Shown here one piece after another: positions 1 to 64,000 of a stretch of DNA of 64,000 bases. The notes below the pieces were generated by a model. It was not told the DNA's origin, searched no databases, and saw only the letters and a program-made list of their open reading frames with translations. The position numbers were made by a program, and so were the translations under genes. This DNA comes from Microbacterium sp. SL75 (GTDB taxonomy: Bacteria; Actinomycetota; Actinomycetes; Actinomycetales; Microbacteriaceae), in the NCBI RefSeq assembly GCF_026625865.1, contig NZ_CP113067.1, positions 1,054,001 through 1,118,000 on the forward strand, written 5' to 3'. Every line of letters begins with the position of its first letter. Position 1 is the first letter of the stretch.

Positions 1-656
1 GCGAGCGCGGAGTGCGGGCGACCGTCGCGCAGTTCGACGCGACCGACTTCGACGCGGTCCCGGATGCCGTGAACGCCATGGCCGACGAGCTCGGCGGCCT
101 CGACGTGTTCGTCAACAACGCCGGCGGCGGCATCGGCGGCAGCTTCCTCGACCTCGACTTCGACACCTGGCGCACGGACATCTCGCTCAACCTCGACGGT
201 GCCTTCCTGGCCCTTCACACCGCGGCGAAGCGCATGGTCAAGGCGGGTCGCGGCGGCCGACTCATCGTCGTCTCGAGCGTGCACGAGCACCAGCCCCGCG
301 TCGGCTCGGCCCCCTACGTCGCGGCCAAGCACGGCGTCGGCGGCCTCATCAAGACCATGGCGCTCGAACTCGGTCAGTACGGCATCACGGCCAACGCGGT
401 CGCTCCCGGCGAGATCGCCACCCCCATCAACGACATGTCCGCCGAAGATGCCGATCGCACCCACCGCCCCGGCATCCCGCTCGGCCGCCCGGGCAAGCCC
501 GACGAGGTCGCCGACGTGATCCGCTTCCTGGCGTCGCCGGCGAGCGCTTACGTCACCGGCGCGAGCTGGGTCGTCGACGGCGGGATGCTGCACATGGGCC
601 CGCAGGCGGGATCGCACATGGAGTCGGACGCCTGGCGTTCGGCCGGCGAGGAGTGA
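1..656 (+). CDS. SDR family oxidoreductase, 5' truncated by window edge
   Basis: The reading frame is open to the window start (codons from base 3), so the true start lies outside. The visible part has classical short-chain dehydrogenase landmarks: the NNAGGG segment after beta-4, a catalytic serine in VVSSVHEH, the YVAAK Tyr-x-x-x-Lys active site, and the C-terminal PGEIATP and VTGASWVVDGG segments. The N-terminal TGxxxGIG dinucleotide-binding motif is missing only because of the edge. It resembles the glucose/3-oxoacyl reductase-like SDRs; the substrate cannot be read from sequence. The small gene at 662 follows after 5 nt, so the two are probably co-transcribed. GTG at 12 would cut into the Rossmann fold and is not a credible start. 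Confidence 0.85.
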   Translation, partial: ERGVRATVAQFDATDFDAVPDAVNAMADELGGLDVFVNNAGGGIGGSFLDLDFDTWRTDISLNLDGAFLALHTAAKRMVKAGRGGRLIVVSSVHEHQPRVGSAPYVAAKHGVGGLIKTMALELGQYGITANAVAPGEIATPINDMSAEDADRTHRPGIPLGRPGKPDEVADVIRFLASPASAYVTGASWVVDGGMLHMGPQAGSHMESDAWRSAGEE

Positions 657-661
657 GAACG

Positions 662-871
662 ATGAGCGACGAGAAGAGCTTCGAAGAGAACCGTCACGAC
701 CAGCTAACGAGCGCGCCGAAGGCGACGGAGGAAGACGCGGCCCCGCGCTTCGACGTCAGCGAGCACGACGGCGTCACGCGCATCGACGTGCGCGACGACG
801 CGGCCGTCCGCCCGGGTCCGGGACAGGGCGACCCGGCGGCCGAGAGGGACGAGCCGGTCTCGGACGCCTGA
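662..871 (+). CDS. small acidic hypothetical protein (69 aa)
   Basis: A 69-codon gene with ATG at 662, preceded by GAGGAG at 648-653 with 8 nt spacing; the in-frame GTG at 653 overlaps the upstream stop and is less likely. The protein is rich in Asp, Glu, Arg and Ala, has no membrane segment or cysteine, and looks disordered. I do not recognise a family. It follows the SDR gene after 5 nt and converges on the GNAT gene with only 3 nt between stop codons, so it is probably the end of the SDR transcript. Confidence 0.55.
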   Translation: MSDEKSFEENRHDQLTSAPKATEEDAAPRFDVSEHDGVTRIDVRDDAAVRPGPGQGDPAAERDEPVSDA

Positions 872-874
872 ACC

Positions 875-1558
875 TCAGACGATGAGGTAGCCCCGGCGGT
901 CGAAGCCGCCGATCCGGCGACCGGATGCCAGGTGCCCACGCACCTCGTCGCGCACACGCCGACGCCATTCGGCGGCTGCCCGCAGGTCGCGGGCGCGCAG
1001 ACCCTCGATGTCGTCGGGCACGGGCACGACGGCCTCGATCTCGGCATCCGTCGGGGTGGGCGCGGGCGGCTCTGCGAGGGCCCAGACGGCGAGGAGCCGG
1101 TCGGACTCGTCGCCGCGGTTGACGGCGTCGGCCATCTCGCCGTACTGGTTGACGAGGTAGTCGGTCACGCGCGCGCCGAGGACGGCGAGGTTGAAGTGGG
1201 CGTTGCGGCCGACGAGCGGGTCGAAGGTCCACGTGATGCGGCCGACGCCGCGCTCGAGCGCCCACTCGCGCTGGTGGTTCTTCAGCTGCCGGCCCAGGCC
1301 GCGGCCCTGATACCCCGGGACGATCCCGGTGATGTGCGAGTGCATCGACCGCTCGGCGGGTGGACCGAAGAAGGCCGCTGACGCGCCGATCATCTCGTCG
1401 CCGTCGAAGAGTCCCACGACGTAGTTGCCGGCGTGCTCCAGCGCCCGCAGGATGTTGGCGGGCATGGTCCCGTCCTCGCCCCACACGCGATCCAGCACGC
1501 GCGCGGCCTCGTGGATGCCGTCGACGGTGTCGAGGGGGCGGATGTCGATCGCGCTCAT
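875..1558 (-). CDS. GNAT-family acetyltransferase, COG3375-like
   Basis: 227 aa. Residues about 1-150 form a GNAT fold: the acetyl-CoA loop is seen in GIVPGYQGRGLGRQLK (Q/RxxGxG/A pattern), followed by REWALERGV. The C-terminal third (after LVNQYGEM) is typical of the predicted acetyltransferases grouped in COG3375, whose substrate is unknown. ATG at 1558 is chosen because the conserved fold starts at once after it; upstream sequence in this frame only overlaps the MFS gene in another frame. It lies 32 nt downstream of the MFS gene on the same strand and may share its transcript. Family assignment is firm, substrate unknown. Confidence 0.8.
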   Translation of the reverse strand: MSAIDIRPLDTVDGIHEAARVLDRVWGEDGTMPANILRALEHAGNYVVGLFDGDEMIGASAAFFGPPAERSMHSHITGIVPGYQGRGLGRQLKNHQREWALERGVGRITWTFDPLVGRNAHFNLAVLGARVTDYLVNQYGEMADAVNRGDESDRLLAVWALAEPPAPTPTDAEIEAVVPVPDDIEGLRARDLRAAAEWRRRVRDEVRGHLASGRRIGGFDRRGYLIV

Positions 1559-1590
1559 GCTGTCGATCCTCGCATCGCGGCCCGTCCCGC

Positions 1591-2943
1591 TCACCGCGGC
1601 AGCACGCCGCCGACGTGACGGATGGTGCGCCCACGCTCGATGACGATCGCGATCCCCCCCACGAGCCACAGCGGCACCTGCGTGAGGAAGGCCAGGCGGA
1701 ACGCGTCGAGCGAGTAGGTCTCGGGGCTGCCCGCCCCCTGCACGTCCATCGCGATACCGATGAAGAGGATCGCCAGGAGTGCCGCCAAGAACCCGCCGCC
1801 GTTGACGATTCCGGTCGCGGTGCTGAGGCGGTGACTGGGCGTGAAGGTCCGTGCGTGGTCGAAGGCGATCATCGAAGCCGGTCCCCCGGTCGACAGCGCG
1901 AACATCAGCACGATGAGCAGCCACACGGGCGCCGGCCCCGGCCAGACGATCACCACGATCCACACGACCGCCTGGAACACGACCGTGGGCAGCACGAGCC
2001 AGCGAGAGCGACGGGTGGGATGCCGACTCGACAGCGCCCCGATCACGGGACCGCTCAGGATGCTGAACAGCACGAGCGAGGTCATCACGAGCGACGCGGT
2101 GGCCGGCGCCAGGCCCTCGCCCGCCGTGAGGAACGGGAATCCCCAGAGCAGCATGAACGCCGTCCCCGCGAAGGGCGTGGCGAAGTGGGACCAGAAGCCG
2201 AGGCGCGTGCCGGGGTGCGCCCACGACTCGCGGAAGCCCTGCCGCAGGTCGGGCGCCGACCGCACGACGCGGATCGCACCCGTCTGCGTGTCGACGGACG
2301 TGTCGACCGGGTCGGATCGGCGCTCGGGCGGACGGTTGCGGATGATCAGGAAGGTCAGCACCGCGAACAACAGACCGAGACCCGCGACACTGCCGAAGGC
2401 CACGCTCCAGCTCGTGGCGTGCAGCAGGGCCGCCAGCGGGACGACGGCGACGATCTGGCCGAGCTGACCGATGATGCCGGTCAGCTGCACGAGCACGGGC
2501 GCCCGCTGGGCGGGGAACCACGTCGCGATCACGCGCAGCACGCTCGGGAAGATCGCCGCGTCTCCCGCGCCGATCAGGACACGGGCCAGGATGCCGATCC
2601 CCACGGCATCCGCCGACGCCATGACGAGCTGGCCCGCGGCCATCAGGACCATGCCGATCGCGATCATCGGACGCGCGCCGAAGCGGTCGAGGAGGAGCCC
2701 GACGGGGATCTGCATCGCCCCGTAGACGAACAGTTGGATGACGGCGAACATCGACAACGCCGAGGCATCCGCCCCGAAGCGCACGGCCGCGTCGACCCCG
2801 ACGGCTGAGAGCGAGGTGCGGTTGATGATCGACACGACGTAGGCGAGCACGCCCACGCCCCACAGCGTCCAGGTGCGCCACCCCGGCCGGTCGAGGCGGA
2901 GGGAGCTGATCACGCGTTCCAGGCTATCGCCGCCCACCGACAT
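1591..2943 (-). CDS. MFS transporter
   Basis: About 450 aa with 12 predicted hydrophobic segments. The loop 2-3 MFS signature is visible as LLLDRFGARP, and a substrate-family-like stretch GAGDAAIFPSVLRVIATWFP matches anion/sugar-acid type permeases (ACS-like), though the substrate is not determinable. Two starts are possible: ATG at 2943 (MSVGGDSLERV) and GTG at 2913, which begins just before the first amphipathic region; neither has a strong Shine-Dalgarno. The TetR gene upstream on the same strand ends at 3105, and a long hairpin (3016-3078) lies between them, so this gene probably has its own promoter or is read through weakly. Confidence 0.8.
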   Translation of the reverse strand: MSVGGDSLERVISSLRLDRPGWRTWTLWGVGVLAYVVSIINRTSLSAVGVDAAVRFGADASALSMFAVIQLFVYGAMQIPVGLLLDRFGARPMIAIGMVLMAAGQLVMASADAVGIGILARVLIGAGDAAIFPSVLRVIATWFPAQRAPVLVQLTGIIGQLGQIVAVVPLAALLHATSWSVAFGSVAGLGLLFAVLTFLIIRNRPPERRSDPVDTSVDTQTGAIRVVRSAPDLRQGFRESWAHPGTRLGFWSHFATPFAGTAFMLLWGFPFLTAGEGLAPATASLVMTSLVLFSILSGPVIGALSSRHPTRRSRWLVLPTVVFQAVVWIVVIVWPGPAPVWLLIVLMFALSTGGPASMIAFDHARTFTPSHRLSTATGIVNGGGFLAALLAILFIGIAMDVQGAGSPETYSLDAFRLAFLTQVPLWLVGGIAIVIERGRTIRHVGGVLPR

Positions 2944-3015
2944 CGGCGGCGGGGCGGTCCTGCTCGGCGCGCGACCGGTGCGCCGGCCCGTGTTGCGGGG
3001 TGAGCACTCTCCGCA

Positions 3016-3078
3016 CCGGGGCGCGATCGGTGCACTGGGGCGCGCACTGACCGCACCAGTGCACGAATCGCGCCCCGG
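3016..3078. repeat. long intergenic inverted repeat (23-bp arms)
   Basis: Arms 3016-3038 and 3056-3078 match at 21 of 23 positions as reverse complements, with a 17-nt loop. The arms begin CCGGGGCGCGAT and end GTGCACTGG. No T-tract follows on either strand. It lies between the TetR stop and the MFS start, both on the minus strand. It could act as an intrinsic terminator lacking a U-tract, or be a large operator. Confidence 0.7.
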
Positions 3079-3104
3079 CGCAGGCCGGATCCTCCGCGGG
3101 TCGT

Positions 3105-3680
3105 CTACGCAGACGGACCGGCGTCGAGAACGTCCGCCATCTCGTCGCGCACTCGTTCGAGGTGCTGCACCAGGGGCGTGCGCGCCTCGTCGTCCGCCCA
3201 CTGCTCCAGAGCCGTCTGCAGCAGCTCGACCGCGACGCCCGCGAGCACGCGCGCTCGCAGCGCATCGACGCCCCGTGCGCGATAGCCCTCGGCCACGGCG
3301 GCGCGCAGATCGGCCTGCTTCTGCAGATCGCGCTCGCGAAGGGAGGGCTCGGCCTCGATGAGCCGCCGCGCGGCCACGATCTCGTCGCGGCGGGGCTCGA
3401 ACCGTTCGGCGGCGAGGGTCTGGAATCCGGCCCAGGCGATCGCGAAGGGCGGCGTCTCGGCGGGAGCGGCCGCGAGCATCTCGGCGGCGAGCCGGGGGAT
3501 CTCGTCATCTCCGAAGAACACCTCGCGCTTGTCGCCGAAGTGACGGAAGAACGTCCGGCGCGTCACCCCCGCTCGCTCGACGATGTCGGGCACCGTCGTC
3601 GCCTCGAAGCCGCGTTCCGCGAAGAGCTGCATGGCCGCCGCGCGCAGACGCTCTCGTGTATCGGGTGCCCATCTGGCCAT
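3105..3680 (-). CDS. TetR-family transcriptional repressor
   Basis: 191 aa. The N-terminal 60 residues are a TetR helix-turn-helix (ATTVPDIVERAGVTRRTFFRHFGDK, given here as its two halves ATTVPDIVERAGV and TRRTFFRHFGDK), followed by an all-helical ligand-binding domain. The start ATG at 3680 lies exactly 7 nt after a TAGGAT -10 box (3687-3692 on the complement), predicting a leaderless mRNA. It is divergent from the oxidoreductase at 3762, and the 81-bp gap holds two palindromes (3699-3711, 3729-3741). By analogy with QorR/TetR divergons it most likely represses both itself and the oxidoreductase; the inducer is unknown. Confidence 0.9.
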   Translation of the reverse strand: MARWAPDTRERLRAAAMQLFAERGFEATTVPDIVERAGVTRRTFFRHFGDKREVFFGDDEIPRLAAEMLAAAPAETPPFAIAWAGFQTLAAERFEPRRDEIVAARRLIEAEPSLRERDLQKQADLRAAVAEGYRARGVDALRARVLAGVAVELLQTALEQWADDEARTPLVQHLERVRDEMADVLDAGPSA

Positions 3681-3698
3681 GCCGCGATCCTACGTGAC

Positions 3699-3741
3699 GA
3701 CACCTGGTGTCATCACGTCTATAGTGAAGACACTCCGTGTC
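3699..3741. promoter_or_regulatory. paired TetR operator candidates in divergent promoter
   Basis: Two palindromes of the form GACAC-N3-GTGTC: 3699-3711 (GACACCTGGTGTC, perfect) and 3729-3741 (GACACTCCGTGTC). Their centres are 30 bp apart, about three helical turns, and both are followed by CATC. A TATAGT -10 candidate for the rightward gene (3720-3725) lies between them. The TetR gene's own -10 box is at 3687-3692. Confidence 0.7.
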
Positions 3742-3761
3742 ATCGCACGAAAGGTGCCCCC

Positions 3762-4880
3762 ATGCCCGTCCACGCCGCAGCGACACTCCCCGCCCCTCGC
3801 ACCGCGCTCAGCCCCGCCACCCTCGAGACCCCGATGCCGGCCGCCGACGAGGTGCTCGTGCGCGTGAGCGCGGTGGCGATCAACCCCGTCGACTGGGTCA
3901 TCCAGGGCACCGGTCGCGTCACCTATCGGTGGCTGCGCACCCCCGCCGTCCTGGGCTCCGACGTGGCGGGCGAGGTCGTCGCGGTCGGCGCGGACGTGAC
4001 GCGATTCCACGTCGGACAGCGCGTCTTCGGACTCGCGACCGGCACCGACCGCGGGAGGGACCCGCTCCGCGAGGGGGCCTTCCAGGACTACACGACCCTG
4101 CTCGAGCGCCTCACGGCCCCGACCCCCGAGAATCTCTCCGACGAGGAGGCCGCCGTCTTCCCGCTCGGCCTCTCCACGGCCGCTTGCGCCCTGTTCCAGC
4201 CGCAGCATCTCGGACTCCGGATGCCGGGTGACCCGGCGTCCGCTGCCGAGAACGGCGTCGTGGCGATCTGGGGCGGATCCACCAGCGTGGGCATGAACGC
4301 CATCCAACTGGCGCGCGCAGCCGGCTACGACGTGGTGACCACGGCATCCGGGAAGAACGCCGAGACCGTGCGCTCGCTCGGCGCGGGGGACGTCGTCGAT
4401 CATCGCTCCCCCTCGGCGGTGGACGACCTCGTCGCGGCCGTGGCCGGACGCTCCGTCGTCGGCGCCGTCGCTCTCGGCGCGGGTTCGACCGACGCGTGCC
4501 TCGAGGTGCTGTCGCGGACGGGTGGGAAGCGGCTGGCCATGGCCAGCACGCCGATCTCGCTCGACTCCCTCGTCGGGAGCCGCCGCCTGTTCCCGGCCAT
4601 GCTGCCGGTGTTCGCTCGCATCGGGCTCGGGACGGTGCGTTCGAACCTGCGCGCCCGGCGCCTCGGCATCCGCGCGGGTTTCGTCTGGGGCAGCAGCCTG
4701 CGCGACGACGCCATGGGTCCGCGCCTCTGGGGCGAGGTGGTGCCGCGGATGCTGGCCGAGGGGGCCCTGCGCCCGGCGCCGGCGCCGCTCGTCGTCGGGG
4801 AGGGCCTCGGCGCGCTGCAGGACGCTCTCGATCGGCAGCGCGCGGGCGTCTCGGCGCAGAAGGTGGTCGTGCGTCTCTGA
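3762..4880 (+). CDS. zinc-independent MDR oxidoreductase (quinone oxidoreductase-like)
   Basis: 372 aa, medium-chain dehydrogenase/reductase. The N-terminal GroES-like domain has AINPVDWVIQG and LGSDVAGEVVAVG; the Rossmann domain has WGGSTSVGMNAIQLARAAG at about 165-185. The catalytic and structural zinc cysteines of alcohol dehydrogenases are absent, placing it with zeta-crystallin/enoyl-reductase-like NADPH quinone or enone reductases. ATG at 3762 has GAAAGG 8 nt upstream. It is divergent from a TetR gene with which it shares two palindromic operators, so expression is probably induced by an electrophile or quinone-like ligand; that last point is inference. Confidence 0.85.
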   Translation: MPVHAAATLPAPRTALSPATLETPMPAADEVLVRVSAVAINPVDWVIQGTGRVTYRWLRTPAVLGSDVAGEVVAVGADVTRFHVGQRVFGLATGTDRGRDPLREGAFQDYTTLLERLTAPTPENLSDEEAAVFPLGLSTAACALFQPQHLGLRMPGDPASAAENGVVAIWGGSTSVGMNAIQLARAAGYDVVTTASGKNAETVRSLGAGDVVDHRSPSAVDDLVAAVAGRSVVGAVALGAGSTDACLEVLSRTGGKRLAMASTPISLDSLVGSRRLFPAMLPVFARIGLGTVRSNLRARRLGIRAGFVWGSSLRDDAMGPRLWGEVVPRMLAEGALRPAPAPLVVGEGLGALQDALDRQRAGVSAQKVVVRL

Positions 4881-5008
4881 GTCCGCGGGGCGGGCACCTC
4901 GGTCTCACCGTCGCCCGAGCGGGACGGGCGGCCTCGGCCCTCCGAGCGCGGGCAGACCGCTCCGCACCCGTGGTCGGAGACGCCACCCGCGCACGGCAGA
5001 ATGGTCCG

Positions 5009-5890
<882 letters not shown>

Positions 5891-5990
5891 ACCCCGGATG
5901 CCGCGCCCTGGCGGCCACGCGCCGTGCGGCTCCCGTGAGCACGGCCGGGCGTGTGCCCCTCCGCCGACGCGAGAAGCCCCTGACCACCGC

Positions 5991-6055
5991 GAGACGGCAT
6001 CTCGCTGACATCTCGGTTGCACGCTGCAACGGTTTCGTCAGCGAAATGCCGTCTC
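5991..6055. repeat. nested intergenic hairpin between convergent genes
   Basis: Outer arms 5991-6009 and 6037-6055 match at 18 of 19 bases (GAGACGGCATCTCGCTGAC on the left). Inside, after a 6x6 unpaired loop, lies a second perfect stem GTTGCA/TGCAAC (6016-6021, 6025-6030) around CGC. It sits between purU and the FHA gene, whose 3' ends face each other, so a bidirectional terminator role is plausible although there is no T-tract. Confidence 0.75.
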
Positions 6056-6094
6056 GACGCCGAAGGGGCCCGCGGGACGACCGGCGCGTGAGCG

Positions 6095-6985
6095 CTACTC
6101 CGGATCGGTCGCCCGACTGAGTGGACCCGAGCCGCCGCGCGGCGGCTGCTTGCGCTGATCCGAGAGCTCGCCGCCCTGGCGGCCCCCGTACGGTCGGCCG
6201 TGGTCGGCGAACTCGGCGCGGAAGTACGCCAGTCGCCAGTCACCCAGCTCGATGCGCGCGCCCGTGCGCAGGATGCGACCGCCGCCGGAACGCCCCGGGC
6301 CCTGTTCTCGCGCCCCGCCGCCCCCGACCGCGTCGAAGCCGTAGAGCACGTACTCGTCGTCGCCCTCGTGCCGGATCTCGGCGTGTACCGGCGCGAGCCC
6401 CGGCAGGCGCAGGTCTGCGCCCTCGCCCGACCCGATGACCGTCGTGGTCGGCAGCAGGTCGAACTCGCGCGGGCGCGAGCCGTCCCACGTCGCGTCGCCC
6501 ACCGCGAAGATCAGGCGCGGGCGGCCGGATCCGGGCGTGTAGTGCGTCGTCGTGATGCGCCGTCGCACCGTGCGATTGACCGTCGGCACCAGCGGCAGCG
6601 GCGTCCCGGGCGGGATCGGGAACGTCAACGCCCGCCCTTTGTTGCGGCGGGTGAGCAGCGGCGCGACCGCCCCCACCGACCCCAGCCGGATGTGGCGCGA
6701 CCCGGTGATCGCCCGCTGAAGAGCACTCTTCTTCACGTCCCCGAGGTGCAGGATCGGCCCGTCCGGGCCCTCGAGCCTCACGGAGATGCCTCGGGATGCC
6801 AGGGCGTCGGCCACCGTGGACAGCTCGGCGAGTGTGCGTCGGCCGTTGCCGGGCAGCCGCGAGGGGTCGCTCACGACGATGCGCACCTCGGTGCCCGCGG
6901 CCGTGATCGTACCCTCGAACGGCGGGGTGTCGGCATCCTGTCCCTCGTGCTCCGAGAAGGCGAGGTCGATGTCGAGGCGCACCAT
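6095..6985 (-). CDS. FHA domain-containing protein
   Basis: 296 aa. The C-terminal part (about 165-270) is a forkhead-associated, phosphothreonine-binding domain: the core reads IGSGEGADLRLPGLAPVHAEI, with the conserved Gly-Ser and His; the usual Ser-x-x-His serine is replaced by Pro-Val-His. The first 150 residues contain a FEGTITAAGTEVRIVVSDPS-like beta-rich region I do not recognise. The tail after 270 is charged, Gly/Arg/Gln rich and probably disordered. Start ATG at 6985 follows the 91-aa gene by 14 nt on the same strand, so the two are co-transcribed. FHA proteins usually work with Ser/Thr kinases, but none is nearby. Confidence 0.8.
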   Translation of the reverse strand: MVRLDIDLAFSEHEGQDADTPPFEGTITAAGTEVRIVVSDPSRLPGNGRRTLAELSTVADALASRGISVRLEGPDGPILHLGDVKKSALQRAITGSRHIRLGSVGAVAPLLTRRNKGRALTFPIPPGTPLPLVPTVNRTVRRRITTTHYTPGSGRPRLIFAVGDATWDGSRPREFDLLPTTTVIGSGEGADLRLPGLAPVHAEIRHEGDDEYVLYGFDAVGGGGAREQGPGRSGGGRILRTGARIELGDWRLAYFRAEFADHGRPYGGRQGGELSDQRKQPPRGGSGPLSRATDPE

Positions 6986-6999
6986 GACGGCGCCGCCCC

Positions 7000-7275
7000 T
7001 CAGTTGCCGCGGTACGGGTCGGACCCGGCCGCGGTGTCGTCGCTCGTGGTGACGCGGAGGGTGCCGTTGAGCTTCCAGGTCGCACGGGGAGCGTCGGGGC
7101 CGATGTCGCGCGGCACCTCGACGGTCATGTCGACGAACGAGTAGTTCACGGCGGCGCCGCGACCGGTCAGGTACGACCACATCTCGCGGCCGAGGTCGGT
7201 CCAGTCGGTGATGGAGTGCGCCTCGGGCCCGGTGGAACTGGCGAACGGATCGCTCGCGGGGGTGGTGTCCGACAT
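7000..7275 (-). CDS. hypothetical protein (91 aa) in operon with FHA gene
   Basis: 91 aa, start ATG 7275 with AGAAGGGA about 10 nt upstream. No membrane segment, no cysteine; the middle reads WSYLTGRGAAVNYSFVDMTVEVP, with beta-strand character and a short acidic C-terminus. I do not recognise a domain. It precedes the FHA-domain gene by 14 nt on the same strand and probably forms a two-gene unit with it, so a partner or client of the FHA protein is a reasonable guess but only inference. The divergent ArsR-type regulator gene starts 154 nt away. Confidence 0.65.
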   Translation of the reverse strand: MSDTTPASDPFASSTGPEAHSITDWTDLGREMWSYLTGRGAAVNYSFVDMTVEVPRDIGPDAPRATWKLNGTLRVTTSDDTAAGSDPYRGN

Positions 7276-7394
7276 GGCTTCGGTCCCTTCTTTCGCTTCG
7301 AGGCCACCAGCGTCCCAGCGGGTCGGGGCGCGACAGCGGGGATTGCGCTCGGGCGCGTGGTGCGGGACCATCTGCCCGACCCCCAAAGAGACGT

Positions 7395-7423
7395 TTGACG
7401 GTCGCGGTCGGACGCGCCACGAT
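7395..7423 (+). promoter_or_regulatory. promoter of ArsR-type regulator / MFS operon
   Basis: TTGACG (7395-7400), 17 nt, then CACGAT (7418-7423). The ATG at 7430 is exactly 7 nt after the -10 box, so transcription should start at the A of the start codon and give a leaderless mRNA. Confidence 0.7.
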
Positions 7424-7429
7424 GGCGGG

Positions 7430-7954
7430 ATGTCCCGGATCGACGAGCTGCGCGCGACCGCGCACCCCCTGCGCCTGCGCCTGCTGTCGCTGCTCACCGG
7501 CGCGGCGATGAGCGCCGCCGAGGCCGGGCGCGAACTCGGCGTCTCGCAGGCGTCGGCCAGTTACCACCTGCGCGTACTCGAGCGGGCGGGTCTGATCCGC
7601 GTCGTCGAGGTGGTGCGGCTGCGCGGCGGAGAGGCACGGCGATACCGCCACGAGAGCTCGTCCCGACGATACGATCCCGACGCTCACACCGGCGAGCGCT
7701 CGCCCGAGAGCGAAGAGGAGTACGTCGAAGCGCTGATCGACGAGCTCCGGCGCCGCGCACGCGCCCGGAGCGATGGGCCGGCTCTGACCGCGGATGCCGA
7801 GCTCTGGGTCGACCCGCAGGTCTGGGCCCGCATCGTCCGGCACGTCGGCGAGGCATCGGCTCTCCTGCATGCCGCGGCCCGACCTCCGCGGACCGTCGGG
7901 ACGCGACCGGTGTCGATGACGACCGCCCTCTTCCCGCTCCGGCACCCCCGATGA
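7430..7954 (+). CDS. ArsR-type winged-helix transcriptional regulator
   Basis: 174 aa. Residues about 1-75 form an ArsR-like winged helix: PLRLRLLSLLTG, then AAEAGRELGVSQASASYHLR as recognition helices and ERAGLIRVVEV leading to the wing. The C-terminal half is charged and helical with no cysteine metal site, so it is a ligand or partner-dependent regulator rather than a classic metal sensor. The gene is probably leaderless (see promoter 7395-7423). Its stop overlaps the start of the MFS gene by 4 nt (ATGA), so the two are translationally coupled and the permease is its likely regulatory partner. Confidence 0.85.
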   Translation: MSRIDELRATAHPLRLRLLSLLTGAAMSAAEAGRELGVSQASASYHLRVLERAGLIRVVEVVRLRGGEARRYRHESSSRRYDPDAHTGERSPESEEEYVEALIDELRRRARARSDGPALTADAELWVDPQVWARIVRHVGEASALLHAAARPPRTVGTRPVSMTTALFPLRHPR

Positions 7955-9156
7955 CCGGTCCCCTCGCCCACGCGCCGTTCCGCTGGCTGCTCGCCGCACG
8001 CACCACGGCGATCATCGGCAACGCCGTCGCACCCATCGCCCTCGCCTTCGCCGTGCTCGATCTGACCGGGTCGGCCGCCGACCTGGGTCTCGTCGTGGCC
8101 GCCCGCTCGGTCGCGAACGTCGCGATGCTGCTCTTCGGCGGCGTGCTCGCCGACCGCCTCCCCCGCGGGGCGGTACTGGTGGGATCCTCTCTGGCGGCCG
8201 CCGCCACCCAGGGCACGATCGCCGTGCTCGTGCTCACCGGAACCGCCGGCATCCCGATCCTCATCCTGCTCAGCGTCGTGAACGGCGCCGTCGCGGCGGT
8301 GAGCCTTCCGGCGGCGGCCGCCCTCGTCCCCGACACCGTTCCGGTCGCCCTGCTGCGGCCGGCGAACGCTCTGCTGCGTCTCGGTCTGAACGGCGGCGGC
8401 ATCGTCGGCGCCTCCGTCGGTGCGGTGGTGGTCGCCGCGGTCGGCCCCGGGTGGGGCCTGGCGATGGACGCTGCGGCTTTCGCCGTCGCGGCGGTGTTCT
8501 TCACCCGCCTGCGCCTTCCCGCGAGAACGGATGCCGTCGACCCCGGCGCGGCGGCATCGGTCTGGGCCGACCTGCGCGGGGGGTGGCGCGAGTTCGCGAG
8601 CCGCCGGTGGATCTGGATCGTCGTGCTGCAGTTCGCCGTGCTCAACGCCGCGTTCGTCGGGGCCACCACCGTGCTCGGCCCTCTCGTGGCCGACGAGACC
8701 TTCGGTCGCGGCGGATGGGGACTCGTCGTCGCCGCGCAGACCGCCGGTCTCGCGGTGGGCGCCGTGATCGCCCTGCGATGGCGCCCGCGCCACGCCCTCG
8801 GTCTCGGCGTCGCGGGCATGGCATTGGTCGCCCTTCCGGTCGCGGTCCTCGCGGTGCAACCGACGCTCGCGCTCCTCGTGGGCGCGTTCGCCGTCGGAGG
8901 GGCCGCGATCGAGCTGTTCGCGATCGCATGGGATCAGTCGCTGCAGACGCAGGTTCCGCGCGAGGCGCTGTCGCGCGTGTACTCGTACGACATGGTCGGA
9001 TCGTTCGTGGCGGTCCCGCTCGGGGAGATCCTGGTCGGGCCCCTGGCGCACGAGCTCGGAGCGACCCCCGTGCTTCTCGGGTGCGCGGCGATCATCGTGC
9101 TGGCGACGGTGTTCGCGGCCTGCTCGCGCAGCGTGTGGCGCGTGCGAACCGCCTGA
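7951..9156 (+). CDS. MFS transporter (MFS_3/DUF894-like exporter)
   Basis: 401 aa with about 12 hydrophobic segments and no signal peptide. The loop after helix 2 carries GGVLADRLPRGAVL, the MFS signature. Overall it resembles the efflux-type group of enterobactin exporter-like and macrolide exporter-like permeases. ATG at 7951 overlaps the regulator stop by 4 nt. The two-gene unit, regulator plus exporter, is the common plan of a drug or metabolite efflux operon; the substrate is unknown. The gene ends 6 nt from the stop of the convergent serine-hydrolase-like gene, leaving no room for a separate terminator. Confidence 0.85.
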   Translation: MTGPLAHAPFRWLLAARTTAIIGNAVAPIALAFAVLDLTGSAADLGLVVAARSVANVAMLLFGGVLADRLPRGAVLVGSSLAAAATQGTIAVLVLTGTAGIPILILLSVVNGAVAAVSLPAAAALVPDTVPVALLRPANALLRLGLNGGGIVGASVGAVVVAAVGPGWGLAMDAAAFAVAAVFFTRLRLPARTDAVDPGAAASVWADLRGGWREFASRRWIWIVVLQFAVLNAAFVGATTVLGPLVADETFGRGGWGLVVAAQTAGLAVGAVIALRWRPRHALGLGVAGMALVALPVAVLAVQPTLALLVGAFAVGGAAIELFAIAWDQSLQTQVPREALSRVYSYDMVGSFVAVPLGEILVGPLAHELGATPVLLGCAAIIVLATVFAACSRSVWRVRTA

Positions 9157-9162
9157 TCACCC

Positions 9163-10134
9163 TCAGTACACGTACTCCATCAGTTCGACGCCGAGCACGC
9201 GGAAGGCGTCGTGCGCACGCAGGCGGTGGGCGATCGAGAGGTCGTCGAAGTTCACGATCAGCGCGTACGAGATTCCGGCGCGGGGTCCGCCGAGCACCCC
9301 CGCCTCGGCGCGGACACCCGGGGCACGCCCGGTCTTGTTGATGAACAGCAGCCCGTGCTGGTCGTTCTCGTGCGCGAAAGGATCGAGGCCGGTGGCGGAT
9401 GCCACGAGCGACAGGTCGTGGTTCAGACTCAGCCACTCCGCGACCTGCGCGCTGACCTGCGGCGAGACGATCGTGGAGTTCACGAGCCCCGCGAACACCT
9501 GCGCCATCTCGCGAGCCGTCGACAGTGCCAGGTGGGGGGCGTCGTCGGGGCCGCGGTCGTCGCGGAAACGGTCGAGCAGGGCCGTGCGGCGAAGCCCCAG
9601 CTGCTCGACGCGCGCCCGCACCGATTGCAGGCCCACCCGGTGCAGCAGGGCATTGACGGCGAGGGCGTCGCCGGAGGAAGCCGCGAGCACCGCCACGTCG
9701 GCGAGGGGCAGTGCCGGGGCCTTCAGGTGCTGCCAGACCCCGCCATGAGCCGCGCCGTGGACGGTCGCCCGATCGATGATCTCGAGCGGGTCGAGACGGC
9801 CAGACTCGAACGACGCCGCGGCCTCGATGAGCAACGGAACGACACCGAGGCCGCCGACGGGAAGAGTGACGAAGTCGTCGCCCGCCAGCACCTCCGTCGA
9901 GCCCCCGTCGAGGTCGTCGATGCGCACCGACACCTTGGCGCCCGACGAGGCGAGCTCGTCGAGGGAGCGGAGGGTCGCCGTAAACGACCGACGCCCCGCG
10001 GCGGCGCGACGCGGCAGACGTTTCGGTCCCTTGCGTCCGGCTCCGCGGAGGGCCGGGGCGTCGCGACGAGACGACTCCACCGGCCCGCCGACGGGGTCGG
10101 GCGGGGCGGACTCGGGAACCGGGGGCATGCCCAC
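9163..10134 (-). CDS. beta-lactamase/serine hydrolase-like protein, catalytically degenerate
   Basis: 323 aa with the class A beta-lactamase (Beta-lactamase2) fold pattern, but key residues look missing. The SxxK nucleophile motif is replaced by PVGGLG in TLPVGGLGVVPLL; the SDN loop reads SSGDALAVNALL; the KTG strand is intact in NKTGRAPG; no Glu166 equivalent is evident in LLDRFRDDRGPDD. There is no signal peptide; instead the first 50 residues are basic and Pro/Arg rich, so it appears cytosolic. GTG at 10134 is preferred over ATG at 10128 because AAGGAG lies 8 nt upstream of it. It follows the M13 peptidase gene by 42 nt. Likely a non-enzymatic binding protein; function unknown. Confidence 0.75.
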   Translation of the reverse strand: MGMPPVPESAPPDPVGGPVESSRRDAPALRGAGRKGPKRLPRRAAAGRRSFTATLRSLDELASSGAKVSVRIDDLDGGSTEVLAGDDFVTLPVGGLGVVPLLIEAAASFESGRLDPLEIIDRATVHGAAHGGVWQHLKAPALPLADVAVLAASSGDALAVNALLHRVGLQSVRARVEQLGLRRTALLDRFRDDRGPDDAPHLALSTAREMAQVFAGLVNSTIVSPQVSAQVAEWLSLNHDLSLVASATGLDPFAHENDQHGLLFINKTGRAPGVRAEAGVLGGPRAGISYALIVNFDDLSIAHRLRAHDAFRVLGVELMEYVY

Positions 10135-10176
10135 GAGCGTGGCTCCTTCCGCGTCAGAAGAGCAACAAACAGGACC

Positions 10177-12156
10177 TCACCAAATGGTGACGCGCTGGTC
10201 GGCGTCGAGCCAGAGGGCATCGCCCTCGGTCACCTCGAACGCGTCGTAGAACGCGTCGATGTTACGCACGATCTGGTTGCAACGGAACTCGTTCGGCGAG
10301 TGCGGGTCGATCGTGAGCAGGCGGATGGTCTCGGCATCCCGACCCTTCTGCTGCCAGATCTGCGCCCAGCTGAGCAGCAACCGCTGGATTCCGGTGTACC
10401 CGTCCACGACCGGTCCGTTCAGATCGGTCTCGCCCTGGCTCTCGAGGAACAGGCGGTACGCGGCGATCGCGATGCCGAGCCCTCCGAGATCGCCGATGTT
10501 CTCGCCGATAGTGAGGGCGCCGTTGACGTGGTGCTCCTCGCTCAGCCCCTGGGGGACGAGCGCTTCGTACTGGGCGATCAGGGCCTTGGTGCGCTCCTCG
10601 AACGCCGAGCGATCGGCATCCGTCCACCAGTCGCGAAGCGACCCGTCGGCGTCGAAACGGCTGCCCTGATCGTCGAAGCCGTGCCCGATCTCGTGTCCGA
10701 TGACCGCGCCGATCCCGCCGTAGTTGGCCGCGGCGTCACGGTCGGCGTCGAAGAAGGGGTATTGCAGGATGGCCGCGGGGAACACGATCTCGTTCATGAG
10801 CGGGTTGTAGTACGCGTTGACCGTCTGCGGGGTCATGTACCACTCGTCACGGTCGATCGGCTGGCCGACCTTGGCGAGCTGACGGTCGTGCTCCCACACG
10901 TGCGCCCGGCGGACGTTGCCCACGAGGTCGTCGGCGGTGATCTCGAGCTCGGAGTAGTCCTTCCAGCGGACCGGGTAACCGATCTTCGGCACGAAGGTAT
11001 CGAGCTTGGCGAGGGCGCGCTCGCGCGTCTCGTCCGTCATCCACGACAGGCTCTGGATCGAGCGGCGGTACGCCTCGATGAGGTTGGCGACGAGTCCGTC
11101 CATCGCGTCCTTCGCCGCGGGCTGGAAGTGGCGCTCGACGTAGACCTTTCCGATCGCCTCGCCCAGCGCCGCTTCGACGAGGCTGACGCCGCGCTTCCAG
11201 CGCTCGCGGTTGACGGGGACGCCGGTGAGCTGCGTGCCGTAGAACGCGAAGTTCTCGGCGACGAAGGCCTCGGAGAGGAAGGCGGCGGCCGCGTGCACGA
11301 CCTTGAATCGCAGCCAGGCCTTCCAGTCGTCGAGGCGCTCCTCCACAAGCAGGGCGCCGAGCGACTCGATGAAGCTCGGCTGATAGACGACGACCTCGGC
11401 GAGCGCCTCGTCGTGCCCCGGGGCGACCCCCGCGCGCCACGGCTCGAGGTCGATCCCCGCGAGGGCGAGGGTGTCGTCCCACGTCTTCAGGTTGTAGGTC
11501 TTCACCGAGTCGCGGCTGTCTTCGCGCGACCAGTGGTGCGCGGCGATGTCGGTCTCGAGGGCGAAAGTGCGATCGGCGGATGCCGCGGCCTCGGCGACTC
11601 CGGCGAGCTCCAGGATCCGCTCGATGTGCGCACGGTAGGCGGTCCGCGTCTCTTCGAAGTTGTCAAGACGGTAGTAGCTCTCGTCGGGCAGCGAGATGCC
11701 GCCCTGGTAGACGACGGGCACGTAGCGGGTCGGGTCGCCCGGATCGGGCTCGACGAAGAGCGTCAGCAGGCCGCTGATCCCATCGCGCTCGAGCTCGCCG
11801 ATGAGCCGGAGCAGGGAGGGGATGTCGGCGACGCCGTCGACACGGTCGAGCTGCGCGGCGAGCGGCTCGCGACCGGCGGCCTCGATGCGGTCGGTGTCCA
11901 TGAAGCTGGCGAACAGGTCGCCGATCTTGCGGGCTTCGCTGCCCGGCTCGGCATCCTGCGACTCCTGGACGATGGTGCGCACGTCCGCCTCGGCCTGCTC
12001 GGCGATGAGGTGGAACGAGCCCCAACGGGCCTTGTCGTCGGGGATCTCGGTGCGCTCGAGCCAGCTGCCGTTCACGTGGCGGAACAGGTCGTCCTGAGGG
12101 CGGATCTCGTCGCTGAGCTCGTCGAGCGCGAGACCGGAGCGGGGGGTGTCGGTCAT
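10177..12156 (-). CDS. pepO: M13 family zinc metallopeptidase
   Basis: 659 aa, full length for M13 (neprilysin/PepO). Zinc-binding HEIGH lies in VIGHEIGHGFDDQGSRFD, with the third ligand expected in the ENIGDLGG segment; the substrate-binding NAYYNP motif is present. There is no signal peptide or N-terminal membrane anchor, so like Mycobacterium Zmp1 it may act on cytosolic peptides or leave by a non-classical route. ATG at 12156 lies 7 nt after TATCCT (complement of 12163-12168), predicting a leaderless mRNA. The beta-lactamase-like gene follows after 42 nt; the MATE gene is divergent. Confidence 0.93.
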   Translation of the reverse strand: MTDTPRSGLALDELSDEIRPQDDLFRHVNGSWLERTEIPDDKARWGSFHLIAEQAEADVRTIVQESQDAEPGSEARKIGDLFASFMDTDRIEAAGREPLAAQLDRVDGVADIPSLLRLIGELERDGISGLLTLFVEPDPGDPTRYVPVVYQGGISLPDESYYRLDNFEETRTAYRAHIERILELAGVAEAAASADRTFALETDIAAHHWSREDSRDSVKTYNLKTWDDTLALAGIDLEPWRAGVAPGHDEALAEVVVYQPSFIESLGALLVEERLDDWKAWLRFKVVHAAAAFLSEAFVAENFAFYGTQLTGVPVNRERWKRGVSLVEAALGEAIGKVYVERHFQPAAKDAMDGLVANLIEAYRRSIQSLSWMTDETRERALAKLDTFVPKIGYPVRWKDYSELEITADDLVGNVRRAHVWEHDRQLAKVGQPIDRDEWYMTPQTVNAYYNPLMNEIVFPAAILQYPFFDADRDAAANYGGIGAVIGHEIGHGFDDQGSRFDADGSLRDWWTDADRSAFEERTKALIAQYEALVPQGLSEEHHVNGALTIGENIGDLGGLGIAIAAYRLFLESQGETDLNGPVVDGYTGIQRLLLSWAQIWQQKGRDAETIRLLTIDPHSPNEFRCNQIVRNIDAFYDAFEVTEGDALWLDADQRVTIW

Positions 12157-12260
12157 GGAGACAGGATATGTGTCCGATATGCATGCGGGCTCGAAACGGC
12201 CCGAGCCCCTCGCAGGTGCGCCGCCGCGGCGGTGTCGGAGGCCCGCCCTAGGCTCGGACC

Positions 12261-13589
12261 GTGACGACCCCGCAGCCCGCGACGCTGAACCGCTCGATCC
12301 TGCGGCTCGCTCTGCCGGCCCTGGGCGCGCTCGTCGCGGAACCGCTGTTCCTCATCGTCGACGCCGCGATGGTGGGCCACCTCGGTGTCGCTCCCCTCGC
12401 GGGCCTCGGGATCGCCGGGGCCGTGCTGCAGACGATCGTCGGGCTCATGGTGTTCCTGGCGTACTCGACGACGCCCGCGGTTGCGCGGCGCTACGGTGCG
12501 GGCGAGTACGGCCGGGCCGTGCGCGTCGGGATCGACGGCATGTGGCTCGCGCTCTGCCTGGGTGCCCTCCTGGCCGCAGCCGGCTCTCTCGCGACCCCCG
12601 GGATCGTCGACCTCTTCGGCGCCGCGCCCGATGTCGCCGAGAACGCGCGCACCTATCTCGCGATCTCGATGTGGGGTCTGCCCGCCATGCTCGTGGTGTT
12701 CGCCGCCACCGGCCTGTTGCGCGGCATGCAGAACACGGTCACTCCGCTCTGGATCGCCGGCCTCGGCTTCGGCGCCAACGCGCTGCTCAACGCGCTGTTC
12801 ATCTACGGCTTCGGATGGGGCATCGCGGGTTCGGCGATCGGCACGGTCGTGGCGCAGTGGGGAATGGTCGGCGCCTACGTGCTCGTCGCGCGGCGGCTGG
12901 CGCAGGTGCACACGGCATCCCTCGGGTTCCAGCGCGAGAGCCTCGGCAGCACCGTCCGCTCGGGCGGGTGGCTCTTCCTGCGCACGGTCAGCCTTCGCGC
13001 GGCGTTCCTGGCCACGGTCGCCGTGGCGACGGGGCTCGGCTCGGCCGAGCTCGCCGGATGGCAGATCGCCTTCACCATCTTCTCGACGGCGGCGTTCGCC
13101 CTCGACGCCCTCGCGATCGCGGCCCAAGCGCTGATCGGCAGCTCCCTGGGCGCCGGCGACACCGACGCGGTCGGCCGGGTGCTCTCGCGCACGAGCGCCT
13201 GGGGCATCTGGTTCGGCGTCGCGGTGGGGGCGGTGCTCGCCGCCGCCTCGGGCGTCATCGGCCTGATCTTCACGGGCGATGCCGAGATCGCCGCGCTCAT
13301 CCAACCGGCGCTGCTGGTGCTCGCCGTCGCACAGCCCCTGGCCGGGTTCGTCTTCGTGCTCGACGGCGTGCTGATCGGGGCCGGCGATGCACGCTACCTC
13401 GCTCTGGCGGGGCTGTTGAACCTCGTGCCCTACGCGCCGGCGCTCGTGCTGGTGGCGCTGTTCGCCGGCGGTGGGGCCGTCGGCCTGGCGTGGCTGGCGG
13501 CGGCGTTCTTCGGCGTCTACATGGTGGCGCGGGCGCTCACCCTCGGGCTGCGGGTGCGCGGGCGGCGCTGGATGACGGCGGGCGCCTGA
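12261..13589 (+). CDS. MATE family efflux transporter (DinF-like)
   Basis: 442 aa with about 12 membrane segments and the two-fold repeat of MATE proteins; the N-terminal segment LALPALGALVAEPLFLIVDA and VGHLGVAPLAGLGIA match the DinF-type subfamily. It exports drugs or metabolites by cation antiport. GTG at 12261 is exactly 7 nt after TAGGCT (12249-12254), predicting a leaderless mRNA; it is divergent from the M13 peptidase. A terminator-like hairpin (13624-13653) follows. Confidence 0.9.
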   Translation: MTTPQPATLNRSILRLALPALGALVAEPLFLIVDAAMVGHLGVAPLAGLGIAGAVLQTIVGLMVFLAYSTTPAVARRYGAGEYGRAVRVGIDGMWLALCLGALLAAAGSLATPGIVDLFGAAPDVAENARTYLAISMWGLPAMLVVFAATGLLRGMQNTVTPLWIAGLGFGANALLNALFIYGFGWGIAGSAIGTVVAQWGMVGAYVLVARRLAQVHTASLGFQRESLGSTVRSGGWLFLRTVSLRAAFLATVAVATGLGSAELAGWQIAFTIFSTAAFALDALAIAAQALIGSSLGAGDTDAVGRVLSRTSAWGIWFGVAVGAVLAAASGVIGLIFTGDAEIAALIQPALLVLAVAQPLAGFVFVLDGVLIGAGDARYLALAGLLNLVPYAPALVLVALFAGGGAVGLAWLAAAFFGVYMVARALTLGLRVRGRRWMTAGA

Positions 13590-13623
13590 CGTCCTGTGGT
13601 CGGCACCGGTCTCGACGAAGCGC

Positions 13624-13653
13624 GGGGCGGGACGCCCGTGGGCGCCCCGCCCC
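13624..13653. terminator. bidirectional terminator hairpin
   Basis: Arms 13624-13637 and 13640-13653 pair at 13 of 14 positions (GGGGCGGGACGCCC on the left). It lies between the 3' ends of the MATE gene and the convergent monooxygenase. No T-tract, as is common in high-GC actinobacteria. Confidence 0.6.
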
Positions 13654-13659
13654 CGGAAA

Positions 13660-14904
13660 TCACGTGTACCAGGTGGGGACCGGCACCTGATAGAGCAGCA
13701 CGTACTCGCCGACCTCGCGCTTCTTGTAGGCGATGGGGTCGTGCAGGCTGTGCGTACGGAGGTTGCGCCAGAAGATGTCGAGGCCGACGGCGTTCGACGT
13801 CGCGCGAGCCCCGGTGAGCTCGTAGACCTTCGAGGCCACTTCGAGACCGTCATCGACGATCCGCAGCTTTCCGGCGGCGATGCGCACCGCGATCTCTCCG
13901 CGACGGTGCTCGGTCAGCTCCTCGCGCGGAGCGTGCAGGACGGCGCTGATCTCGGCGCCCACCGCGTCGAGCAGCGCTTCGTCTGCCCACAGCTTCGACT
14001 GCAGCGTCCCGTACCCCTCGAGCAGGTACCACTCGTCGGTCGCGCGCTGCTTGTCGTCTCCGCCGTACGGCCACGGCCGGGTGCGGTCGCGCGTGTACGC
14101 CGCGGCGGTCTCGAGGGCTCCCTGTGCGATGCCGAGGTAGAAGTTCGCGAAGACGAGCTGGATGGCCGGCACATTGAGGGTGTTGTAGACGAGCGGCTGG
14201 AACTGCTTGTCGACGAAGCCCGCGGCATCCGCCCACGGCACCCGGACGTCGCGGATCTCGACCGATCCCGACTCGGTGAGGCGCTGGCCGAGGTTGTCCC
14301 AGTCGCCGGCGAAGACGATGCCCTCCTGCGCGGTGGGGACGATGGCGAAGATATGGGTGTCTGTGCCTTCGAGCACGCCCTCGAGCACCGTCAGGTCGGA
14401 GACACGGCCGCCGGTCGAGAACGACTTGTGCCCCGAGAAGATCAGATCGTCGCCGTCTTCGCGGATGACGAGGTCGGAGTCGCGCGGGTTGACCGCCCCA
14501 CCGAAGAGAAAGGCGTTCGAGGTGTACAGCGCCTCGACCCCGGCGATCTGGGCGTCGGTCGCCACGAGCCGAGCCGCCCACGCCCACAGGTAGTGGTAGC
14601 CGAGCAGCTGGCCGATCGAGCCGTCGCCGCGGGCCACCGCGCGGATGACCTTGTACGCCGTTTCCCACGTCTCGCCGGCGCCGCCGTGCGCGCGGGGGCC
14701 GAGCAGCGTGACCAGGCCCGATGCCTTGAGGAGCGCGACCTCGGTGAACGGGGGTTGATTCGCCCGATCGCGCTCGACCGCGTCGACGGCGAGGATGTCG
14801 GCCACCTCGCGGGCGCGCGCGATCCAGCCGGCGCTATCGTGTGGAGCGGGTGCGTCCCGCCAGCGGTCCGCCAGGTCCGTCGTCGCTGAATCCGTGGTCG
14901 TCAT
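13660..14904 (-). CDS. flavin-dependent monooxygenase of the DszC/SfnC type
   Basis: 414 aa, acyl-CoA-dehydrogenase fold. The pattern fits the sulfur-scavenging branch (DszC, SfnB/SfnC, and related two-component monooxygenases): N-terminal helical domain, FSGHKSFSTGGRVSDLTVL in the middle beta domain, and the diagnostic C-terminus NLRTHSLHDPIAYKKREVG followed by a short aromatic tail. Such enzymes use FMNH2 from a separate reductase to oxygenate organosulfur compounds. ATG at 14904 is preferred over ATG 14910 because GGAAGGA ends 6 nt before it but directly abuts 14910. No flavin reductase is adjacent; one is at 23340. Exact substrate unknown. Confidence 0.75.
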   Translation of the reverse strand: MTTTDSATTDLADRWRDAPAPHDSAGWIARAREVADILAVDAVERDRANQPPFTEVALLKASGLVTLLGPRAHGGAGETWETAYKVIRAVARGDGSIGQLLGYHYLWAWAARLVATDAQIAGVEALYTSNAFLFGGAVNPRDSDLVIREDGDDLIFSGHKSFSTGGRVSDLTVLEGVLEGTDTHIFAIVPTAQEGIVFAGDWDNLGQRLTESGSVEIRDVRVPWADAAGFVDKQFQPLVYNTLNVPAIQLVFANFYLGIAQGALETAAAYTRDRTRPWPYGGDDKQRATDEWYLLEGYGTLQSKLWADEALLDAVGAEISAVLHAPREELTEHRRGEIAVRIAAGKLRIVDDGLEVASKVYELTGARATSNAVGLDIFWRNLRTHSLHDPIAYKKREVGEYVLLYQVPVPTWYT

Positions 14905-14940
14905 GGTCATTCCTTCCAGGAGTGTGATTCGGTGTCGCGT

Positions 14941-14966
14941 CCTTCACCGGCTGCCACCGGCGAAGG
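14941..14966 (-). promoter_or_regulatory. 5' UTR hairpin upstream of monooxygenase gene
   Basis: Arms 14941-14950 and 14957-14966 (CCTTCACCGG / CCGGCGAAGG) pair at 9 of 10 with one G-U in the minus-strand RNA, around a 6-nt loop. It ends 37 nt before the start codon. With the cysteine-containing mini-ORF upstream (15067-15120) it could be part of an attenuation device, but this is speculative. Confidence 0.35.
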
Positions 14967-15066
14967 GCAGGCTGCGCGACTCGCGGCGGGGCGCTTCCTC
15001 CTCCCCGCGGGTCTTGCAACCGGGTGCCGTCAGTAAACAACCGTCTCGCCGCCGAGCGGCAGCGCG

Positions 15067-15120
15067 TTACCGACAAAGACCCCGCGTTTCACACGGTGGC
15101 GTCACGAAGGCGCAGCTCAC
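15067..15120 (-). CDS. possible cysteine-containing leader peptide (17 aa)
   Basis: A 17-codon frame, GTG at 15120 overlapping the TrmH stop codon (GTGA) and ending at 15067, encodes a peptide with three cysteines ending in ETRGLCR. Actinobacterial sulfur-assimilation genes often have short leader peptides ending in a cysteine-arginine pair, and the next gene is a probable sulfur-scavenging monooxygenase. The match is weak: there is no conserved motif I can name and no strong ribosome-binding site. Listed as a candidate only. Confidence 0.2.
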   Translation of the reverse strand: MSCAFVTPPCETRGLCR

Positions 15121-15824
15121 GCCCAGCGACGGCACCACTCGTACATGATCACGGCGGCGGCCGACGCGGCGTTGATCGAGCGCGTGGAACCGTACTGGGT
15201 GATCTCGACCACGCCGGTGGCCGCCTCGATCGCCTCGGGCGACAGCCCGGGCCCCTCCTGGCCGAACAGCAGCACGCACGCTTCCGGGAACTCGGCCCGG
15301 TCGACCGGCACCGACCCCTCGACGTTGTCGACGGCGATCACCGGGAGTCCCACCTCGCGCGCCCAGGCGGTGAAGGCGGCGACGTCTTCGTGGTGACGGA
15401 CGTGCTGGTAGCGATCGGTGACCATGGCGCCGCGACGGTTCCAGCGGCGCTTGCCCACGATGTGCACCTCGGCCGCGAGGAACGCGTTCGCACTGCGCAC
15501 GATGGAGCCGATGTTGAGGTCGTGCTGCCAGTTCTCGATCGCGACGTGGAACGGATGCCGCTTGACGTCGAGGTCGGCCACGATCGCGTCCATGCTCCAG
15601 TAGCGGTAGACATCGACGACGTTGCGCGTGTCGCCGTTCTCGAGCAGCTCGCGGTCGTAACGCGGGTCGTCGGGCCAGGCGTCCGGGCCGCCGGGCCAGG
15701 GACCGACGCCGTGCGCGGGTGCCGCAGCCACGTCGTCCGGCCGCGGCGCCGGATCGTCGGCATGCGCGGATCGGGGCTCGGCGGCGTCGGTCGGCGCCGG
15801 CGCGGTCTCGTCGGCATGCGTCAC
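15117..15824 (-). CDS. TrmH/SpoU-family RNA 2'-O-methyltransferase
   Basis: 235 aa. The trefoil-knot SPOUT motifs are all present: motif 1 LNIGSIVRSANAFLA, motif 2 VLLFGQEGPGLS, motif 3 STRSINAASAAAVIMYEW. The first ~65 residues are an Ala/Pro/Asp-rich disordered extension. It would methylate a ribose 2'-hydroxyl in tRNA or rRNA using S-adenosylmethionine; the target is not determinable. Start GTG 15824 is exactly 7 nt after TAGCCT (complement of 15831-15836), predicting a leaderless mRNA. Near pyrE here, as I recall for Mycobacterium. Divergent from mntH, with 223 bp between. Confidence 0.88.
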   Translation of the reverse strand: MTHADETAPAPTDAAEPRSAHADDPAPRPDDVAAAPAHGVGPWPGGPDAWPDDPRYDRELLENGDTRNVVDVYRYWSMDAIVADLDVKRHPFHVAIENWQHDLNIGSIVRSANAFLAAEVHIVGKRRWNRRGAMVTDRYQHVRHHEDVAAFTAWAREVGLPVIAVDNVEGSVPVDRAEFPEACVLLFGQEGPGLSPEAIEAATGVVEITQYGSTRSINAASAAAVIMYEWCRRWA

Positions 15825-16013
15825 GTCCTCAGGCTACCCGCGCGCTGCGCGCCGCCCCGTGATGGGCGCCCTCCCCCGCGGACACGCCGCCCACCGCGAC
15901 GCACTCTCGTCCGCCGCGGGTCGAGGGCACGGGCGCGAGGCCGCGCGTCGTACCGGCCGCGTCCGGGACCGCCTCGCGCCCGACGGGTGATCGCCGCACC
16001 CGTCGTCGCCACT

Positions 16014-16056
16014 TTTCGGTCGCCCGAAATATTGCTACGGTTTCGGGATGCCGAAA
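16014..16056 (+). promoter_or_regulatory. two MntR-like boxes over the mntH promoter and start
   Basis: Two palindromes of identical form TTTCGG-N4-CCGAAA at 16014-16029 and 16041-16056. The -10 box TACGGT (16036-16041) lies between and touches the second, and the ATG at 16048, 7 nt after the -10, lies inside the second palindrome. A DtxR/MntR-family repressor gene follows mntH, so these are the likely manganese-responsive operators. Binding here would block both RNA polymerase and the leaderless start. Confidence 0.8.
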
Positions 16057-17379
16057 AATATGGATGCCGTGGATCGCCGCCACACATCCGGGCGCGCACT
16101 CTGGCTGCTCGGACCGGCCATGGTCGCCGGCGTCGCCTACCTCGATCCGGGCAACGTCGCGAGCAACATGACCGCGGGCGCGACTTTCGGCTACCTGCTC
16201 GTCTGGGTCGTGGTGCTCGGCAATGTCATGGCCTGGTTGATCCAGTACCTCTCCGCGAAGCTCGGCATCGTCACGGGCGAGAGCCTCCCGCAGGCGCTCG
16301 GGCACCGCATCCGCCGACCCTGGGCGCGTCGTGCGTACTGGCTGCAGGCGGAGCTCGTAGCGATGGCCACCGATGTCGCCGAGGTCATCGGCGGTGCCGT
16401 CGCTCTGCATATGCTCTTCGGCATCCCCCTGGTGTGGGGCGGGGCGATCACGGGGGTCATCTCGATGTGCCTCCTGCTCGTGCAGACACGGCGCGGAGCA
16501 CGGGCCTTCGAGACGGTGCTCATCGGGCTGCTGCTGATCATCGCCGTCGGCTTCACCTTCGGGCTGTTCTTCGCCCCGCCCGAGCCCGCCGGGGTCATCG
16601 CTGGTCTCGTTCCGCGGTTCGAGGGCAGCACCTCCGTCCTGCTGGCCGCCTCGATCCTGGGCGCGACGATCATGCCGCACGCGATCTACGCGCACTCCGC
16701 CCTCGCCCGCGATCGCTTCGCACCCGCGGGGGCCGATCCGGCCACGCGCGGCGACGGCACCCACCCCCTCGCCGACGCGACCGCCCAGACCCGCGCCGAT
16801 GCCCTCGCCGAAGCCCGAGGCATCTCGACCCCGCGCCTGCTGCGAGCGACCCGGTGGGACGTCACGATCGCCCTCGCCGTCGCCGGCACCGTCAACCTCG
16901 CGATCCTGCTGCTCGCCGCCGCGAACCTCGCCGGGGTCGAGGGCACCGACAGCCTCGAAGGCGCGTACGCGGCTCTGCGCGCGGGACTGGGCCCGCTCGT
17001 GGCCACCCTGTTCGCGGTGGGCCTGCTCGCCAGCGGTCTCGCCTCGACCTCGGTCGGCGCCTACGCCGGCGCCGAGATCATGCAGGGGCTCCTGCACGCG
17101 CGCATCCCCCTGCTCGCCCGCCGGCTCGTCACTCTCGTACCCGCGCTGGTGATCCTCGCCCTCGGCGTCGACCCCACCCTCGCGCTCGTGCTCAGCCAGG
17201 TCGTGCTGTCGTTCGGCATCCCGTTCGCACTCGTCCCGCTCGTGGCCCTGACCCGTCGACGCGATGTGCTCGGCGACTATCGCAACCGCGCGGCGACCAC
17301 GGCGGCCGGGGTGCTGGCATCCGTGTTCCTCATCGCCCTCAACGCCCTGCTCCTGTGGTTGGTCTTCACCGGCGGTTAG
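16048..17379 (+). CDS. mntH: Nramp manganese transporter
   Basis: 443 aa with 11 predicted membrane helices. Metal-site motifs of Nramp proteins are present: DPGN in helix 1 (AYLDPGNVASNM) and MPH in helix 6 (GATIMPHAIYAHS). It imports Mn2+ (and possibly Fe2+) with protons across the cytoplasmic membrane. ATG 16048 fits a leaderless transcript from TACGGT at 16036; ATG 16060 is an in-frame alternative that would have a 12-nt leader. Two MntR-like boxes cover the promoter. The regulator gene follows after 9 nt. Confidence 0.95.
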   Translation: MPKNMDAVDRRHTSGRALWLLGPAMVAGVAYLDPGNVASNMTAGATFGYLLVWVVVLGNVMAWLIQYLSAKLGIVTGESLPQALGHRIRRPWARRAYWLQAELVAMATDVAEVIGGAVALHMLFGIPLVWGGAITGVISMCLLLVQTRRGARAFETVLIGLLLIIAVGFTFGLFFAPPEPAGVIAGLVPRFEGSTSVLLAASILGATIMPHAIYAHSALARDRFAPAGADPATRGDGTHPLADATAQTRADALAEARGISTPRLLRATRWDVTIALAVAGTVNLAILLLAAANLAGVEGTDSLEGAYAALRAGLGPLVATLFAVGLLASGLASTSVGAYAGAEIMQGLLHARIPLLARRLVTLVPALVILALGVDPTLALVLSQVVLSFGIPFALVPLVALTRRRDVLGDYRNRAATTAAGVLASVFLIALNALLLWLVFTGG

Positions 17380-17388
17380 GCTGACGCT

Positions 17389-18024
17389 GTGGAATCGCCC
17401 GTGGCCGACGACTATCTCAAGGCGATCTACCACCACACCGAGTGGCAGGACAGCCCGATCACGCCCTCGCAGCTCGCGAGCGTGCTGGGTCTGGCCCCCT
17501 CGAGCGTGACCGAGATGGTCAAGAAGCTCGCCGCGCAGGGTCTGGTCACGCATCGGCCGTACGGACCGGTGTCGCTGACCCCCGCGGGCGGATTCCGGGC
17601 TGCGGGCGTGATCCGCCGGCACCGCCTCATCGAGACCTGGCTCGTACGCGAGTTCGACTACTCGTGGGACGAGGTGCACGACGAAGCCGAGGTGCTCGAG
17701 CACTCCCTGAGCGACCGCCTGCTCGAGGGAATCGACGAGCGACTCGGCCGCCCGCGTTTCGATCCCCACGGAGACGCGATCCCGGATGCCGACGGCTCGG
17801 TGCACCGCGAACCCTTCGTGCTCCTCGCCGAGGCGTCGGCCGGACACGCCGGACGCGTTCTTCGCGTGAGCGACCGCGACCCCGAACTGTTGCGGGCGCT
17901 CGTCGAGAACGGCATCGATGTCGGGCACGAGCTCGAAGTGCTCAGCGACGACGTCGTGCGCGCCGACGGCGTCGAAGTGACGCTGCCGGCCGGCGCGGGC
18001 AGTTCGGTCTGGCTCACGCGCTGA
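17389..18024 (+). CDS. mntR: DtxR-family manganese-dependent repressor
   Basis: 211 aa. N-terminal winged helix (SQLASVLGLAPSSVTEMVKK), then the dimerisation and metal-binding domain with the conserved HRLIETWL and EAEVLEHSLSDRL (Glu, Glu-His ligands), and a C-terminal SH3/FeoA-like domain, so it is the long form. GTG 17389 is exactly 7 nt after TAGGCT (17377-17382), whose first three bases are also the mntH stop codon: the gene has its own leaderless promoter embedded in the end of mntH. Likely Mn-dependent repressor of mntH through the boxes at 16014-16056. Confidence 0.92.
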   Translation: MESPVADDYLKAIYHHTEWQDSPITPSQLASVLGLAPSSVTEMVKKLAAQGLVTHRPYGPVSLTPAGGFRAAGVIRRHRLIETWLVREFDYSWDEVHDEAEVLEHSLSDRLLEGIDERLGRPRFDPHGDAIPDADGSVHREPFVLLAEASAGHAGRVLRVSDRDPELLRALVENGIDVGHELEVLSDDVVRADGVEVTLPAGAGSSVWLTR

Positions 18025-18104
18025 GAGTCGGGGGCTCGCCCGGCGTGCGCCGTCGACCGCTCGCGCGAGCTGCGGCCGGTGCACGGGAGGGGATCCGGCG
18101 AGTA

Positions 18105-18136
18105 GAGGACCCTCGTGAGGTTCTCCCTCGGTCCTC
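18105..18136. terminator. possible terminator between convergent genes
   Basis: GAGGACC (18105-18111) and GGTCCTC (18130-18136) form a 7-bp stem with an 18-nt loop that can fold further. It lies between the 3' ends of mntR and the minus-strand SDR gene. Confidence 0.4.
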
Positions 18137-18165
18137 CTCCGCTCAGCGGTGGCGCGAGGCCGGAT

Positions 18166-19113
18166 TCAGGATGCCGCGCGCCGAGCCCGATCGAAGGGCC
18201 AGCGCACGTGCGTCGCCGTCTCGCACGCGCGCCACAGGTCGGCACCGAGCTCGCTGCCCCGCGTCCGGCGGGCCGGGGTCGCCACGCGCGGGGCTCCGCG
18301 GGCGACGAGCGCCGGTCCGTACATCGCGCCGCCCTCGGCGTACGGGTCGACGAGAGCGCGGACGAGGGCCCAGGCGCCCTGCTCCTTGGACTGGGTGATC
18401 GGCGCCTGCAGGTTGTCGAGGAAGCGCGTGAGCCGACTCGGCTCGTTGACGCCGCGCACGCCGCGCGTGCGGCCGCTCGTCGAGTAGCCGGGGTGGGCCA
18501 CGAGGCTCTGGATCGGAACGCCGTGGGCGAGAAGCCTCTTCTGCGCTTCGAGGGCCAACGCGGTCGTCGCGGCCTTCGACTGCACGTAGGCGCGCCACGG
18601 CGAGTAGCCCTCGTGCAGCTCGGGATCGGTGGGTACGTGCCGCCAGAGCGACGTCGACATGCTGCCCACCCAGACCATGCGGCCGCGGGCAGCGGCGAGG
18701 GGTTTGAGCAGCTCGCCGGCCAGGGCGAAGTGGCCCAGCACGTTCGTGGCGAAGACGAGCTCGTGGCCGCCGGCGGTTTGGCGCTCCTTCGGCGGGTGGA
18801 CGATGCCGGCGTTCAGAAGGAGCCCGTCGAGCCGCCCGCGCGCGCGGGCCGTGGCGGCCGCGGCCCGCACCGAACCCATGTTGCTGGTGTCGAGCAGAAG
18901 CGTCTCGATGCTGGCATCCGGAGTCGAACGCTTGATGGCCGCCTTGGCCGCGGACATCTTGTTGGGGTTTCGGCCGGTGAGCAGCACGTGGGCGCCGGCG
19001 GCGGCGAGTTGCTCGCACGCGAAGAAGCCGAGCCCGCGAGTGGCGCCCGTGACGAGATAGGACCGCCCGGAGAGGTTCGGGAGGTTCTCGGGGTCCCATT
19101 CGGCTCGCGTCAC
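18166..19113 (-). CDS. SDR family oxidoreductase (retinol dehydrogenase-like)
   Basis: 315 aa. Classical SDR with an N-terminal extension of about 15 residues, TGATRGLG cofactor loop, NAG after beta-4, catalytic serine in VWVGSMST, and the YVQSK active site. The TGRN after beta-2 suggests NADP(H). Its length and the C-terminal segment (PYAEGGAMYGPALVARG) match the retinol/protochlorophyllide reductase-like group. Start GTG 19113 is 7 nt after TAGGGT on the complement, predicting a leaderless mRNA. Substrate unknown; no functional link to neighbours. Confidence 0.85.
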   Translation of the reverse strand: MTRAEWDPENLPNLSGRSYLVTGATRGLGFFACEQLAAAGAHVLLTGRNPNKMSAAKAAIKRSTPDASIETLLLDTSNMGSVRAAAATARARGRLDGLLLNAGIVHPPKERQTAGGHELVFATNVLGHFALAGELLKPLAAARGRMVWVGSMSTSLWRHVPTDPELHEGYSPWRAYVQSKAATTALALEAQKRLLAHGVPIQSLVAHPGYSTSGRTRGVRGVNEPSRLTRFLDNLQAPITQSKEQGAWALVRALVDPYAEGGAMYGPALVARGAPRVATPARRTRGSELGADLWRACETATHVRWPFDRARRAAS

Positions 19114-19304
19114 CCTTCGACCCTAACGAGATCAGGCGCGTCCGTCACGGGTGCATTCCGTGAACGGAATACCCGCGGCGAGAAGTTTTTCGCGACGTCG
19201 CGTGACGAATCGCGCTCGGGGTGCGTCTCATCGGTGAGCAACCCGCTCCGTCGCGACGAGATCCCCTCGCCGCCGACGCCGAAACGACGAAGAGGAGTCA
19301 GATC

Positions 19305-19475
19305 ATGGGTCTCGACGACAAGATCAAGAACGCCGCTCAGGACATCGTGGGCAAGGCGAAGGAAGCGATCGGCAACGCCACCGACAACGACAAGCTCGCC
19401 GCCGAGGGCAAGGCCGACCAGGTCAAGGCCGACGCGAAGAAGGCCGGCGAAGACGTGAAGGACACCTTCAAGTAA
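19305..19475 (+). CDS. CsbD family stress protein
   Basis: 56 aa, almost entirely helical and highly charged; MGLDDKIKNAAQDIVGKAKE followed by GNATDNDKLAAEGKADQ is the CsbD signature. CsbD proteins are small general-stress proteins of unknown biochemical role. ATG 19305 has AGAGGAG (19291-19297) with 7 nt spacing; an upstream in-frame start at 19221 would add unrelated residues. The gene stands alone. Regulation, perhaps by an alternative sigma factor, cannot be read here. Confidence 0.9.
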   Translation: MGLDDKIKNAAQDIVGKAKEAIGNATDNDKLAAEGKADQVKADAKKAGEDVKDTFK

Positions 19476-19585
19476 GTCGGCATCCGCGGTCGGGCGGGCC
19501 ACGACTTTCGGTCGGGCCCGCCCACGCTCGTCCGCGCAGCACCACCCCTGGGAGCGTGTCGGTGGCCGGGTCTAGGCTGGGCCTT

Positions 19586-20416
19586 ATGCGGACCCGAGGC
19601 GATATCGAGTGCTGGCTGACCGACATGGACGGCGTCCTCGTCCATGAGAACACGCCCATCGCCGGGGCGTCCGAACTGCTCGCACAGTGGCGGGCCGAGG
19701 GAACCCCATTCCTCGTGCTGACGAACAACTCCATCTACACTCCGCGTGACCTCAGTGCCCGACTCCGGGCGTCCGGTCTCGTCGTGCCCGAGTCCTCGAT
19801 CTGGACCTCGGCTCTGGCCACCGCCGACTTCCTCCGGTCGCAAATGCCCGGCGGATCGGCCTTCGTCATCGGCGAGGCGGGGCTGACCACCGCCCTGCAC
19901 GAGGCGGGCTTCATCATGACCGAGACCACGCCCGACTACGTCGTCGTGGGCGAGACCCGCAATTACTCCTTCGAAGCGATCACGAAGGCGATCCGCTTCA
20001 TCCGCGGGGGCGCCCGCTTCATCGCCACGAACCCGGATGCCACGGGCCCCTCTACCGAGGGCGTGCTGCCCGCGACCGGAGCCATCGCCGCACTCATCAC
20101 CAAGGCCACGGGCAAGGAGCCGTACATCGTCGGCAAGCCGAACCCGATGATGTTCCGCTCGGCCCTCAACCGCATCGGTGCGCACAGCGAGAACACCGGC
20201 ATGATCGGCGACCGTATGGACACCGACATCGTGGCCGGCATCGAAGCCGGGCTGCACACCGTGCTCGTCATGACCGGCATCAGCGACCAGCGAGAGATCG
20301 AGCGCTACCCCTTCCGCCCCGACGAGATTCTCGGCTCGGTCGCCGAGCTCGTGCGCCAGGAGCCCCTCGAGTCCGACCTCGCCGATGGTGAGGAAGGCCT
20401 CGAAGCGGGTCTCTGA
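19586..20416 (+). CDS. HAD-IIA family phosphatase (NagD-like)
   Basis: 276 aa. Motif I is DMDGVLVHEN, motif II VLTNNS, motif III includes GKPNPMMF, and motif IV is MIGDRMDTDIVAGIEAG; this set with the intermediate C2a cap marks the NagD/PGP-type HAD subclass IIA. Substrates are likely sugar phosphates or nucleotides, not determinable here. ATG 19586 is 8 nt after TAGGCT (19573-19578), a probable leaderless promoter. The small membrane-protein gene follows after 18 nt with its own ribosome-binding site and is probably in the same transcript. Confidence 0.9.
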   Translation: MRTRGDIECWLTDMDGVLVHENTPIAGASELLAQWRAEGTPFLVLTNNSIYTPRDLSARLRASGLVVPESSIWTSALATADFLRSQMPGGSAFVIGEAGLTTALHEAGFIMTETTPDYVVVGETRNYSFEAITKAIRFIRGGARFIATNPDATGPSTEGVLPATGAIAALITKATGKEPYIVGKPNPMMFRSALNRIGAHSENTGMIGDRMDTDIVAGIEAGLHTVLVMTGISDQREIERYPFRPDEILGSVAELVRQEPLESDLADGEEGLEAGL

Positions 20417-20434
20417 CCCCGACGAGGAGACACC

Positions 20435-20590
20435 ATGGACGACCGTACGCTCTGGCTGATCGTCGCCTTCTTCATCACGGCGGGAACGCTCGTGGCCTTC
20501 ATCGTGCAGTGGCGCCGTTCGCGGCGCGGCGGCGGGCGGCGAGACCCGTTCGACGGGCCGGGCGACGGGTCGGGAGACGGGTCGGCCTGA
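20435..20590 (+). CDS. small single-pass membrane protein (51 aa)
   Basis: 51 codons from ATG 20435 to TGA 20588-20590, with GAGGAGA 6 nt upstream of the start. Residues about 7-24 (LIVAFFITAGTLVAFIVQ) form one membrane helix, followed by a very basic stretch RRSRRGGGRR and a Gly/Asp-rich tail, so the C-terminus is probably cytoplasmic. I do not recognise a family. It directly follows the HAD phosphatase and is probably co-transcribed with it. Confidence 0.6.
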   Translation: MDDRTLWLIVAFFITAGTLVAFIVQWRRSRRGGGRRDPFDGPGDGSGDGSA

Positions 20591-20672
20591 GGCGGGCCGG
20601 GCTGAGGCGGGTCGAGCGTCGGGGCGACCTGAGGCGGGTCGACCTGAGGCGGGTCATCCTGAGGCGGGTCCG
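20587..20672 (+). repeat. short tandem repeats of CTGAGGCGGGTC
   Basis: Five imperfect copies of CTGAGGCGGG(T/C)C, spaced 12-27 nt, run from the stop codon of the small membrane protein to the start of the larger array. No coding potential is evident. They may be remnants of slippage. Confidence 0.7.
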
Positions 20673-20698
20673 GCGCGGGGCGCGCCGACGCGGTCGGC

Positions 20699-21318
20699 GG
20701 CTACGCGCTGGCTGAGCGCCGGGGTGCCGGCATCCGCCATCCCCGTCACCAGAACAGGGGATGCCACCAGAACAGGACGAAACCCCACGAAACGCCCTGT
20801 TCTCGTCGCACCGCCCTGTTCTCGTAACAGCGCGGCGACGCACCCGGCGGCTGCACCCCGGCCGGGCGCCCAAGGGCCGGCATCCGCCATCTCCGTCACC
20901 AAAACAGGAGATGCCACCAGAACAGGACGAAACCCCACGAAACGCCCTGTTCTCGTCGCATCACCCTGTTCTCGTAACAACGCGACAACGCACCGACGCA
21001 CCCCGGCGGCTGCGCGCTGGCCGGGCGCCCAGGGGCCGGCATCCACCACCCCGTCACCAAAACAGGGGATGCCACCAGAACAGGACGAAACCCCACGAAA
21101 CGCCCTGTTCTCGTCGCACCACCCTGTCCTCGTAACAACGCGGCGACGCCCCGACGCACCCCGGCGGCTGCACCCCGGCCGGGCGCCCAAGAGCCGGCAT
21201 CCGCCACCCCGTCACCAGAACAGGAGACGCCACCAAAACAGGACGAAACCCCACGAAACGCCCTGTTCTCGTCGCATCACCCTGTTCTCGTAACAGCGCG
21301 TCGACCCACCGACGCACC
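20699..21318. repeat. four-copy array of ~155-bp structured repeats
   Basis: Units begin at GCCGG 20726, 20876, 21035 and 21193 (periods 150, 159, 158), with a partial unit before 20726 and a truncated fourth. Each unit holds, in order, two AGAACAGG-type sites then two CCTGTTCT-type partners (copy 1: 20751-20758, 20769-20776, 20796-20803, 20815-20822), so it can fold into a nested hairpin; the inner stem is 11 bp with a 13-nt loop. Periods are not multiples of three, which argues against coding. The array lies between the small membrane protein gene and pyrE, downstream of pyrE on its strand. Copy 2: 20901, 20919, 20946, 20965. Copy 3: 21059, 21077, 21104, 21123. Copy 4: 21217, 21235, 21262, 21281. 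Confidence 0.9.
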
Positions 21319-21346
21319 GGCCGAGGGTCCGGCGGAGCGGGACTGC

Positions 21347-21925
21347 TTACTGCGGGGCGAGGCCCAGGTCATCGAGGTCGATGGATCCCAGCCACTGCAG
21401 ACCCTCGGCCTCGATCGCTGCCTGCGCTCCGGTCTTGCGGTCGACGATGACGGCGACGGCGACGACCTCGGCACCCGCGCGGCGCAGCGCCTCGACGGCC
21501 TTGAGGGCGGACTGGCCGGTGGTCGAGGTGTCTTCGACGACGACGACGCGCTTGCCCTCGACATCGGCGCCCTCGATCTGGCGACCGCGGCCGTGGTCCT
21601 TGGGCTCTTTGCGCACGACGAACGCGTCGAGCGGGGTTCCGGCGTGCACCGACTCGTGCATGACGGCGTTGGCGATGGGGTCGGCGCCGAGCGTGAGGCC
21701 GCCGACGGCCACGACGCCGTCGAGGTCCTTCACGAGGTCCAGCACCAGACGGCCGATCGCGGGGGCGGCGCGGTGGTCGAGGGTGAGCTTGCGCATGTCG
21801 ACGTAGTACGTCGCCTTCTTGCCGCTCGAGAGGGTGAAGTCGCCGTGGAACACCGCCTCGTCCTTGATGAGGCCGATGAGGGCCTGACGGTCGGCTTCGA
21901 GCTCGGGCGTGGAGGCGGTGGTCAC
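21347..21925 (-). CDS. pyrE: orotate phosphoribosyltransferase
   Basis: 192 aa. Makes orotidine 5'-phosphate from orotate and PRPP in pyrimidine synthesis. The PRPP-binding loop VVVVEDTSTTGQSA is present, with the N-terminal FTLSSGKKATYYVDMRK segment of PyrE and the flexible-loop KEPKDHGRG. GTG 21925 is 8 nt after TAGAAT (complement of 21933-21938), so the transcript is probably leaderless. It stands alone; its 3' end faces the structured repeat array, which would form its 3' UTR if transcription continues. Divergent from exonuclease III. Confidence 0.95.
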   Translation of the reverse strand: MTTASTPELEADRQALIGLIKDEAVFHGDFTLSSGKKATYYVDMRKLTLDHRAAPAIGRLVLDLVKDLDGVVAVGGLTLGADPIANAVMHESVHAGTPLDAFVVRKEPKDHGRGRQIEGADVEGKRVVVVEDTSTTGQSALKAVEALRRAGAEVVAVAVIVDRKTGAQAAIEAEGLQWLGSIDLDDLGLAPQ

Positions 21926-21990
21926 GGCGTCGATTCTATTGCCCTGCCCCGCCGCGGACCGGGCCGCTGCGGGGCGCGGGTCTGCGGCAT

Positions 21991-22070
21991 CCGTCGTGCG
22001 GAGATTTCCCCCGACACTCCGCCCCTGCTGCGGCGAACCCGGCGCGCCGCCCGCGCACTCCGCACGACGG
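21991..22070. repeat. 13-bp inverted repeat in the pyrE/xth gap
   Basis: The 309-bp gap 21926-22234 carries the two divergent promoters and a perfect inverted pair CCGTCGTGCGGAG (21991-22003) and its complement (22058-22070), 54 bp apart. The same ends (one mismatch) recur at 37596-37608 and 37801-37813. I see no gene in the gap. Confidence 0.6.
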
Positions 22071-22234
22071 CCCACCAACCGACCCGGCACGCCGCCCGCC
22101 GTCCCGCGGAGTTCGGCCCCGGCACGCCGCCCCATCGGCGACCCGAACGGCATGTCGGCCACCGACTCCGCGCGACGGGCCGCGACCGTCTCGCCCGCGC
22201 GGCGATGTCGGCGCACGAAAGTAGGCTGGATGCC

Positions 22235-23080
22235 ATGCGCCTGGCCACCTGGAACGTCAACTCCATCCGCGCCCGCGTCACCCGCACCGTCGAGTTCTGC
22301 GTGCGCGAGCACATCGACGTGCTGGCGATGCAGGAGATCAAGTGCAAGACGGAGCAGTTCCCGTACGCCGCCTTCGAGGAGGCCGGTTACCACGTCGCAG
22401 CGCACGGAATGAACCAGTGGAATGGCGTCGCGATCGCGAGCCGTGAGCCGCTCGAGGACGTCGAGATCGGCTTCCCCGGCATGCCCGGGTTCGAGAAGGG
22501 CAAAGAGGGGCCCGACCTCCCGCAGGAGGCCCGCGCGATCGGCGCCACCGTCAACGGCGTCCGCGTGTGGAGCCTGTACGTGCCCAACGGTCGCGGGCTC
22601 GACGACCCGCACTTCACCTACAAGCTCGACTGGCTCGACAAGCTGCGGCAGTACACGGCCGACACCCTCGCGGCCGACCCCGACCTGCCTCTCGCGCTGA
22701 CCGGTGACTTCAACATCGCCCCGACCGACGACGACAACGGCGACCCGACGATCGTGCAGGGTGCGAGCACGCACGTCTCGCCGGTCGAGCGGGCGGCCTT
22801 CGCCGCGTTCGAGACGGCGGGGCTCACCGACGTGGTGCGACCGCTCATCCCCACCGGCTATACCTACTGGGACTACAAGCAGCTGCGCTTCCCGCGCAAC
22901 GAGGGTCTGCGCATCGACTTCATCCTCGGCTCGCGCGCCTTCGCCGACGCCGTCCACGGCGCCGAGATCCATCGCAACGAACGCAAGGGCGAGGTCCCCA
23001 GCGACCACGTCCCCGTCGTCGCCGACCTCGAGCTGTCGCACGCCGACGACGATGACGACCTGCCGATGATCTTCGGCTGA
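22235..23080 (+). CDS. xthA: exodeoxyribonuclease III
   Basis: 281 aa, usual length. AP endonuclease/3'-5' exonuclease of base-excision repair. Exo-Endo-Phos motifs are present: MRLATWNVNSIRAR, the metal-ligand Glu in MQEIKCK, the Tyr in LYVPNG, Asp and Asn in TGDFNIAP, and the catalytic Asp-His in SDHVPVV. ATG 22235 is 8 nt after TAGGCT (22222-22227), suggesting a leaderless mRNA; ATG 22230 is in another frame. It is divergent from pyrE and convergent with the flavin reductase. Confidence 0.95.
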   Translation: MRLATWNVNSIRARVTRTVEFCVREHIDVLAMQEIKCKTEQFPYAAFEEAGYHVAAHGMNQWNGVAIASREPLEDVEIGFPGMPGFEKGKEGPDLPQEARAIGATVNGVRVWSLYVPNGRGLDDPHFTYKLDWLDKLRQYTADTLAADPDLPLALTGDFNIAPTDDDNGDPTIVQGASTHVSPVERAAFAAFETAGLTDVVRPLIPTGYTYWDYKQLRFPRNEGLRIDFILGSRAFADAVHGAEIHRNERKGEVPSDHVPVVADLELSHADDDDDLPMIFG

Positions 23081-23291
23081 ACGCCGAGGTCGCGGCATCC
23101 GGAGACATCCACCCGCGCAGGTGTGTCGATCGGCGTGCCCGCGAGGCACCGGACCCGAACCCACGGCAACAGATTCGGAGCTCAGGCGCCGGATGGCCCG
23201 CGTCCGTTGCATCCACCCGATTCTGCGGGGCCGCCGCGGTACCCGATCCCCTCGAGAACGCATGGTGCGCGCGAAGAGTGCACCCCGCAAC

Positions 23292-23332
23292 GCACGACGG
23301 CGGGGCCGGAGCGAACCCCGACCCCGCCGTGC
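23292..23332. terminator. terminator hairpin between convergent genes
   Basis: CGGCGGGG (23298-23305) pairs with CCCCGCCG (23322-23329), extended by GCAC/GTGC with a small bulge. It lies just before the stop of the flavin reductase gene, on the xth-facing side. Confidence 0.55.
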
Positions 23333-23339
23333 GGGAGCG

Positions 23340-23912
23340 TCAGACCGAGGAGACCTCGGCGGGAGCGGTGCGCTCGACCAGCGTCACCAGCGCCTCGATG
23401 ATCGAGCGGAGGAACGCGGCGGTCCCCTCGTCGGTGACGGTGCCGTCCTCTTCGAACAGGCCGGGGGTCGACTGGATGTACCCCTCGGGCTGGCCGAGGA
23501 CCAGGGCGTTGTAGTGCAGGAGCACCGCGCGCAGGTGCTGCTGACCGGCGGCGGTGGCGATACCGCCCTGCGAGGTGCCGATGACGGCGGTGGGCTTGTC
23601 GTTGAACGACGCCTCGCCGTAGGGGCGCGCCGACCAGTCGAGCGCGTTCTTGAGCACACCCGGGATCGAGCGGCTGTACTCGGGGGTGACGATGAACACG
23701 CCGTCCGCGTCTTCGATCGCCTTCTTGAACTCCGTCGCGACCTCGGGGAAGTTCCCGTCGTAGTCGGGCGAGTAGAACGGCAGATCCTTGATCGGGATCT
23801 CCTTCAGCGTCACGCCCTCGGGGGCGACCTTCTCGAGTGCCTTCGCCAGACGGCGGTTGATCGAGGTGCTGGAGATGCTGCCGACGATGTAGCCGATCGT
23901 GTAGTCGGTCAC
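23340..23912 (-). CDS. NADPH-dependent FMN reductase
   Basis: 190 aa flavodoxin-like fold. The phosphate loop is GSISSTSINRRLA, and the typical second motif is TPEYSRSIPGVLKNALDW. This family reduces FMN, quinones or azo dyes with NAD(P)H. GTG 23912 is chosen because AGAGG lies 6 nt upstream and the protein begins at once with the first beta strand; an upstream in-frame start at 23969 would add unrelated residues. It stands alone. It could supply FMNH2 to the monooxygenase at 13660, but they are 9 kb apart and this is only a guess. Confidence 0.88.
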   Translation of the reverse strand: MTDYTIGYIVGSISSTSINRRLAKALEKVAPEGVTLKEIPIKDLPFYSPDYDGNFPEVATEFKKAIEDADGVFIVTPEYSRSIPGVLKNALDWSARPYGEASFNDKPTAVIGTSQGGIATAAGQQHLRAVLLHYNALVLGQPEGYIQSTPGLFEEDGTVTDEGTAAFLRSIIEALVTLVERTAPAEVSSV

Positions 23913-24056
23913 GATGATCCTCTTTCTGGACGACGGGGGCGCCGAGCGCCCTGATTCATTCACGTGCAAGCATCACGGTCGAACCTGTATTCCCCCTCCT
24001 CTTGACTCCGCCGTGCGGGGGATGCAGGTGTCGGCGGTCGCCTCTAGCGTGGAGGG

Positions 24057-25316
24057 ATGCCACGGATCACGCGCGCGCAACAGCGGAACGACATCGTGCT
24101 CGCGATCGTGCTGCTGCTCGGCGGGTTGCTCAGCGCGGTGTTGTCGTCGGTGTCGGGCCTCTACGGCGACCAGCAGGCCTCGCTCGCCCTCGCGGTGGGC
24201 TACGTGTTCGTGCTCGCCGCCCCCATCGCGTTGCGTCGGCGCTGGCCGTCGGTGGTGGCCGTGATCGTGTCGTTCGCGTACTTCCTCGCCGTGACCCTGC
24301 GCATCCCCGAGATCTACGCCGGGAACATCGCCATGTTCATCGCGCTGTACACGGTCGGCGCGTGGGAGACGAGCCGCCGCCGCGCGACGATCGTGCGCGT
24401 CGCCATCATCGTGGGGATGTTCGCCTGGTTGTTCGTGGTGATGTTCCAAGACGCCACGCAACCGGTGGAGGGGATCACCGGAGGCGCGTTCTCGCGCGCC
24501 GGCGCCTTCTCGCCGTTCGTCGCCTACCAACTGCTGATGATCGGGATCAACGCCCTCTTCTTCGGGGGTGCCTATTACTTCGGCGACCGTTCGCACCAGC
24601 AGATGCGAGAGCGCGCGGCCCTCGAGGAACGCACCGCCGAGCTCGAGACCGAGCGCGAGGTGACCGCGGCACAGGCCGTCGCCCTCGACCGCGTTCGTAT
24701 CGCGCGCGAACTGCACGACGTCGTCGCCCACCACGTCTCGCTCATGGGGGTCCAGGCGGGGGTCGCCCGGTCGCTCCTGACGCGTGACCCCGACGCCGCT
24801 CGCGAAACCCTGGCGAGCGTCGAGAGTTCCGCGCGTGCCTCGCTGCACGAGCTGCGCCAGCTTCTCGAGACCCTGCGCACGCCCGACGGCGACGCCGCCC
24901 CCCAGACCGCGCCCACCACCCACGGGCTGACTTCGATCCAGGCCCTCGTCGACGACGCCACCGCCGCGGGGCTCCCTTCGACCTTTACCGTCGTCGGCGA
25001 TCCCGCGTGCGATCCCCCTCCCCTCGTGCAGGTGAACCTGTACCGCATCGCGCAGGAGGCGCTGACGAACGCGCGCCGCCACGCGGGGCCGGATGCCAGC
25101 GCGGACGTGCGCCTGAGGTTCGAGACGGATGCCGTCGAGCTCGAGATCTCGAACACGGGACGCCGCGGTTCGTCGACGCCGGGGCTCGGGCAGCTCGGCA
25201 TGCGCGAGCGCGCGGCCGTCTCGGGCGGGACGATCGAGATCGGGCCGCGCTCGCGCGGCGGCTACCTCGTGCGCGTGCGCGTGCCCCTCACGCCGGCGGG
25301 GGTGGCACATGTCTGA
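24057..25316 (+). CDS. sensor histidine kinase, NarL/DesK type
   Basis: 419 aa. Five or six membrane helices span residues about 12-175, followed by a coiled segment. The HisKA_3 box is RIARELHDVVAHHVSLM with the phospho-acceptor at His220, and the HATPase domain follows (RIAQEALTNARRHAG N-box; GLGQLGMRERAA G-box). There is no extracellular domain of size, so it probably senses a membrane or intramembrane signal. ATG 24057 is 7 nt after TAGCGT (24045-24050), a leaderless start. The response regulator start overlaps its stop by 8 nt, and an ABC exporter follows, a layout typical for envelope-stress or antimicrobial-peptide response. Confidence 0.92.
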   Translation: MPRITRAQQRNDIVLAIVLLLGGLLSAVLSSVSGLYGDQQASLALAVGYVFVLAAPIALRRRWPSVVAVIVSFAYFLAVTLRIPEIYAGNIAMFIALYTVGAWETSRRRATIVRVAIIVGMFAWLFVVMFQDATQPVEGITGGAFSRAGAFSPFVAYQLLMIGINALFFGGAYYFGDRSHQQMRERAALEERTAELETEREVTAAQAVALDRVRIARELHDVVAHHVSLMGVQAGVARSLLTRDPDAARETLASVESSARASLHELRQLLETLRTPDGDAAPQTAPTTHGLTSIQALVDDATAAGLPSTFTVVGDPACDPPPLVQVNLYRIAQEALTNARRHAGPDASADVRLRFETDAVELEISNTGRRGSSTPGLGQLGMRERAAVSGGTIEIGPRSRGGYLVRVRVPLTPAGVAHV

Positions 25317-25986
25317 GGTGCGCGTGCTGCTGGTCGACGACCACGCCATGATGCGCGCCGGCTTCCGCACGATCCTGTCGCTCGAGCCCGACATCGAGGT
25401 CGTGGGCGAGGCGGCATCCGGGCTCGAGGCACTCGCGGCGGCGGCGCGCCTGCGGCCCGACGTGATCTGCATGGATGTGCAGATGCCCGGCATGGACGGC
25501 CTCGAAGCCACTCGCCAGCTGACCGCCGACCCCGCCTCCGACGCGGCGGTGCTCATCGTCACGACCTTCGATCGCGACGACTACCTCTTCTCGGCCTTGG
25601 CCGCCGGGGCCAGCGGGTTCCTGCTCAAGAACGCGGGCCCGGAAGAGCTCGTCTCGGCGGTGCGCATCGTCGGGGCCGGAGACGCGCTGCTCGCACCCGA
25701 GGTTACGCGCCGGGTCATCGAGCGCTTCGCCTCGCAGGGTGCCGAGGTGCCGGCATCCACTTCCTCCGAGACGATCGAGCCGCTGCGTCTGACCGAGCCT
25801 CTCACCGAGCGCGAGAGCGAAGTGCTGCGGCTGGTGGCCGAGGCGCTCAGCAACGCCGAGATCGCCGCACGCCTGTTCATCGGCGAGGCGACGGTCAAGA
25901 CGCACGTGTCGAACCTGCTGCAGAAGCTCGGCGCGCGCGACCGCGTGCAGGCCGTGGTGCTGGCCCACCGGCACGGTCTGGCCTGA
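25309..25986 (+). CDS. LuxR/NarL-family response regulator
   Basis: 225 aa. Receiver domain residues 1-120 with the acidic pair in LLVDDHAMMR, phospho-acceptor Asp56 in VICMDVQMPGMDG, the switch Thr in IVTTFD and the Lys in LLKNAG. The C-terminal LuxR helix-turn-helix is TERESEVLRLVAEALSNAEI, then AARLFIGEATVKTHVSNLLQ. ATG 25309 overlaps the kinase gene by 8 nt, so the two are translationally coupled. It likely controls the ABC genes downstream at 26261; the 274-bp gap carries a separate TAGCGT promoter. Confidence 0.93.
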   Translation: MSEVRVLLVDDHAMMRAGFRTILSLEPDIEVVGEAASGLEALAAAARLRPDVICMDVQMPGMDGLEATRQLTADPASDAAVLIVTTFDRDDYLFSALAAGASGFLLKNAGPEELVSAVRIVGAGDALLAPEVTRRVIERFASQGAEVPASTSSETIEPLRLTEPLTERESEVLRLVAEALSNAEIAARLFIGEATVKTHVSNLLQKLGARDRVQAVVLAHRHGLA

Positions 25987-26226
25987 CGGCGGCGCGGGCG
26001 CCCGCCGGGCCGGGGCCGGTCGGGTTGGGCGCCGCGCCCGAACCGCCGCGCCCGCCGGGCCGCCGCGCCCGCGGGGCCGGGCGCCGTACCGCCGCCACCG
26101 CGGGTCGTCTCGGCGATCGAGGGTGATCTGGGCGCCTTGCCGCAGCCCCGCGGTGGAGGGGCCCTCCCCCCTGCGGCGGACACGCAGAACCGTCCCGGGG
26201 CGGAGGCGACGCGGCATCCGGATCCC

Positions 26227-26232
26227 TAGCGT
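26227..26232 (+). promoter_or_regulatory. -10 box of ABC exporter operon
   Basis: TAGCGT at 26227-26232; start of transcription expected near 26239, giving a 22-nt leader with GAAGG before the GTG at 26261. The 240 bp upstream is very GC-rich with repeated GCCGCGCCCG words; I see no gene there. Confidence 0.45.
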
Positions 26233-26260
26233 GGGAGACATCGAGAAGAAGGGATGCATC

Positions 26261-27145
26261 GTGCTCCATCTGGACGGCATCACCAAGAGCTACGGCGGAC
26301 GCCGCGTGCTCGACGGGGTGGGCTTCGACGTCGCCCCCGGGCGCCTCACGGGTTTCGTCGGCGGCAACGGCGCGGGAAAGACCACGACGATGCGCATCGC
26401 TCTGGGCGTGCTCGGCAAGGACGCCGGCACCGTCGAGCTGAACGGCGCCCCGGTCACCGCCTCCGACCGCCGTCGCTTCGGGTACATGCCCGAGGAGCGC
26501 GGGCTGTACCCCAAGATGAAGGTGGCCGAGCACATCGCCTACCTCGCGAGGCTCCACGGCTTCGGCAAGACCGAGGCGACCTCCAAAGCCACGGCCCTGC
26601 TCGAGCGCCTCGGACTCGGTGAGCGCCTGGGCGACCTCATCGAAACGCTCTCGCTGGGCAACCAGCAGCGCGCACAGATCGCGGCCTCGCTCGTTCACGA
26701 GCCCGAGGTGCTGATCCTCGACGAGCCCTTCTCGGGTCTCGATCCGCTGGCGGTCGACGTGGTCGCCGGCGTCCTGCAGCAGAAGGCCGCCGAGGGCGCG
26801 GCCGTGCTGTTCTCCTCCCACCAGCTCGACGTGGTCGAGCGTCTCTGCGACGACCTCGTCATCATCGCCGACGGCACGATCCGAGCGGCGGGAAGCCGCG
26901 AGGGCCTCCGCGCCGAGCACGCGACCCACCGGTACGAGCTGGTCTCGCGCGGTGACACCGGGTGGCTGCGCGACGAGCCCGGCGTGCGCGTGATCGATTT
27001 CGACGGCGGCTACGCCCTCTTCGACGCCGACGACGACCTCGTCGCCCAGCGGGTTCTGCGCGAAGCCGTAGGACGCGGCGACGTCGCCAGCTTCTCCCCC
27101 CAGCAGCCCACCCTGGCCGAGATCTTCAAGGAGGTCATCCAGTGA
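26261..27145 (+). CDS. ABC transporter ATP-binding protein (NatA-like)
   Basis: 294 aa. Walker A GGNGAGKTTT, signature LSLGNQQR (in place of LSGGQ, as in NatA-type and some DrrA-type subunits), Walker B VLILDEPFSGLD, and the switch His in LFSSHQLD. The C-terminal DUF4162-like region follows. GTG 26261 has GAAGG 8 nt upstream; the frame extends upstream but with no credible start. The permease start overlaps its stop (GTGA). Probably part of an export or Na+/drug efflux ABC-2 pump under control of the adjacent two-component system. Confidence 0.9.
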   Translation: MLHLDGITKSYGGRRVLDGVGFDVAPGRLTGFVGGNGAGKTTTMRIALGVLGKDAGTVELNGAPVTASDRRRFGYMPEERGLYPKMKVAEHIAYLARLHGFGKTEATSKATALLERLGLGERLGDLIETLSLGNQQRAQIAASLVHEPEVLILDEPFSGLDPLAVDVVAGVLQQKAAEGAAVLFSSHQLDVVERLCDDLVIIADGTIRAAGSREGLRAEHATHRYELVSRGDTGWLRDEPGVRVIDFDGGYALFDADDDLVAQRVLREAVGRGDVASFSPQQPTLAEIFKEVIQ

Positions 27146-28284
27146 GCACCGTGACCACCGCGCAGGCACCGGCACGAAAGACCGCACCGCACCGCGCGCC
27201 CGGCGAGGTGCAGAGCATCTGGCTGGTCGCCGAGCGGGAGATCGGCTCGAAGCTGCGCAGCAAGGCATTCGTCATCTCCACCGCGATCCTCATCGTCGCC
27301 GCCCTGGCGTCGGTGCTCTGGGGCGGTTTCACCGCTTCGAACGCCAGCGGCAGCGGCATCCCCGTCGCCGTCACCTCGCAGACGCAGGGCGATGTGTCGG
27401 GCCTCGACGGACTCGAGGTGACGGTTGCCGACAGCGACGACGCCGCTCGCGCTCTCGTGGCGGACGGGACGGTGGATGCCGCCCTGATCTCGGACTCGTC
27501 GGACTCGGCGTTCGACTTCACCGTCGTGGTGAAGGACAGCGTCCCCTCGACCCTGTTGCAGATGCTGAGCGACACCCCGCCGGTCGACCGGCTCGAGCCC
27601 GGCTCGACCGCCGCCGACGTGCTGCGGTACTTCATCGCGCTGGCCTTCGGCCTCGTCTTCCTCATCGCCGCGACGACCTTCGGGGGCACCATCGCGCAGA
27701 GCGTCGTCGAAGAGAAGCAGACGCGCGTGGTCGAGATCCTCATCTCGGCGATTCCGGTGCGGGCGCTCCTGGCGGGCAAGGTGCTCGGCAACACGATCCT
27801 CGCGATGGCGCAGATCGTGCTGCTCGCCGCCGTCGCGGTCGTGGGACTCGCCGTCACCGGCCAAGCGGGGGTGCTCGACGCCCTCGGCGCCCCGATCGCG
27901 TGGTTCGCGATCTTCTTCCTCTTCGGCTTCGTGCTGCTGGCGGCGCTGTTCGCCGCGGCCGCCGCGATGGTCTCGCGGCAGGAGGACATCGGAGCGACGA
28001 CCACCCCGATCACGATGCTGATCATGGCGCCGTACTTCCTGGTGATCTTCTTCAACGACAACCCCGTCGTGTTGACGATCATGTCGTACGTGCCGTTCTC
28101 GGCTCCGGTGGGGATGCCGCTGCGCATGTACCTCGGCGACGCGCAGTGGTGGGAACCCGTGCTCTCGCTCCTCGTTCTGCTCGCCTCGTGCGTGCTCGCG
28201 ATCGGCGTCGCCGCCCGCATCTACCGCAACTCGCTGCTGCGCATGGGGGCGCGCGTCAAGCTCGGCGAGGCTCTGCGGGGCTGA
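27142..28284 (+). CDS. ABC-2 type permease (NatB-like)
   Basis: 380 aa. One helix at about residues 45-65, a ~110-residue extracytoplasmic domain with SQTQGDVSGLDGLEV, then five helices from about 165 on, matching the ABC2_membrane_3 family. GTG 27142 overlaps the ATPase stop by 4 nt and AAGGAGG lies 8 nt before it. It pairs with the ATPase at 26261 as a NatAB-like exporter; the substrate is unknown. A hairpin at 28308-28339 follows. Confidence 0.9.
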   Translation: MSTVTTAQAPARKTAPHRAPGEVQSIWLVAEREIGSKLRSKAFVISTAILIVAALASVLWGGFTASNASGSGIPVAVTSQTQGDVSGLDGLEVTVADSDDAARALVADGTVDAALISDSSDSAFDFTVVVKDSVPSTLLQMLSDTPPVDRLEPGSTAADVLRYFIALAFGLVFLIAATTFGGTIAQSVVEEKQTRVVEILISAIPVRALLAGKVLGNTILAMAQIVLLAAVAVVGLAVTGQAGVLDALGAPIAWFAIFFLFGFVLLAALFAAAAAMVSRQEDIGATTTPITMLIMAPYFLVIFFNDNPVVLTIMSYVPFSAPVGMPLRMYLGDAQWWEPVLSLLVLLASCVLAIGVAARIYRNSLLRMGARVKLGEALRG

Positions 28285-28307
28285 CCGGTTCGGGTCCGGT
28301 CAGCCGG

Positions 28308-28339
28308 GCGGGGGTTGCCGTGGCCACGGTGACCCCCGC
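28308..28339 (+). terminator. terminator hairpin after ABC operon
   Basis: Arms 28308-28323 and 28324-28339 (GCGGGGGTTGCCGTGG on the left) pair at 14 of 16 positions with no loop in the DNA; followed by CCTTCTGC. Placed 24 nt after the permease stop. Confidence 0.6.
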
Positions 28340-28415
28340 CCTTCTGCGGGTTCCCGGAGCCACGGCATCCCGCCCCCTTTTCCCGACGCTCACCCGGGAC
28401 GTCTAGGCTTTTCGG

Positions 28416-29573
28416 GTGCTTCGCCTTGTTGCTTCCGCCGCCCTGGGAGTGGTGATCGGGGCTCTGATCGTCGCCCTGCTCGGAAATCCGGACACCGGGA
28501 TGCCAATCTTCGGCATCGCGCTCACGGTCTTCATCCTCGCAATCACCGTCACCCGGTTGGCGAGCGGTCTCTCGGCGTCATTCCCCTCTGCCGCCGCCGT
28601 CCACGAGGCTCGCGACGCCCGCCGCCTGGGACGCGCCCGCATCGACTCGGTTCGCCAGACCGGGACGTTCATCAACGAGCAGCCGGTTTGCGACATCGAT
28701 GTGACGGTGGTCGCGCTCACCGGCGACGCGTGGGCGACCACGATCCGCACGATCGTCCCGCTGATCGAGCTGCCGGCCTATCAGTCCGGTATCGAACGCG
28801 ATGTCGCGATCCTGCTCGAGGGCGGCCCCGAGGTCGCCTTCGTCGACGGGGAACTCTCGCCCGCCGAGATCGAGCGCCTCGTCATCCCGACACGTACCGA
28901 GGTCGAGGTCCGATCGATCCCCCCGGGAACGCGCATCGACAAAGGCCGTCGCCGCGGGCCTCTCATCGGTATCGGCCGCCGCGGACGTCCCCTTCGACTC
29001 GCGTTGTTCGCCGTGGTCGCGGCCCTCGCCGCCGGTGCCGTTCTGCTGCCGTTCCGAGAGGGTCTCGGCCTGACCGTCAACGCGTGGTCGGAGGGACGGT
29101 GGAGCGTCGACATGCGCCGGCCCGACACCCTCCTCAGCGCCGAGAGGTCGCTCGAGGAGGCGATCGGTCACGATCGAGTGGTGTCGATCACCGTGATCGC
29201 GGATGCCGTGATCGTGAACGCCCCGGTCCGTGCCGGCGCTATCGAGACCGACGAGTGGACCTACCGCGGGGGCCGCGTCAGCCACGACGGGCCCGCGAGC
29301 AGCCAGCCCCAGCTCGCCGAGGAACAGTTTTCGTGGTCCGACGTGGCTCTCGACCGCATCTGGCCGGCCATCGAGAACGCTTCGGCCCAGAGCGGGCTAC
29401 CGACAGACGGCGGATCGGTGTTCATCCACCGCACGACCGACACCGACCTGGACAGCCCGACCTTCAACCGCAGCGTCGAGGCGCCCGAGATATCGTTCGG
29501 ACTGCGCGATGACTACCGCGACCAGTCCTTCCGCCTCGATGCCACCGGAACCGACCTCCGCGCGATGGGCTGA
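28416..29573 (+). CDS. membrane protein of unknown function
   Basis: 385 aa. Two membrane helices at the N-terminus (about 3-22 and 29-47), a ~130-residue cytoplasmic domain, a third helix at about 190-210, and a C-terminal soluble domain of ~170 residues. No known motif is apparent. GTG 28416 is 8 nt after TAGGCT (28403-28408), a leaderless promoter. It is convergent with the VOC gene 8 nt away and is not obviously linked to the ABC operon before it. Confidence 0.7.
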   Translation: MLRLVASAALGVVIGALIVALLGNPDTGMPIFGIALTVFILAITVTRLASGLSASFPSAAAVHEARDARRLGRARIDSVRQTGTFINEQPVCDIDVTVVALTGDAWATTIRTIVPLIELPAYQSGIERDVAILLEGGPEVAFVDGELSPAEIERLVIPTRTEVEVRSIPPGTRIDKGRRRGPLIGIGRRGRPLRLALFAVVAALAAGAVLLPFREGLGLTVNAWSEGRWSVDMRRPDTLLSAERSLEEAIGHDRVVSITVIADAVIVNAPVRAGAIETDEWTYRGGRVSHDGPASSQPQLAEEQFSWSDVALDRIWPAIENASAQSGLPTDGGSVFIHRTTDTDLDSPTFNRSVEAPEISFGLRDDYRDQSFRLDATGTDLRAMG

Positions 29574-29581
29574 GCCATCCG

Positions 29582-29962
29582 TCATTCGTCGAGGACGGCG
29601 AGGACGTTGCCCGCCGGGTCACGGAACCACGCGATCAGCGGACCGCCCTCGCGCATGATGCCGCGGGAGTCGGCGGGAAAGTCGGCGTCGTCGTAGATCT
29701 TCGTGTCGACGCCGCGGGAGCGCAGGTCGTCGACAGCCGCCTCGACGTCGGCCACGGGGAAGTTCAACACCGTGAACGAGGCCGGCTGGTGGTGGGGCTT
29801 GCCGTAGACGAGCACGCGTCCCCCGGAACCGAGATGCAGCGTGAGAAAGCCCGATCCCTCGAGCACCTCGACGCGGAGTCCGAGGGTGTCGGCATAGAAA
29901 CGGTGCGCCGCCTCGAGGTCGTCGACCGCGAACCCGGAGTAGGCGCCATCGGCGTGGAACAT
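29582..29962 (-). CDS. VOC/glyoxalase superfamily protein
   Basis: 126 aa with the two beta-alpha-beta-beta-beta modules of the vicinal-oxygen-chelate fold: GAYSGFAVDDLEAAHRFYAD at the start and FRDPAGNVLAVL at the end, the latter a strong VOC signature. Metal ligands are not unambiguous. It may be a dioxygenase, lyase or antibiotic-binding protein. ATG 29962 has GAAGGCGA upstream. It follows the gene at 29978 by 15 nt and is probably co-transcribed with it. Confidence 0.85.
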   Translation of the reverse strand: MFHADGAYSGFAVDDLEAAHRFYADTLGLRVEVLEGSGFLTLHLGSGGRVLVYGKPHHQPASFTVLNFPVADVEAAVDDLRSRGVDTKIYDDADFPADSRGIMREGGPLIAWFRDPAGNVLAVLDE

Positions 29963-29977
29963 CGTCGTTCGCCTTCG

Positions 29978-30733
29978 CTATTGCGTCACGTACGCCGTGA
30001 CACTCGGTGACAAACGGATCGGGATGCCGGTGACATCGGAATCATCGGGATCCCCGATCGCGACGGTGAGGGTCTCGTCGACCCCGAAGATCGCGGCTCC
30101 CTCCTGTGCCCCGCTCGCGCAGCCGGCCGACCACGGTCGATTGTCGGTGGAGGTGAAGGCGACGATGCAGCGTCCGTCGCCATCGTCGGGCTGGGCGAGG
30201 TAGATGCGGAAGTCGCTCACCGTCGCGATGTAGCGCGTGCTCCCCGCGTCGATCCCGCTGTCGCGCAGGATGTCGGCCGAGATGACGTCCTCGATCGTCT
30301 GCGGGAAGGTCAGCTCGGGATAGGCCGCCGACGCGGGATTGGGGGTCGCGGCCATGGTGGGGGCCACGCTCGCACCGATCGCGATGCCGATACCGAGCAG
30401 AGCCAGAGCGCCGACGGAGAGGAGCACGAGGCGCAGAACGCGCCGGGGCGTGAGGGGGGCGGCATCCGGGGTCGAGGGATCCTCGTCAGGGGCGGCGGCT
30501 CCGGGGGTCGGGGGATCCTCGAGAGGGGCCGCGGCTCCGGGGACGGAGCGCACGGCGACGGGGGCGACGGGGGCGGGCGTCGAACCCGCGGACTCGGGGG
30601 CGGCGGAGGAGCCGGAGCGGCGGACCCGCTCCTCGAGCTCGGCGAGACGCTCGATCATCGCGGGGGTCGCGGACGCCCCCTCGGCCCCGTACACGCGCTC
30701 GCGCAGCCGGCGCAGCTCGACGTCGTCGTCCAT
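29978..30733 (-). CDS. single-pass membrane protein with Pro/Ala linker
   Basis: 251 aa. An N-terminal helical region (residues 1-40), a Pro/Ala-rich linker (43-95) with an imperfect internal repeat of GAAAPxEDPxTP, one membrane helix at about 99-122, then an extracytoplasmic domain with two cysteines (GRCIVAF and SAGCASG) that could form a disulfide. Function unknown. ATG 30733 is 7 nt after TAGAGT (complement of 30740-30745), predicting a leaderless mRNA. The VOC gene follows after 15 nt. Confidence 0.7.
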   Translation of the reverse strand: MDDDVELRRLRERVYGAEGASATPAMIERLAELEERVRRSGSSAAPESAGSTPAPVAPVAVRSVPGAAAPLEDPPTPGAAAPDEDPSTPDAAPLTPRRVLRLVLLSVGALALLGIGIAIGASVAPTMAATPNPASAAYPELTFPQTIEDVISADILRDSGIDAGSTRYIATVSDFRIYLAQPDDGDGRCIVAFTSTDNRPWSAGCASGAQEGAAIFGVDETLTVAIGDPDDSDVTGIPIRLSPSVTAYVTQ

Positions 30734-30773
30734 GCGTTGACTCTAGGGCCGTGCCGGTGCGGTCGGGGCGGGC

Positions 30774-32555
30774 TCAGGCCTCTCGGTGGGGCGCCGTGGC
30801 GTCGAGGGCGTCGGCCGCCCCCACCAGGGCGAGATGCGAGAGCGCCTGCGGGGTGTTCCCGGCCTGACGACCGGTCGTGGGGTCGTACTCCTCGGACAAC
30901 AGGCCGAGATCGTTGGCGACGGCCGTCAGCCGGTGCATGAGCGCGACGGCCTCGTCGCGGCGGCCGCTGTGGGCGTACTGCCCCACCAGCCAGAACGAGC
31001 AGGCGAGGAAGGGATGCTCGTCGCCGGTCAGGCCGTCCACGCCCGTGGCGCGGTAACGCAGCAGCCATCCGTCGGGCATGAGGGTCTGTTCCATGCGCGC
31101 GACGGTGGCGAGCATGCGCGGATCGTCGTAGGCGCAGAAACCCACCTGCGGCAGCACGAGAAGCGAGGCATCGACCTCGTCGGTGTCGAAGTGCTGCGTG
31201 AACCAACCGCCCGCGTGCACACCGCGGGCGTCGATGTCGGCCCGAACACGATCGCGCAGGGTACGCCACGTGGTGACGTCGCCGTCGCGCCCGCCCTCTT
31301 CGACGGCCCGGATGCCACGGTCGAACGCCGCCCACACCATCGCCCGCGAGTGCGTGAAGAAGTGGGGTTCGCCGCGCATCTCCCAGATCCCGAGGTCGGG
31401 GCGGTCGACCTCGGTCGCCAGCTGGTCGAGGAGCGCCCGCTGCAGCGACCACGAGAACGTCGTCTCTTCGACGCCGGCGTTGCGCGCAGCTTCGAGCGCG
31501 ACCATTACCTCGCCGATGACGTCGGCCTGGTACTGGTCGACCGCGCCGTTGCCGATGCGCACGGGGGCCGCGCCGCCGTAGCCGGGAAGACTGGGGATCT
31601 CGCGCTCGGGCAGGTCGCGCTCCCCCGCGATCCCGTACATGATCTGCACGTCGGACGGGTCGCCCGCGATCGCGCGCAGCAGCCAGTCGCGCCAGCGGTG
31701 CGCGGCATCGAGGTAGCCGTGGTCGATGTAGGCGCTGAGGGTGAGAGCGGCGTCGCGGAGCCAGACGTAGCGGTAGTCCCAGTTGCGGGAACCGCCGAAG
31801 GCCTCGGGGAGAGAAGTCGTCGCCGCCGCCACGATTCCGCCCGTCTCGGAGTGCGTGAGGGCGCGCAGCACCATGAGCGAGCGCGTGACCAGCGCCGCGT
31901 GGGTACCGGCGGCCTGCACGCGGTCGGCCCACGCGGCCCACCATTCGCGGGTGCGCTCGAGCGCCGCCTCGACGTTGAAGGCGACGGGCGGCTCCTGCCA
32001 CGACGGGCCCCAGGCGAGGACGGAGTCGACGCTTCGGCCCGGCTCCGTCGTCCAACGGCCGCGGTGGGCGGTGTCGACGGCGATGAGGCGGGGTCCGCGG
32101 ATCGTCACCGAATCGGGGCCGGCCGCGGCGAGGATGACGTGCTCGTCGCCGCCGCCGATCTGACGCACCCACGGCACCGCACGGGCGTAGTCGAAGCGCA
32201 GACGCACCTCGCTGACGAAATCGACCTCGCCCGAGACCCCGACCACGCGGCGGATGAGGGCCTCCACGCCTTCGTCGACGGGCATGGCGTCGTAGACGTC
32301 GGCGATACCGGTCGAGGTCTCCCACCGCGTGACGAGCACGAAGGTGTCGCCGTCGTACCGCCGGGTCGCCCGCGCCTCGGGGTCGGCGGGACGCAGCGTC
32401 CAGGCACCGTGGGACTCATCGCCGAGAAGGGCGCCGAACATCGACCCGCTGTCGTACCGCGGCAGGCACAACCAGTCGACGCTCCCCGCGGAGGAGACGA
32501 GAGCGGCGGACCGGCAGTTGCTGAGGACCGCGTAGTCCTCGATCGGAGTCGTCAC
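30774..32555 (-). CDS. glycoside hydrolase family 15 protein
   Basis: 593 aa. N-terminal beta-sandwich domain beginning with the characteristic EDYAVLSNCRSAALVSSAGS, and a C-terminal (alpha/alpha)6 barrel with RNWDYRYVWLRDAALTL and the catalytic-acid region in SLLVLPQVGFC and SEEYDPTTGRQAGNTPQALSH (shown as two halves SEEYDPTTGRQ and AGNTPQALSH). This is the bacterial glucoamylase/trehalase-like subgroup, without a signal peptide, so cytoplasmic. In mycobacteria related GH15 proteins are trehalases. GTG 32555 is 7 nt after CACAAT (complement of 32562-32567). Divergent from the G6PDH-like gene. Confidence 0.92.
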   Translation of the reverse strand: MTTPIEDYAVLSNCRSAALVSSAGSVDWLCLPRYDSGSMFGALLGDESHGAWTLRPADPEARATRRYDGDTFVLVTRWETSTGIADVYDAMPVDEGVEALIRRVVGVSGEVDFVSEVRLRFDYARAVPWVRQIGGGDEHVILAAAGPDSVTIRGPRLIAVDTAHRGRWTTEPGRSVDSVLAWGPSWQEPPVAFNVEAALERTREWWAAWADRVQAAGTHAALVTRSLMVLRALTHSETGGIVAAATTSLPEAFGGSRNWDYRYVWLRDAALTLSAYIDHGYLDAAHRWRDWLLRAIAGDPSDVQIMYGIAGERDLPEREIPSLPGYGGAAPVRIGNGAVDQYQADVIGEVMVALEAARNAGVEETTFSWSLQRALLDQLATEVDRPDLGIWEMRGEPHFFTHSRAMVWAAFDRGIRAVEEGGRDGDVTTWRTLRDRVRADIDARGVHAGGWFTQHFDTDEVDASLLVLPQVGFCAYDDPRMLATVARMEQTLMPDGWLLRYRATGVDGLTGDEHPFLACSFWLVGQYAHSGRRDEAVALMHRLTAVANDLGLLSEEYDPTTGRQAGNTPQALSHLALVGAADALDATAPHREA

Positions 32556-32668
32556 CCTCGGATTGTGGCAGGTACCGCCGACATCGTGTCGATCGATCTC
32601 GCTAGTGACTTCCCTGTGCCCGCTGCAAGCGGCACGGCGATGTCGGGGGCGAGCGCTACGGTGACCCC

Positions 32669-34030
32669 ATGGCTGCGGACACCACCCTGATCATCCTGGG
32701 CGCTTCGGGCGACCTCACTTCGCGACTGCTGCTCCCGGCCCTCGGCCAGTTGCTCTCGCGCGAGCCGAACCGGTCCGTGCGTCTGCACGGGGCGGGCATG
32801 GAGGACTGGACCGACGAGCACTGGCGCGAGGTGGTCGAGAAGGCTTTCCAGACGATGGATGCCGACGACGCCTTCGCCTCCGTCTCGGAGACGACCTATT
32901 CTCGAGCCGACATCACGACGGCCGCCGATCTGCAGAAGCTGCTCGACGACGCCGAGGGCCGACCGGCCCTGTACTTCGCGGTGCCCCCGGCGGTCACCGA
33001 GAAGGCGTGCCTCGCGCTCAGCGACGTGACGATCCCCGAGGGAACGATCCTCGCCCTCGAGAAGCCGTTCGGCACCGACGAGGCGAGCGCCCGCACGCTG
33101 AACACGCAGCTGGCGACCCTGGTGCCCGAAGACCAGGTGTTCCGCATCGACCACTTCCTGGGCCGCTCCACCGTGCTGAACCTGCTGGGCACGCGATTCG
33201 CGAATCGCATCGTCGAGAGCGTCTGGTCGGCCGACGACATCGCCTCGATCCGCATCGACTTCCCCGAAGCCCTGGGCCTCGAGGGCCGCGCCGGCTACTA
33301 CGACGCGGCCGGTGCCCTGGTCGACATGATCCAGAGCCACCTCCTGCAGGTCATGGCCTTCGTCACGATGGAGCCCCCGGCATCCCTGGATCAACTCGAT
33401 CTGCGCGATGCGACTTCGGCGGTGCTGCGCGCGACCCACGTGAAAGACGACGACCCGGTCGCGAACTCGCGCCGCGCACGCTACACCGCGGGCGACGTGG
33501 GCGACCGCCACTTCTCGTCGTACGTCGACGAGCCCGGGGTCGATGCCTCGCGCGACACCGAGACGCTCGCCGAGATGACCGTCGAGGTGCGCACGGCCCG
33601 CTGGCAGGGCGTTCCGATCCTGCTGCGCTCGGGCAAGGCACTCGGTGCGGGAGACCCGGCCGTCACCGTGACGTTCAAGCCCGTCCGGCATCTTCCCGAC
33701 GGGTTCATCGGCGAGAGCGAGCCCTCCCAGATGGTGTTCTCGCTCGGGCCCGACACGATCAGCCTGGGCCTGAACATCAACGGCGCCGACGACCCTCTCG
33801 ACCTCGAGCGCGTTAACCTCTCCGCCCACCTCGGCGAGGGCGCCCTCAAGGCCTACGGCGAAGTCCTCTCCGGCATCCTCGATGGGGACGCCATGCTCGC
33901 CGTCCGCGGCGATGCGGCCGAGCAGTGCTGGCGCATCGTTCAGCCGGTCATCGACGCGTGGCGCAAGGGCGAGGTCCCGCTCGACGAGTACCCGGCGGGT
34001 ACCGCCGGTCCCGCGTCGTGGAACGCCTGA
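32669..34030 (+). CDS. glucose-6-phosphate dehydrogenase-like protein, atypical active site
   Basis: 453 aa, G6PDH fold. The nucleotide-binding start is IILGASGDLTSRLLLPAL, and the substrate motif is RIDHFLGRS, where canonical enzymes have RIDHYLGKE; the Lys of this motif is Arg, and the Lys of the usual DLAxRKL is Leu. The catalytic His is retained, and the C-terminus carries the DAMLAVRGDAAEQCWRIVQPV segment. It therefore may have a modified sugar-phosphate specificity or low activity. ATG 32669 is 7 nt after TACGGT (32657-32662). Divergent from the GH15 gene, a common actinobacterial pairing. I would not call it zwf without biochemical support. Confidence 0.85.
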   Translation: MAADTTLIILGASGDLTSRLLLPALGQLLSREPNRSVRLHGAGMEDWTDEHWREVVEKAFQTMDADDAFASVSETTYSRADITTAADLQKLLDDAEGRPALYFAVPPAVTEKACLALSDVTIPEGTILALEKPFGTDEASARTLNTQLATLVPEDQVFRIDHFLGRSTVLNLLGTRFANRIVESVWSADDIASIRIDFPEALGLEGRAGYYDAAGALVDMIQSHLLQVMAFVTMEPPASLDQLDLRDATSAVLRATHVKDDDPVANSRRARYTAGDVGDRHFSSYVDEPGVDASRDTETLAEMTVEVRTARWQGVPILLRSGKALGAGDPAVTVTFKPVRHLPDGFIGESEPSQMVFSLGPDTISLGLNINGADDPLDLERVNLSAHLGEGALKAYGEVLSGILDGDAMLAVRGDAAEQCWRIVQPVIDAWRKGEVPLDEYPAGTAGPASWNA

Positions 34031-34189
34031 CCGACGCCGCCGCGCGCACCGGGGCCTCGCCGCCGCCGGTTGCGGACCGGCGGCTCATGGCAGACCTATA
34101 GGTTCACACGGGAACACTTCGCCGTCTCATGGCGTTCAATGGTTCGGGTCAACGGCGTCCCGGATCAGCCCTCGTTCTCAGGAGTCCCC

Positions 34190-34774
34190 ATGTCTCTCAC
34201 CCTCGACCGCACCGCCCCCACCGACGCCCCCATCCTCGACGTCCTCGCCGAGCGCTGGAGCACCCGCGTCTTCGACCCCGAGACGCCGATCGACGAGTCG
34301 GCCCTGCGGTCCGCCCTCGAGGCCGCCCGCTGGGCTCCCTCGGGTATGAACTTCCAGCCGTGGCGCTTCATCGTGGCGCGCCGGGGCACCGCCGCGCACG
34401 AGCGCGTCGTCGCCGCGTTGATGGGCTTCAACCAGGCCTGGGCTCCCGCGGCCGGCGCTCTTCTCGTCGTGCTCGCCGAGACCGAGACAGAAGACGGCGA
34501 GGCTCGTACCTGGGCTCTGTACGACAGCGGACAGGCCGCCGCCCACTTCACCGTGCAGGCGCACGCCGAGGGCCTCGCCACCCACCAGATGGGCGGCTTC
34601 GTCGCCGACGACCTGCGCGCGGCGTTCGACATCGACGCCCGCTTCACCCCCGTCACCGTGATCGCGGTGGGCGCCCTGGGCGACGTCGACGCCGCCGAAG
34701 AGGGCCTGCGTCAGCGCGAGCTCGCGCCGCGCCAGCGTCGCACGGTCGAGGAGTCGCTGCTCGTCGACGACTGA
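34190..34774 (+). CDS. nitroreductase family protein
   Basis: 194 aa. FMN-binding nitroreductase fold: ERWSTRVFDPETPIDESAL, then EAARWAPSGMNFQPWRFIVA near the N-terminus and SGQAAAHFTVQAHAEGLATHQMGGF (in two parts SGQAAAHFTVQAHA and EGLATHQMGGF) in the core. Likely reduces nitroaromatics or quinones. ATG 34190 has AGGAG 5 nt upstream. The gap from the G6PDH-like gene is 159 bp and has no strong promoter that I can identify. A strong terminator follows. Confidence 0.88.
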   Translation: MSLTLDRTAPTDAPILDVLAERWSTRVFDPETPIDESALRSALEAARWAPSGMNFQPWRFIVARRGTAAHERVVAALMGFNQAWAPAAGALLVVLAETETEDGEARTWALYDSGQAAAHFTVQAHAEGLATHQMGGFVADDLRAAFDIDARFTPVTVIAVGALGDVDAAEEGLRQRELAPRQRRTVEESLLVDD

Positions 34775-34794
34775 GCCACGGCATCCGCCCTTTC

Positions 34795-34856
34795 ACGCTC
34801 CCCGCCGGGAGGACCGCCCTCGTACGGCGTCCCTCCGGGCGGGGAGCGTTCTCGTT
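34795..34856 (+). terminator. terminator of nitroreductase gene
   Basis: Arms 34795-34818 and 34826-34849 form a long stem starting with ACGCTCCCCGCC, with some mismatches, followed by TCTCGTT. Placed 20 nt after the stop. Confidence 0.75.
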
Positions 34857-34933
34857 CGCGTGGCGCGGGTGATCCGGAGTCCGGGCTGCCCCGCGGGGCA
34901 ACCGGGACCGGGTCGCCGTATCCCCCCCCGCCC

Positions 34934-35096
34934 GCATAAACGCTATTTGCGCGCAGAAACACGCTCTGCTCGCGTTTCTGCGAGCAGAGCGTGTTTCTGC
35001 GCGGGGGTCGAAGGAGCGGGAAACGGCGCTCGTGCACGGGACGTCGAGCGAGCAGAGACGGCGTTTATGCACGGAGTGTCGAGCGAGCGGGAGACG
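34934..35096. repeat. perfect 23-bp hairpin with outer palindrome and direct repeats
   Basis: The gap 34775-35160 (386 bp) holds no gene. Core: arms 34951-34973 and 34980-35002 are perfect reverse complements (23 bp) around GTTTCT. An outer perfect pair GCATAAACGC (34934-34943) and its complement (35061-35070) encloses it. A degenerate 29-bp direct repeat with 36-bp period starts at 35032 and 35068 (TGCACGG...GTCGAGCGAGC). Confidence 0.75.
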
Positions 35097-35115
35097 CGCC
35101 GCATCCTCGAACGCA

Positions 35116-35153
35116 GAGGGGGGATGCCACGCCCTCGACGCGGCATCCCCCTC
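35116..35153 (-). terminator. terminator of clpB
   Basis: GAGGGGGGATGCC (35116-35128) pairs with GGCATCCCCCTC (35142-35153) in a 12-bp stem with one bulged base and a 13-nt loop. It lies 8 nt after the clpB stop on the minus strand. Confidence 0.65.
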
Positions 35154-35160
35154 GCTCCCG

Positions 35161-37359
<2,199 letters not shown>

Positions 37360-37393
37360 ATGTTCTCCTGAAAGTCTGTTCGCCGCCTCAAAA

Positions 37394-37414
37394 GTTGAGC
37401 TGCGTTGACTCAAG
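37394..37414 (-). promoter_or_regulatory. HAIR operator (HspR site) at clpB
   Basis: GTTGAGC (37394-37400), 7 nt, ACTCAAG (37408-37414); the HAIR consensus is CTTGAGT-N7-ACTCAAG. The -10 candidate TAAACT (complement of 37413-37418) overlaps it by two bases, giving a start near 37406 inside the operator and a 47-nt leader. Confidence 0.85.
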
Positions 37415-37489
37415 TTTAGCAGCGCGGGAGTCACGGGGCAATGGGGGTCGGGGCACCCGAGACGGGGCCGTGACACGGGGAAGACCCGG

Positions 37490-37580
37490 TTGAGGTTGAG
37501 GTCGAGGTTGAGGTTGAGGTCGAGGTCGAGGTCGAGGTCGAGGCGGAGGTCGAGGTCGACGTCGACGTCGAGGTCGACGT
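37490..37580. repeat. hexanucleotide repeat GTCGAG/GTTGAG upstream of clpB
   Basis: A run of about 15 degenerate 6-bp units (GGTTGA, GGTCGA, GACGTC) follows the HAIR site on the far side from clpB. It is the start of a 753-bp stretch (37415-38167) without a recognisable gene. Read on the minus strand it would encode alternating Asp/Leu and Asn/Leu, an artefact. Confidence 0.8.
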
Positions 37581-37595
37581 GCGGGCCGAGACGGG

Positions 37596-37813
37596 CCGTC
37601 ATGCGGAGCGTTGCCGCGCCACGCCGGTGGGGGCGGCGGCGAAACGGCGTGTCGGCGTCGTTCTCCGCCCGACGGCCCTGCCCCGCGGCTCGGCTTCGGG
37701 CACAAACCACACCCCGCCGCACACGTCGCCACGGACCGTCGCGCGGACTTCCGTCCGACACGCCGCCGCCACGCCCGCCGGAACAGGCGTCGGCCGCGAA
37801 CTCCGCACGACGG
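37596..37813. repeat. inverted repeat ends shared with 21991-22070
   Basis: CCGTCATGCGGAG (37596-37608) and CTCCGCACGACGG (37801-37813) form an inverted pair 192 bp apart, differing by one base from the pair at 21991-22070. The interior has no long open reading frame that looks coding. Confidence 0.45.
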
Positions 37814-37879
37814 CACGGGCCGTCGGGCCGTCGGCCCACCGGAGACGGGCCACCGACCGTGCCACGAGCCGGACCACCA

Positions 37880-38135
37880 GGACACCGGGCCGGGACACCG
37901 GGACACCGGGTAGGCGCACCAGGACATCAGGCCAGAACACTGGGCCAGGACACCGGGACACCGGGCAGGCACACCGGACCGAAGCGCAGAACCGGGGCAC
38001 CTGTCCGGGCCGGCGCACCGGCCCACCGGCCGAATCACCGGCCAGGACACCAGCCAGGCACACCGGGCCGAGGCACAGAACCGGGGCACCTGTCCGGGCC
38101 GGCGCACCGGCCCACCGGCCAGACCACCGGCCGGG
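37880..38135. repeat. 89-bp duplication and ACACCGGG repeats
   Basis: The block beginning CAGAACCGGGGCACCTGTCC occurs at 37987 and again at 38076 (period 89). Between and before these lie many copies of ACACCGGG(A/C). GC is very high. No gene is recognisable. Confidence 0.75.
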
Positions 38136-38167
38136 ACCCGTGGAGACCGGAACCCAACCCGGCGAAC

Positions 38168-39175
38168 TCAGGCCGGGATCGGTTCCTCATCCCGCGCGGG
38201 AACATCAGCCCCGGATGCCACGGGCTCGCCGCACGAGAAACGCGCGCGGTACGCCGTGGGGGTCAGCCCCATCGTGCGGGCGAAGTTCTGGCGCAGCACC
38301 GCGGCCGAGCCGAAACCGCACTCCGCGGCGATCCGATCGAGGCCCAGGTCGGTCTGCTCGAGCATCCGCTGGGCGTGCAGCAGACGCTGACGCGCGAGCC
38401 ACGCGGCCGGGGTCACCCCCAGGTCCGCCTTGAACCGCCGAGCGAAGGTGCGCGGCGACATGTGGGCGCGCGCCGCGAGCCGGTCGACCGAGAGCTCGGC
38501 ATCCAGGTTCTGCAGCATCCACTCGGTGACCGGGGCGAGCGAGAGCGAGGAATCGATCGGGATCGGTGAGGCGATGAACTGCGCTTGGCCTCCGTCGCGC
38601 TGGGGCGCCACGACCATGCGACGGGCGATGCGGTTGGCGAGTTCGGAGCCCAGCTCCTGACGCAGCAGGTGAAGGCTCGCGTCGAGCCCGGCGGCGGTGC
38701 CGGCACTGGTGATGATGTTCCCGGACTGCACGTAGAGCACATCGGGATCCACCTCGATCCCGGGGTACATCCGCGCCATGACGTCGGCGTAGCGCCAGTG
38801 CGTCGTCGCCCGCTTGCCGTCGAGGACTCCGGATGCCGCGATCACGAACGACCCGCTGCATACGCTCAGCAACCAGGCGCCGCGCTCGTGAGCCCGACGG
38901 ACGACCTCGATCACGCGCGGGTCGACGGCTCCCCACTGCGCGCGCGGTATCGGCGCGAGCACGAGAATGTCGACGTCGGCGGCCGCATCCAGTCCGTGTT
39001 CGACGTTGACCGAGAACCCGATGTTCGACGGCACGACACCGGGGTGGGGCGCGACGATTCGGAAGTCGAAGTTCGGGATGCCGTCATCGCTGCGGTCCAA
39101 GCCGAACGCCTCGCAGGCGAGACCGAACTCGAACGGGGCGAACCCGGGCTGGATGACGACGGCGACCGAGCGCAT
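38168..39175 (-). CDS. GlxA-type AraC-family transcriptional regulator
   Basis: 335 aa. N-terminal DJ-1/PfpI amidotransferase-like domain (1-170) with the nucleophile-elbow-like LLSVCSGSFVIAASGVLDG, and a C-terminal AraC domain with two helix-turn-helix units (LSVDRLAARAHMSPRTFAR and LDRIAAECGFGSAAVLRQNF). The same two-domain plan is seen in GlxA, FtrA and ArgR-type activators of nitrogen/amine catabolism. ATG 39175 has GGAGG 5 nt upstream. No catabolic operon is adjacent, so the target is unknown. Confidence 0.9.
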   Translation of the reverse strand: MRSVAVVIQPGFAPFEFGLACEAFGLDRSDDGIPNFDFRIVAPHPGVVPSNIGFSVNVEHGLDAAADVDILVLAPIPRAQWGAVDPRVIEVVRRAHERGAWLLSVCSGSFVIAASGVLDGKRATTHWRYADVMARMYPGIEVDPDVLYVQSGNIITSAGTAAGLDASLHLLRQELGSELANRIARRMVVAPQRDGGQAQFIASPIPIDSSLSLAPVTEWMLQNLDAELSVDRLAARAHMSPRTFARRFKADLGVTPAAWLARQRLLHAQRMLEQTDLGLDRIAAECGFGSAAVLRQNFARTMGLTPTAYRARFSCGEPVASGADVPARDEEPIPA

Positions 39176-39262
39176 GCGAACCTCCGGTGTGGCAGAAATC
39201 TGACGACAGGCGTCCATCATGCCACTCGTGGGCACCATTCCTCTACCCGTAGCTTTTCTGCC

Positions 39263-39520
39263 ATGGCTTACTTCATCGCCCTCGGCATCCTTTCTCTGGC
39301 CGGCATCGTCGGAACCGTGTGGCTCGTCCGCACCGACGGCTACGGCCGGGTTCCCACGGACCCCCGGCGTGCGGATCCGCGAGAGCCCCGCGCGGCGAGG
39401 GGCGAGGCCCCGCGAGAGCCCCGCGCGGCGAAGAACCAGGCGCCGCTCGAGACGCTGCGGGCGGCAGCCCCCGAGGCCCGGCACGCCGCGACCGGCCCCG
39501 CCGTCGCGCCCACACCGTGA
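39263..39520 (+). CDS. small membrane protein with Arg/Pro-rich tail (85 aa)
   Basis: 85 aa. Residues 3-21 (YFIALGILSLAGIVGTVW) form one membrane helix; the tail has an internal repeat of PREPRAARGEA / PREPRAAKNQA and is basic and Ala-rich. ATG 39263 is 8 nt after TAGCTT (39250-39255), predicting a leaderless transcript. It is divergent from the GlxA-type gene with 87 bp between. No family recognised. Confidence 0.6.
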   Translation: MAYFIALGILSLAGIVGTVWLVRTDGYGRVPTDPRRADPREPRAARGEAPREPRAAKNQAPLETLRAAAPEARHAATGPAVAPTP

Positions 39521-39648
39521 CGGTCACCGCCGCGCACGGTCTCAGACAGGGAAACACACCCCGATCCCGGATGCCGGCACCCCGGCGCGTCGCGACACGC
39601 TCCGTCCGCGCGCGTGCGGGGTCTTCCGATCCGCTCGGACCGGTCGTC

Positions 39649-40917
39649 TTAGCGGCCCGCGGCGACCGCGCGAGCGTACACGTCGACCATCGCCGCTGTG
39701 CGCGAGGACTGGCGGAACCGCTCGGCGATGGAGGGATCGGGCACGATCGGTGAGCCGGCGGCGACGTCGTCCGCGGCACGGCGCAGGGTCTCCGCAAGCG
39801 CCGGGACCGTGGCATCCCGAACCGCCCAGACGCCCGAGCCGAGCTCGGCGGCGATGTCGGGGTCGCTCACCACGGCGGGGGTCCCCAGCGAGGCCGCCTC
39901 GAACACCGTCATGCCCTGGGTCTCGAACCCGATCGAGGTCTGCACGACGACGTCGGCATCGCCGAGACGCCGGAGCGTCTCGGCGTAGGGAAGGCGGCCC
40001 GAGAAGATCACCGAGGCCACGGGCGACGACCGTTCGATCAGTCGTCGCGCGGCGCGCAGCTGGGCCCCGCCGCCGACGATCTCGACCTCGGCGTCGATTC
40101 CCGAGGCGACGACCGCCTCGAGGAACGGCAGCAGGCGCTTCTCGGGACTCATGCGGCCGAGCCAGATGAACCGCGGGCGGCCGGGCCGGCGAACCCCCGC
40201 CTCGGCACTCAGTGCCGCGTCGAGCACATCGTCGTCGATGCCGTTCCAGATGACGTCGACCGCATCGGCCACGCCGTGCGTCTCGAGGCGGCGGGCGAAG
40301 TGGCCGGAGGGGGCGGTGACGGCTCGCGAAAGGTGGGCGAGCTGTCGCAGGAACGCCCACCCGTCGGCGGGGCGCGGGGTCGCCGGACTCGGCGCCACTC
40401 GCCGACCTCGCGCAGACGCGACCGAGCCGTCCGAGGTCGGCGCGCTCGCGCGAGACCCGACGGCATCCGGAAGCACTCGCCGCGCCCAGGCGTTGAGCGC
40501 GCGCAGCACGAGCCCGGGGAAAGGCGCGGTCGCCTCGATCCCCACGTCGACGCGGTTGTGCATGGTGTGCACCACCGGCAGGCCGTGGCGAGCGGCGTAG
40601 CGGTGGCCGATGAACGCGCCCCAGAAGTCGGCCTGCACGTGTACGACGTCGACCGGGAGCCGCGCGCCCATCTCGGCATCCAGGAATCTGTCCGTCCGGG
40701 CGCCCGGCCAGGTCAGCGCGTACTCGCGGTCAGGGGTGATCGCGATCGACGGCAGGTCGAGGTAGGCCGCGTCGTGGTCGGCCGGTCGATGCAGGCGCGG
40801 CGCCACGACCGTGACGACGTGACCCGCGCGCTCGAGGAAGCGCTTCTGCAACCGCATCGACACCTGCGCGCCGCCGAGCGACTCGAGGTGCTGGTCGGCG
40901 AACATCACGACGTGCAC
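39649..40917 (-). CDS. GT-B glycosyltransferase (family 4-like)
   Basis: 422 aa. N-terminal domain with GGAQVSMRLQKRFLERAGH, C-terminal domain with FIWLGRMSPEKRLL and the nucleotide-sugar motif ETQGMTVFEAASLGTPAVV. About 30 residues of a basic, Ser/Arg-rich insertion interrupt the N-terminal domain around residues 145-175. GTG 40917 has GGAG 8 nt upstream, inside the end of the preceding glycosyltransferase, 5 nt after its stop, so the two are coupled. They could act in sequence on a lipid or wall glycan. Confidence 0.85.
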   Translation of the reverse strand: MHVVMFADQHLESLGGAQVSMRLQKRFLERAGHVVTVVAPRLHRPADHDAAYLDLPSIAITPDREYALTWPGARTDRFLDAEMGARLPVDVVHVQADFWGAFIGHRYAARHGLPVVHTMHNRVDVGIEATAPFPGLVLRALNAWARRVLPDAVGSRASAPTSDGSVASARGRRVAPSPATPRPADGWAFLRQLAHLSRAVTAPSGHFARRLETHGVADAVDVIWNGIDDDVLDAALSAEAGVRRPGRPRFIWLGRMSPEKRLLPFLEAVVASGIDAEVEIVGGGAQLRAARRLIERSSPVASVIFSGRLPYAETLRRLGDADVVVQTSIGFETQGMTVFEAASLGTPAVVSDPDIAAELGSGVWAVRDATVPALAETLRRAADDVAAGSPIVPDPSIAERFRQSSRTAAMVDVYARAVAAGR

Positions 40918-40922
40918 GGGCG

Positions 40923-42179
40923 TTACTCCGGCAGCGGTCGACCGCGGTACAGCGCCTCGAAGGTGTCGAGCGTGCGGTTGATGTCGTGCACGGCGACGGC
41001 ATCGAGGGACGCCTGCTGCATACGCTTCCGCTCGTCGGGAGCCGCACTGAGCACGTCGGTCAGGCGCGCGGCGAGCTCTTCGGCATTGCCCGGCTCGAAG
41101 AGGTAGCCGTTGTCTCCCTCGTGCACGAGGTGCGGGAGGGCCACGGCGTTCGCGGCGACGATCGGCAGGCCGGATGCCATGGCCTCCATCGTGGCGATCG
41201 ACTGCAGCTCCGCGATCGAGGCGATGGCGAAGACACTGGCCCGTGAGTACAGCGTGCGCAGGTCCTCTTCGGAGGCGTGTCCGTGGAACGTCACCCGCGA
41301 GGCGACTCCGAGCTGCTGCGCGAGGGTCTCGAGCTTGGCGCGCTGGTCGCCGCCGCCGACGATGTCGAAGGTGGCATCGAGAGCGGGGTCGAGCTGCGAC
41401 AACGCCGTCAGCACGACGTCGATGTGCTTCTCGGTCGTCAGGCGCCCGACGAACAGGATGCGGTTGGCGTCGCGCGGCGTGAAGTCGGGCCGGTAGTTGG
41501 AGCGGTCGATACCGCACGAGATGGGGATGACGCCCGAGATGTCGATCGTCGACTCGAGGAAGTCGGCCGCCTTGCGGGTGGGGGTCGTCACCGCACGCGT
41601 CATCTTGAACGTGCGCTCCGCGTCGGCCCAGGCCAGCTTCACGAAGAGGCGGTCGAGCGCGTCGGGCAGGGTCGTGAAATCGAGGATGTTCTCGGCCATC
41701 ACGTGGTTCGTCGCGATCACCGGGATGCCGCGCTTGCGCGCCTCACGGGCGAGACCGCGACCGATGATGATGTGCGACTGGATGTGCACGACATCGGGCT
41801 TGATCTCGTCGAGCAGGATGCGGGCGTAGTGCTTCGCGCGCCACGGGAACACGAAGGTGAGCCAGTCGTGCGGCAGGAAGCGGTGAGAGGGCAGCCGGTG
41901 CACCGTCATCGGCTGGTCTTCGATGACCTCTGTGCCGGTGCCGACCTTGCCGTGCTGCGCGCTGGGGGCCGCGACGTGCACCTCGTGTCCGCGGGCGACG
42001 AGACCCGCCGCAAGACGTTCGGCGAAGCGGGCGGCACCGTTGACGTGCGGGAGGAAGGTGTCGGCGCCGATGAGGATCCGCAGCGGCCGATCGGGGGTCG
42101 GCACCGCTTCGGGCGCGGTCGAGGAGTCGCTCGACGCGGCGGGCGCGGGAGGATCGGCGGGCGTCGCAGGAGTGGTCAC
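40923..42179 (-). CDS. GT-B glycosyltransferase (family 4)
   Basis: 418 aa. Retaining GT4 fold: GADTFLPHVNGAARFAERLA at the start of the N-domain, ILFVGRLTTEKHIDVVL linking to the C-domain, and SIAELQSIATMEAMASGLPIV as the nucleotide-sugar site. It resembles glycolipid and PIM-type transferases; Microbacteriaceae have dimannosyl-diacylglycerols, which would need two such enzymes, but this is inference. GTG 42179 has no clear Shine-Dalgarno. The second transferase follows after 5 nt. Confidence 0.85.
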   Translation of the reverse strand: MTTPATPADPPAPAASSDSSTAPEAVPTPDRPLRILIGADTFLPHVNGAARFAERLAAGLVARGHEVHVAAPSAQHGKVGTGTEVIEDQPMTVHRLPSHRFLPHDWLTFVFPWRAKHYARILLDEIKPDVVHIQSHIIIGRGLAREARKRGIPVIATNHVMAENILDFTTLPDALDRLFVKLAWADAERTFKMTRAVTTPTRKAADFLESTIDISGVIPISCGIDRSNYRPDFTPRDANRILFVGRLTTEKHIDVVLTALSQLDPALDATFDIVGGGDQRAKLETLAQQLGVASRVTFHGHASEEDLRTLYSRASVFAIASIAELQSIATMEAMASGLPIVAANAVALPHLVHEGDNGYLFEPGNAEELAARLTDVLSAAPDERKRMQQASLDAVAVHDINRTLDTFEALYRGRPLPE

Positions 42180-42317
42180 GAGGGGTGAGGCCTATCTATG
42201 CGGCGGTCGTGGCGAGGGGAAGGTGCATGCGCTTCCCCACTGTACCCGAGCGAATTTCGGGGGCCCCGGGCCGCTTCACGGGTGGCGCCGACGGTCCCCC
42301 GGATCCCGGACGGACGA

Positions 42318-42352
42318 CGAAGCCCGCCCGGCGCGGAACCGAGCGGGCTTCG
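42318..42352 (-). terminator. terminator of ABC exporter operon
   Basis: CGAAGCCCGC (42318-42327) and GCGGGCTTCG (42343-42352), a perfect 10-bp stem with a 15-nt loop, 24 nt after the stop at 42376 on the minus strand. Confidence 0.75.
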
Positions 42353-42375
42353 AGGGCTGACGCGAAGCGGTGACG

Positions 42376-44547
42376 TCACTCGTCGGGTCGGGGCTCGGAG
42401 GCGGGGACGCCCTGCGCGGGACGCGGCGGACCATCGGTACCCGCCGCGGCAGGGACCTCGGATGCCGCCACCGCCATCGCCGAGACCACCACGGCGTCAT
42501 CCGTCGCCGGTGAGCGCTGCGGGTCGCCGTCGCGCTGCCCCTCCGCCGAGACCGGGTCGAGGTCGGTCGTGGCCTGTTCGAACTGCGAACGGTAGAGGCG
42601 GTAGTACGCCCCCTCGAGCGCGATGAGCTCGTCGTGCGTGCCCTTCTCGACGATGTCGCCGTGCTCCATTACCAGGATGAGGTCCGCATCGCGGATCGTC
42701 GACAGGCGGTGCGCGATCACGAACGACGTCCGCCCCTGGCGCAGCGCGGCCATCGCCTGCTGCAGCAGCAGCTCGGTGCGGGTGTCCACCGACGAGGTCG
42801 CCTCGTCGAGGATCAGCACCGACGGGCGCGCGACGAACGCCCGCGCGATCGTGATGAGCTGCTTCTCGCCCGCCGAGACGTTGGCTGCGTCCTCGTCGAG
42901 CACGGTGTCGTACCCCTCGGGGAGCGAGTGCACGAACTGGTCGACGCGGGTCGCCACGGCGGCCTCGATGATCTCGTCGTCGGTGGCGCTCTCGCGGCCG
43001 TAGCGGATGTTGTCGCGGATCGATCCGGCGAAGAGCCAGGGATCCTGCAGCACCATGCCCGTACGCGAACGCACGTCGTCGCGTCGGAGCTCGGCGATGT
43101 CCTGCCCGTCGAGCAGGATGCGCCCGCCGTCGAGCTCGTAGAACCGCATGATGAGGTTCACCAGAGTGGTCTTGCCCGCACCGGTCGGGCCGACGATCGC
43201 CACGGTCTGCCCGGGCTCCACCCGGAACGACAGGTCGGTGATCAGCGGCCGCTCCGGCGTATACGAGAACCGGACGTTCTGGAACTCGATGACACCGCGT
43301 CCGTCGACGTGGGTCGGGGCGTCCGCGGCGTCGGGGTCCTGCTCCTCGGCGTCGAGAAGCGCGAAGACGCGCTCGGCCGAGGCGGTGCCCGATTGCACGA
43401 CCGCTGCCATTCCGCCCAGCTGCGACAACGGCTGCGTGAACTGCTGCGAGTACTGGATGAAGGCCTGCACGTCACCGAGGCGGATCTGCCCGCCGGCCAC
43501 CATCAGTCCGCCGAGCACGGCGATGCCGACGTAGGTGAGGTTTCCGACGAACATCATGCCCGGCATGATCATGCCCGAGAGGAACTGCGCCGTGAAGCTC
43601 GCCCGGTACAGCTCCTCGTTCTCGGCCTCGAACTTCTCGCGCGCGTCCTTCTCGCGGCCGTAGACCTTCACGAGGGCGTGACCCGAGAAGGACTCTTCGA
43701 CGCGGGCGTTCAGGCGACCGACCTTCTTCCACTGCTCGCCGAAGGCCTTCTGCGACTTCGGCCCGATGACGCCGAAGATGACCGCCATGAGCGGCAGCGA
43801 GACGAGGGCGACGAGCGCGAGCTGCCACGAGATCGTGAACATCATGATGAGCACGCCCACAACGGTCAGCACCGAGGTCAGGGCGCTCGAGAGCGACTGC
43901 TGCATCGTCTGCGTGATGTTGTCGATGTCGTTGGTCACGCGGGAGATGAGTTCTCCGCGCTGGACCCGGTCGAAGTACGACAGCGGCAGGCGGTTGATCT
44001 TCGCCTCGACGTCTTCGCGCAGGCGCCACATGGTGCGCACCATGATGACGTTGATCACGTAGCCCTGGATCCACGACAGCAGCGACGAGCCGACGTAGAT
44101 CGCGAGCACCGTCACGATGACGCGTCGGAGCGCGTCGAAATCGACCCCGGCCCCCACGGAGAAGTCGTCCATCGCGCCGACGATGTTGGCGATGTCGTTC
44201 TGACCGGCGGAGCGCAGTGCGTCGACGACCTCGACCTGCGAGGTGCCGGCGGCGAACTGCTGGGCGAGGCCCTTCGAGACGACGCCTTCGAAGATGATGT
44301 TCGTCGCATCCCCCAGCACGCGCGGTGCGAGCACCGCGAGGACGACGCCGAGGGCGCCGAGGATCGATACGAAGACGAAGGCCGCGGCGTGCGGCCGCAG
44401 AAGCCCGACGAGGCGGCGGAAGCTGGGGCCGAAGTTCGAGGCCTTCCCGGGCGCGACGCTGTCCCAGCTGCCGGAGTTCAGTCGCGCCTGTTCGGCGAGT
44501 TCTGCCTCGGCGCGCTCTTCTTCGGTGAGGGTGTCGGGAGTGCTCAT
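42376..44547 (-). CDS. ABC exporter half-transporter with canonical Walker B, atypical signature
   Basis: 723 aa. Six membrane helices in residues about 50-370, then an ATPase domain: Walker A GPTGAGKTTLV, Walker B VLILDEATSSVD with the catalytic Glu, and signature NVSAGEKQL in place of SGGQ. A ~65-residue Pro/Ala-rich acidic tail follows. ATG 44547 overlaps the preceding gene by 4 nt. In combination with the partner at 44544 it should form a heterodimer (LmrCD/TmrAB type) with one hydrolytic site. Substrate unknown. Confidence 0.93.
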   Translation of the reverse strand: MSTPDTLTEEERAEAELAEQARLNSGSWDSVAPGKASNFGPSFRRLVGLLRPHAAAFVFVSILGALGVVLAVLAPRVLGDATNIIFEGVVSKGLAQQFAAGTSQVEVVDALRSAGQNDIANIVGAMDDFSVGAGVDFDALRRVIVTVLAIYVGSSLLSWIQGYVINVIMVRTMWRLREDVEAKINRLPLSYFDRVQRGELISRVTNDIDNITQTMQQSLSSALTSVLTVVGVLIMMFTISWQLALVALVSLPLMAVIFGVIGPKSQKAFGEQWKKVGRLNARVEESFSGHALVKVYGREKDAREKFEAENEELYRASFTAQFLSGMIMPGMMFVGNLTYVGIAVLGGLMVAGGQIRLGDVQAFIQYSQQFTQPLSQLGGMAAVVQSGTASAERVFALLDAEEQDPDAADAPTHVDGRGVIEFQNVRFSYTPERPLITDLSFRVEPGQTVAIVGPTGAGKTTLVNLIMRFYELDGGRILLDGQDIAELRRDDVRSRTGMVLQDPWLFAGSIRDNIRYGRESATDDEIIEAAVATRVDQFVHSLPEGYDTVLDEDAANVSAGEKQLITIARAFVARPSVLILDEATSSVDTRTELLLQQAMAALRQGRTSFVIAHRLSTIRDADLILVMEHGDIVEKGTHDELIALEGAYYRLYRSQFEQATTDLDPVSAEGQRDGDPQRSPATDDAVVVSAMAVAASEVPAAAGTDGPPRPAQGVPASEPRPDE

Positions 44548-46271
44548 GCCTCGACCCCCAGCTGCGACTCGACGATCTCGCGGTAGGTGGCGCTCGTGGC
44601 GAGCAGCTCGTCGTGCGTGCCGAGACCGGCCATGCGACCGTCTTCGAGCACCACGATGCGGTCGGCGCCCGTGATGGTCGACACGCGCTGCGCCACGACG
44701 ATCTTGGTCACCTCGGGCAGCTCTTTCCACAGCGCTTGTCGCAATCGAGCGTCGGTGCTGAGGTCGAGTGCCGAGAACGAGTCGTCGAACACCAGCACCG
44801 CGGGGCGGTGCACGATGGCTCGCGCGATCGCGAGGCGTTGGCGCTGACCGCCCGACACGTTCGTCCCACCCTGTGCGATGCGCCCCTCGAGCCGGCCCTC
44901 CATCGCCTCGACGAAGTCACGACCCTGAGCGATGTCGAGGGCATGCCAGAGCTCGGCGTCGGTGGCCTCCTCGCGTCCGAAGCGGAGGTTGGATGCGACC
45001 GTGCCACTGAAGAGGAAGGGCCGCTGCGGCACGAGCCCGATGCTCTTCCACAGCACGTCGAGATCGGCCTGTCGAACGTCGACACCGCCGACGCGCACGG
45101 CACCCGACGTGACGTCGAACAGGCGTGGGATGAGCGAGACGAGTGTCGTCTTGCCCGCACCGGTGGAGCCGACGATCGCGACGGTCTCGCCGGGTCGGGC
45201 CGTGAAGCTGATCCCCGAGACGACGGGAGACTCCGCGCCCGGGTAGGCGAAGGCGACGTCGTCGAACACGATCGCGCCGGGTTCGGGCAGTCGCTCGACG
45301 GGATTCGCCGGACGCTCGAGCGTCGAACGACTGTCGAGCACCTCGCCGATGCGCTCGGCCGAGACGGCGGCGCGCGGGATCATGACGGTCATGAAGCTCG
45401 CCATGAGCACCCCGCCGAGGATCTGCGCCACGTATTGGATGAAGGCGAACAGCGTGCCGATCTCGACGCCGCCGGCATCGACCTGGATGCCGCCGAACCA
45501 GATGACACCGACCACCGTGACGTTGAGGACGAGCATCGCCAGCGGGAAGAGCAGCACGAAGAGGGAGCCCACCTTGCGACCCACCACGAGGATGTCGGTG
45601 TTGGCCTCGCGGAAGCGCTCTTCTTCGATGCGCTCACGGACGAAGGCCCGCACGACGCGAACTCCCGTGAGCTGTTCGCGCATGACGCGGTTCACCGCGT
45701 CGAGCTTGGTCTGGTAGCTGCGGAACAGCGGCACCATGCGCGCGATGATGAGCCCGGCCGCCACGAGCAGCGCGGGCACCGCCACGGCGATCAGCCAGCT
45801 GAGACCGACGTCTTGCTGCAGGGCCATGACGATGCCGCCGATGGCGAGCAGCGGGGCGCTGACCAGCATGGTCGCGCCCATCATCGCCAGCATCTGCACC
45901 TGCTGGACGTCGTTGGTGTTGCGCGTGATGAGGGAGCCCGCGCCGAACTGCGACAGCTCGCGCTCGGAGAAGCCGCTCACGCGCTCGAACACATCGAGGC
46001 GGATGTCACGGCCCGCGGCCATCGCGGCCCGCGCGGCGAAGTAGGTGGCGATCACGGATGCCACGATCTGCCCGAGCGAGATCACGAGCATGAGCCCGCC
46101 CTGCGACCAGATGAAGCCCGTGTCACCGCGCGCGACGCCGAGGTTGATGATGTCGGCGTTCAGGCGCGGGAGATAGAGCGTCGCGATCGCGGACGCCGCC
46201 TGGAACACCAGGATGGCGACCAGCAACCAGCGATAACGCGAGAGATAGCGGATGAGAAGTTTGCCGAGCAC
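44544..46271 (-). CDS. ABC exporter half-transporter with canonical signature, degenerate Walker B
   Basis: 575 aa. Six membrane helices, Walker A GSTGAGKTTLV, signature NVSGGQRQRL intact, but Walker B reads VLVFDDSFSALD: the catalytic Glu is Asp. The pair with the downstream subunit is therefore asymmetric. GTG 46271 has GGAGGG 6 nt upstream; longer frames upstream lack the first helix start. Likely translationally coupled to the next gene. Probably exports a lipid, peptide or drug. Confidence 0.93.
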   Translation of the reverse strand: MLGKLLIRYLSRYRWLLVAILVFQAASAIATLYLPRLNADIINLGVARGDTGFIWSQGGLMLVISLGQIVASVIATYFAARAAMAAGRDIRLDVFERVSGFSERELSQFGAGSLITRNTNDVQQVQMLAMMGATMLVSAPLLAIGGIVMALQQDVGLSWLIAVAVPALLVAAGLIIARMVPLFRSYQTKLDAVNRVMREQLTGVRVVRAFVRERIEEERFREANTDILVVGRKVGSLFVLLFPLAMLVLNVTVVGVIWFGGIQVDAGGVEIGTLFAFIQYVAQILGGVLMASFMTVMIPRAAVSAERIGEVLDSRSTLERPANPVERLPEPGAIVFDDVAFAYPGAESPVVSGISFTARPGETVAIVGSTGAGKTTLVSLIPRLFDVTSGAVRVGGVDVRQADLDVLWKSIGLVPQRPFLFSGTVASNLRFGREEATDAELWHALDIAQGRDFVEAMEGRLEGRIAQGGTNVSGGQRQRLAIARAIVHRPAVLVFDDSFSALDLSTDARLRQALWKELPEVTKIVVAQRVSTITGADRIVVLEDGRMAGLGTHDELLATSATYREIVESQLGVEA

Positions 46272-46431
46272 GAAGCCCTCCGAAGAGATCGACGCGGTCG
46301 CGATGACCGCTGGGCCCAGACTGGCACCGACCTCCGACAACGGCCACCCGCTCCGGTATGGGGGCGTTCTCCCGCCGCGAACGCCGGGAGTCGGCATCCC
46401 GCTCCCCGGCGCCGGATCGTAGGCTGATCGC

Positions 46432-47025
46432 ATGTCCCGACTGCAGGCCGACGCCCCCGCCGACCTCTGGGTGCCCGTGACGGGTTCGCTCGGCTTCCGC
46501 GGCCGCCGCCACCGGAAGGCCGCGATCGGCATGCTGCTGAGCCAGGCCAATCAGGCCGCCGGCGCCGCTCCGAAGCCGGGCGGCGGTGCGTTCGCCTGGA
46601 TCCTGAGCCAGGCGGCGCCCCTTCTCATGCGCCGCGCGGCCGGGCGCGTGCTCGTCTGGGTCTGGAAGAGCGACCCCGAGCTGCTCGTCGTGATGGCGCA
46701 GCTGCAAGAGGCCACGCCCCAGCTGCGAACGGCGCGCGCGATGATGCCGATGGAGTACGACGACACCGAGTCGTTCCGAAACCCCCATCTCGGTGTGGGC
46801 GAGAAGCTCGCGATGCCGCTCCCGAGCGATCCGAAGACGCCACCGTTCGCCACCTACACGTGGGACACGGGTTCGCACTTCGTCACCGTGACGGCCGTGT
46901 GCTCGGATCGCGAGCGTTTCGGCACGGTCATCGCGTCGGTCGACGAGGTGGCGCGCACGATCCGGGTGGTCGACGACATGAAGCTCGGCGAGTCGCCCAC
47001 GGTCCTGCGACTCGACCCGGCCTGA
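46432..47025 (+). CDS. hypothetical protein (197 aa)
   Basis: 197 aa. No signal peptide; one moderately hydrophobic stretch near 56-78 (AWILSQAAPLLMRRAAGRVLVWVW) that is probably amphipathic. The C-terminal part (TYTWDTGSHFVTVTAVCSDR) looks like beta structure. I do not recognise a family. ATG 46432 is exactly 7 nt after TAGGCT (46420-46425), predicting a leaderless mRNA. It is divergent from the ABC operon and convergent with hspR. Confidence 0.65.
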   Translation: MSRLQADAPADLWVPVTGSLGFRGRRHRKAAIGMLLSQANQAAGAAPKPGGGAFAWILSQAAPLLMRRAAGRVLVWVWKSDPELLVVMAQLQEATPQLRTARAMMPMEYDDTESFRNPHLGVGEKLAMPLPSDPKTPPFATYTWDTGSHFVTVTAVCSDRERFGTVIASVDEVARTIRVVDDMKLGESPTVLRLDPA

Positions 47026-47184
47026 CCCGGGGAACCGTCCGGAGAACGGGCGTCGAGTTCGACACGGGGAGATCTCGGCGGAACCGCCCTGTTACCGAGG
47101 CGCACCCCTGTGTCGTCGTACCGACGGAGCAAGACGGGTGTTATCGGCCGACAGCTCGGGAGAGACCGAGAAGAAGACGGCGCG

Positions 47185-47622
47185 TCAGTCGCCGTGCATG
47201 TCGCGCGGCCGCCACAGCACGATGTCGGTGGCGCGGCGCACGCGGGCTCCGTGGCGGAGGGTCACGACCGATCCGGTCGCCCCGGCCGCGAAGACACGGG
47301 CCCCGGGGCGGGACTGCCGCTCGATCGTGAGCTGACGTTCGAGGTCGTTCACACGGCGGGCGAGCTCGTGCACCCGCTCCTCGAGGGCGAGCAGGCGGGC
47401 GATGGCCGGCAGGCTCATGCCCTCGCCCGACAGGCGTGCGACTTCGCGCAACTGCTGCACGTGGCGGCTCGAGTACCGCCGTGACCCACCCTGTGTGCGC
47501 GCGGGCACGACGAGACCGAGCCGGTCGTACTGCCGCAGGGTCTGCGGGTGCATGTTCGACAGCTCGGCGGCCGCGGCGATGGCGAAGATCGGAGCGTCTT
47601 CGTCGATCTCTCTCTCGGACAC
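47185..47622 (-). CDS. hspR: heat-shock repressor HspR (MerR family)
   Basis: 145 aa. MerR-type helix-turn-helix near the N-terminus (IAAAAELSNMHPQTLRQYDR, then LGLVVPARTQGGSRRYS), and a coiled-coil dimerisation helix (LLALEERVHELARRVNDLER). Last gene of the dnaK operon. GTG 47622 has GAGGTGA upstream. Together with DnaK as co-repressor it binds HAIR sites, here at 51274-51294 (dnaK) and 37394-37414 (clpB), as established in Streptomyces and Mycobacterium. Confidence 0.95.
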   Translation of the reverse strand: MSEREIDEDAPIFAIAAAAELSNMHPQTLRQYDRLGLVVPARTQGGSRRYSSRHVQQLREVARLSGEGMSLPAIARLLALEERVHELARRVNDLERQLTIERQSRPGARVFAAGATGSVVTLRHGARVRRATDIVLWRPRDMHGD

Positions 47623-47713
47623 GTCTTCACCTCATTCGTCGTGCCGGGTGCGGTGCCGGGTTCTCGGCATCCTGTCGTATCGGATGCCGAGAACCTCGGC
47701 GACGCGCGCGATG

Positions 47714-48694
47714 TTATCGCGCCTTGGCCATCAGGTCGGCGCGGGGGTTCTCTTTGGGCTCGAGCTCGTGGAACCGCTCGAGGGCTTCGCGAGCGGCGTC
47801 GTCGAGATGAGTGGGAACCGCGACCTGGACCTCGGCGAGCAGGTCGCCGGAGCCCTTCGCGGTCTCGATCCCGCGTCCCTTGACGCGCAGCACGCGGCCG
47901 GACGGCGTTCCGGGGGCGACGCGCAGGCGGACGGGGTCGCCCCCCAGCGTCGGCACCTCGATGGTCGCGCCCAGCGCCGCCTCGGTGAAGGTGACCGGCA
48001 CGGTGAGGCGGAGATTGAGTCCGTCCCTCGTGAACACCGGGTGCGGACGCACCGCGACGGTCACGACGATGTCGCCGCTCTCGCCGCCGTCGGGCGACTT
48101 GCGCCCTCGCCCGCGCAGACGGATCTTCTGCCCGTCCGAGACGCCGGCGGGGATCTTCACTTTGAACGGCACGTTGTCTTCGCCCGCGAGGGTGATGGTC
48201 TCGCCCTTGGCCGCGGTGACGAAGTCGAGCGTCGTCCGCGCGGTGACGTCGGCGCCCTTCTGCGGGCCGCCGAAGCCGCGGAACCCTCCGGTCGTCTGGC
48301 CGAACCGGCCGGAGCCGAAGCCGCCGCCCTGCTGGTCGAACATCGTGAAGAAGTCGTCGAAGCCGCCGGATGGCGCCTGACGCCCCTGGCCGAAGCGGCT
48401 GAAGACGTCGTCGAAGCCGCCCCCGCCCCCGGCCCCCGGAGCCGAGAAGCGCGCCCCCGAGCCCATGGCCCGGATCTGGTCGTACTCCTCGCGCTGCTCG
48501 GGGTCGTTGAGCACCGAGTAGGCCTCGCTGATCTCTTTGAACTTCGCCTCGGCCTTCGCGTCTCCCGGGTTCGAGTCGGGGTGGTACTGGCGCGCGAGCT
48601 TGCGGTACGTCTTCTTCAGATCGGCAGCGCTGACGCTCTTGTCGACACCGAGGACCTTGTAGAAGTCCTTGTCGAACCAGTCCTGACTCGCCAT
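47714..48694 (-). CDS. dnaJ: DnaJ-type co-chaperone without zinc fingers
   Basis: 326 aa. J domain with the HPD tripeptide (RQYHPDSNPGDAKAE), a Gly/Phe-rich region (FGGPQKGAD, GFDDFFTMFD), and C-terminal domains (PVFTRDGLNLRLTVPVTFTE). The Cys-rich zinc module of canonical DnaJ is missing, as in CbpA-type and some actinobacterial dnaJ1 proteins. ATG 48694 has AGGAGGA upstream. 11 nt after grpE. Confidence 0.93.
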   Translation of the reverse strand: MASQDWFDKDFYKVLGVDKSVSAADLKKTYRKLARQYHPDSNPGDAKAEAKFKEISEAYSVLNDPEQREEYDQIRAMGSGARFSAPGAGGGGGFDDVFSRFGQGRQAPSGGFDDFFTMFDQQGGGFGSGRFGQTTGGFRGFGGPQKGADVTARTTLDFVTAAKGETITLAGEDNVPFKVKIPAGVSDGQKIRLRGRGRKSPDGGESGDIVVTVAVRPHPVFTRDGLNLRLTVPVTFTEAALGATIEVPTLGGDPVRLRVAPGTPSGRVLRVKGRGIETAKGSGDLLAEVQVAVPTHLDDAAREALERFHELEPKENPRADLMAKAR

Positions 48695-48705
48695 TCGTCC
48701 TCCTC

Positions 48706-49320
48706 CTAGGCCGGCACGGCGACGACGACCTTCGCCGGTCGCAGTTCGACCGAACCGAGGCGGTAGCCGACCTCGACGACCTCGAGGATCGTCGTCTCGG
48801 TCACGCCCGGAGTCGGGGCCTGGAAGATCGCCTCGTGCTGCTGCGGGTCGAACACGTCGCCGACGGCGCCGTACGAGACCACGCCGAGGCGCTCGGCCAC
48901 GGCCCGCACCTTGTCACCGATGGCCGCGAGCGGGGTGCCCTCGACCAGATCGCCGTGCTTGGCGGCGCGGTCGAGGTCGTCCATGACGGGTAGCAGGCCC
49001 TTCACGGCCTCACCCTTGGCGCGCTCGATCTCGCGCTCGCGCTGCTCCTCGGTGCGCCGACGGTAGTTGGCGTACTCGGCCTGCAGGCGCTTGAGGTCGA
49101 TCAGCAGCGAGGCCTCCTTGTCGGAGGAAGCCCCCTCTGCGGCGGCCTCGGGCGTCTGCTCGGCCCCGAGGATGTCGTCGATGGTCAGGCCCTCGGCATC
49201 CGGTTCCTGCGTCTCGGACTGCTCGCCCGACGGCGCGGGGCCGGAGGTGTTCTCCTCCGGCCCCGTCTCGTCAGGACCGGCGCCCGAGCCCGTGGGCTGT
49301 TCGTCGTCCTTGTGTGCCAT
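48706..49320 (-). CDS. grpE: nucleotide exchange factor GrpE
   Basis: 204 aa. An acidic disordered N-terminus of ~70 residues, the long dimerisation helix (LKRLQAEYANYRRRTEEQRE), then VMDDLDRAAKHGD and the beta domain (FDPQQHEAIFQAPTPGVTET). Opens the DnaK nucleotide site to release ADP. Lies 10 nt after dnaK. Confidence 0.95.
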   Translation of the reverse strand: MAHKDDEQPTGSGAGPDETGPEENTSGPAPSGEQSETQEPDAEGLTIDDILGAEQTPEAAAEGASSDKEASLLIDLKRLQAEYANYRRRTEEQREREIERAKGEAVKGLLPVMDDLDRAAKHGDLVEGTPLAAIGDKVRAVAERLGVVSYGAVGDVFDPQQHEAIFQAPTPGVTETTILEVVEVGYRLGSVELRPAKVVVAVPA

Positions 49321-49330
49321 GTTCTATCGC

Positions 49331-51294
<1,964 letters not shown>

Positions 51295-51326
51295 GCTAAC
51301 GCACGCCCTTCGGGTCGTCAAGGAGA

Positions 51327-51347
51327 GTTGATATGAATCGGCTCAAC
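51327..51347 (-). promoter_or_regulatory. possible second, degenerate HAIR site
   Basis: GTTGA (51327-51331) and TCAAC (51343-51347) are inverted with the same 11-nt TTGA-to-TCAA spacing as the main HAIR site. Its centre is 53 bp further upstream, about five turns, so a looped or cooperative HspR complex is possible. Confidence 0.4.
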
Positions 51348-51523
51348 TTCCGGATGCCGTACCGCCCGGCGCGCTGTGCGCTCCGCGTTCCGCGGCCGCG
51401 GGGCACCGGCATCCCGAGCGCCCATGTCCCGATGCGTGCAGGCCGTGTGCCGAAACGGCGGCGCGGACGGCGCTCAAGTGGGGGGCGCGCACGTCGCGCG
51501 GGCCGCTGGCCCGGTGCACGCAC

Positions 51524-51557
51524 GACGCCCCCGCCACCGGAAGGCAGCGGGGGCGTC
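51524..51557 (-). terminator. terminator of DEAD-box helicase gene
   Basis: GACGCCCCCGC (51524-51534) and GCGGGGGCGTC (51547-51557), a perfect 11-bp stem with a 12-nt loop, 16 nt after the stop at 51574 on the minus strand. The stretch 51295-51573 between dnaK and this gene holds the second HAIR-like site and this terminator; no gene. Confidence 0.75.
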
Positions 51558-51573
51558 GAACGGATGCCGGGGC

Positions 51574-53328
51574 TCAGTCGCGATCGCGGTCGCGGCGCTG
51601 GGGACGGTCGCTGCGCTTGGCGGAGCGACCACCCTGGTCGAGGCGCAGGTCGATCAGCTGACCCGAGATCCGAGTGTCGGCGAGGCGGCCGATCGTGTCG
51701 CTCGACAGGTCGGCGGGGAGCTCGACAAGTGAGAAGTCCTGGCGGATCTGGATCGCGCCGAAGTCGCCCCGGCGCAGACCCCCCTCGTTCGCGAGGGCGC
51801 CGACGATCTGACGCGGCTCGACGCGCTGGCGACGACCGACCGCGATGCGGTAGGTCGCGAAGCGGCCCGAGGTGTCGCGGCGCGGGCCGCCGTCGCGCGA
51901 ACCGCCGTCACGCGAACCGCCCTCGCGCGCGGGCCGATCGTTGTCGAAACGCTGCTGACGGAAGGCTTCGGCCTCGAGCAGCAGCGGGGTGTCGCCCTGG
52001 GCGACCACGGCGAGAGCTGCGGCCACGTCAGCCTCGGGCACGTCGTGGTGAGCGACGTAGTGGGCCACGACGTCGCGGAACGTCGCGATGGCCGCGGTGT
52101 CCTCGAGGGCGGTGGTGATCGCGTCGTCGAAACGGGTCAGGCGCGTGGCGTTGACGTCGTCGACGCTCGGCAGCGACATCTCGGTCAGCGGCTGGCGCGT
52201 GGCCTTCTCGATCGCGGTGAGCATGCGGCGCTCGCGCGGGGTGACGAAGCTGATCGCGTCACCGGTGCGACCCGCGCGACCGGTGCGGCCGATGCGGTGC
52301 ACGTACGACTCGGTGTCGATCGGCAGGTCGTAGTTGACGACGTGGCTGATGCGGTCGACGTCGAGGCCGCGGGCGGCGACGTCGGTGGCGACGAGGATGT
52401 CGAGCTTGCCCGACTTCAGCTGGTTGACCGTGCGCTCGCGCTGCACCTGGGCGACGTCGCCGTTGATGGCGGCGGCGGTGTAGCCGCGGGCGCGCAGCTT
52501 CTCGGCGACCGTCTCGGTCTCGTTCTTCGTGCGGGTGAAGACGATCATGCCCTCGAAGTTCTCGACCTCGAGGATGCGCGTGAGGGCGTCGATCTTCTGC
52601 TGGTACGACACGATCAGGTAACGCTGCGTGATGTTCGTCGAGGTCGCGGTCTTGGTCTTGACCGTGATCTCTTCGGGATCGTTGAGGTACTGCGCCGAGA
52701 TGCGGCGGATCTGCGCCGGCATGGTCGCCGAGAACAGCGCGACCTGCTTGGTCGAGGGCGTGTCGGCGAGGATCGTCTCGACGTCTTCGGCGAAGCCCAT
52801 CTTGAGCATCTCGTCGGCCTCGTCGAGCACGAGGTACTTCAGCTCGCTCAGGTCGAGGGTGCCCTTGTCGAGGTGGTCCATGATGCGACCAGGGGTGCCC
52901 ACGACGATGTCGACGCCGCGGCGCAGGGCCGACAGCTGCTGGCCGTAGCCCTGACCGCCGTACACGGGGAGCACCGAGACGCCCTTGATGTGGGCGGCGT
53001 ACTTCTCGAACGCCTCGCACACCTGCAGGGCCAGCTCACGGGTGGGAGCGAGCACGAGAGCCTGCGGGTTCTTGTGGCCGGTCTCCATCTGCGACAGCAC
53101 CGGCAGCGCGAAGGCAGCGGTCTTGCCCGTTCCGGTCTGGGCGAGGCCGACGACGTCGCGCCCCTGCAGCAGGACCGGGATCGTGGCCGCCTGGATCGCG
53201 GAGGGGGTCTCGTACCCGACGTCCTTCAGGGCCTTGAGCACAGCGGCATCCAGTCCCAGATCGGCGAAGGTGAGCTTTTCGGGGGTGGTCTCTGCCTCAG
53301 CGGAGTCGACGGGGGTTTCGGATGCCAT
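51574..53328 (-). CDS. DEAD-box RNA helicase (DeaD/CsdA-like)
   Basis: 584 aa. All core motifs are present: Q-motif, AQTGTGKTAA (I), PTRELALQV (Ia), TPGR (Ib), VLDEADEML (II), SATMP (III), ATDVAARGLD and HRIGRTGRAGR. The C-terminal third has a DbpA-type RNA-binding domain (AGVGRRQRVEPRQIVGALAN-like, seen as VGRRQRVEPRQIVGALANEG) and a basic tail ending RRDRDRD; an SRDGG repeat lies before it. Acts in RNA remodelling and ribosome assembly at low temperature. ATG 53328 is 7 nt after TACCGT, predicting a leaderless mRNA. Confidence 0.93.
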   Translation of the reverse strand: MASETPVDSAEAETTPEKLTFADLGLDAAVLKALKDVGYETPSAIQAATIPVLLQGRDVVGLAQTGTGKTAAFALPVLSQMETGHKNPQALVLAPTRELALQVCEAFEKYAAHIKGVSVLPVYGGQGYGQQLSALRRGVDIVVGTPGRIMDHLDKGTLDLSELKYLVLDEADEMLKMGFAEDVETILADTPSTKQVALFSATMPAQIRRISAQYLNDPEEITVKTKTATSTNITQRYLIVSYQQKIDALTRILEVENFEGMIVFTRTKNETETVAEKLRARGYTAAAINGDVAQVQRERTVNQLKSGKLDILVATDVAARGLDVDRISHVVNYDLPIDTESYVHRIGRTGRAGRTGDAISFVTPRERRMLTAIEKATRQPLTEMSLPSVDDVNATRLTRFDDAITTALEDTAAIATFRDVVAHYVAHHDVPEADVAAALAVVAQGDTPLLLEAEAFRQQRFDNDRPAREGGSRDGGSRDGGPRRDTSGRFATYRIAVGRRQRVEPRQIVGALANEGGLRRGDFGAIQIRQDFSLVELPADLSSDTIGRLADTRISGQLIDLRLDQGGRSAKRSDRPQRRDRDRD

Positions 53329-53385
53329 GACTCCACGGTAGTCTCCTCCGCGCCCACGCGCGGGCCGGGGTCTAACCTGAACGCG

Positions 53386-53403
53386 CACGTCGACGACGAC
53401 GTG
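53386..53403. promoter_or_regulatory. palindrome in divergent helicase/permease promoter
   Basis: CACGTCG (53386-53392), ACGA, CGACGTG (53397-53403): a perfect 7-bp inverted repeat. It lies 46 bp from the helicase -10 box and 40 bp from the permease -10 box, so it could bind a shared regulator. Confidence 0.35.
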
Positions 53404-53455
53404 GCCTTATCCCGGCCTTACCGGGTGTTCACCGAAGGGCCCTACCGTGACCCCC

Positions 53456-54826
53456 ATGCCTCCCCCCGCAGCCACCCCGACCGACGTCTCCGCACGCCGT
53501 CCCGTGCTCGCCTGGGCCCTGTGGGACTGGGGCTCCGCGGCCTTCAACGCCGTGGTCACGACCTTCGTCTTCAGCACCTATCTGGCGAGCCAGCTCTTCG
53601 TGGACCCCGCGATCGTGGCCGCCGCGGACGGCAACGACAAAGACCCCGCCCTCGTGCGCGCCCTCGCCGACAACGCCACCCTCGTCGGCGTCGCCCTGAT
53701 GATCGCCGGGATCGTGGTGGCGCTCGTGGCCCCCGTCCTGGGCCAGAGATCCGACGGCACCGGCCGTCGCAAGCTCTGGCTCGGCATCAACACCGGACTC
53801 GTGGTGATCGCGATGGCGGCGATGGTGTTCGTCGAGGGCACTCCGCACTTCCTCGTGCTGGGGGCCGCTCTGATCGCGGTCGGCAACGTCTTCTTCGAGT
53901 TCGCGAGCGTCAACTACTACGCGATGCTCACGCAGGTCTCGACCCGCGAGAACATCGGCCGCGTCTCCGGCTTCGGGTGGGGCATGGGCTACGTCGGCGG
54001 CATCGTGCTGCTGATCCTGCTGCTCGTGCTGTTCATCCAGAGCTTCGGGGATCCGGATTCCGGTGGGCTCCTCGCCGTGACCAAGGACGGCGGTTGGAAC
54101 ATCCGCCTGGCGGTGGTGGCATCCGCCCTCTGGTACGCCGTCTTCGCGATTCCGGTGCTGCTGCGCGTACCCGAGATCCCGGCCCGCGAGCGGCGGGTGA
54201 AGGTCAGCTTCTTCCGCTCCTACGTTCTGCTGTGGGCCACGCTGCGATCGCTGTGGCGCGACAGCCGACAGGTCCTGGTGTTCCTCGTCGCCAGCGCGGT
54301 GTTCCGCGACGGGCTGACGGGCGTCTTCACCTTCGGGGCGATCATCGCCGCGCAGGTCTTCGGATTCAGCTCGACGCAGGTGCTGTACTTCGCCGTCGCG
54401 GCGAACGTCGTCGCCGGTATCAGCACCTTCGCGGCCGGACGCCTGGACGACCGGTTCGGACCCAAGCGCGTCATCATGGCCTCGCTCATCGGACTCATCG
54501 TGCTCGGCAGCGCGGTGCTGTTCATCGGCACCTCGCAGACCGCGTTCTGGATCGTGGGCCTCGGCCTGTGCGCCTTCGTCGGTCCGGTGCAGTCGGCGAG
54601 CAGGTCGTTCCTCGCGCGCGTCGCCCCCGAGGGGCGCGAGGGCGAGATCTTCGGCCTCTACGCCACGACCGGTCGCGCCGTGTCGTTCCTCGCCCCGGGC
54701 CTGTTCGCGCTGTTCGTCGGACTGACGGGCGACACGCGCCTCGGCATCCTGGGCATCGTGCTGATCCTCGGCGCGGGGCTGCTGCTGCTGATCCCGGTGA
54801 AGGCGAAGCCCGCCGTCATCTCCTGA
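53456..54826 (+). CDS. MFS transporter, UMF1 (Atg22-like) family
   Basis: 456 aa with about 12 helices. The start VLAWALWDWGSAAFNAVVTT is the hallmark of the UMF1/vacuole effluxer-like family; the A loop is DRFGPKRVIMA. Fungal Atg22 exports amino acids from the vacuole; bacterial members have no confirmed substrate. ATG 53456 is 8 nt after TACCGT (53443-53448); the GTG at 53447 in frame is less likely. Confidence 0.88.
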   Translation: MPPPAATPTDVSARRPVLAWALWDWGSAAFNAVVTTFVFSTYLASQLFVDPAIVAAADGNDKDPALVRALADNATLVGVALMIAGIVVALVAPVLGQRSDGTGRRKLWLGINTGLVVIAMAAMVFVEGTPHFLVLGAALIAVGNVFFEFASVNYYAMLTQVSTRENIGRVSGFGWGMGYVGGIVLLILLLVLFIQSFGDPDSGGLLAVTKDGGWNIRLAVVASALWYAVFAIPVLLRVPEIPARERRVKVSFFRSYVLLWATLRSLWRDSRQVLVFLVASAVFRDGLTGVFTFGAIIAAQVFGFSSTQVLYFAVAANVVAGISTFAAGRLDDRFGPKRVIMASLIGLIVLGSAVLFIGTSQTAFWIVGLGLCAFVGPVQSASRSFLARVAPEGREGEIFGLYATTGRAVSFLAPGLFALFVGLTGDTRLGILGIVLILGAGLLLLIPVKAKPAVIS

Positions 54827-54963
54827 TCCCGCGCCGGCCGAGGTCCGGGGCGCCGGTCGTGCCACATGCTTCGCGCGAGCCCGGCGACCCCGACCGTGCG
54901 ACCCGTGCGGAGCGCGTGACTGCGTGGCAAAGCGCCGGATGCCGCGAGCTACGCCCCGCGGCC

Positions 54964-55485
54964 TCAGTCGCGGGGCCAGGAATCGGCGAACTTCGCCAAG
55001 AGTCGGGCGAACTCCACCCGCTCGGGGTCGCTGAAGGACTCGAGTGCCGAGCGCACGGCATCCCGCCTTCGTCCCCGGAAACCCGACACGAGCCTCTCGC
55101 CCTCGGGAGTGAGGCGCACGCGCGTGCGACGAGCGTCGTCGGGGTCGGGCTCGCGCGCGACCAGCCCCATCTGCGCGGCCTGTTGCACGAGGCGCGAGGC
55201 GCGCGGCTGGTCGACGCCGACGGCCTCGCCGATCTCGCTGACCGAGAGCGAACCGGATGCCGCGACCAGGGCGTCGAGCATGCGCAGGCGCGCCGGCCCG
55301 CCGAAGCGTCCGTGCGAGGGATCGGCGGCCCACGGCGGAGCGCCGCGGCCCCAGGGCCCGCCGTGCCCGCCACCGTGGTCGCCGTGCGGGTGGTGGTGCG
55401 CCTCGGCCGGGAACGGCGGCCTCGGGCGTCGTCCGCGCAGGCGCCCGAGGGCGGCGGCGATCTCGTCGGCGGGGTCGGTGGCCAT
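54964..55485 (-). CDS. MarR-family regulator with His-rich N-terminus
   Basis: 173 aa. Winged helix residues about 62-140 (VSEIGEAVGVDQPRASRLVQ, then the wing DPDDARRTRVRLTPEGE). Residues 30-41 are HHHPHGDHGGGH, unusual for MarR proteins and suggesting metal binding. ATG 55485 is 8 nt after TAAAAT (complement of 55493-55498). Divergent from another winged-helix protein across a promoter region with overlapping TGTCA/TGACA palindromes. Confidence 0.82.
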   Translation of the reverse strand: MATDPADEIAAALGRLRGRRPRPPFPAEAHHHPHGDHGGGHGGPWGRGAPPWAADPSHGRFGGPARLRMLDALVAASGSLSVSEIGEAVGVDQPRASRLVQQAAQMGLVAREPDPDDARRTRVRLTPEGERLVSGFRGRRRDAVRSALESFSDPERVEFARLLAKFADSWPRD

Positions 55486-55522
55486 GCGGAAATTTTACAT
55501 GTCTCTTGACAAGCATCGGGAA

Positions 55523-55559
55523 TGCATGTCACAGTACATTCGTTGTCACATGACATGCA
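55523..55559. promoter_or_regulatory. MarR operator candidates in divergent promoter
   Basis: TGCATGTCA (55523-55531) and TGACATGCA (55551-55559) are perfect inverted arms 19 bp apart. A shorter palindrome TGTCACATGACA (55544-55555) shares the right half. TTGACA (55506-55511) lies just upstream for the rightward gene. CATGTC words are repeated through the whole 108-bp gap. Confidence 0.6.
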
Positions 55560-55593
55560 ATGGCGGATCGACCGCCAACGAAAGGACTCCCCC

Positions 55594-56358
55594 ATGAACA
55601 CCCCCGCACCTGCTGACCCCCGCAGCCTCGCCCATCGCCTCACGACGGTCGGCCACGCGCTGCACCACCGCCTGTTCGCGCAGTTGCGCGACAGCGACCT
55701 GCACCCGAAGACCGTCGCGGTCCTCTCCGTGATCGACGGACGCCTCGACGCCCCGTGGATCAGCGACCGCATCGCCCGCGGCGGCAAGCGCATCAGCGCC
55801 CTCGCCGACCGGGGATGGATCGCCCCCGCAGGCGACGGCTGGACGCTCACCGACGAGGGTCGCCAGATCCTCGATCGAGTGGATGCCGACCGCCAGGCGC
55901 TTCTCGCCGGAGTTCCCGCCGAAGAGATCGCGCGCCTGACCGCCGCCCTCGACGCGATCTCCGAGGCCCTCGGCCTCGAGGAAGACGCCGGCCCGCGCGG
56001 ACCCCGCGGCTTCGGTTTCGGCCCCGGCCACTTCGGCCCCGGTTCCGGCCGCGGCTTCGGTCCCGGAATGCGCGGCGGCCCCCGCTTCGGCGGCGGCGAG
56101 CGCGACCACCGACGCGAAGACGGCGGCAACGCCCACCACGGCTTCGGCCCCCGCCACGGCGGGCGCACCGACGGACACCGCGCCGACGGCGACAGCGCCT
56201 CCGATGGCTCCGCCCCCGGCACCGCGCCCCGCCACGGGGAGCACGGCCACCGGCACGAGCGCGGACACGGCCGCGGACACCGGGCGGCCGAGCGCGCCTA
56301 CGAACGCGGTTTCGACGCCGGGTTCACCCGTGGGCGCGAGTCCGCGGCATCCGAGTGA
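55594..56358 (+). CDS. winged-helix protein with Gly/His-rich C-terminus
   Basis: 254 aa. Residues about 15-110 look like a MarR/PadR-like winged helix (KTVAVLSVIDGRLDAPWISD, ALADRGWIAPAGDGWTLTDE). The rest is disordered: Gly/Phe-Pro rich (GFGFGPGHFGPGSG), then His-rich (HGEHGHRHERGHGRGH). ATG 55594 has AAAGGA 7 nt upstream. Divergent from the MarR gene, which also has a His-rich segment. Likely the main target of that regulator. Terminator 56372-56407 follows. Confidence 0.75.
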   Translation: MNTPAPADPRSLAHRLTTVGHALHHRLFAQLRDSDLHPKTVAVLSVIDGRLDAPWISDRIARGGKRISALADRGWIAPAGDGWTLTDEGRQILDRVDADRQALLAGVPAEEIARLTAALDAISEALGLEEDAGPRGPRGFGFGPGHFGPGSGRGFGPGMRGGPRFGGGERDHRREDGGNAHHGFGPRHGGRTDGHRADGDSASDGSAPGTAPRHGEHGHRHERGHGRGHRAAERAYERGFDAGFTRGRESAASE

Positions 56359-56371
56359 TCATCGAGAACAC

Positions 56372-56407
56372 GACGCGGCGGGACCTCCCTCGGGAGGCCG
56401 TCGCGTC
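56372..56407. terminator. bidirectional terminator hairpin
   Basis: A GACGCG-type stem with CCTCCC/GGGAGG at the loop end, arms 56372-56389 and 56392-56407, with two small mismatches. It lies between the convergent ends of the winged-helix gene and dcd. Confidence 0.65.
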
Positions 56408-56416
56408 GTCATTCGG

Positions 56417-57022
56417 TCAGCGTCCCGCAGAACCCGCGTCGGTGTAGCCGACGTCGGTGCGGTGGAAGTTCAGCGATGAGCGCGAGGCCGTCGGGCCGCG
56501 CTGTCCCTGGTACCGGTTGCCGTAGGGCCCGGAGCCGTACGGGTTCTCGGCCGGCGAGGTGAGCCGGAAGTAGCAGACCTGCCCGATCTTCATCCCGGGC
56601 CACAGCTTGATGGGCAGCGTCGCGACGTTCGAGAGTTCGAGCGTGACGTGACCCGAGAACCCGGGGTCGATGAACCCCGCGGTCGAGTGGGTGAGCAGCC
56701 CGAGACGCCCGAGCGACGACTTGCCCTCGAGGCGCGCCGCGACGTCGTCGGGCAGGCTGACGCGCTCGAACGTCGACCCGAGCGCGAACTCGCCCGGGTG
56801 CAGGATGAACGGCTCGTCGGGCTCGACCTCGATGAGACGCGTGAGCTCGGGCTGGTTCTCGGCGGGGTCGATGAAGGGGTACTTGTGGTTGTCGAACAAC
56901 CGGAAGTAGCGGTCGAGACGCACGTCGACGCTCGAGGGCTGGACCATGGCCGGGTCGAAGGGCTCGAGGCCGAGGCGCTTCGCGTCGAGTTCGGCCCGGA
57001 TATCGCGATCGGAGAGCAGCAC
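56417..57022 (-). CDS. dcd: dCTP deaminase
   Basis: 201 aa. Motifs: [41 protein letters not shown] with the catalytic Glu, and the C-terminal [13 protein letters not shown]. It deaminates dCTP to dUTP; the Mycobacterium homologue is bifunctional dCTP deaminase/dUTPase, which cannot be excluded here. GTG 57022 is exactly 7 nt after TAGGCT (complement of 57029-57034), so leaderless. Convergent with the winged-helix gene; tRNA-Gly follows upstream on the other strand. Confidence 0.95.
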
Positions 57023-57259
57023 GGCCCCAGCCTAGGGGCGGGGCCCGTGTCACGTCGGTCGGGTTTCGGCGCCGAGGGCGGTGTCGAAACCGCATCCGTT
57101 TGTCGAGACCGCGTGCGATGGGCGACGAACGTGTGCGTCCTCGCGAATCTCCCGCGGTCTCGACGGCGCCGACCCCGCGCTCGAATCGCGTGATCATCCC
57201 GGATGCCGAGGGATGCCACGCAGACGCTGTTATGCTGGCCGAGCTGCCGCAAGGCGCAC

Positions 57260-57333
57260 GGGGCTGTAGTTCAATGGCAGAACATCTGCTTCCCAAGCAG
57301 ATAGCGCGGGTTCGATTCCCGTCAGCCCCTCCA
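57260..57333 (+). tRNA. tRNA-Gly(CCC)
   Basis: 74 nt including an encoded CCA. Acceptor stem GGGGCTG (57260-57266) pairs with CAGCCCC (57323-57329); discriminator T; TTCCCAA anticodon loop (anticodon CCC) flanked by TCTGC/GCAGA; T-loop TTCGATT. All four arms pair. A terminator follows at 57335. Confidence 0.97.
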
Positions 57334-57334
57334 C

Positions 57335-57379
57335 AGCCCTCGCGGGCGGCCTCAGGCCGTTCGGGAGGGCTTTGTCTTT
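57335..57379 (+). terminator. intrinsic terminator after tRNA-Gly
   Basis: AGCCCTC (57335-57341) and GAGGGCT (57365-57371) with an inner CGGCCT/GGCCG stem, followed by TTTGTCTTT: the clearest U-tract terminator in the window. Confidence 0.9.
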
Positions 57380-57449
57380 CCCCCGTCAACCCCTCCCCCT
57401 CGGCCGTTCACCGCACGGGCAGACTGGACGCGACGAGGGGGGAAACGCC

Positions 57450-57854
57450 ATGACAGAGGTCGCGGAACGTCATCCGGATGCTACGGATGATCGAGGCCTG
57501 CCGTTCTGGGTGAAGGCGCTCGGATGGCTGCAGGTGGTGGTCATCGCGCTGGCGCTCGTCGCCTTCTTCGTGCTGCAGGGCGTGCAGGCGGCGTCCTCCG
57601 GCGTCAACTACGACGCGGCGGCGTTCGCGGTCATCCTCGCGCTCCCGCTGATCATCGTCTGGCAGCAGCAGATCGCGGCTCTGGTCGTCGCGGGTGCGCT
57701 CGTCGTCGGCATCGTGCTCGGCGTCCGTTTCCGCCGTGGTCGCATGAGCGTGGGCCAGGCCGTCTGGGGCTACACCCTGCTCGGGTGGACGCTGTTCTGG
57801 GTCACGATGTGCGCGTGGGGGTTCGTCCGGCTCCTCTTCGCCTTTCTCGGCTGA
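57450..57854 (+). CDS. small integral membrane protein (134 aa)
   Basis: 134 aa. Four predicted membrane helices at about 24-46, 57-73, 77-93 and 107-132. The N-terminal 20 residues are soluble and acidic. ATG 57450 is preceded by GAGGGGGGAAACG. No family recognised. It lies between tRNA-Gly and the DnaA-box cluster. Confidence 0.65.
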   Translation: MTEVAERHPDATDDRGLPFWVKALGWLQVVVIALALVAFFVLQGVQAASSGVNYDAAAFAVILALPLIIVWQQQIAALVVAGALVVGIVLGVRFRRGRMSVGQAVWGYTLLGWTLFWVTMCAWGFVRLLFAFLG

Positions 57855-57882
57855 GCCCGCGGGCGCGGCACCTAGAGGGGAA

Positions 57883-58045
57883 CTTTCCACAGGGCTCGGA
57901 ACCTCCGGAGACGACCGGCGCCGCGGAATTACGCGCGTGTAGTTTCGAACACGTTAACGAATCCGGGCCTTATCCACACGTGTTTGCACAGGCTGCGACG
58001 GTTTCCACACACGCTCTCCACAAAGTTATCCACAGCTGTGGAGAC
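57883..58045. other. cluster of DnaA-box-like motifs
   Basis: Two exact TTATCCACA boxes (57970-57978, 58026-58034) and near-matches CTTTCCACA (57883), GTTTGCACA (57982), GTTTCCACA (58001), CTCTCCACA (58014) and, inverted, GTCTCCACA (58037-58045), all within 163 bp. AT content rises just before (57928-57965). No dnaA or dnaN gene is near, so it is more likely a DnaA-titration or regulatory site than oriC. Confidence 0.6.
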
Positions 58046-58080
58046 AGTCGTTCGCCCGTGTCGACGAGTCGGCGGGGCGC

Positions 58081-58806
58081 ATGGGTATCGTCAGGATCCT
58101 CCCCGCGCCGATGCGTCGAGCGCAGCATCGTCGTGTGCGAACGAACAACGGCTTCCCCTTTCACGCGAGCGGAACCTGGGGCTTCTACGAACGGCGACTG
58201 AGCGGTCACGGGCTCGTCGTCGAGCACCTGCAGGTGCTCCCCCCGGACGGCAGGCCCGAAGAGCGACTCGTGTGGAACGCGGCGGTGATCTGGCCCTACG
58301 TCGGCTTCTTCTGCGGCATCGCCGCGGCCGCCGCCGCGCATCACACCAGCTCCGTCGCGGCAAGCGTGGCACTCGGCGCCGTCGTGTGGCTCGTGCCGTG
58401 GGCCTGGCTGGCATGGAGAAGCCGCCCCTTCGCGCGGCGCGTCCGCGAGTCCTGGCGGATCAGCGGTGCCGGGACGTGGATGGTCGACCCCTCGCCGCTC
58501 CGCGATCACGCCGAACGTCTCGCCGACGCCGGTCGACGGGCCGCCTTCGATCGGACACACCGATACGTGACGCTCACCTGGGGCGACGTCTACGCGGCGC
58601 TCGCGGCGCAGGCGGAACCCGCCTCGATAGCCCTCGTCGTGCACACCCCCGCGGCGGAGTCCCGCGTCGTCCACGAGAGCCGCCATCCTCGGCCCCGACC
58701 CGCCGCTCACTTCCTCCCGCGCGGGACCGGTCTCACGTCCTCAGGTGCGACGCCCCGTTCAGATCGAGCACCGCACCCGACGCCCACTGCGAACCCGGCG
58801 AACTGA
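58081..58806 (+). CDS. hypothetical membrane protein
   Basis: Up to 241 aa. Two membrane helices at about residues 66-84 and 90-111, with soluble flanks. ATG 58081 or 58111 could start it; neither has a convincing Shine-Dalgarno. The end overlaps the convergent SDR gene by 74 bp, and the last ~25 codons may be read-through rather than functional. No family recognised. Confidence 0.5.
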   Translation: MGIVRILPAPMRRAQHRRVRTNNGFPFHASGTWGFYERRLSGHGLVVEHLQVLPPDGRPEERLVWNAAVIWPYVGFFCGIAAAAAAHHTSSVAASVALGAVVWLVPWAWLAWRSRPFARRVRESWRISGAGTWMVDPSPLRDHAERLADAGRRAAFDRTHRYVTLTWGDVYAALAAQAEPASIALVVHTPAAESRVVHESRHPRPRPAAHFLPRGTGLTSSGATPRSDRAPHPTPTANPAN

Positions 58807-59494
58807 GGTACACCACGGCATCCGCCACCTCTTCGGGAGTGGCGACGCGGCCGAAGGGACTTTGATCCCGGATGCCGGCGCCCGCCGCTCCGGCCAGCTT
58901 CTCCTGCTGCCGGTCGGTGCCGACGAACCCGGGAGCGACGCTCGTGACCGCGATGCCATGCGGAGCGAGCGCCACCGCGAGGGACTGCCCCATCGCGTGC
59001 AGCCCCGCTTTCGCCGCCCCATAGGCGGGGAACTCGGGTTCGCCACGGAAGGCGCCGCGCGAGCCCACGTTCACGATCGACCCCGGGAGCCCCCGTTCGA
59101 TGAGGGAGCGCGCGACGAGGAAGACCAGGTTGGCGGGCGCCTGCAGATCGACCTGGACCATGCGTTCCCAGGTGCGGTGCCAGGTGGCGTAGTCGACGGT
59201 CGCGATGGGGTGCGAGGTCGAGGGGTTCGGGGCGAGGGCCGCGTTGTTGACGAGGACGTCGATGCGTCCGAACGCGTGGAGGACGTCGTCGACGATGCGT
59301 TCCGCGGTCTCCGGGTCGGAGACGTCTCCTCCCACGAGGACGTGTCCGTCGCCGTGCAGCAGCGCGAGGGTCTCCTCGGCAGCCGAGAGGTCCTGACCGT
59401 AGTGGACGGCGACCCGATCTCCGCGGGCGCTCAGGGCGACGGCGATCGCGCGCCCGATTCCGCGTGAGGCGCCGGTGACCAGAGAGTGCAGCAT
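58733..59494 (-). CDS. SDR family oxidoreductase
   Basis: 253 aa. TGASRGIG cofactor loop, NNAALAPN, catalytic Ser in NVGSRGAFRG, YGAAK active site and a C-terminal WASGAVLDLNGASHL. Similar to FabG-like reductases. ATG 59494 has GGGAGG 8 nt upstream; the longer frame to 59569 lacks any family similarity. It overlaps the membrane-protein gene at its 3' end. Confidence 0.88.
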   Translation of the reverse strand: MLHSLVTGASRGIGRAIAVALSARGDRVAVHYGQDLSAAEETLALLHGDGHVLVGGDVSDPETAERIVDDVLHAFGRIDVLVNNAALAPNPSTSHPIATVDYATWHRTWERMVQVDLQAPANLVFLVARSLIERGLPGSIVNVGSRGAFRGEPEFPAYGAAKAGLHAMGQSLAVALAPHGIAVTSVAPGFVGTDRQQEKLAGAAGAGIRDQSPFGRVATPEEVADAVVYLSSPGSQWASGAVLDLNGASHLRT

Positions 59495-59651
59495 GCGCCC
59501 ATCCTCCCGGTGCCGAGCGTTCGGGCGGCTCCACGAAACGGCGGGCCGCCCGAACTGTCCGGGGCTCACGCATCGGGGCGATGAACCGGTCGCGTCCGAT
59601 GCGGATGGCCCACGCTACGTTCGCGCGCGGCCGGCGAGGCGGGCTTGACGA

Positions 59652-59683
59652 GCTCCCCCCGCGGGTGCGGGGGCCCGGGGAGC
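59652..59683 (-). terminator. terminator of the 118-aa gene
   Basis: GCTCCCC (59652-59658) and GGGGAGC (59677-59683) with an inner CCCGC/GCGGG pair, just after the stop at 59688 on the minus strand. Confidence 0.6.
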
Positions 59684-59687
59684 CGGG

Positions 59688-60044
59688 TCAGGCGCGGGTG
59701 AATCCGTCGAGGTCGGGGTCCCAGAAGGCGTCGGGGTTCGTATCGTCGGCCGGCTGCTCGACCGCGATGGCCGGTGCCTGCGGAAAACGCTTGTGCTGGC
59801 GCAGCTCTCCGGCCGCCCACGAGAAGTCGGGCTCCTGACCTTCCCAGTCGGCCGGGGCGCTGAGCACGTCGTTGCCGACGCCGATCACCAGCTCGGCCTC
59901 TTCTTCGCCGCCTTCGGTGACGATCGGGATGCTCACCGCCTCCGCCTGCCCTTCGGCGGCGATCGACGCGGTGAGCTGCACGAGCGCCTCCGCCACGTCA
60001 TCGGTCGTGGTCACGGTCTCACCGGCATAGGTCACACTGCGCAT
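59688..60044 (-). CDS. hypothetical acidic protein (118 aa)
   Basis: 118 aa, acidic, no membrane segment. Starts MRSVTYAGETVTTTDDVAEA and includes VSIPIVTEGGEEEAELVIGVGND (read as VSIPIVTEGGEEE and AELVIGVGND). GAGGAG lies about 10 nt before ATG 60044. No family recognised. Divergent from the YdeI-like gene. Confidence 0.7.
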   Translation of the reverse strand: MRSVTYAGETVTTTDDVAEALVQLTASIAAEGQAEAVSIPIVTEGGEEEAELVIGVGNDVLSAPADWEGQEPDFSWAAGELRQHKRFPQAPAIAVEQPADDTNPDAFWDPDLDGFTRA

Positions 60045-60169
60045 TCAGCGATGTTCTCCTCTCGAGCGCATCGGAGGGGGCCGGTTGCCCCGGGGCGCGC
60101 GCTCCGATAGGGCGCTCGTGTCGGAGGTCCGCGCTAGGGTCCGGTGAGCCGGCTGAGAGGATCACGATC

Positions 60170-60754
60170 ATGACCGAAGCCCCCGAGCTGATCGTCGACG
60201 ACGCCGCGCGCTGGCGATCGTGGCTCGACGCCCACGAAGACACCAGCGATGGTGTGTGGCTGGTGCTCGCGAAGAAGGGCACGACCTCGCCCACGTCCCT
60301 CACCTACGCCCACGCCCTCGACGAGGCCCTCTGCAGCGGGTGGATCGACGGGCGAAAGCAGTCCCGGGATGCCGACACCTTCCGACAGCACTTCACCCCG
60401 CGCCGCGCCCGCTCGATGTGGTCGAAGCGGAACGTCGATCACGTCGCCCGCCTGACGGACGAGGGGCGCATGCGGCCCCGCGGGGCCGACGAGATCGCAC
60501 GCGCTCAGGCCGACGGGCGGTGGGAGCGCGCCTACGAGGGATCCGCGGCGATCGAGATCCCGGCAGACCTGCGCGAAGCCCTGGATGCCGAGCCCGTCGC
60601 GGCGCGCGCCTTCGAGGCGCTGACCAAGGCCGAGCGCTACTCGGTGCTGCATCCCGTCGTCACCGCGACGACGCCCGCGACCCGGGCGAAGAGGATCGCG
60701 CGCCACGTGCAACGCCTCGCCGCCGATCCGGCTCCCCCGGCCCGGAAGGACTGA
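60170..60754 (+). CDS. YdeI/OmpD-associated family protein
   Basis: 194 aa. Matches the YdeI/OmdA family (ALDEALCSGWIDGRKQSRD, FTPRRARSMWSKRN), which has no established function. ATG 60170 has GAGAGGATC upstream and a TAGGGT (60135-60140) -10 candidate about 30 nt away. The GDSL lipoprotein gene follows after 20 nt. Confidence 0.85.
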   Translation: MTEAPELIVDDAARWRSWLDAHEDTSDGVWLVLAKKGTTSPTSLTYAHALDEALCSGWIDGRKQSRDADTFRQHFTPRRARSMWSKRNVDHVARLTDEGRMRPRGADEIARAQADGRWERAYEGSAAIEIPADLREALDAEPVAARAFEALTKAERYSVLHPVVTATTPATRAKRIARHVQRLAADPAPPARKD

Positions 60755-60774
60755 TCACCGCCGAGAATGGGCTC

Positions 60775-61479
60775 ATGCGCGCGCGACGACTCCTCGGCCT
60801 GACCGCAGCGGCATCCCTCGTTCTCGGGCTGACCGCCTGCGCGGCACCCGCCACCGAATCCGCCCCCGCCGCCACCGGACCCGCCGCCACCGGACCCGTC
60901 GTGTCGTTCTACGGCGATTCGTACACACGCGGCACGGGCGCGAGTTCGAACGACAAGCGCTGGTCGACGATCGTGTCGGCCGAGCGCGGCTGGCGCGAGA
61001 TCAACCGCAGCGAGAACGGCCTCGGCTTCGTCAACCGCCGCGCCTCGATGGGGCCCGGACTCGACGACATCCCCGCCCAGGTCATCGCCGACGACCCCGA
61101 CCTCGTCTTCGTCACCATGGGGTTGAACGACAACTTCAGCTACGACCGCGCGGCCGAGCGCATCCGCGAGACGATCGAGAGCGACCTGCAGCGCCTGCGC
61201 GAGGGATTGCCCGACGCACGGATCGTCGTCGTCGAGCCCTTCTGGTACACCGCCGACCGCCCGGCGTCGGTCGACGTCATCGCGGGCTGGGTCGAAGACG
61301 CCGCGGCGCGCATCGGCGCCGACCACATCGAGGGGGCGAGCCACTGGCTCGACGGGCACTACGCCGACTCCGCCGACAGCTGGATGGCCGGCGACGGCCT
61401 GCACCCGAACGACACCGGGTACGCGCACCTGGCAGAGCAGATGGATGCCGCGCTGGGCGCCCTCGATCCGCCCCTATGA
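60775..61479 (+). CDS. GDSL/SGNH hydrolase lipoprotein
   Basis: 234 aa. Lipoprotein signal peptide with lipobox LTAC (Cys about 21). SGNH blocks: I FYGDSYTRG, III TMGLNDN, V GDGLHPND with Asp and His. It is an extracellular esterase, acetylhydrolase or lipase. ATG 60775 is 7 nt after GAGAAT, a weak -10, so a leaderless start is possible; it is 20 nt after the YdeI-like gene and could be co-transcribed. Convergent with the Pr6Pr gene by a 6-nt overlap. Confidence 0.88.
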   Translation: MRARRLLGLTAAASLVLGLTACAAPATESAPAATGPAATGPVVSFYGDSYTRGTGASSNDKRWSTIVSAERGWREINRSENGLGFVNRRASMGPGLDDIPAQVIADDPDLVFVTMGLNDNFSYDRAAERIRETIESDLQRLREGLPDARIVVVEPFWYTADRPASVDVIAGWVEDAAARIGADHIEGASHWLDGHYADSADSWMAGDGLHPNDTGYAHLAEQMDAALGALDPPL

Positions 61480-62097
61480 CCGCGACGCTCGCGAAAACCG
61501 CCGTCGGCTGAGCGCCCAGACCCCCGCCGCCGCGACGAGAAGCAGAGCCAGGATGCCGACGATGTGCAGCACCAGCGAAGCGAGGCCGCGCTCGGGCAGC
61601 AGGAACCCGTAGGGAACCCACCCGTCGGTCGCCCCGCGCACGAGGACGACGGTGATCCAGAGCAGCGGGTACGGCAGTACCCACCAGAGGTGCCGCCACG
61701 CGAGCCGCGGCCGGTCGCGAGCCGTCGCGATGTCAAGGACGACGATGACCGGGAACACGGCGTGCAACACCGCACTGACCCACGGCGGGGCAGACCCCGT
61801 TCCGGGCACCAGAGCGTTGTAGACGACTCCGACCACGATCAGACAGGCCGCGCCGATCGCCCACGCGAGAGCGAGCGGGAACGGCAGGGCTCGATTCGCC
61901 AGACCGATTCCTCCGACGGCGATCAGCACGAGCGCCGTCAGACTGCTCGTCTGATTGGTGAAGTATCCGAAGTAGTCGAGGGGGTTGGCGTCGCCCGCCG
62001 CGATCCGCAGCACGTAGGCGAACAGCACCACGACGAGCACGATCGCGCCGGCGACGACGCGAGCGAAGGAACGCACGGTTGCCGGGTGGGAGGTCAC
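61474..62097 (-). CDS. Pr6Pr family membrane protein
   Basis: 207 aa with six predicted helices. The first loop motif DYFGYFTNQTSSLTALV is typical of the Pr6Pr family, which has no established function. GTG 62097 is exactly 7 nt after TAGCGT (complement of 62104-62109), a leaderless promoter. The 3' end overlaps the GDSL gene by 6 nt. Confidence 0.85.
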   Translation of the reverse strand: MTSHPATVRSFARVVAGAIVLVVVLFAYVLRIAAGDANPLDYFGYFTNQTSSLTALVLIAVGGIGLANRALPFPLALAWAIGAACLIVVGVVYNALVPGTGSAPPWVSAVLHAVFPVIVVLDIATARDRPRLAWRHLWWVLPYPLLWITVVLVRGATDGWVPYGFLLPERGLASLVLHIVGILALLLVAAAGVWALSRRRFSRASRS

Positions 62098-62137
62098 CCC
62101 GTGACGCTACCGTGCGCGCCCCGGACCGGCCACTGCG

Positions 62138-62575
62138 TCAGGCGCCGTTCGCCGTCCGCGCGCGGAACCACACGGTGAGCTCGCGCACGGCGCGGATGCT
62201 CGCGTCTTCGTCGTCGGCCTCGAGGTCGTCGAAGGTGTCGCGGAAGCCCTCGGGCGCGGGTGTCGTGGGAACGCCGATCGGCTCGTACCCCATCGTCCAC
62301 TCCGTGAAGCGGCGCTCGTCGATGCGCTCCGAGAGCAGCACGCGCACGTCCGTGTGCCGCGGGTCGCGTCGGATCTTCGTCATGAGTTCGTCCACGGCAT
62401 CCTGCGACCCTTCGAGCACCTGGAAGAAACGCCCGCGGCGATACAGCAGCATGCCGGTGAGATCGTGCTCGTGATTCGACCGGCGGCTCTGCGTGAGGAG
62501 GTCCTTGAGGCGGTCGTCGTCGAACGGATCGGACGCCGCGCTGACGTACGAGATGGACACGAGGTCGGAGTTCAC
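62138..62575 (-). CDS. BLUF-domain blue-light photoreceptor
   Basis: 145 aa. BLUF domain residues 1-95 with the FAD-contacting Tyr10 (SISYVSA), Asn34 (SRRSNHEHDLTGMLLY), Gln52 (FFQVLEG) and Trp in FTEWTMGYEP. A ~50-residue acidic/helical C-terminal tail follows and no output domain is present, so it must signal through a partner. GTG 62575 overlaps the stop of the upstream gene by 4 nt (GTGA). The upstream small protein is the natural partner candidate. Confidence 0.93.
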   Translation of the reverse strand: MNSDLVSISYVSAASDPFDDDRLKDLLTQSRRSNHEHDLTGMLLYRRGRFFQVLEGSQDAVDELMTKIRRDPRHTDVRVLLSERIDERRFTEWTMGYEPIGVPTTPAPEGFRDTFDDLEADDEDASIRAVRELTVWFRARTANGA

Positions 62576-62856
62576 GAGGCCCTCCCGCCGTCGATCGACC
62601 GCGGCGCGGGGACACGCACCTCGCGAAGCGTGATCTCGGCGTCATGCGGGGGCTGGTCGTTGGTCACGGCGGCCATCGCGGCGGTCAGGGCTTCGAAGCG
62701 ACCGACCAGGCGCGAGCGACCGTTGTACGCCAGGTACCCCCCGCCGCTCTGGCGGTCGATGTAGCCGAGGAACACCCCGCTCTTACTGCCGACGTGGAAA
62801 CCGTCTTCGACGCGAGCCCAGACGACTCCGGCGCCGGGGCGGTCGTGAGACACCAT
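62572..62856 (-). CDS. small protein coupled to BLUF gene (94 aa)
   Basis: 94 aa, no membrane segment; GVFLGYIDRQSGGGYLAYNG and the following RSRLVGRF suggest a small beta-rich domain. No family recognised. ATG 62856 has AGAGGGG upstream. The BLUF gene start overlaps its stop, so the two are translated together, and it may be the output partner of the photoreceptor. Confidence 0.65.
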   Translation of the reverse strand: MVSHDRPGAGVVWARVEDGFHVGSKSGVFLGYIDRQSGGGYLAYNGRSRLVGRFEALTAAMAAVTNDQPPHDAEITLREVRVPAPRSIDGGRAS

Positions 62857-62990
62857 GGTCGCCCCTCTTTCTGCCCGGGATGGAAACGGGCGAATGCGAC
62901 CGTACCGGCCCCCTCCGACATCGAGGCGCCCTTGACAGATCGCCCGACGGACGAGCCACAGGGCGGAGGCGTCGAACGGCCGCGTCCCCG

Positions 62991-63380
62991 TCAGACCAAC
63001 GCGGCGCGGATCTGCGCGGAATCGTCGGTGCCGGTCGCCTCGGCGATCCGCCCCTTCTCGATGCGGTACATCGCGAACGAGGCGATGTTCACGCGTCGGC
63101 GGGTCGGCATCACGTGCGCGAACGCGCCGGTGTGCTCTCCCCCGCCCCGCAGATGAACCGCCAGACGGTCGTCCTCCACGATCAGCTGAATGCGCTTCCA
63201 CTGCCAATCGGGGAAGCCGTGCAGCAGCTCCGCCAGATCGGCGATCCACGCCTCGGCCCCCGCGGGCAGGTGCGCGCGGCGCACCGCGGGGTGCAAGAAC
63301 CCGCGGACGGCTTCGAGGTCGTGCCGGTTGAGGGCGTCGAGGTAGTCGGCGAACCACTCTCGCGTCTCCCAGACCTCCAC
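62991..63380 (-). CDS. SnoaL/NTF2-like protein
   Basis: 129 aa. NTF2-like fold with FADYLDALNRHDLEAVRGFL at the start and FAMYRIEKGRIAEATG near the end, typical of SnoaL-like ester cyclases and hydrolases. GTG 63380 is exactly 7 nt after GATAAT (complement of 63387-63392), a leaderless start. Substrate unknown. Confidence 0.85.
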   Translation of the reverse strand: MEVWETREWFADYLDALNRHDLEAVRGFLHPAVRRAHLPAGAEAWIADLAELLHGFPDWQWKRIQLIVEDDRLAVHLRGGGEHTGAFAHVMPTRRRVNIASFAMYRIEKGRIAEATGTDDSAQIRAALV

Positions 63381-63464
63381 TCCCCCATTATCGGCGGGAT
63401 GCCGGGGACCCGGCCCGTCCGCGCGAGAGGGGGAGCGTCCCTGGCTCCAACGGCTCTCGACCTC

Positions 63465-63845
63465 TCACGCGTCTTCGGCGAACACCTGAGTCGCGATGCG
63501 AAACGCCGTGTTGGCCGCCGGCACACCCGAGTAGATCGCCGACTGCAGGATCACCTCGCGGATCTCGTCGATCGTGAGGCCGTTGCGCAGTGCCGCCCGC
63601 AGGTGCATCGCGAGCTCTTCGTGGTGGCCGTGGGCGATGAGCGAGCTCAGCACCGCGACCGAACGGGAGCGGCGGTCCAGACCGGGCCGCGACCAGACGT
63701 CGCCCCAGGCCACGCGCGTGATGAAGTCCTGCCAGTCGGCGGTGAGCTCGGTCGTCGCCGCCGTCGCGCGGTCCACGTGTTCGTCCGACAGCACGGCACG
63801 GCGAACGGCCATGCCCTGGTCGTGGCGTTCCTGGTCGGTGGGCAT
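63465..63845 (-). CDS. pcaC: 4-carboxymuconolactone decarboxylase-like protein
   Basis: 126 aa. CMD/AhpD fold with the SLIAHGHHEELAMHLRAALR segment, Glu/His residues in place of the AhpD cysteines, as in PcaC of the protocatechuate branch of the beta-ketoadipate pathway. ATG 63845 overlaps the stop of the hydrolase gene (TGATG) with AAAGGA before it. The adjacent hydrolase suits a PcaD-PcaC pair. Confidence 0.85.
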   Translation of the reverse strand: MPTDQERHDQGMAVRRAVLSDEHVDRATAATTELTADWQDFITRVAWGDVWSRPGLDRRSRSVAVLSSLIAHGHHEELAMHLRAALRNGLTIDEIREVILQSAIYSGVPAANTAFRIATQVFAEDA

Positions 63846-64000
63846 CAGGCGTCCTTTCCGGTCGCAGGTACGAAGAACGACCGCAGCAGCGCCGCCACGG
63901 CCTCGGGCTGCTCGGCGGGCGGGAGATGGCCGGCGTCGTCGATGCGCGCGACACGGCCGTCCGCCACACCCTCGGCGATCTCGACCGCCTTGGCCTCCGG
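63845..64000 (-). CDS. alpha/beta hydrolase (PcaD-like), 5' part outside window
   Basis: Only the last 51 residues are inside; they contain DDAGHLPPAEQPEAVAALL, the catalytic-histidine region of alpha/beta hydrolases. With the following CMD gene this suits 3-oxoadipate enol-lactonase. The stop overlaps the start of the next gene by 1 nt. Confidence 0.7.
   Translation of the reverse strand, partial: PEAKAVEIAEGVADGRVARIDDAGHLPPAEQPEAVAALLRSFFVPATGKDA

Follow-up and report, generated by a model that had tools for sequence, protein, structure and literature searches.

The gap behind a pyrE-like gene of Microbacterium sp. SL75 is occupied by an array of nested palindromes, and the locus raises the question whether these repeats form an RNA structure peculiar to the pyrE strand or belong to something more general. 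The locus lies within a stretch of 64,000 nucleotides that was analysed as a whole and is called the window below. The initial annotation had described a four-copy repeat array, which was borne out by two repeat finders and by direct reading (Table 1). The start-to-start spacing was 150, 158 and 158 bp by all three, so that one unit consists of an 86-bp nested palindrome and a spacer of 64 to 72 bp. Coordinates and letters of the variants that had been singled out, AAAACAGG at 20901, 21059 and 21235 and CCTGTCCT at 21123, were correct. The array occupies a 756-bp gap between convergent genes, with the stop of the + strand gene at 20590 and that of the - strand gene at 21347. The 3' end of pyrE points at the array and 52 bp separate the pyrE stop from copy 4. 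The array does lie downstream of pyrE on its strand, as had been stated, yet the gap is a convergent one and not the domain of pyrE only.

Table 1. Features of the array locus; positions are those of the window.
Feature	Position	Strand	Basis
HAD-family hydrolase gene, convergent with pyrE	19586..20416	+	gene call; PF13242, PF13344
Short ORF, 51 aa, last called + strand gene before the array	20435..20590	+	gene call
Nested-palindrome element, copy 1	20743..20828	none	direct reading, repeat finder, model R1, folding
Spacer 1 of tandem unit, 64 bp	20829..20892	none	repeat finder, skew analysis
Nested-palindrome element, copy 2	20893..20978	none	direct reading, repeat finder, model R1, folding
Spacer 2 of tandem unit, 72 bp	20979..21050	none	repeat finder, skew analysis
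Nested-palindrome element, copy 3	21051..21136	none	direct reading, repeat finder, model R1, folding
Spacer 3 of tandem unit, 72 bp	21137..21208	none	repeat finder, skew analysis
Nested-palindrome element, copy 4, nearest to pyrE	21209..21294	none	direct reading, repeat finder, model R1, folding
pyrE-like phosphoribosyltransferase gene	21347..21925	-	gene call; PF00156, E 8.4e-11

Copy 1 matched model R1 with an E-value of 5.8e-20, a score to a model that was built including this copy. Gene calls throughout were those of a home-made HMM gene caller. For the pyrE-like gene, which carries the name given by the initial annotation, the start at 21925 was chosen, while the gene caller had set it at 22135. 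The 51-aa ORF was without a Pfam match; it has one hydrophobic stretch and an Arg/Gly-rich tail, and a short ORF in a similar position was called beside pyrE in the related species G006 and in M. enclense (L157, L160). Positions 20574-20682 are occupied by a GC-rich tandem repeat (GAGGCGGGTCGACCT, unit of 15 bp), which takes in the end of the short ORF and extends up to the array.

The variants between copies had been claimed to become wobble pairs in minus-strand RNA, and at the array this held. Minus-strand RNA of copies 1 to 4 was predicted to fold at -58.5, -53.5, -55.5 and -53.1 kcal/mol (z -8.7 to -9.6), plus-strand RNA at -34.9, -28.6, -28.1 and -24.1 kcal/mol (z -3.5 to -5.1). With 200 shuffles each, a single shuffle reached the observed energy for copy 4 on the plus strand, and none did in the other seven cases. 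Compared in 88-nt stretches, the minus-strand RNA was 22 to 28 kcal/mol more stable than its counterpart. These predicted folds support the view that minus-strand RNA from the region behind pyrE is able to form a very stable hairpin. When inner, outer and loop-side pairs were tabulated, three positions that vary among the array's own copies (outer 6, outer 7 and inner 7) alternated between Watson-Crick and G-U pairs on the minus strand. The position beside the inner stem was G-U in all four copies, and the spacer pairs including the GGAG variants were paired in the minus-strand fold, as seen in the fold itself, outside the pair table. Counted over this array and its ortholog in a same-species assembly, four variable positions gave G-U on the minus strand, but inner pair 4 in the third copy of the ortholog was C-A. 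Because several G-U pairs are common to all array copies, the independent events are too few for a test. The stems also carry constant G-G and T-T mismatches, which fit neither strand.

The unpaired spacers of the array are A+C-rich on the plus strand as well. Of 1269 stretches in the window, the 575-bp one from 20751 had the lowest GC skew and ranked tenth from the top in AT skew. Since the spacers share the skew without being paired, strand-biased mutation could produce the wobble pattern without selection on RNA, and at this array it is a serious alternative to selection on RNA pairing. Transcription of pyrE is perhaps the source of such a bias.

A search for further copies, as proposed with the initial annotation, showed that the array is not unique. 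By BLAST and covariance model the 3.44-Mb genome contains at least 20 copies at E <=2e-5, i.e. the four of the array and 16 others, with 150 of 3448 candidates scored in the covariance scan; the next candidate had an E-value of 0.03. Two of the 16 form a tandem pair. The weakest copies look decayed, and one of them is located inside a called gene. Within the window, positions 47035-47119 gave a very weak model match (E 0.03), which looks like a decayed or chance copy. Local duplications, 138 to 240 bp apart, were also present at C1:2342971-2343202 of the same genome and at L055, L057, L047 and L310, so tandem multiplication appears to be recurrent.

Beyond the genome, a scan of 366 genomes of the genus with model R1 (E up to 0.01) gave matches in 228. 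Because at most 12 candidates per genome were scored, with rough E-values, and because model R3 matches genomes missed by R1 (e.g. G030 and G191), this number is neither complete nor free of weak matches. With R3 at E up to 1e-4, matches were found in 34 of 299 genomes (12 of 85 genera) in a sample of the family and in 22 of 396 genomes (5 of 109 genera) in a sample of the order. In the order sample just one genome from outside the family passed this threshold, G804 of another family of the order; its element, L303, is a near-perfect palindrome with the same 19/19/19 geometry. Contigs of GTDB contributed 17 matching stretches, from Microbacterium testaceum, M. enclense, Microbacterium sp. BH-3-3-3 and a Microbacteriaceae MAG. 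The array is best explained as one member of a dispersed family of nested hairpins of about 86 nt, present in Microbacterium and less densely in related genera, that was amplified in tandem.

Copies in other genomes allowed the strand asymmetry to be viewed against the family. Among 243 folded copies (one of 244 was dropped as too short or containing N) those of the array took ranks 1, 2, 4 and 6 in asymmetry, and rank 3 went to the array's ortholog in the same-species assembly. The array is thus an extreme outlier. In same-direction gaps the sense strand folded better in 48 of 87 copies (p=0.39) and in 28 of 54 by site group. The sense strand of these gaps had 102 G-U versus 65 A-C cells (p=0.005) or, counted as distinct events, 84 versus 59 (p=0.044), where the 87 groups behind the count were joined by similar flanks, so that tandem neighbours were joined as well. 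The G-U share was 0.611 as compared to 0.564 with arms swapped among all copies, and 1 of 1000 swaps was as high. This excess is weak and partly compositional. In convergent gaps G-U and A-C were equal, with 110 versus 112 cells and 93 versus 94 distinct events.

The initial annotation had read the array as a hint of a structured RNA made from the minus strand only, by read-through from pyrE and under selection for pairing. The far more stable minus-strand fold in four of four copies, the top asymmetry of all copies folded, the prevalence of G-U among the variable pairs on the minus strand and the weak sense-strand G-U bias in same-direction gaps speak for it. Yet the family folds without strand preference, so the strand argument failed as a general rule; the independent changes are few and include the C-A counter-example, and the spacers carry the same skew. 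Moreover, the lone copy beside pyrE in G006 contains an A-C pair when read on the strand of pyrE, and its two strands have nearly the same folding energy (-44.6 and -43.1). What stood of that reading is the stable minus-strand fold and its rank; as a whole we regard it as very unlikely. The case is a warning that strand-biased composition can give a single locus a striking wobble pattern on one strand.

Most members of the family lie immediately behind the 3' end of a gene or in the gap of a convergent gene pair. Among 182 copies, 97 were in convergent, 65 in same-direction and 8 in divergent gaps, while 10 overlapped a called gene and 2 were at a contig edge. For 62 further copies the numbers were 33 convergent, 22 same-direction and 7 divergent; one site, L264 and L103, is counted in both lists, and three pairs among the 182 share an identical 60-nt core. 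As a background, window gaps of at least 100 bp were 10 convergent, 12 same-direction and 10 divergent. Divergent gaps were under-represented with p=5e-5, or 1.6e-4 with all copies, as calculated with non-independent copies and a background of 32 gaps. The median distance from stop to element was 39 nt and 97 of 259 gene ends were within 20 nt. In same-direction gaps the element was nearer to the stop than to the next start in 54 of 65 cases, and L287 and L300 even overlapped the called 3' ends of both convergent genes. Ten proteins beside sites of the own genome were scanned against Pfam; nine had ordinary enzyme, transport or similar domains, one had no match, and no transposase was among them.

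Of 16 loci of the own genome, 12 had a counterpart in another species or assembly in which the aligned flanks enclose an element at the matching position; the comparison was with loci that had been fetched for bearing an element. In 17 site groups with 240 cross-genome pairs all four blocks were equally conserved (0.92-0.95 identity), compared to 0.67 for the loop, 0.60-0.72 for the arm spacers and 0.42-0.44 for the flanks (ungapped). The 3' side of pyrE itself bears one element in G006, at least three in the same-species assembly, whose contig ends there, and several in M. enclense, with an unread stretch. The simplest history, as far as these comparisons suggest, would be that a single element 3' of pyrE multiplied into the array here.

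The element is composed of block 1, a spacer, block 2, a 19-nt loop and the mirrored inverted blocks; the former two end with AGG and the inverted ones are of CCT type, and the loop region is itself partly self-complementary. The block pitch of 18-19 nt around the 19-nt loop is common to the copies, while the block sequences are clade-specific. The inner distance was 19 nt in 167 of 173 anchored copies and the outer one 18 or 19 with three exceptions; rows that could not be anchored were dropped (9 of 182 in the first set, 1 of 62 in the later one). Most copies were found with block-built models, so block conservation and geometry are biased upward; regardless, a pattern for the own genome that allowed 5-35 nt gave exactly 19 nt in 13 of 14 cases. 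In the window's clade, which uses the word AGAACAGG (block words were noted as AGAACAGG/CCTGTTCT), the blocks hardly vary among 34 copies. Other genomes have AGATCAGG, TCAACAGG, GCGTAGG, CAGCAGG, GCGGAGG and others, and the dialect word has often changed in all four block places together. Across genomes 33 of 39 full-hairpin pairs changed on both sides, more than in all 500 shuffles and all slid versions. These two-sided changes may reflect words switching in concert between clades.

Next to this, pairing within genomes was assayed by swapping arms between copies. With fixed anchors, inner arms paired with their own partner at 5.58 versus 5.52 of 7 positions for same-genome swapped arms (p=0.15) and outer arms at 5.44 versus 5.63 (p=1.0) in 137 copies. 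Own arms paired no better than swapped ones in most genomes tested, including that of the window. Exceptions were the inner stem of G160 (6.40 own versus 5.39 swapped, 0 of 2000 swaps) and the later set of 51 copies as a whole (inner 5.59 versus 5.30, p=0.002; outer 5.25 versus 5.10, p=0.10), with p-values uncorrected for many tests. A first swap test had indicated inner-stem coupling in many genomes; with fixed anchors this was mostly gone, because the stem centre had been set to maximise own pairing. The block words are constrained, as is the inner stem in some genomes. Six elements folded at z -3.5 to -12.5 on both strands, L300 at -72 and -83 kcal/mol.

With somewhat better than even confidence we view the elements, from their position and anatomy, as lineage-specific bidirectional hairpins of mRNA 3' ends, which occupy a REP-like habitat without a REP transposase. 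They may mark or protect mRNA ends on both strands; being palindromes they are foldable in RNA from either. The stem would stop 3'-to-5' trimming after termination or act as a terminator without a U-tract, and the element would keep convergent transcripts apart. Transcription of the element, formation of the 3' end and any protein that reads the blocks are inferred parts of this model. The elements share the GC-rich hairpin downstream of genes with terminators. On the other hand, no U-tract follows the stem: in the 15 nt after 259 ends the longest T run was 3 nt and T frequency was 0.08-0.14 per position. Likewise, a run of 5 T within 150 nt of the stop was seen in none of 61 window genes, and several have strong hairpins behind (e.g. 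47714-48694, 27208-28284 and 34139-34774), so 3' hairpins without U look normal in this genome. In a study of M. tuberculosis transcription termination sites, hairpins were reported at 121 sites with no conserved 3' motif (PMC10937400). The strong hairpin behind genes without a U-run is alike; the source reports no shared 3' motif, while the Microbacterium family has conserved words and geometry. Also speaking against a 3'-end hairpin are the weak coupling of the stems, the equal conservation of all four blocks, unneeded by a pure RNA stem, and the sense strands that fold no better than antisense strands.

Some of these points would be accounted for if a sequence-specific protein, with a word preference that differs by clade, binds the four blocks in double-stranded or extruded DNA and blocks or bounds transcription or organises the chromosome, with pairing as a by-product of the inverted layout. 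Near invariance of the words within the window's clade, equal conservation of all four at shared sites, the fixed pitch and inner spacing, words that differ between clades in often all four places, and own arms pairing no better than swapped ones in most genomes are what such a protein would leave. Yet the copy-specific compensation in G160 and the later set needs pairing, the strong bias for 3' ends is unusual for a regulator, and conservation of the blocks is inflated by the block-built models. We consider this possible, if doubtful. A reading that we rate as rather unlikely is a lineage-specific 3'-end code. Here a factor of their own would recognise the four equally spaced words at gene ends, either in the DNA or in the hairpin RNA, and make ends without a U-tract in both directions; factor and words would co-evolve and so give rise to the clade dialects. 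How actinobacterial transcripts end with few canonical terminators is an unsettled question, and the defined sites, fixed geometry and natural dialects of the family make a sequence-read 3'-end mechanism directly testable.

Another explanation would be a functionless repeat that some mobilising activity has spread and that is tolerated at 3' ends of genes because insertions elsewhere are harmful. The habitat of REPs, extragenic, near 3' ends and in convergent or same-direction gaps, is that of the family, and PMC3733652 describes REP, BIME and REPIN elements as interspersed palindromes by stops and convergent gaps with lineage-specific sequence, inverted repeated units and a suspected involvement in mRNA 3' ends. 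Such a repeat would also fit the tandem duplicates seen at several loci and the few decayed-looking copies. According to the same source a REP is a unit palindrome of 20-40 bp with a GTAG or CGTC tag at one end, and no linked RAYT is reported for CGTC REPs (PMC3733652). The family differs with its unit of 86 bp, four blocks of 18-19-nt pitch and 20 copies in the own genome, many at shared sites, and no unpaired GTAG or CGTC tag was seen at element ends on reading alignments A1 and A2. Against a functionless repeat are the sites shared between species or assemblies for 12 of the 16 own loci, blocks far more alike than flanks, and the want of a transposase among the ten neighbouring proteins. 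A RAYT (Y1 transposase) is defining for REPINs. RAYT-driven REPINs were rejected, as Y1_Tnp (PF01797) had no match in the own genome (0/1) or in 20 element-bearing genomes (0/20), with the control search positive in 5 of 14 genomes. Carriage by phage or plasmid was likewise rejected: in viral sequences the block pattern gave 0 matches and the inner-hairpin pattern 4, each inside a called gene, and one 91-bp query found no plasmid match. We regard a functionless repeat as decidedly unlikely. Next to negligible, in our estimate, is a DNA-uptake-type signal with species dialects that forms partly inverted pairs at gene ends. As described in PMC3630211, Neisseriaceae uptake sequences resemble the family by dialects around a short invariant core and by inverted pairs associated with terminators. 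The word GAGAACAGG occurred 76 times in the genome (37 outside elements and 39 inside, by hand count) and the reversed pattern 5 times; yet 76 is within Markov expectation (24, 60 and 150 for orders 2, 3 and 4, from models trained on the window and own loci, elements included). Thus the family lacks a clear excess of a single word, and its low-copy, four-block elements number in the tens, while uptake words number hundreds to thousands.

The attC sites of integrons have four boxes in an imperfect palindrome that follows closely on a stop codon. The family is alike in both respects but scattered beside ordinary chromosomal genes rather than in cassette arrays, and the attC box consensus was absent from AGAACAGG/CCTGTTCT and the other dialects when compared by eye. 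A known RNA family was rejected, since a search of Rfam over 20300-22000 gave four matches with E 0.5-3.3, all far below gathering scores. No description of the element was found in literature on the element or on actinobacterial terminators, a coverage with few subscription papers, which together with Rfam agrees with the earlier statement that no described element fits. Another hairpin was noticed in the window: behind the - strand gene 47714-48694 lies a different palindrome, GGTTCTCGGCATCC...GGATGCCGAGAACC, which has CGAGAAC and GGATGCC in common with the element family but differs from it in geometry.
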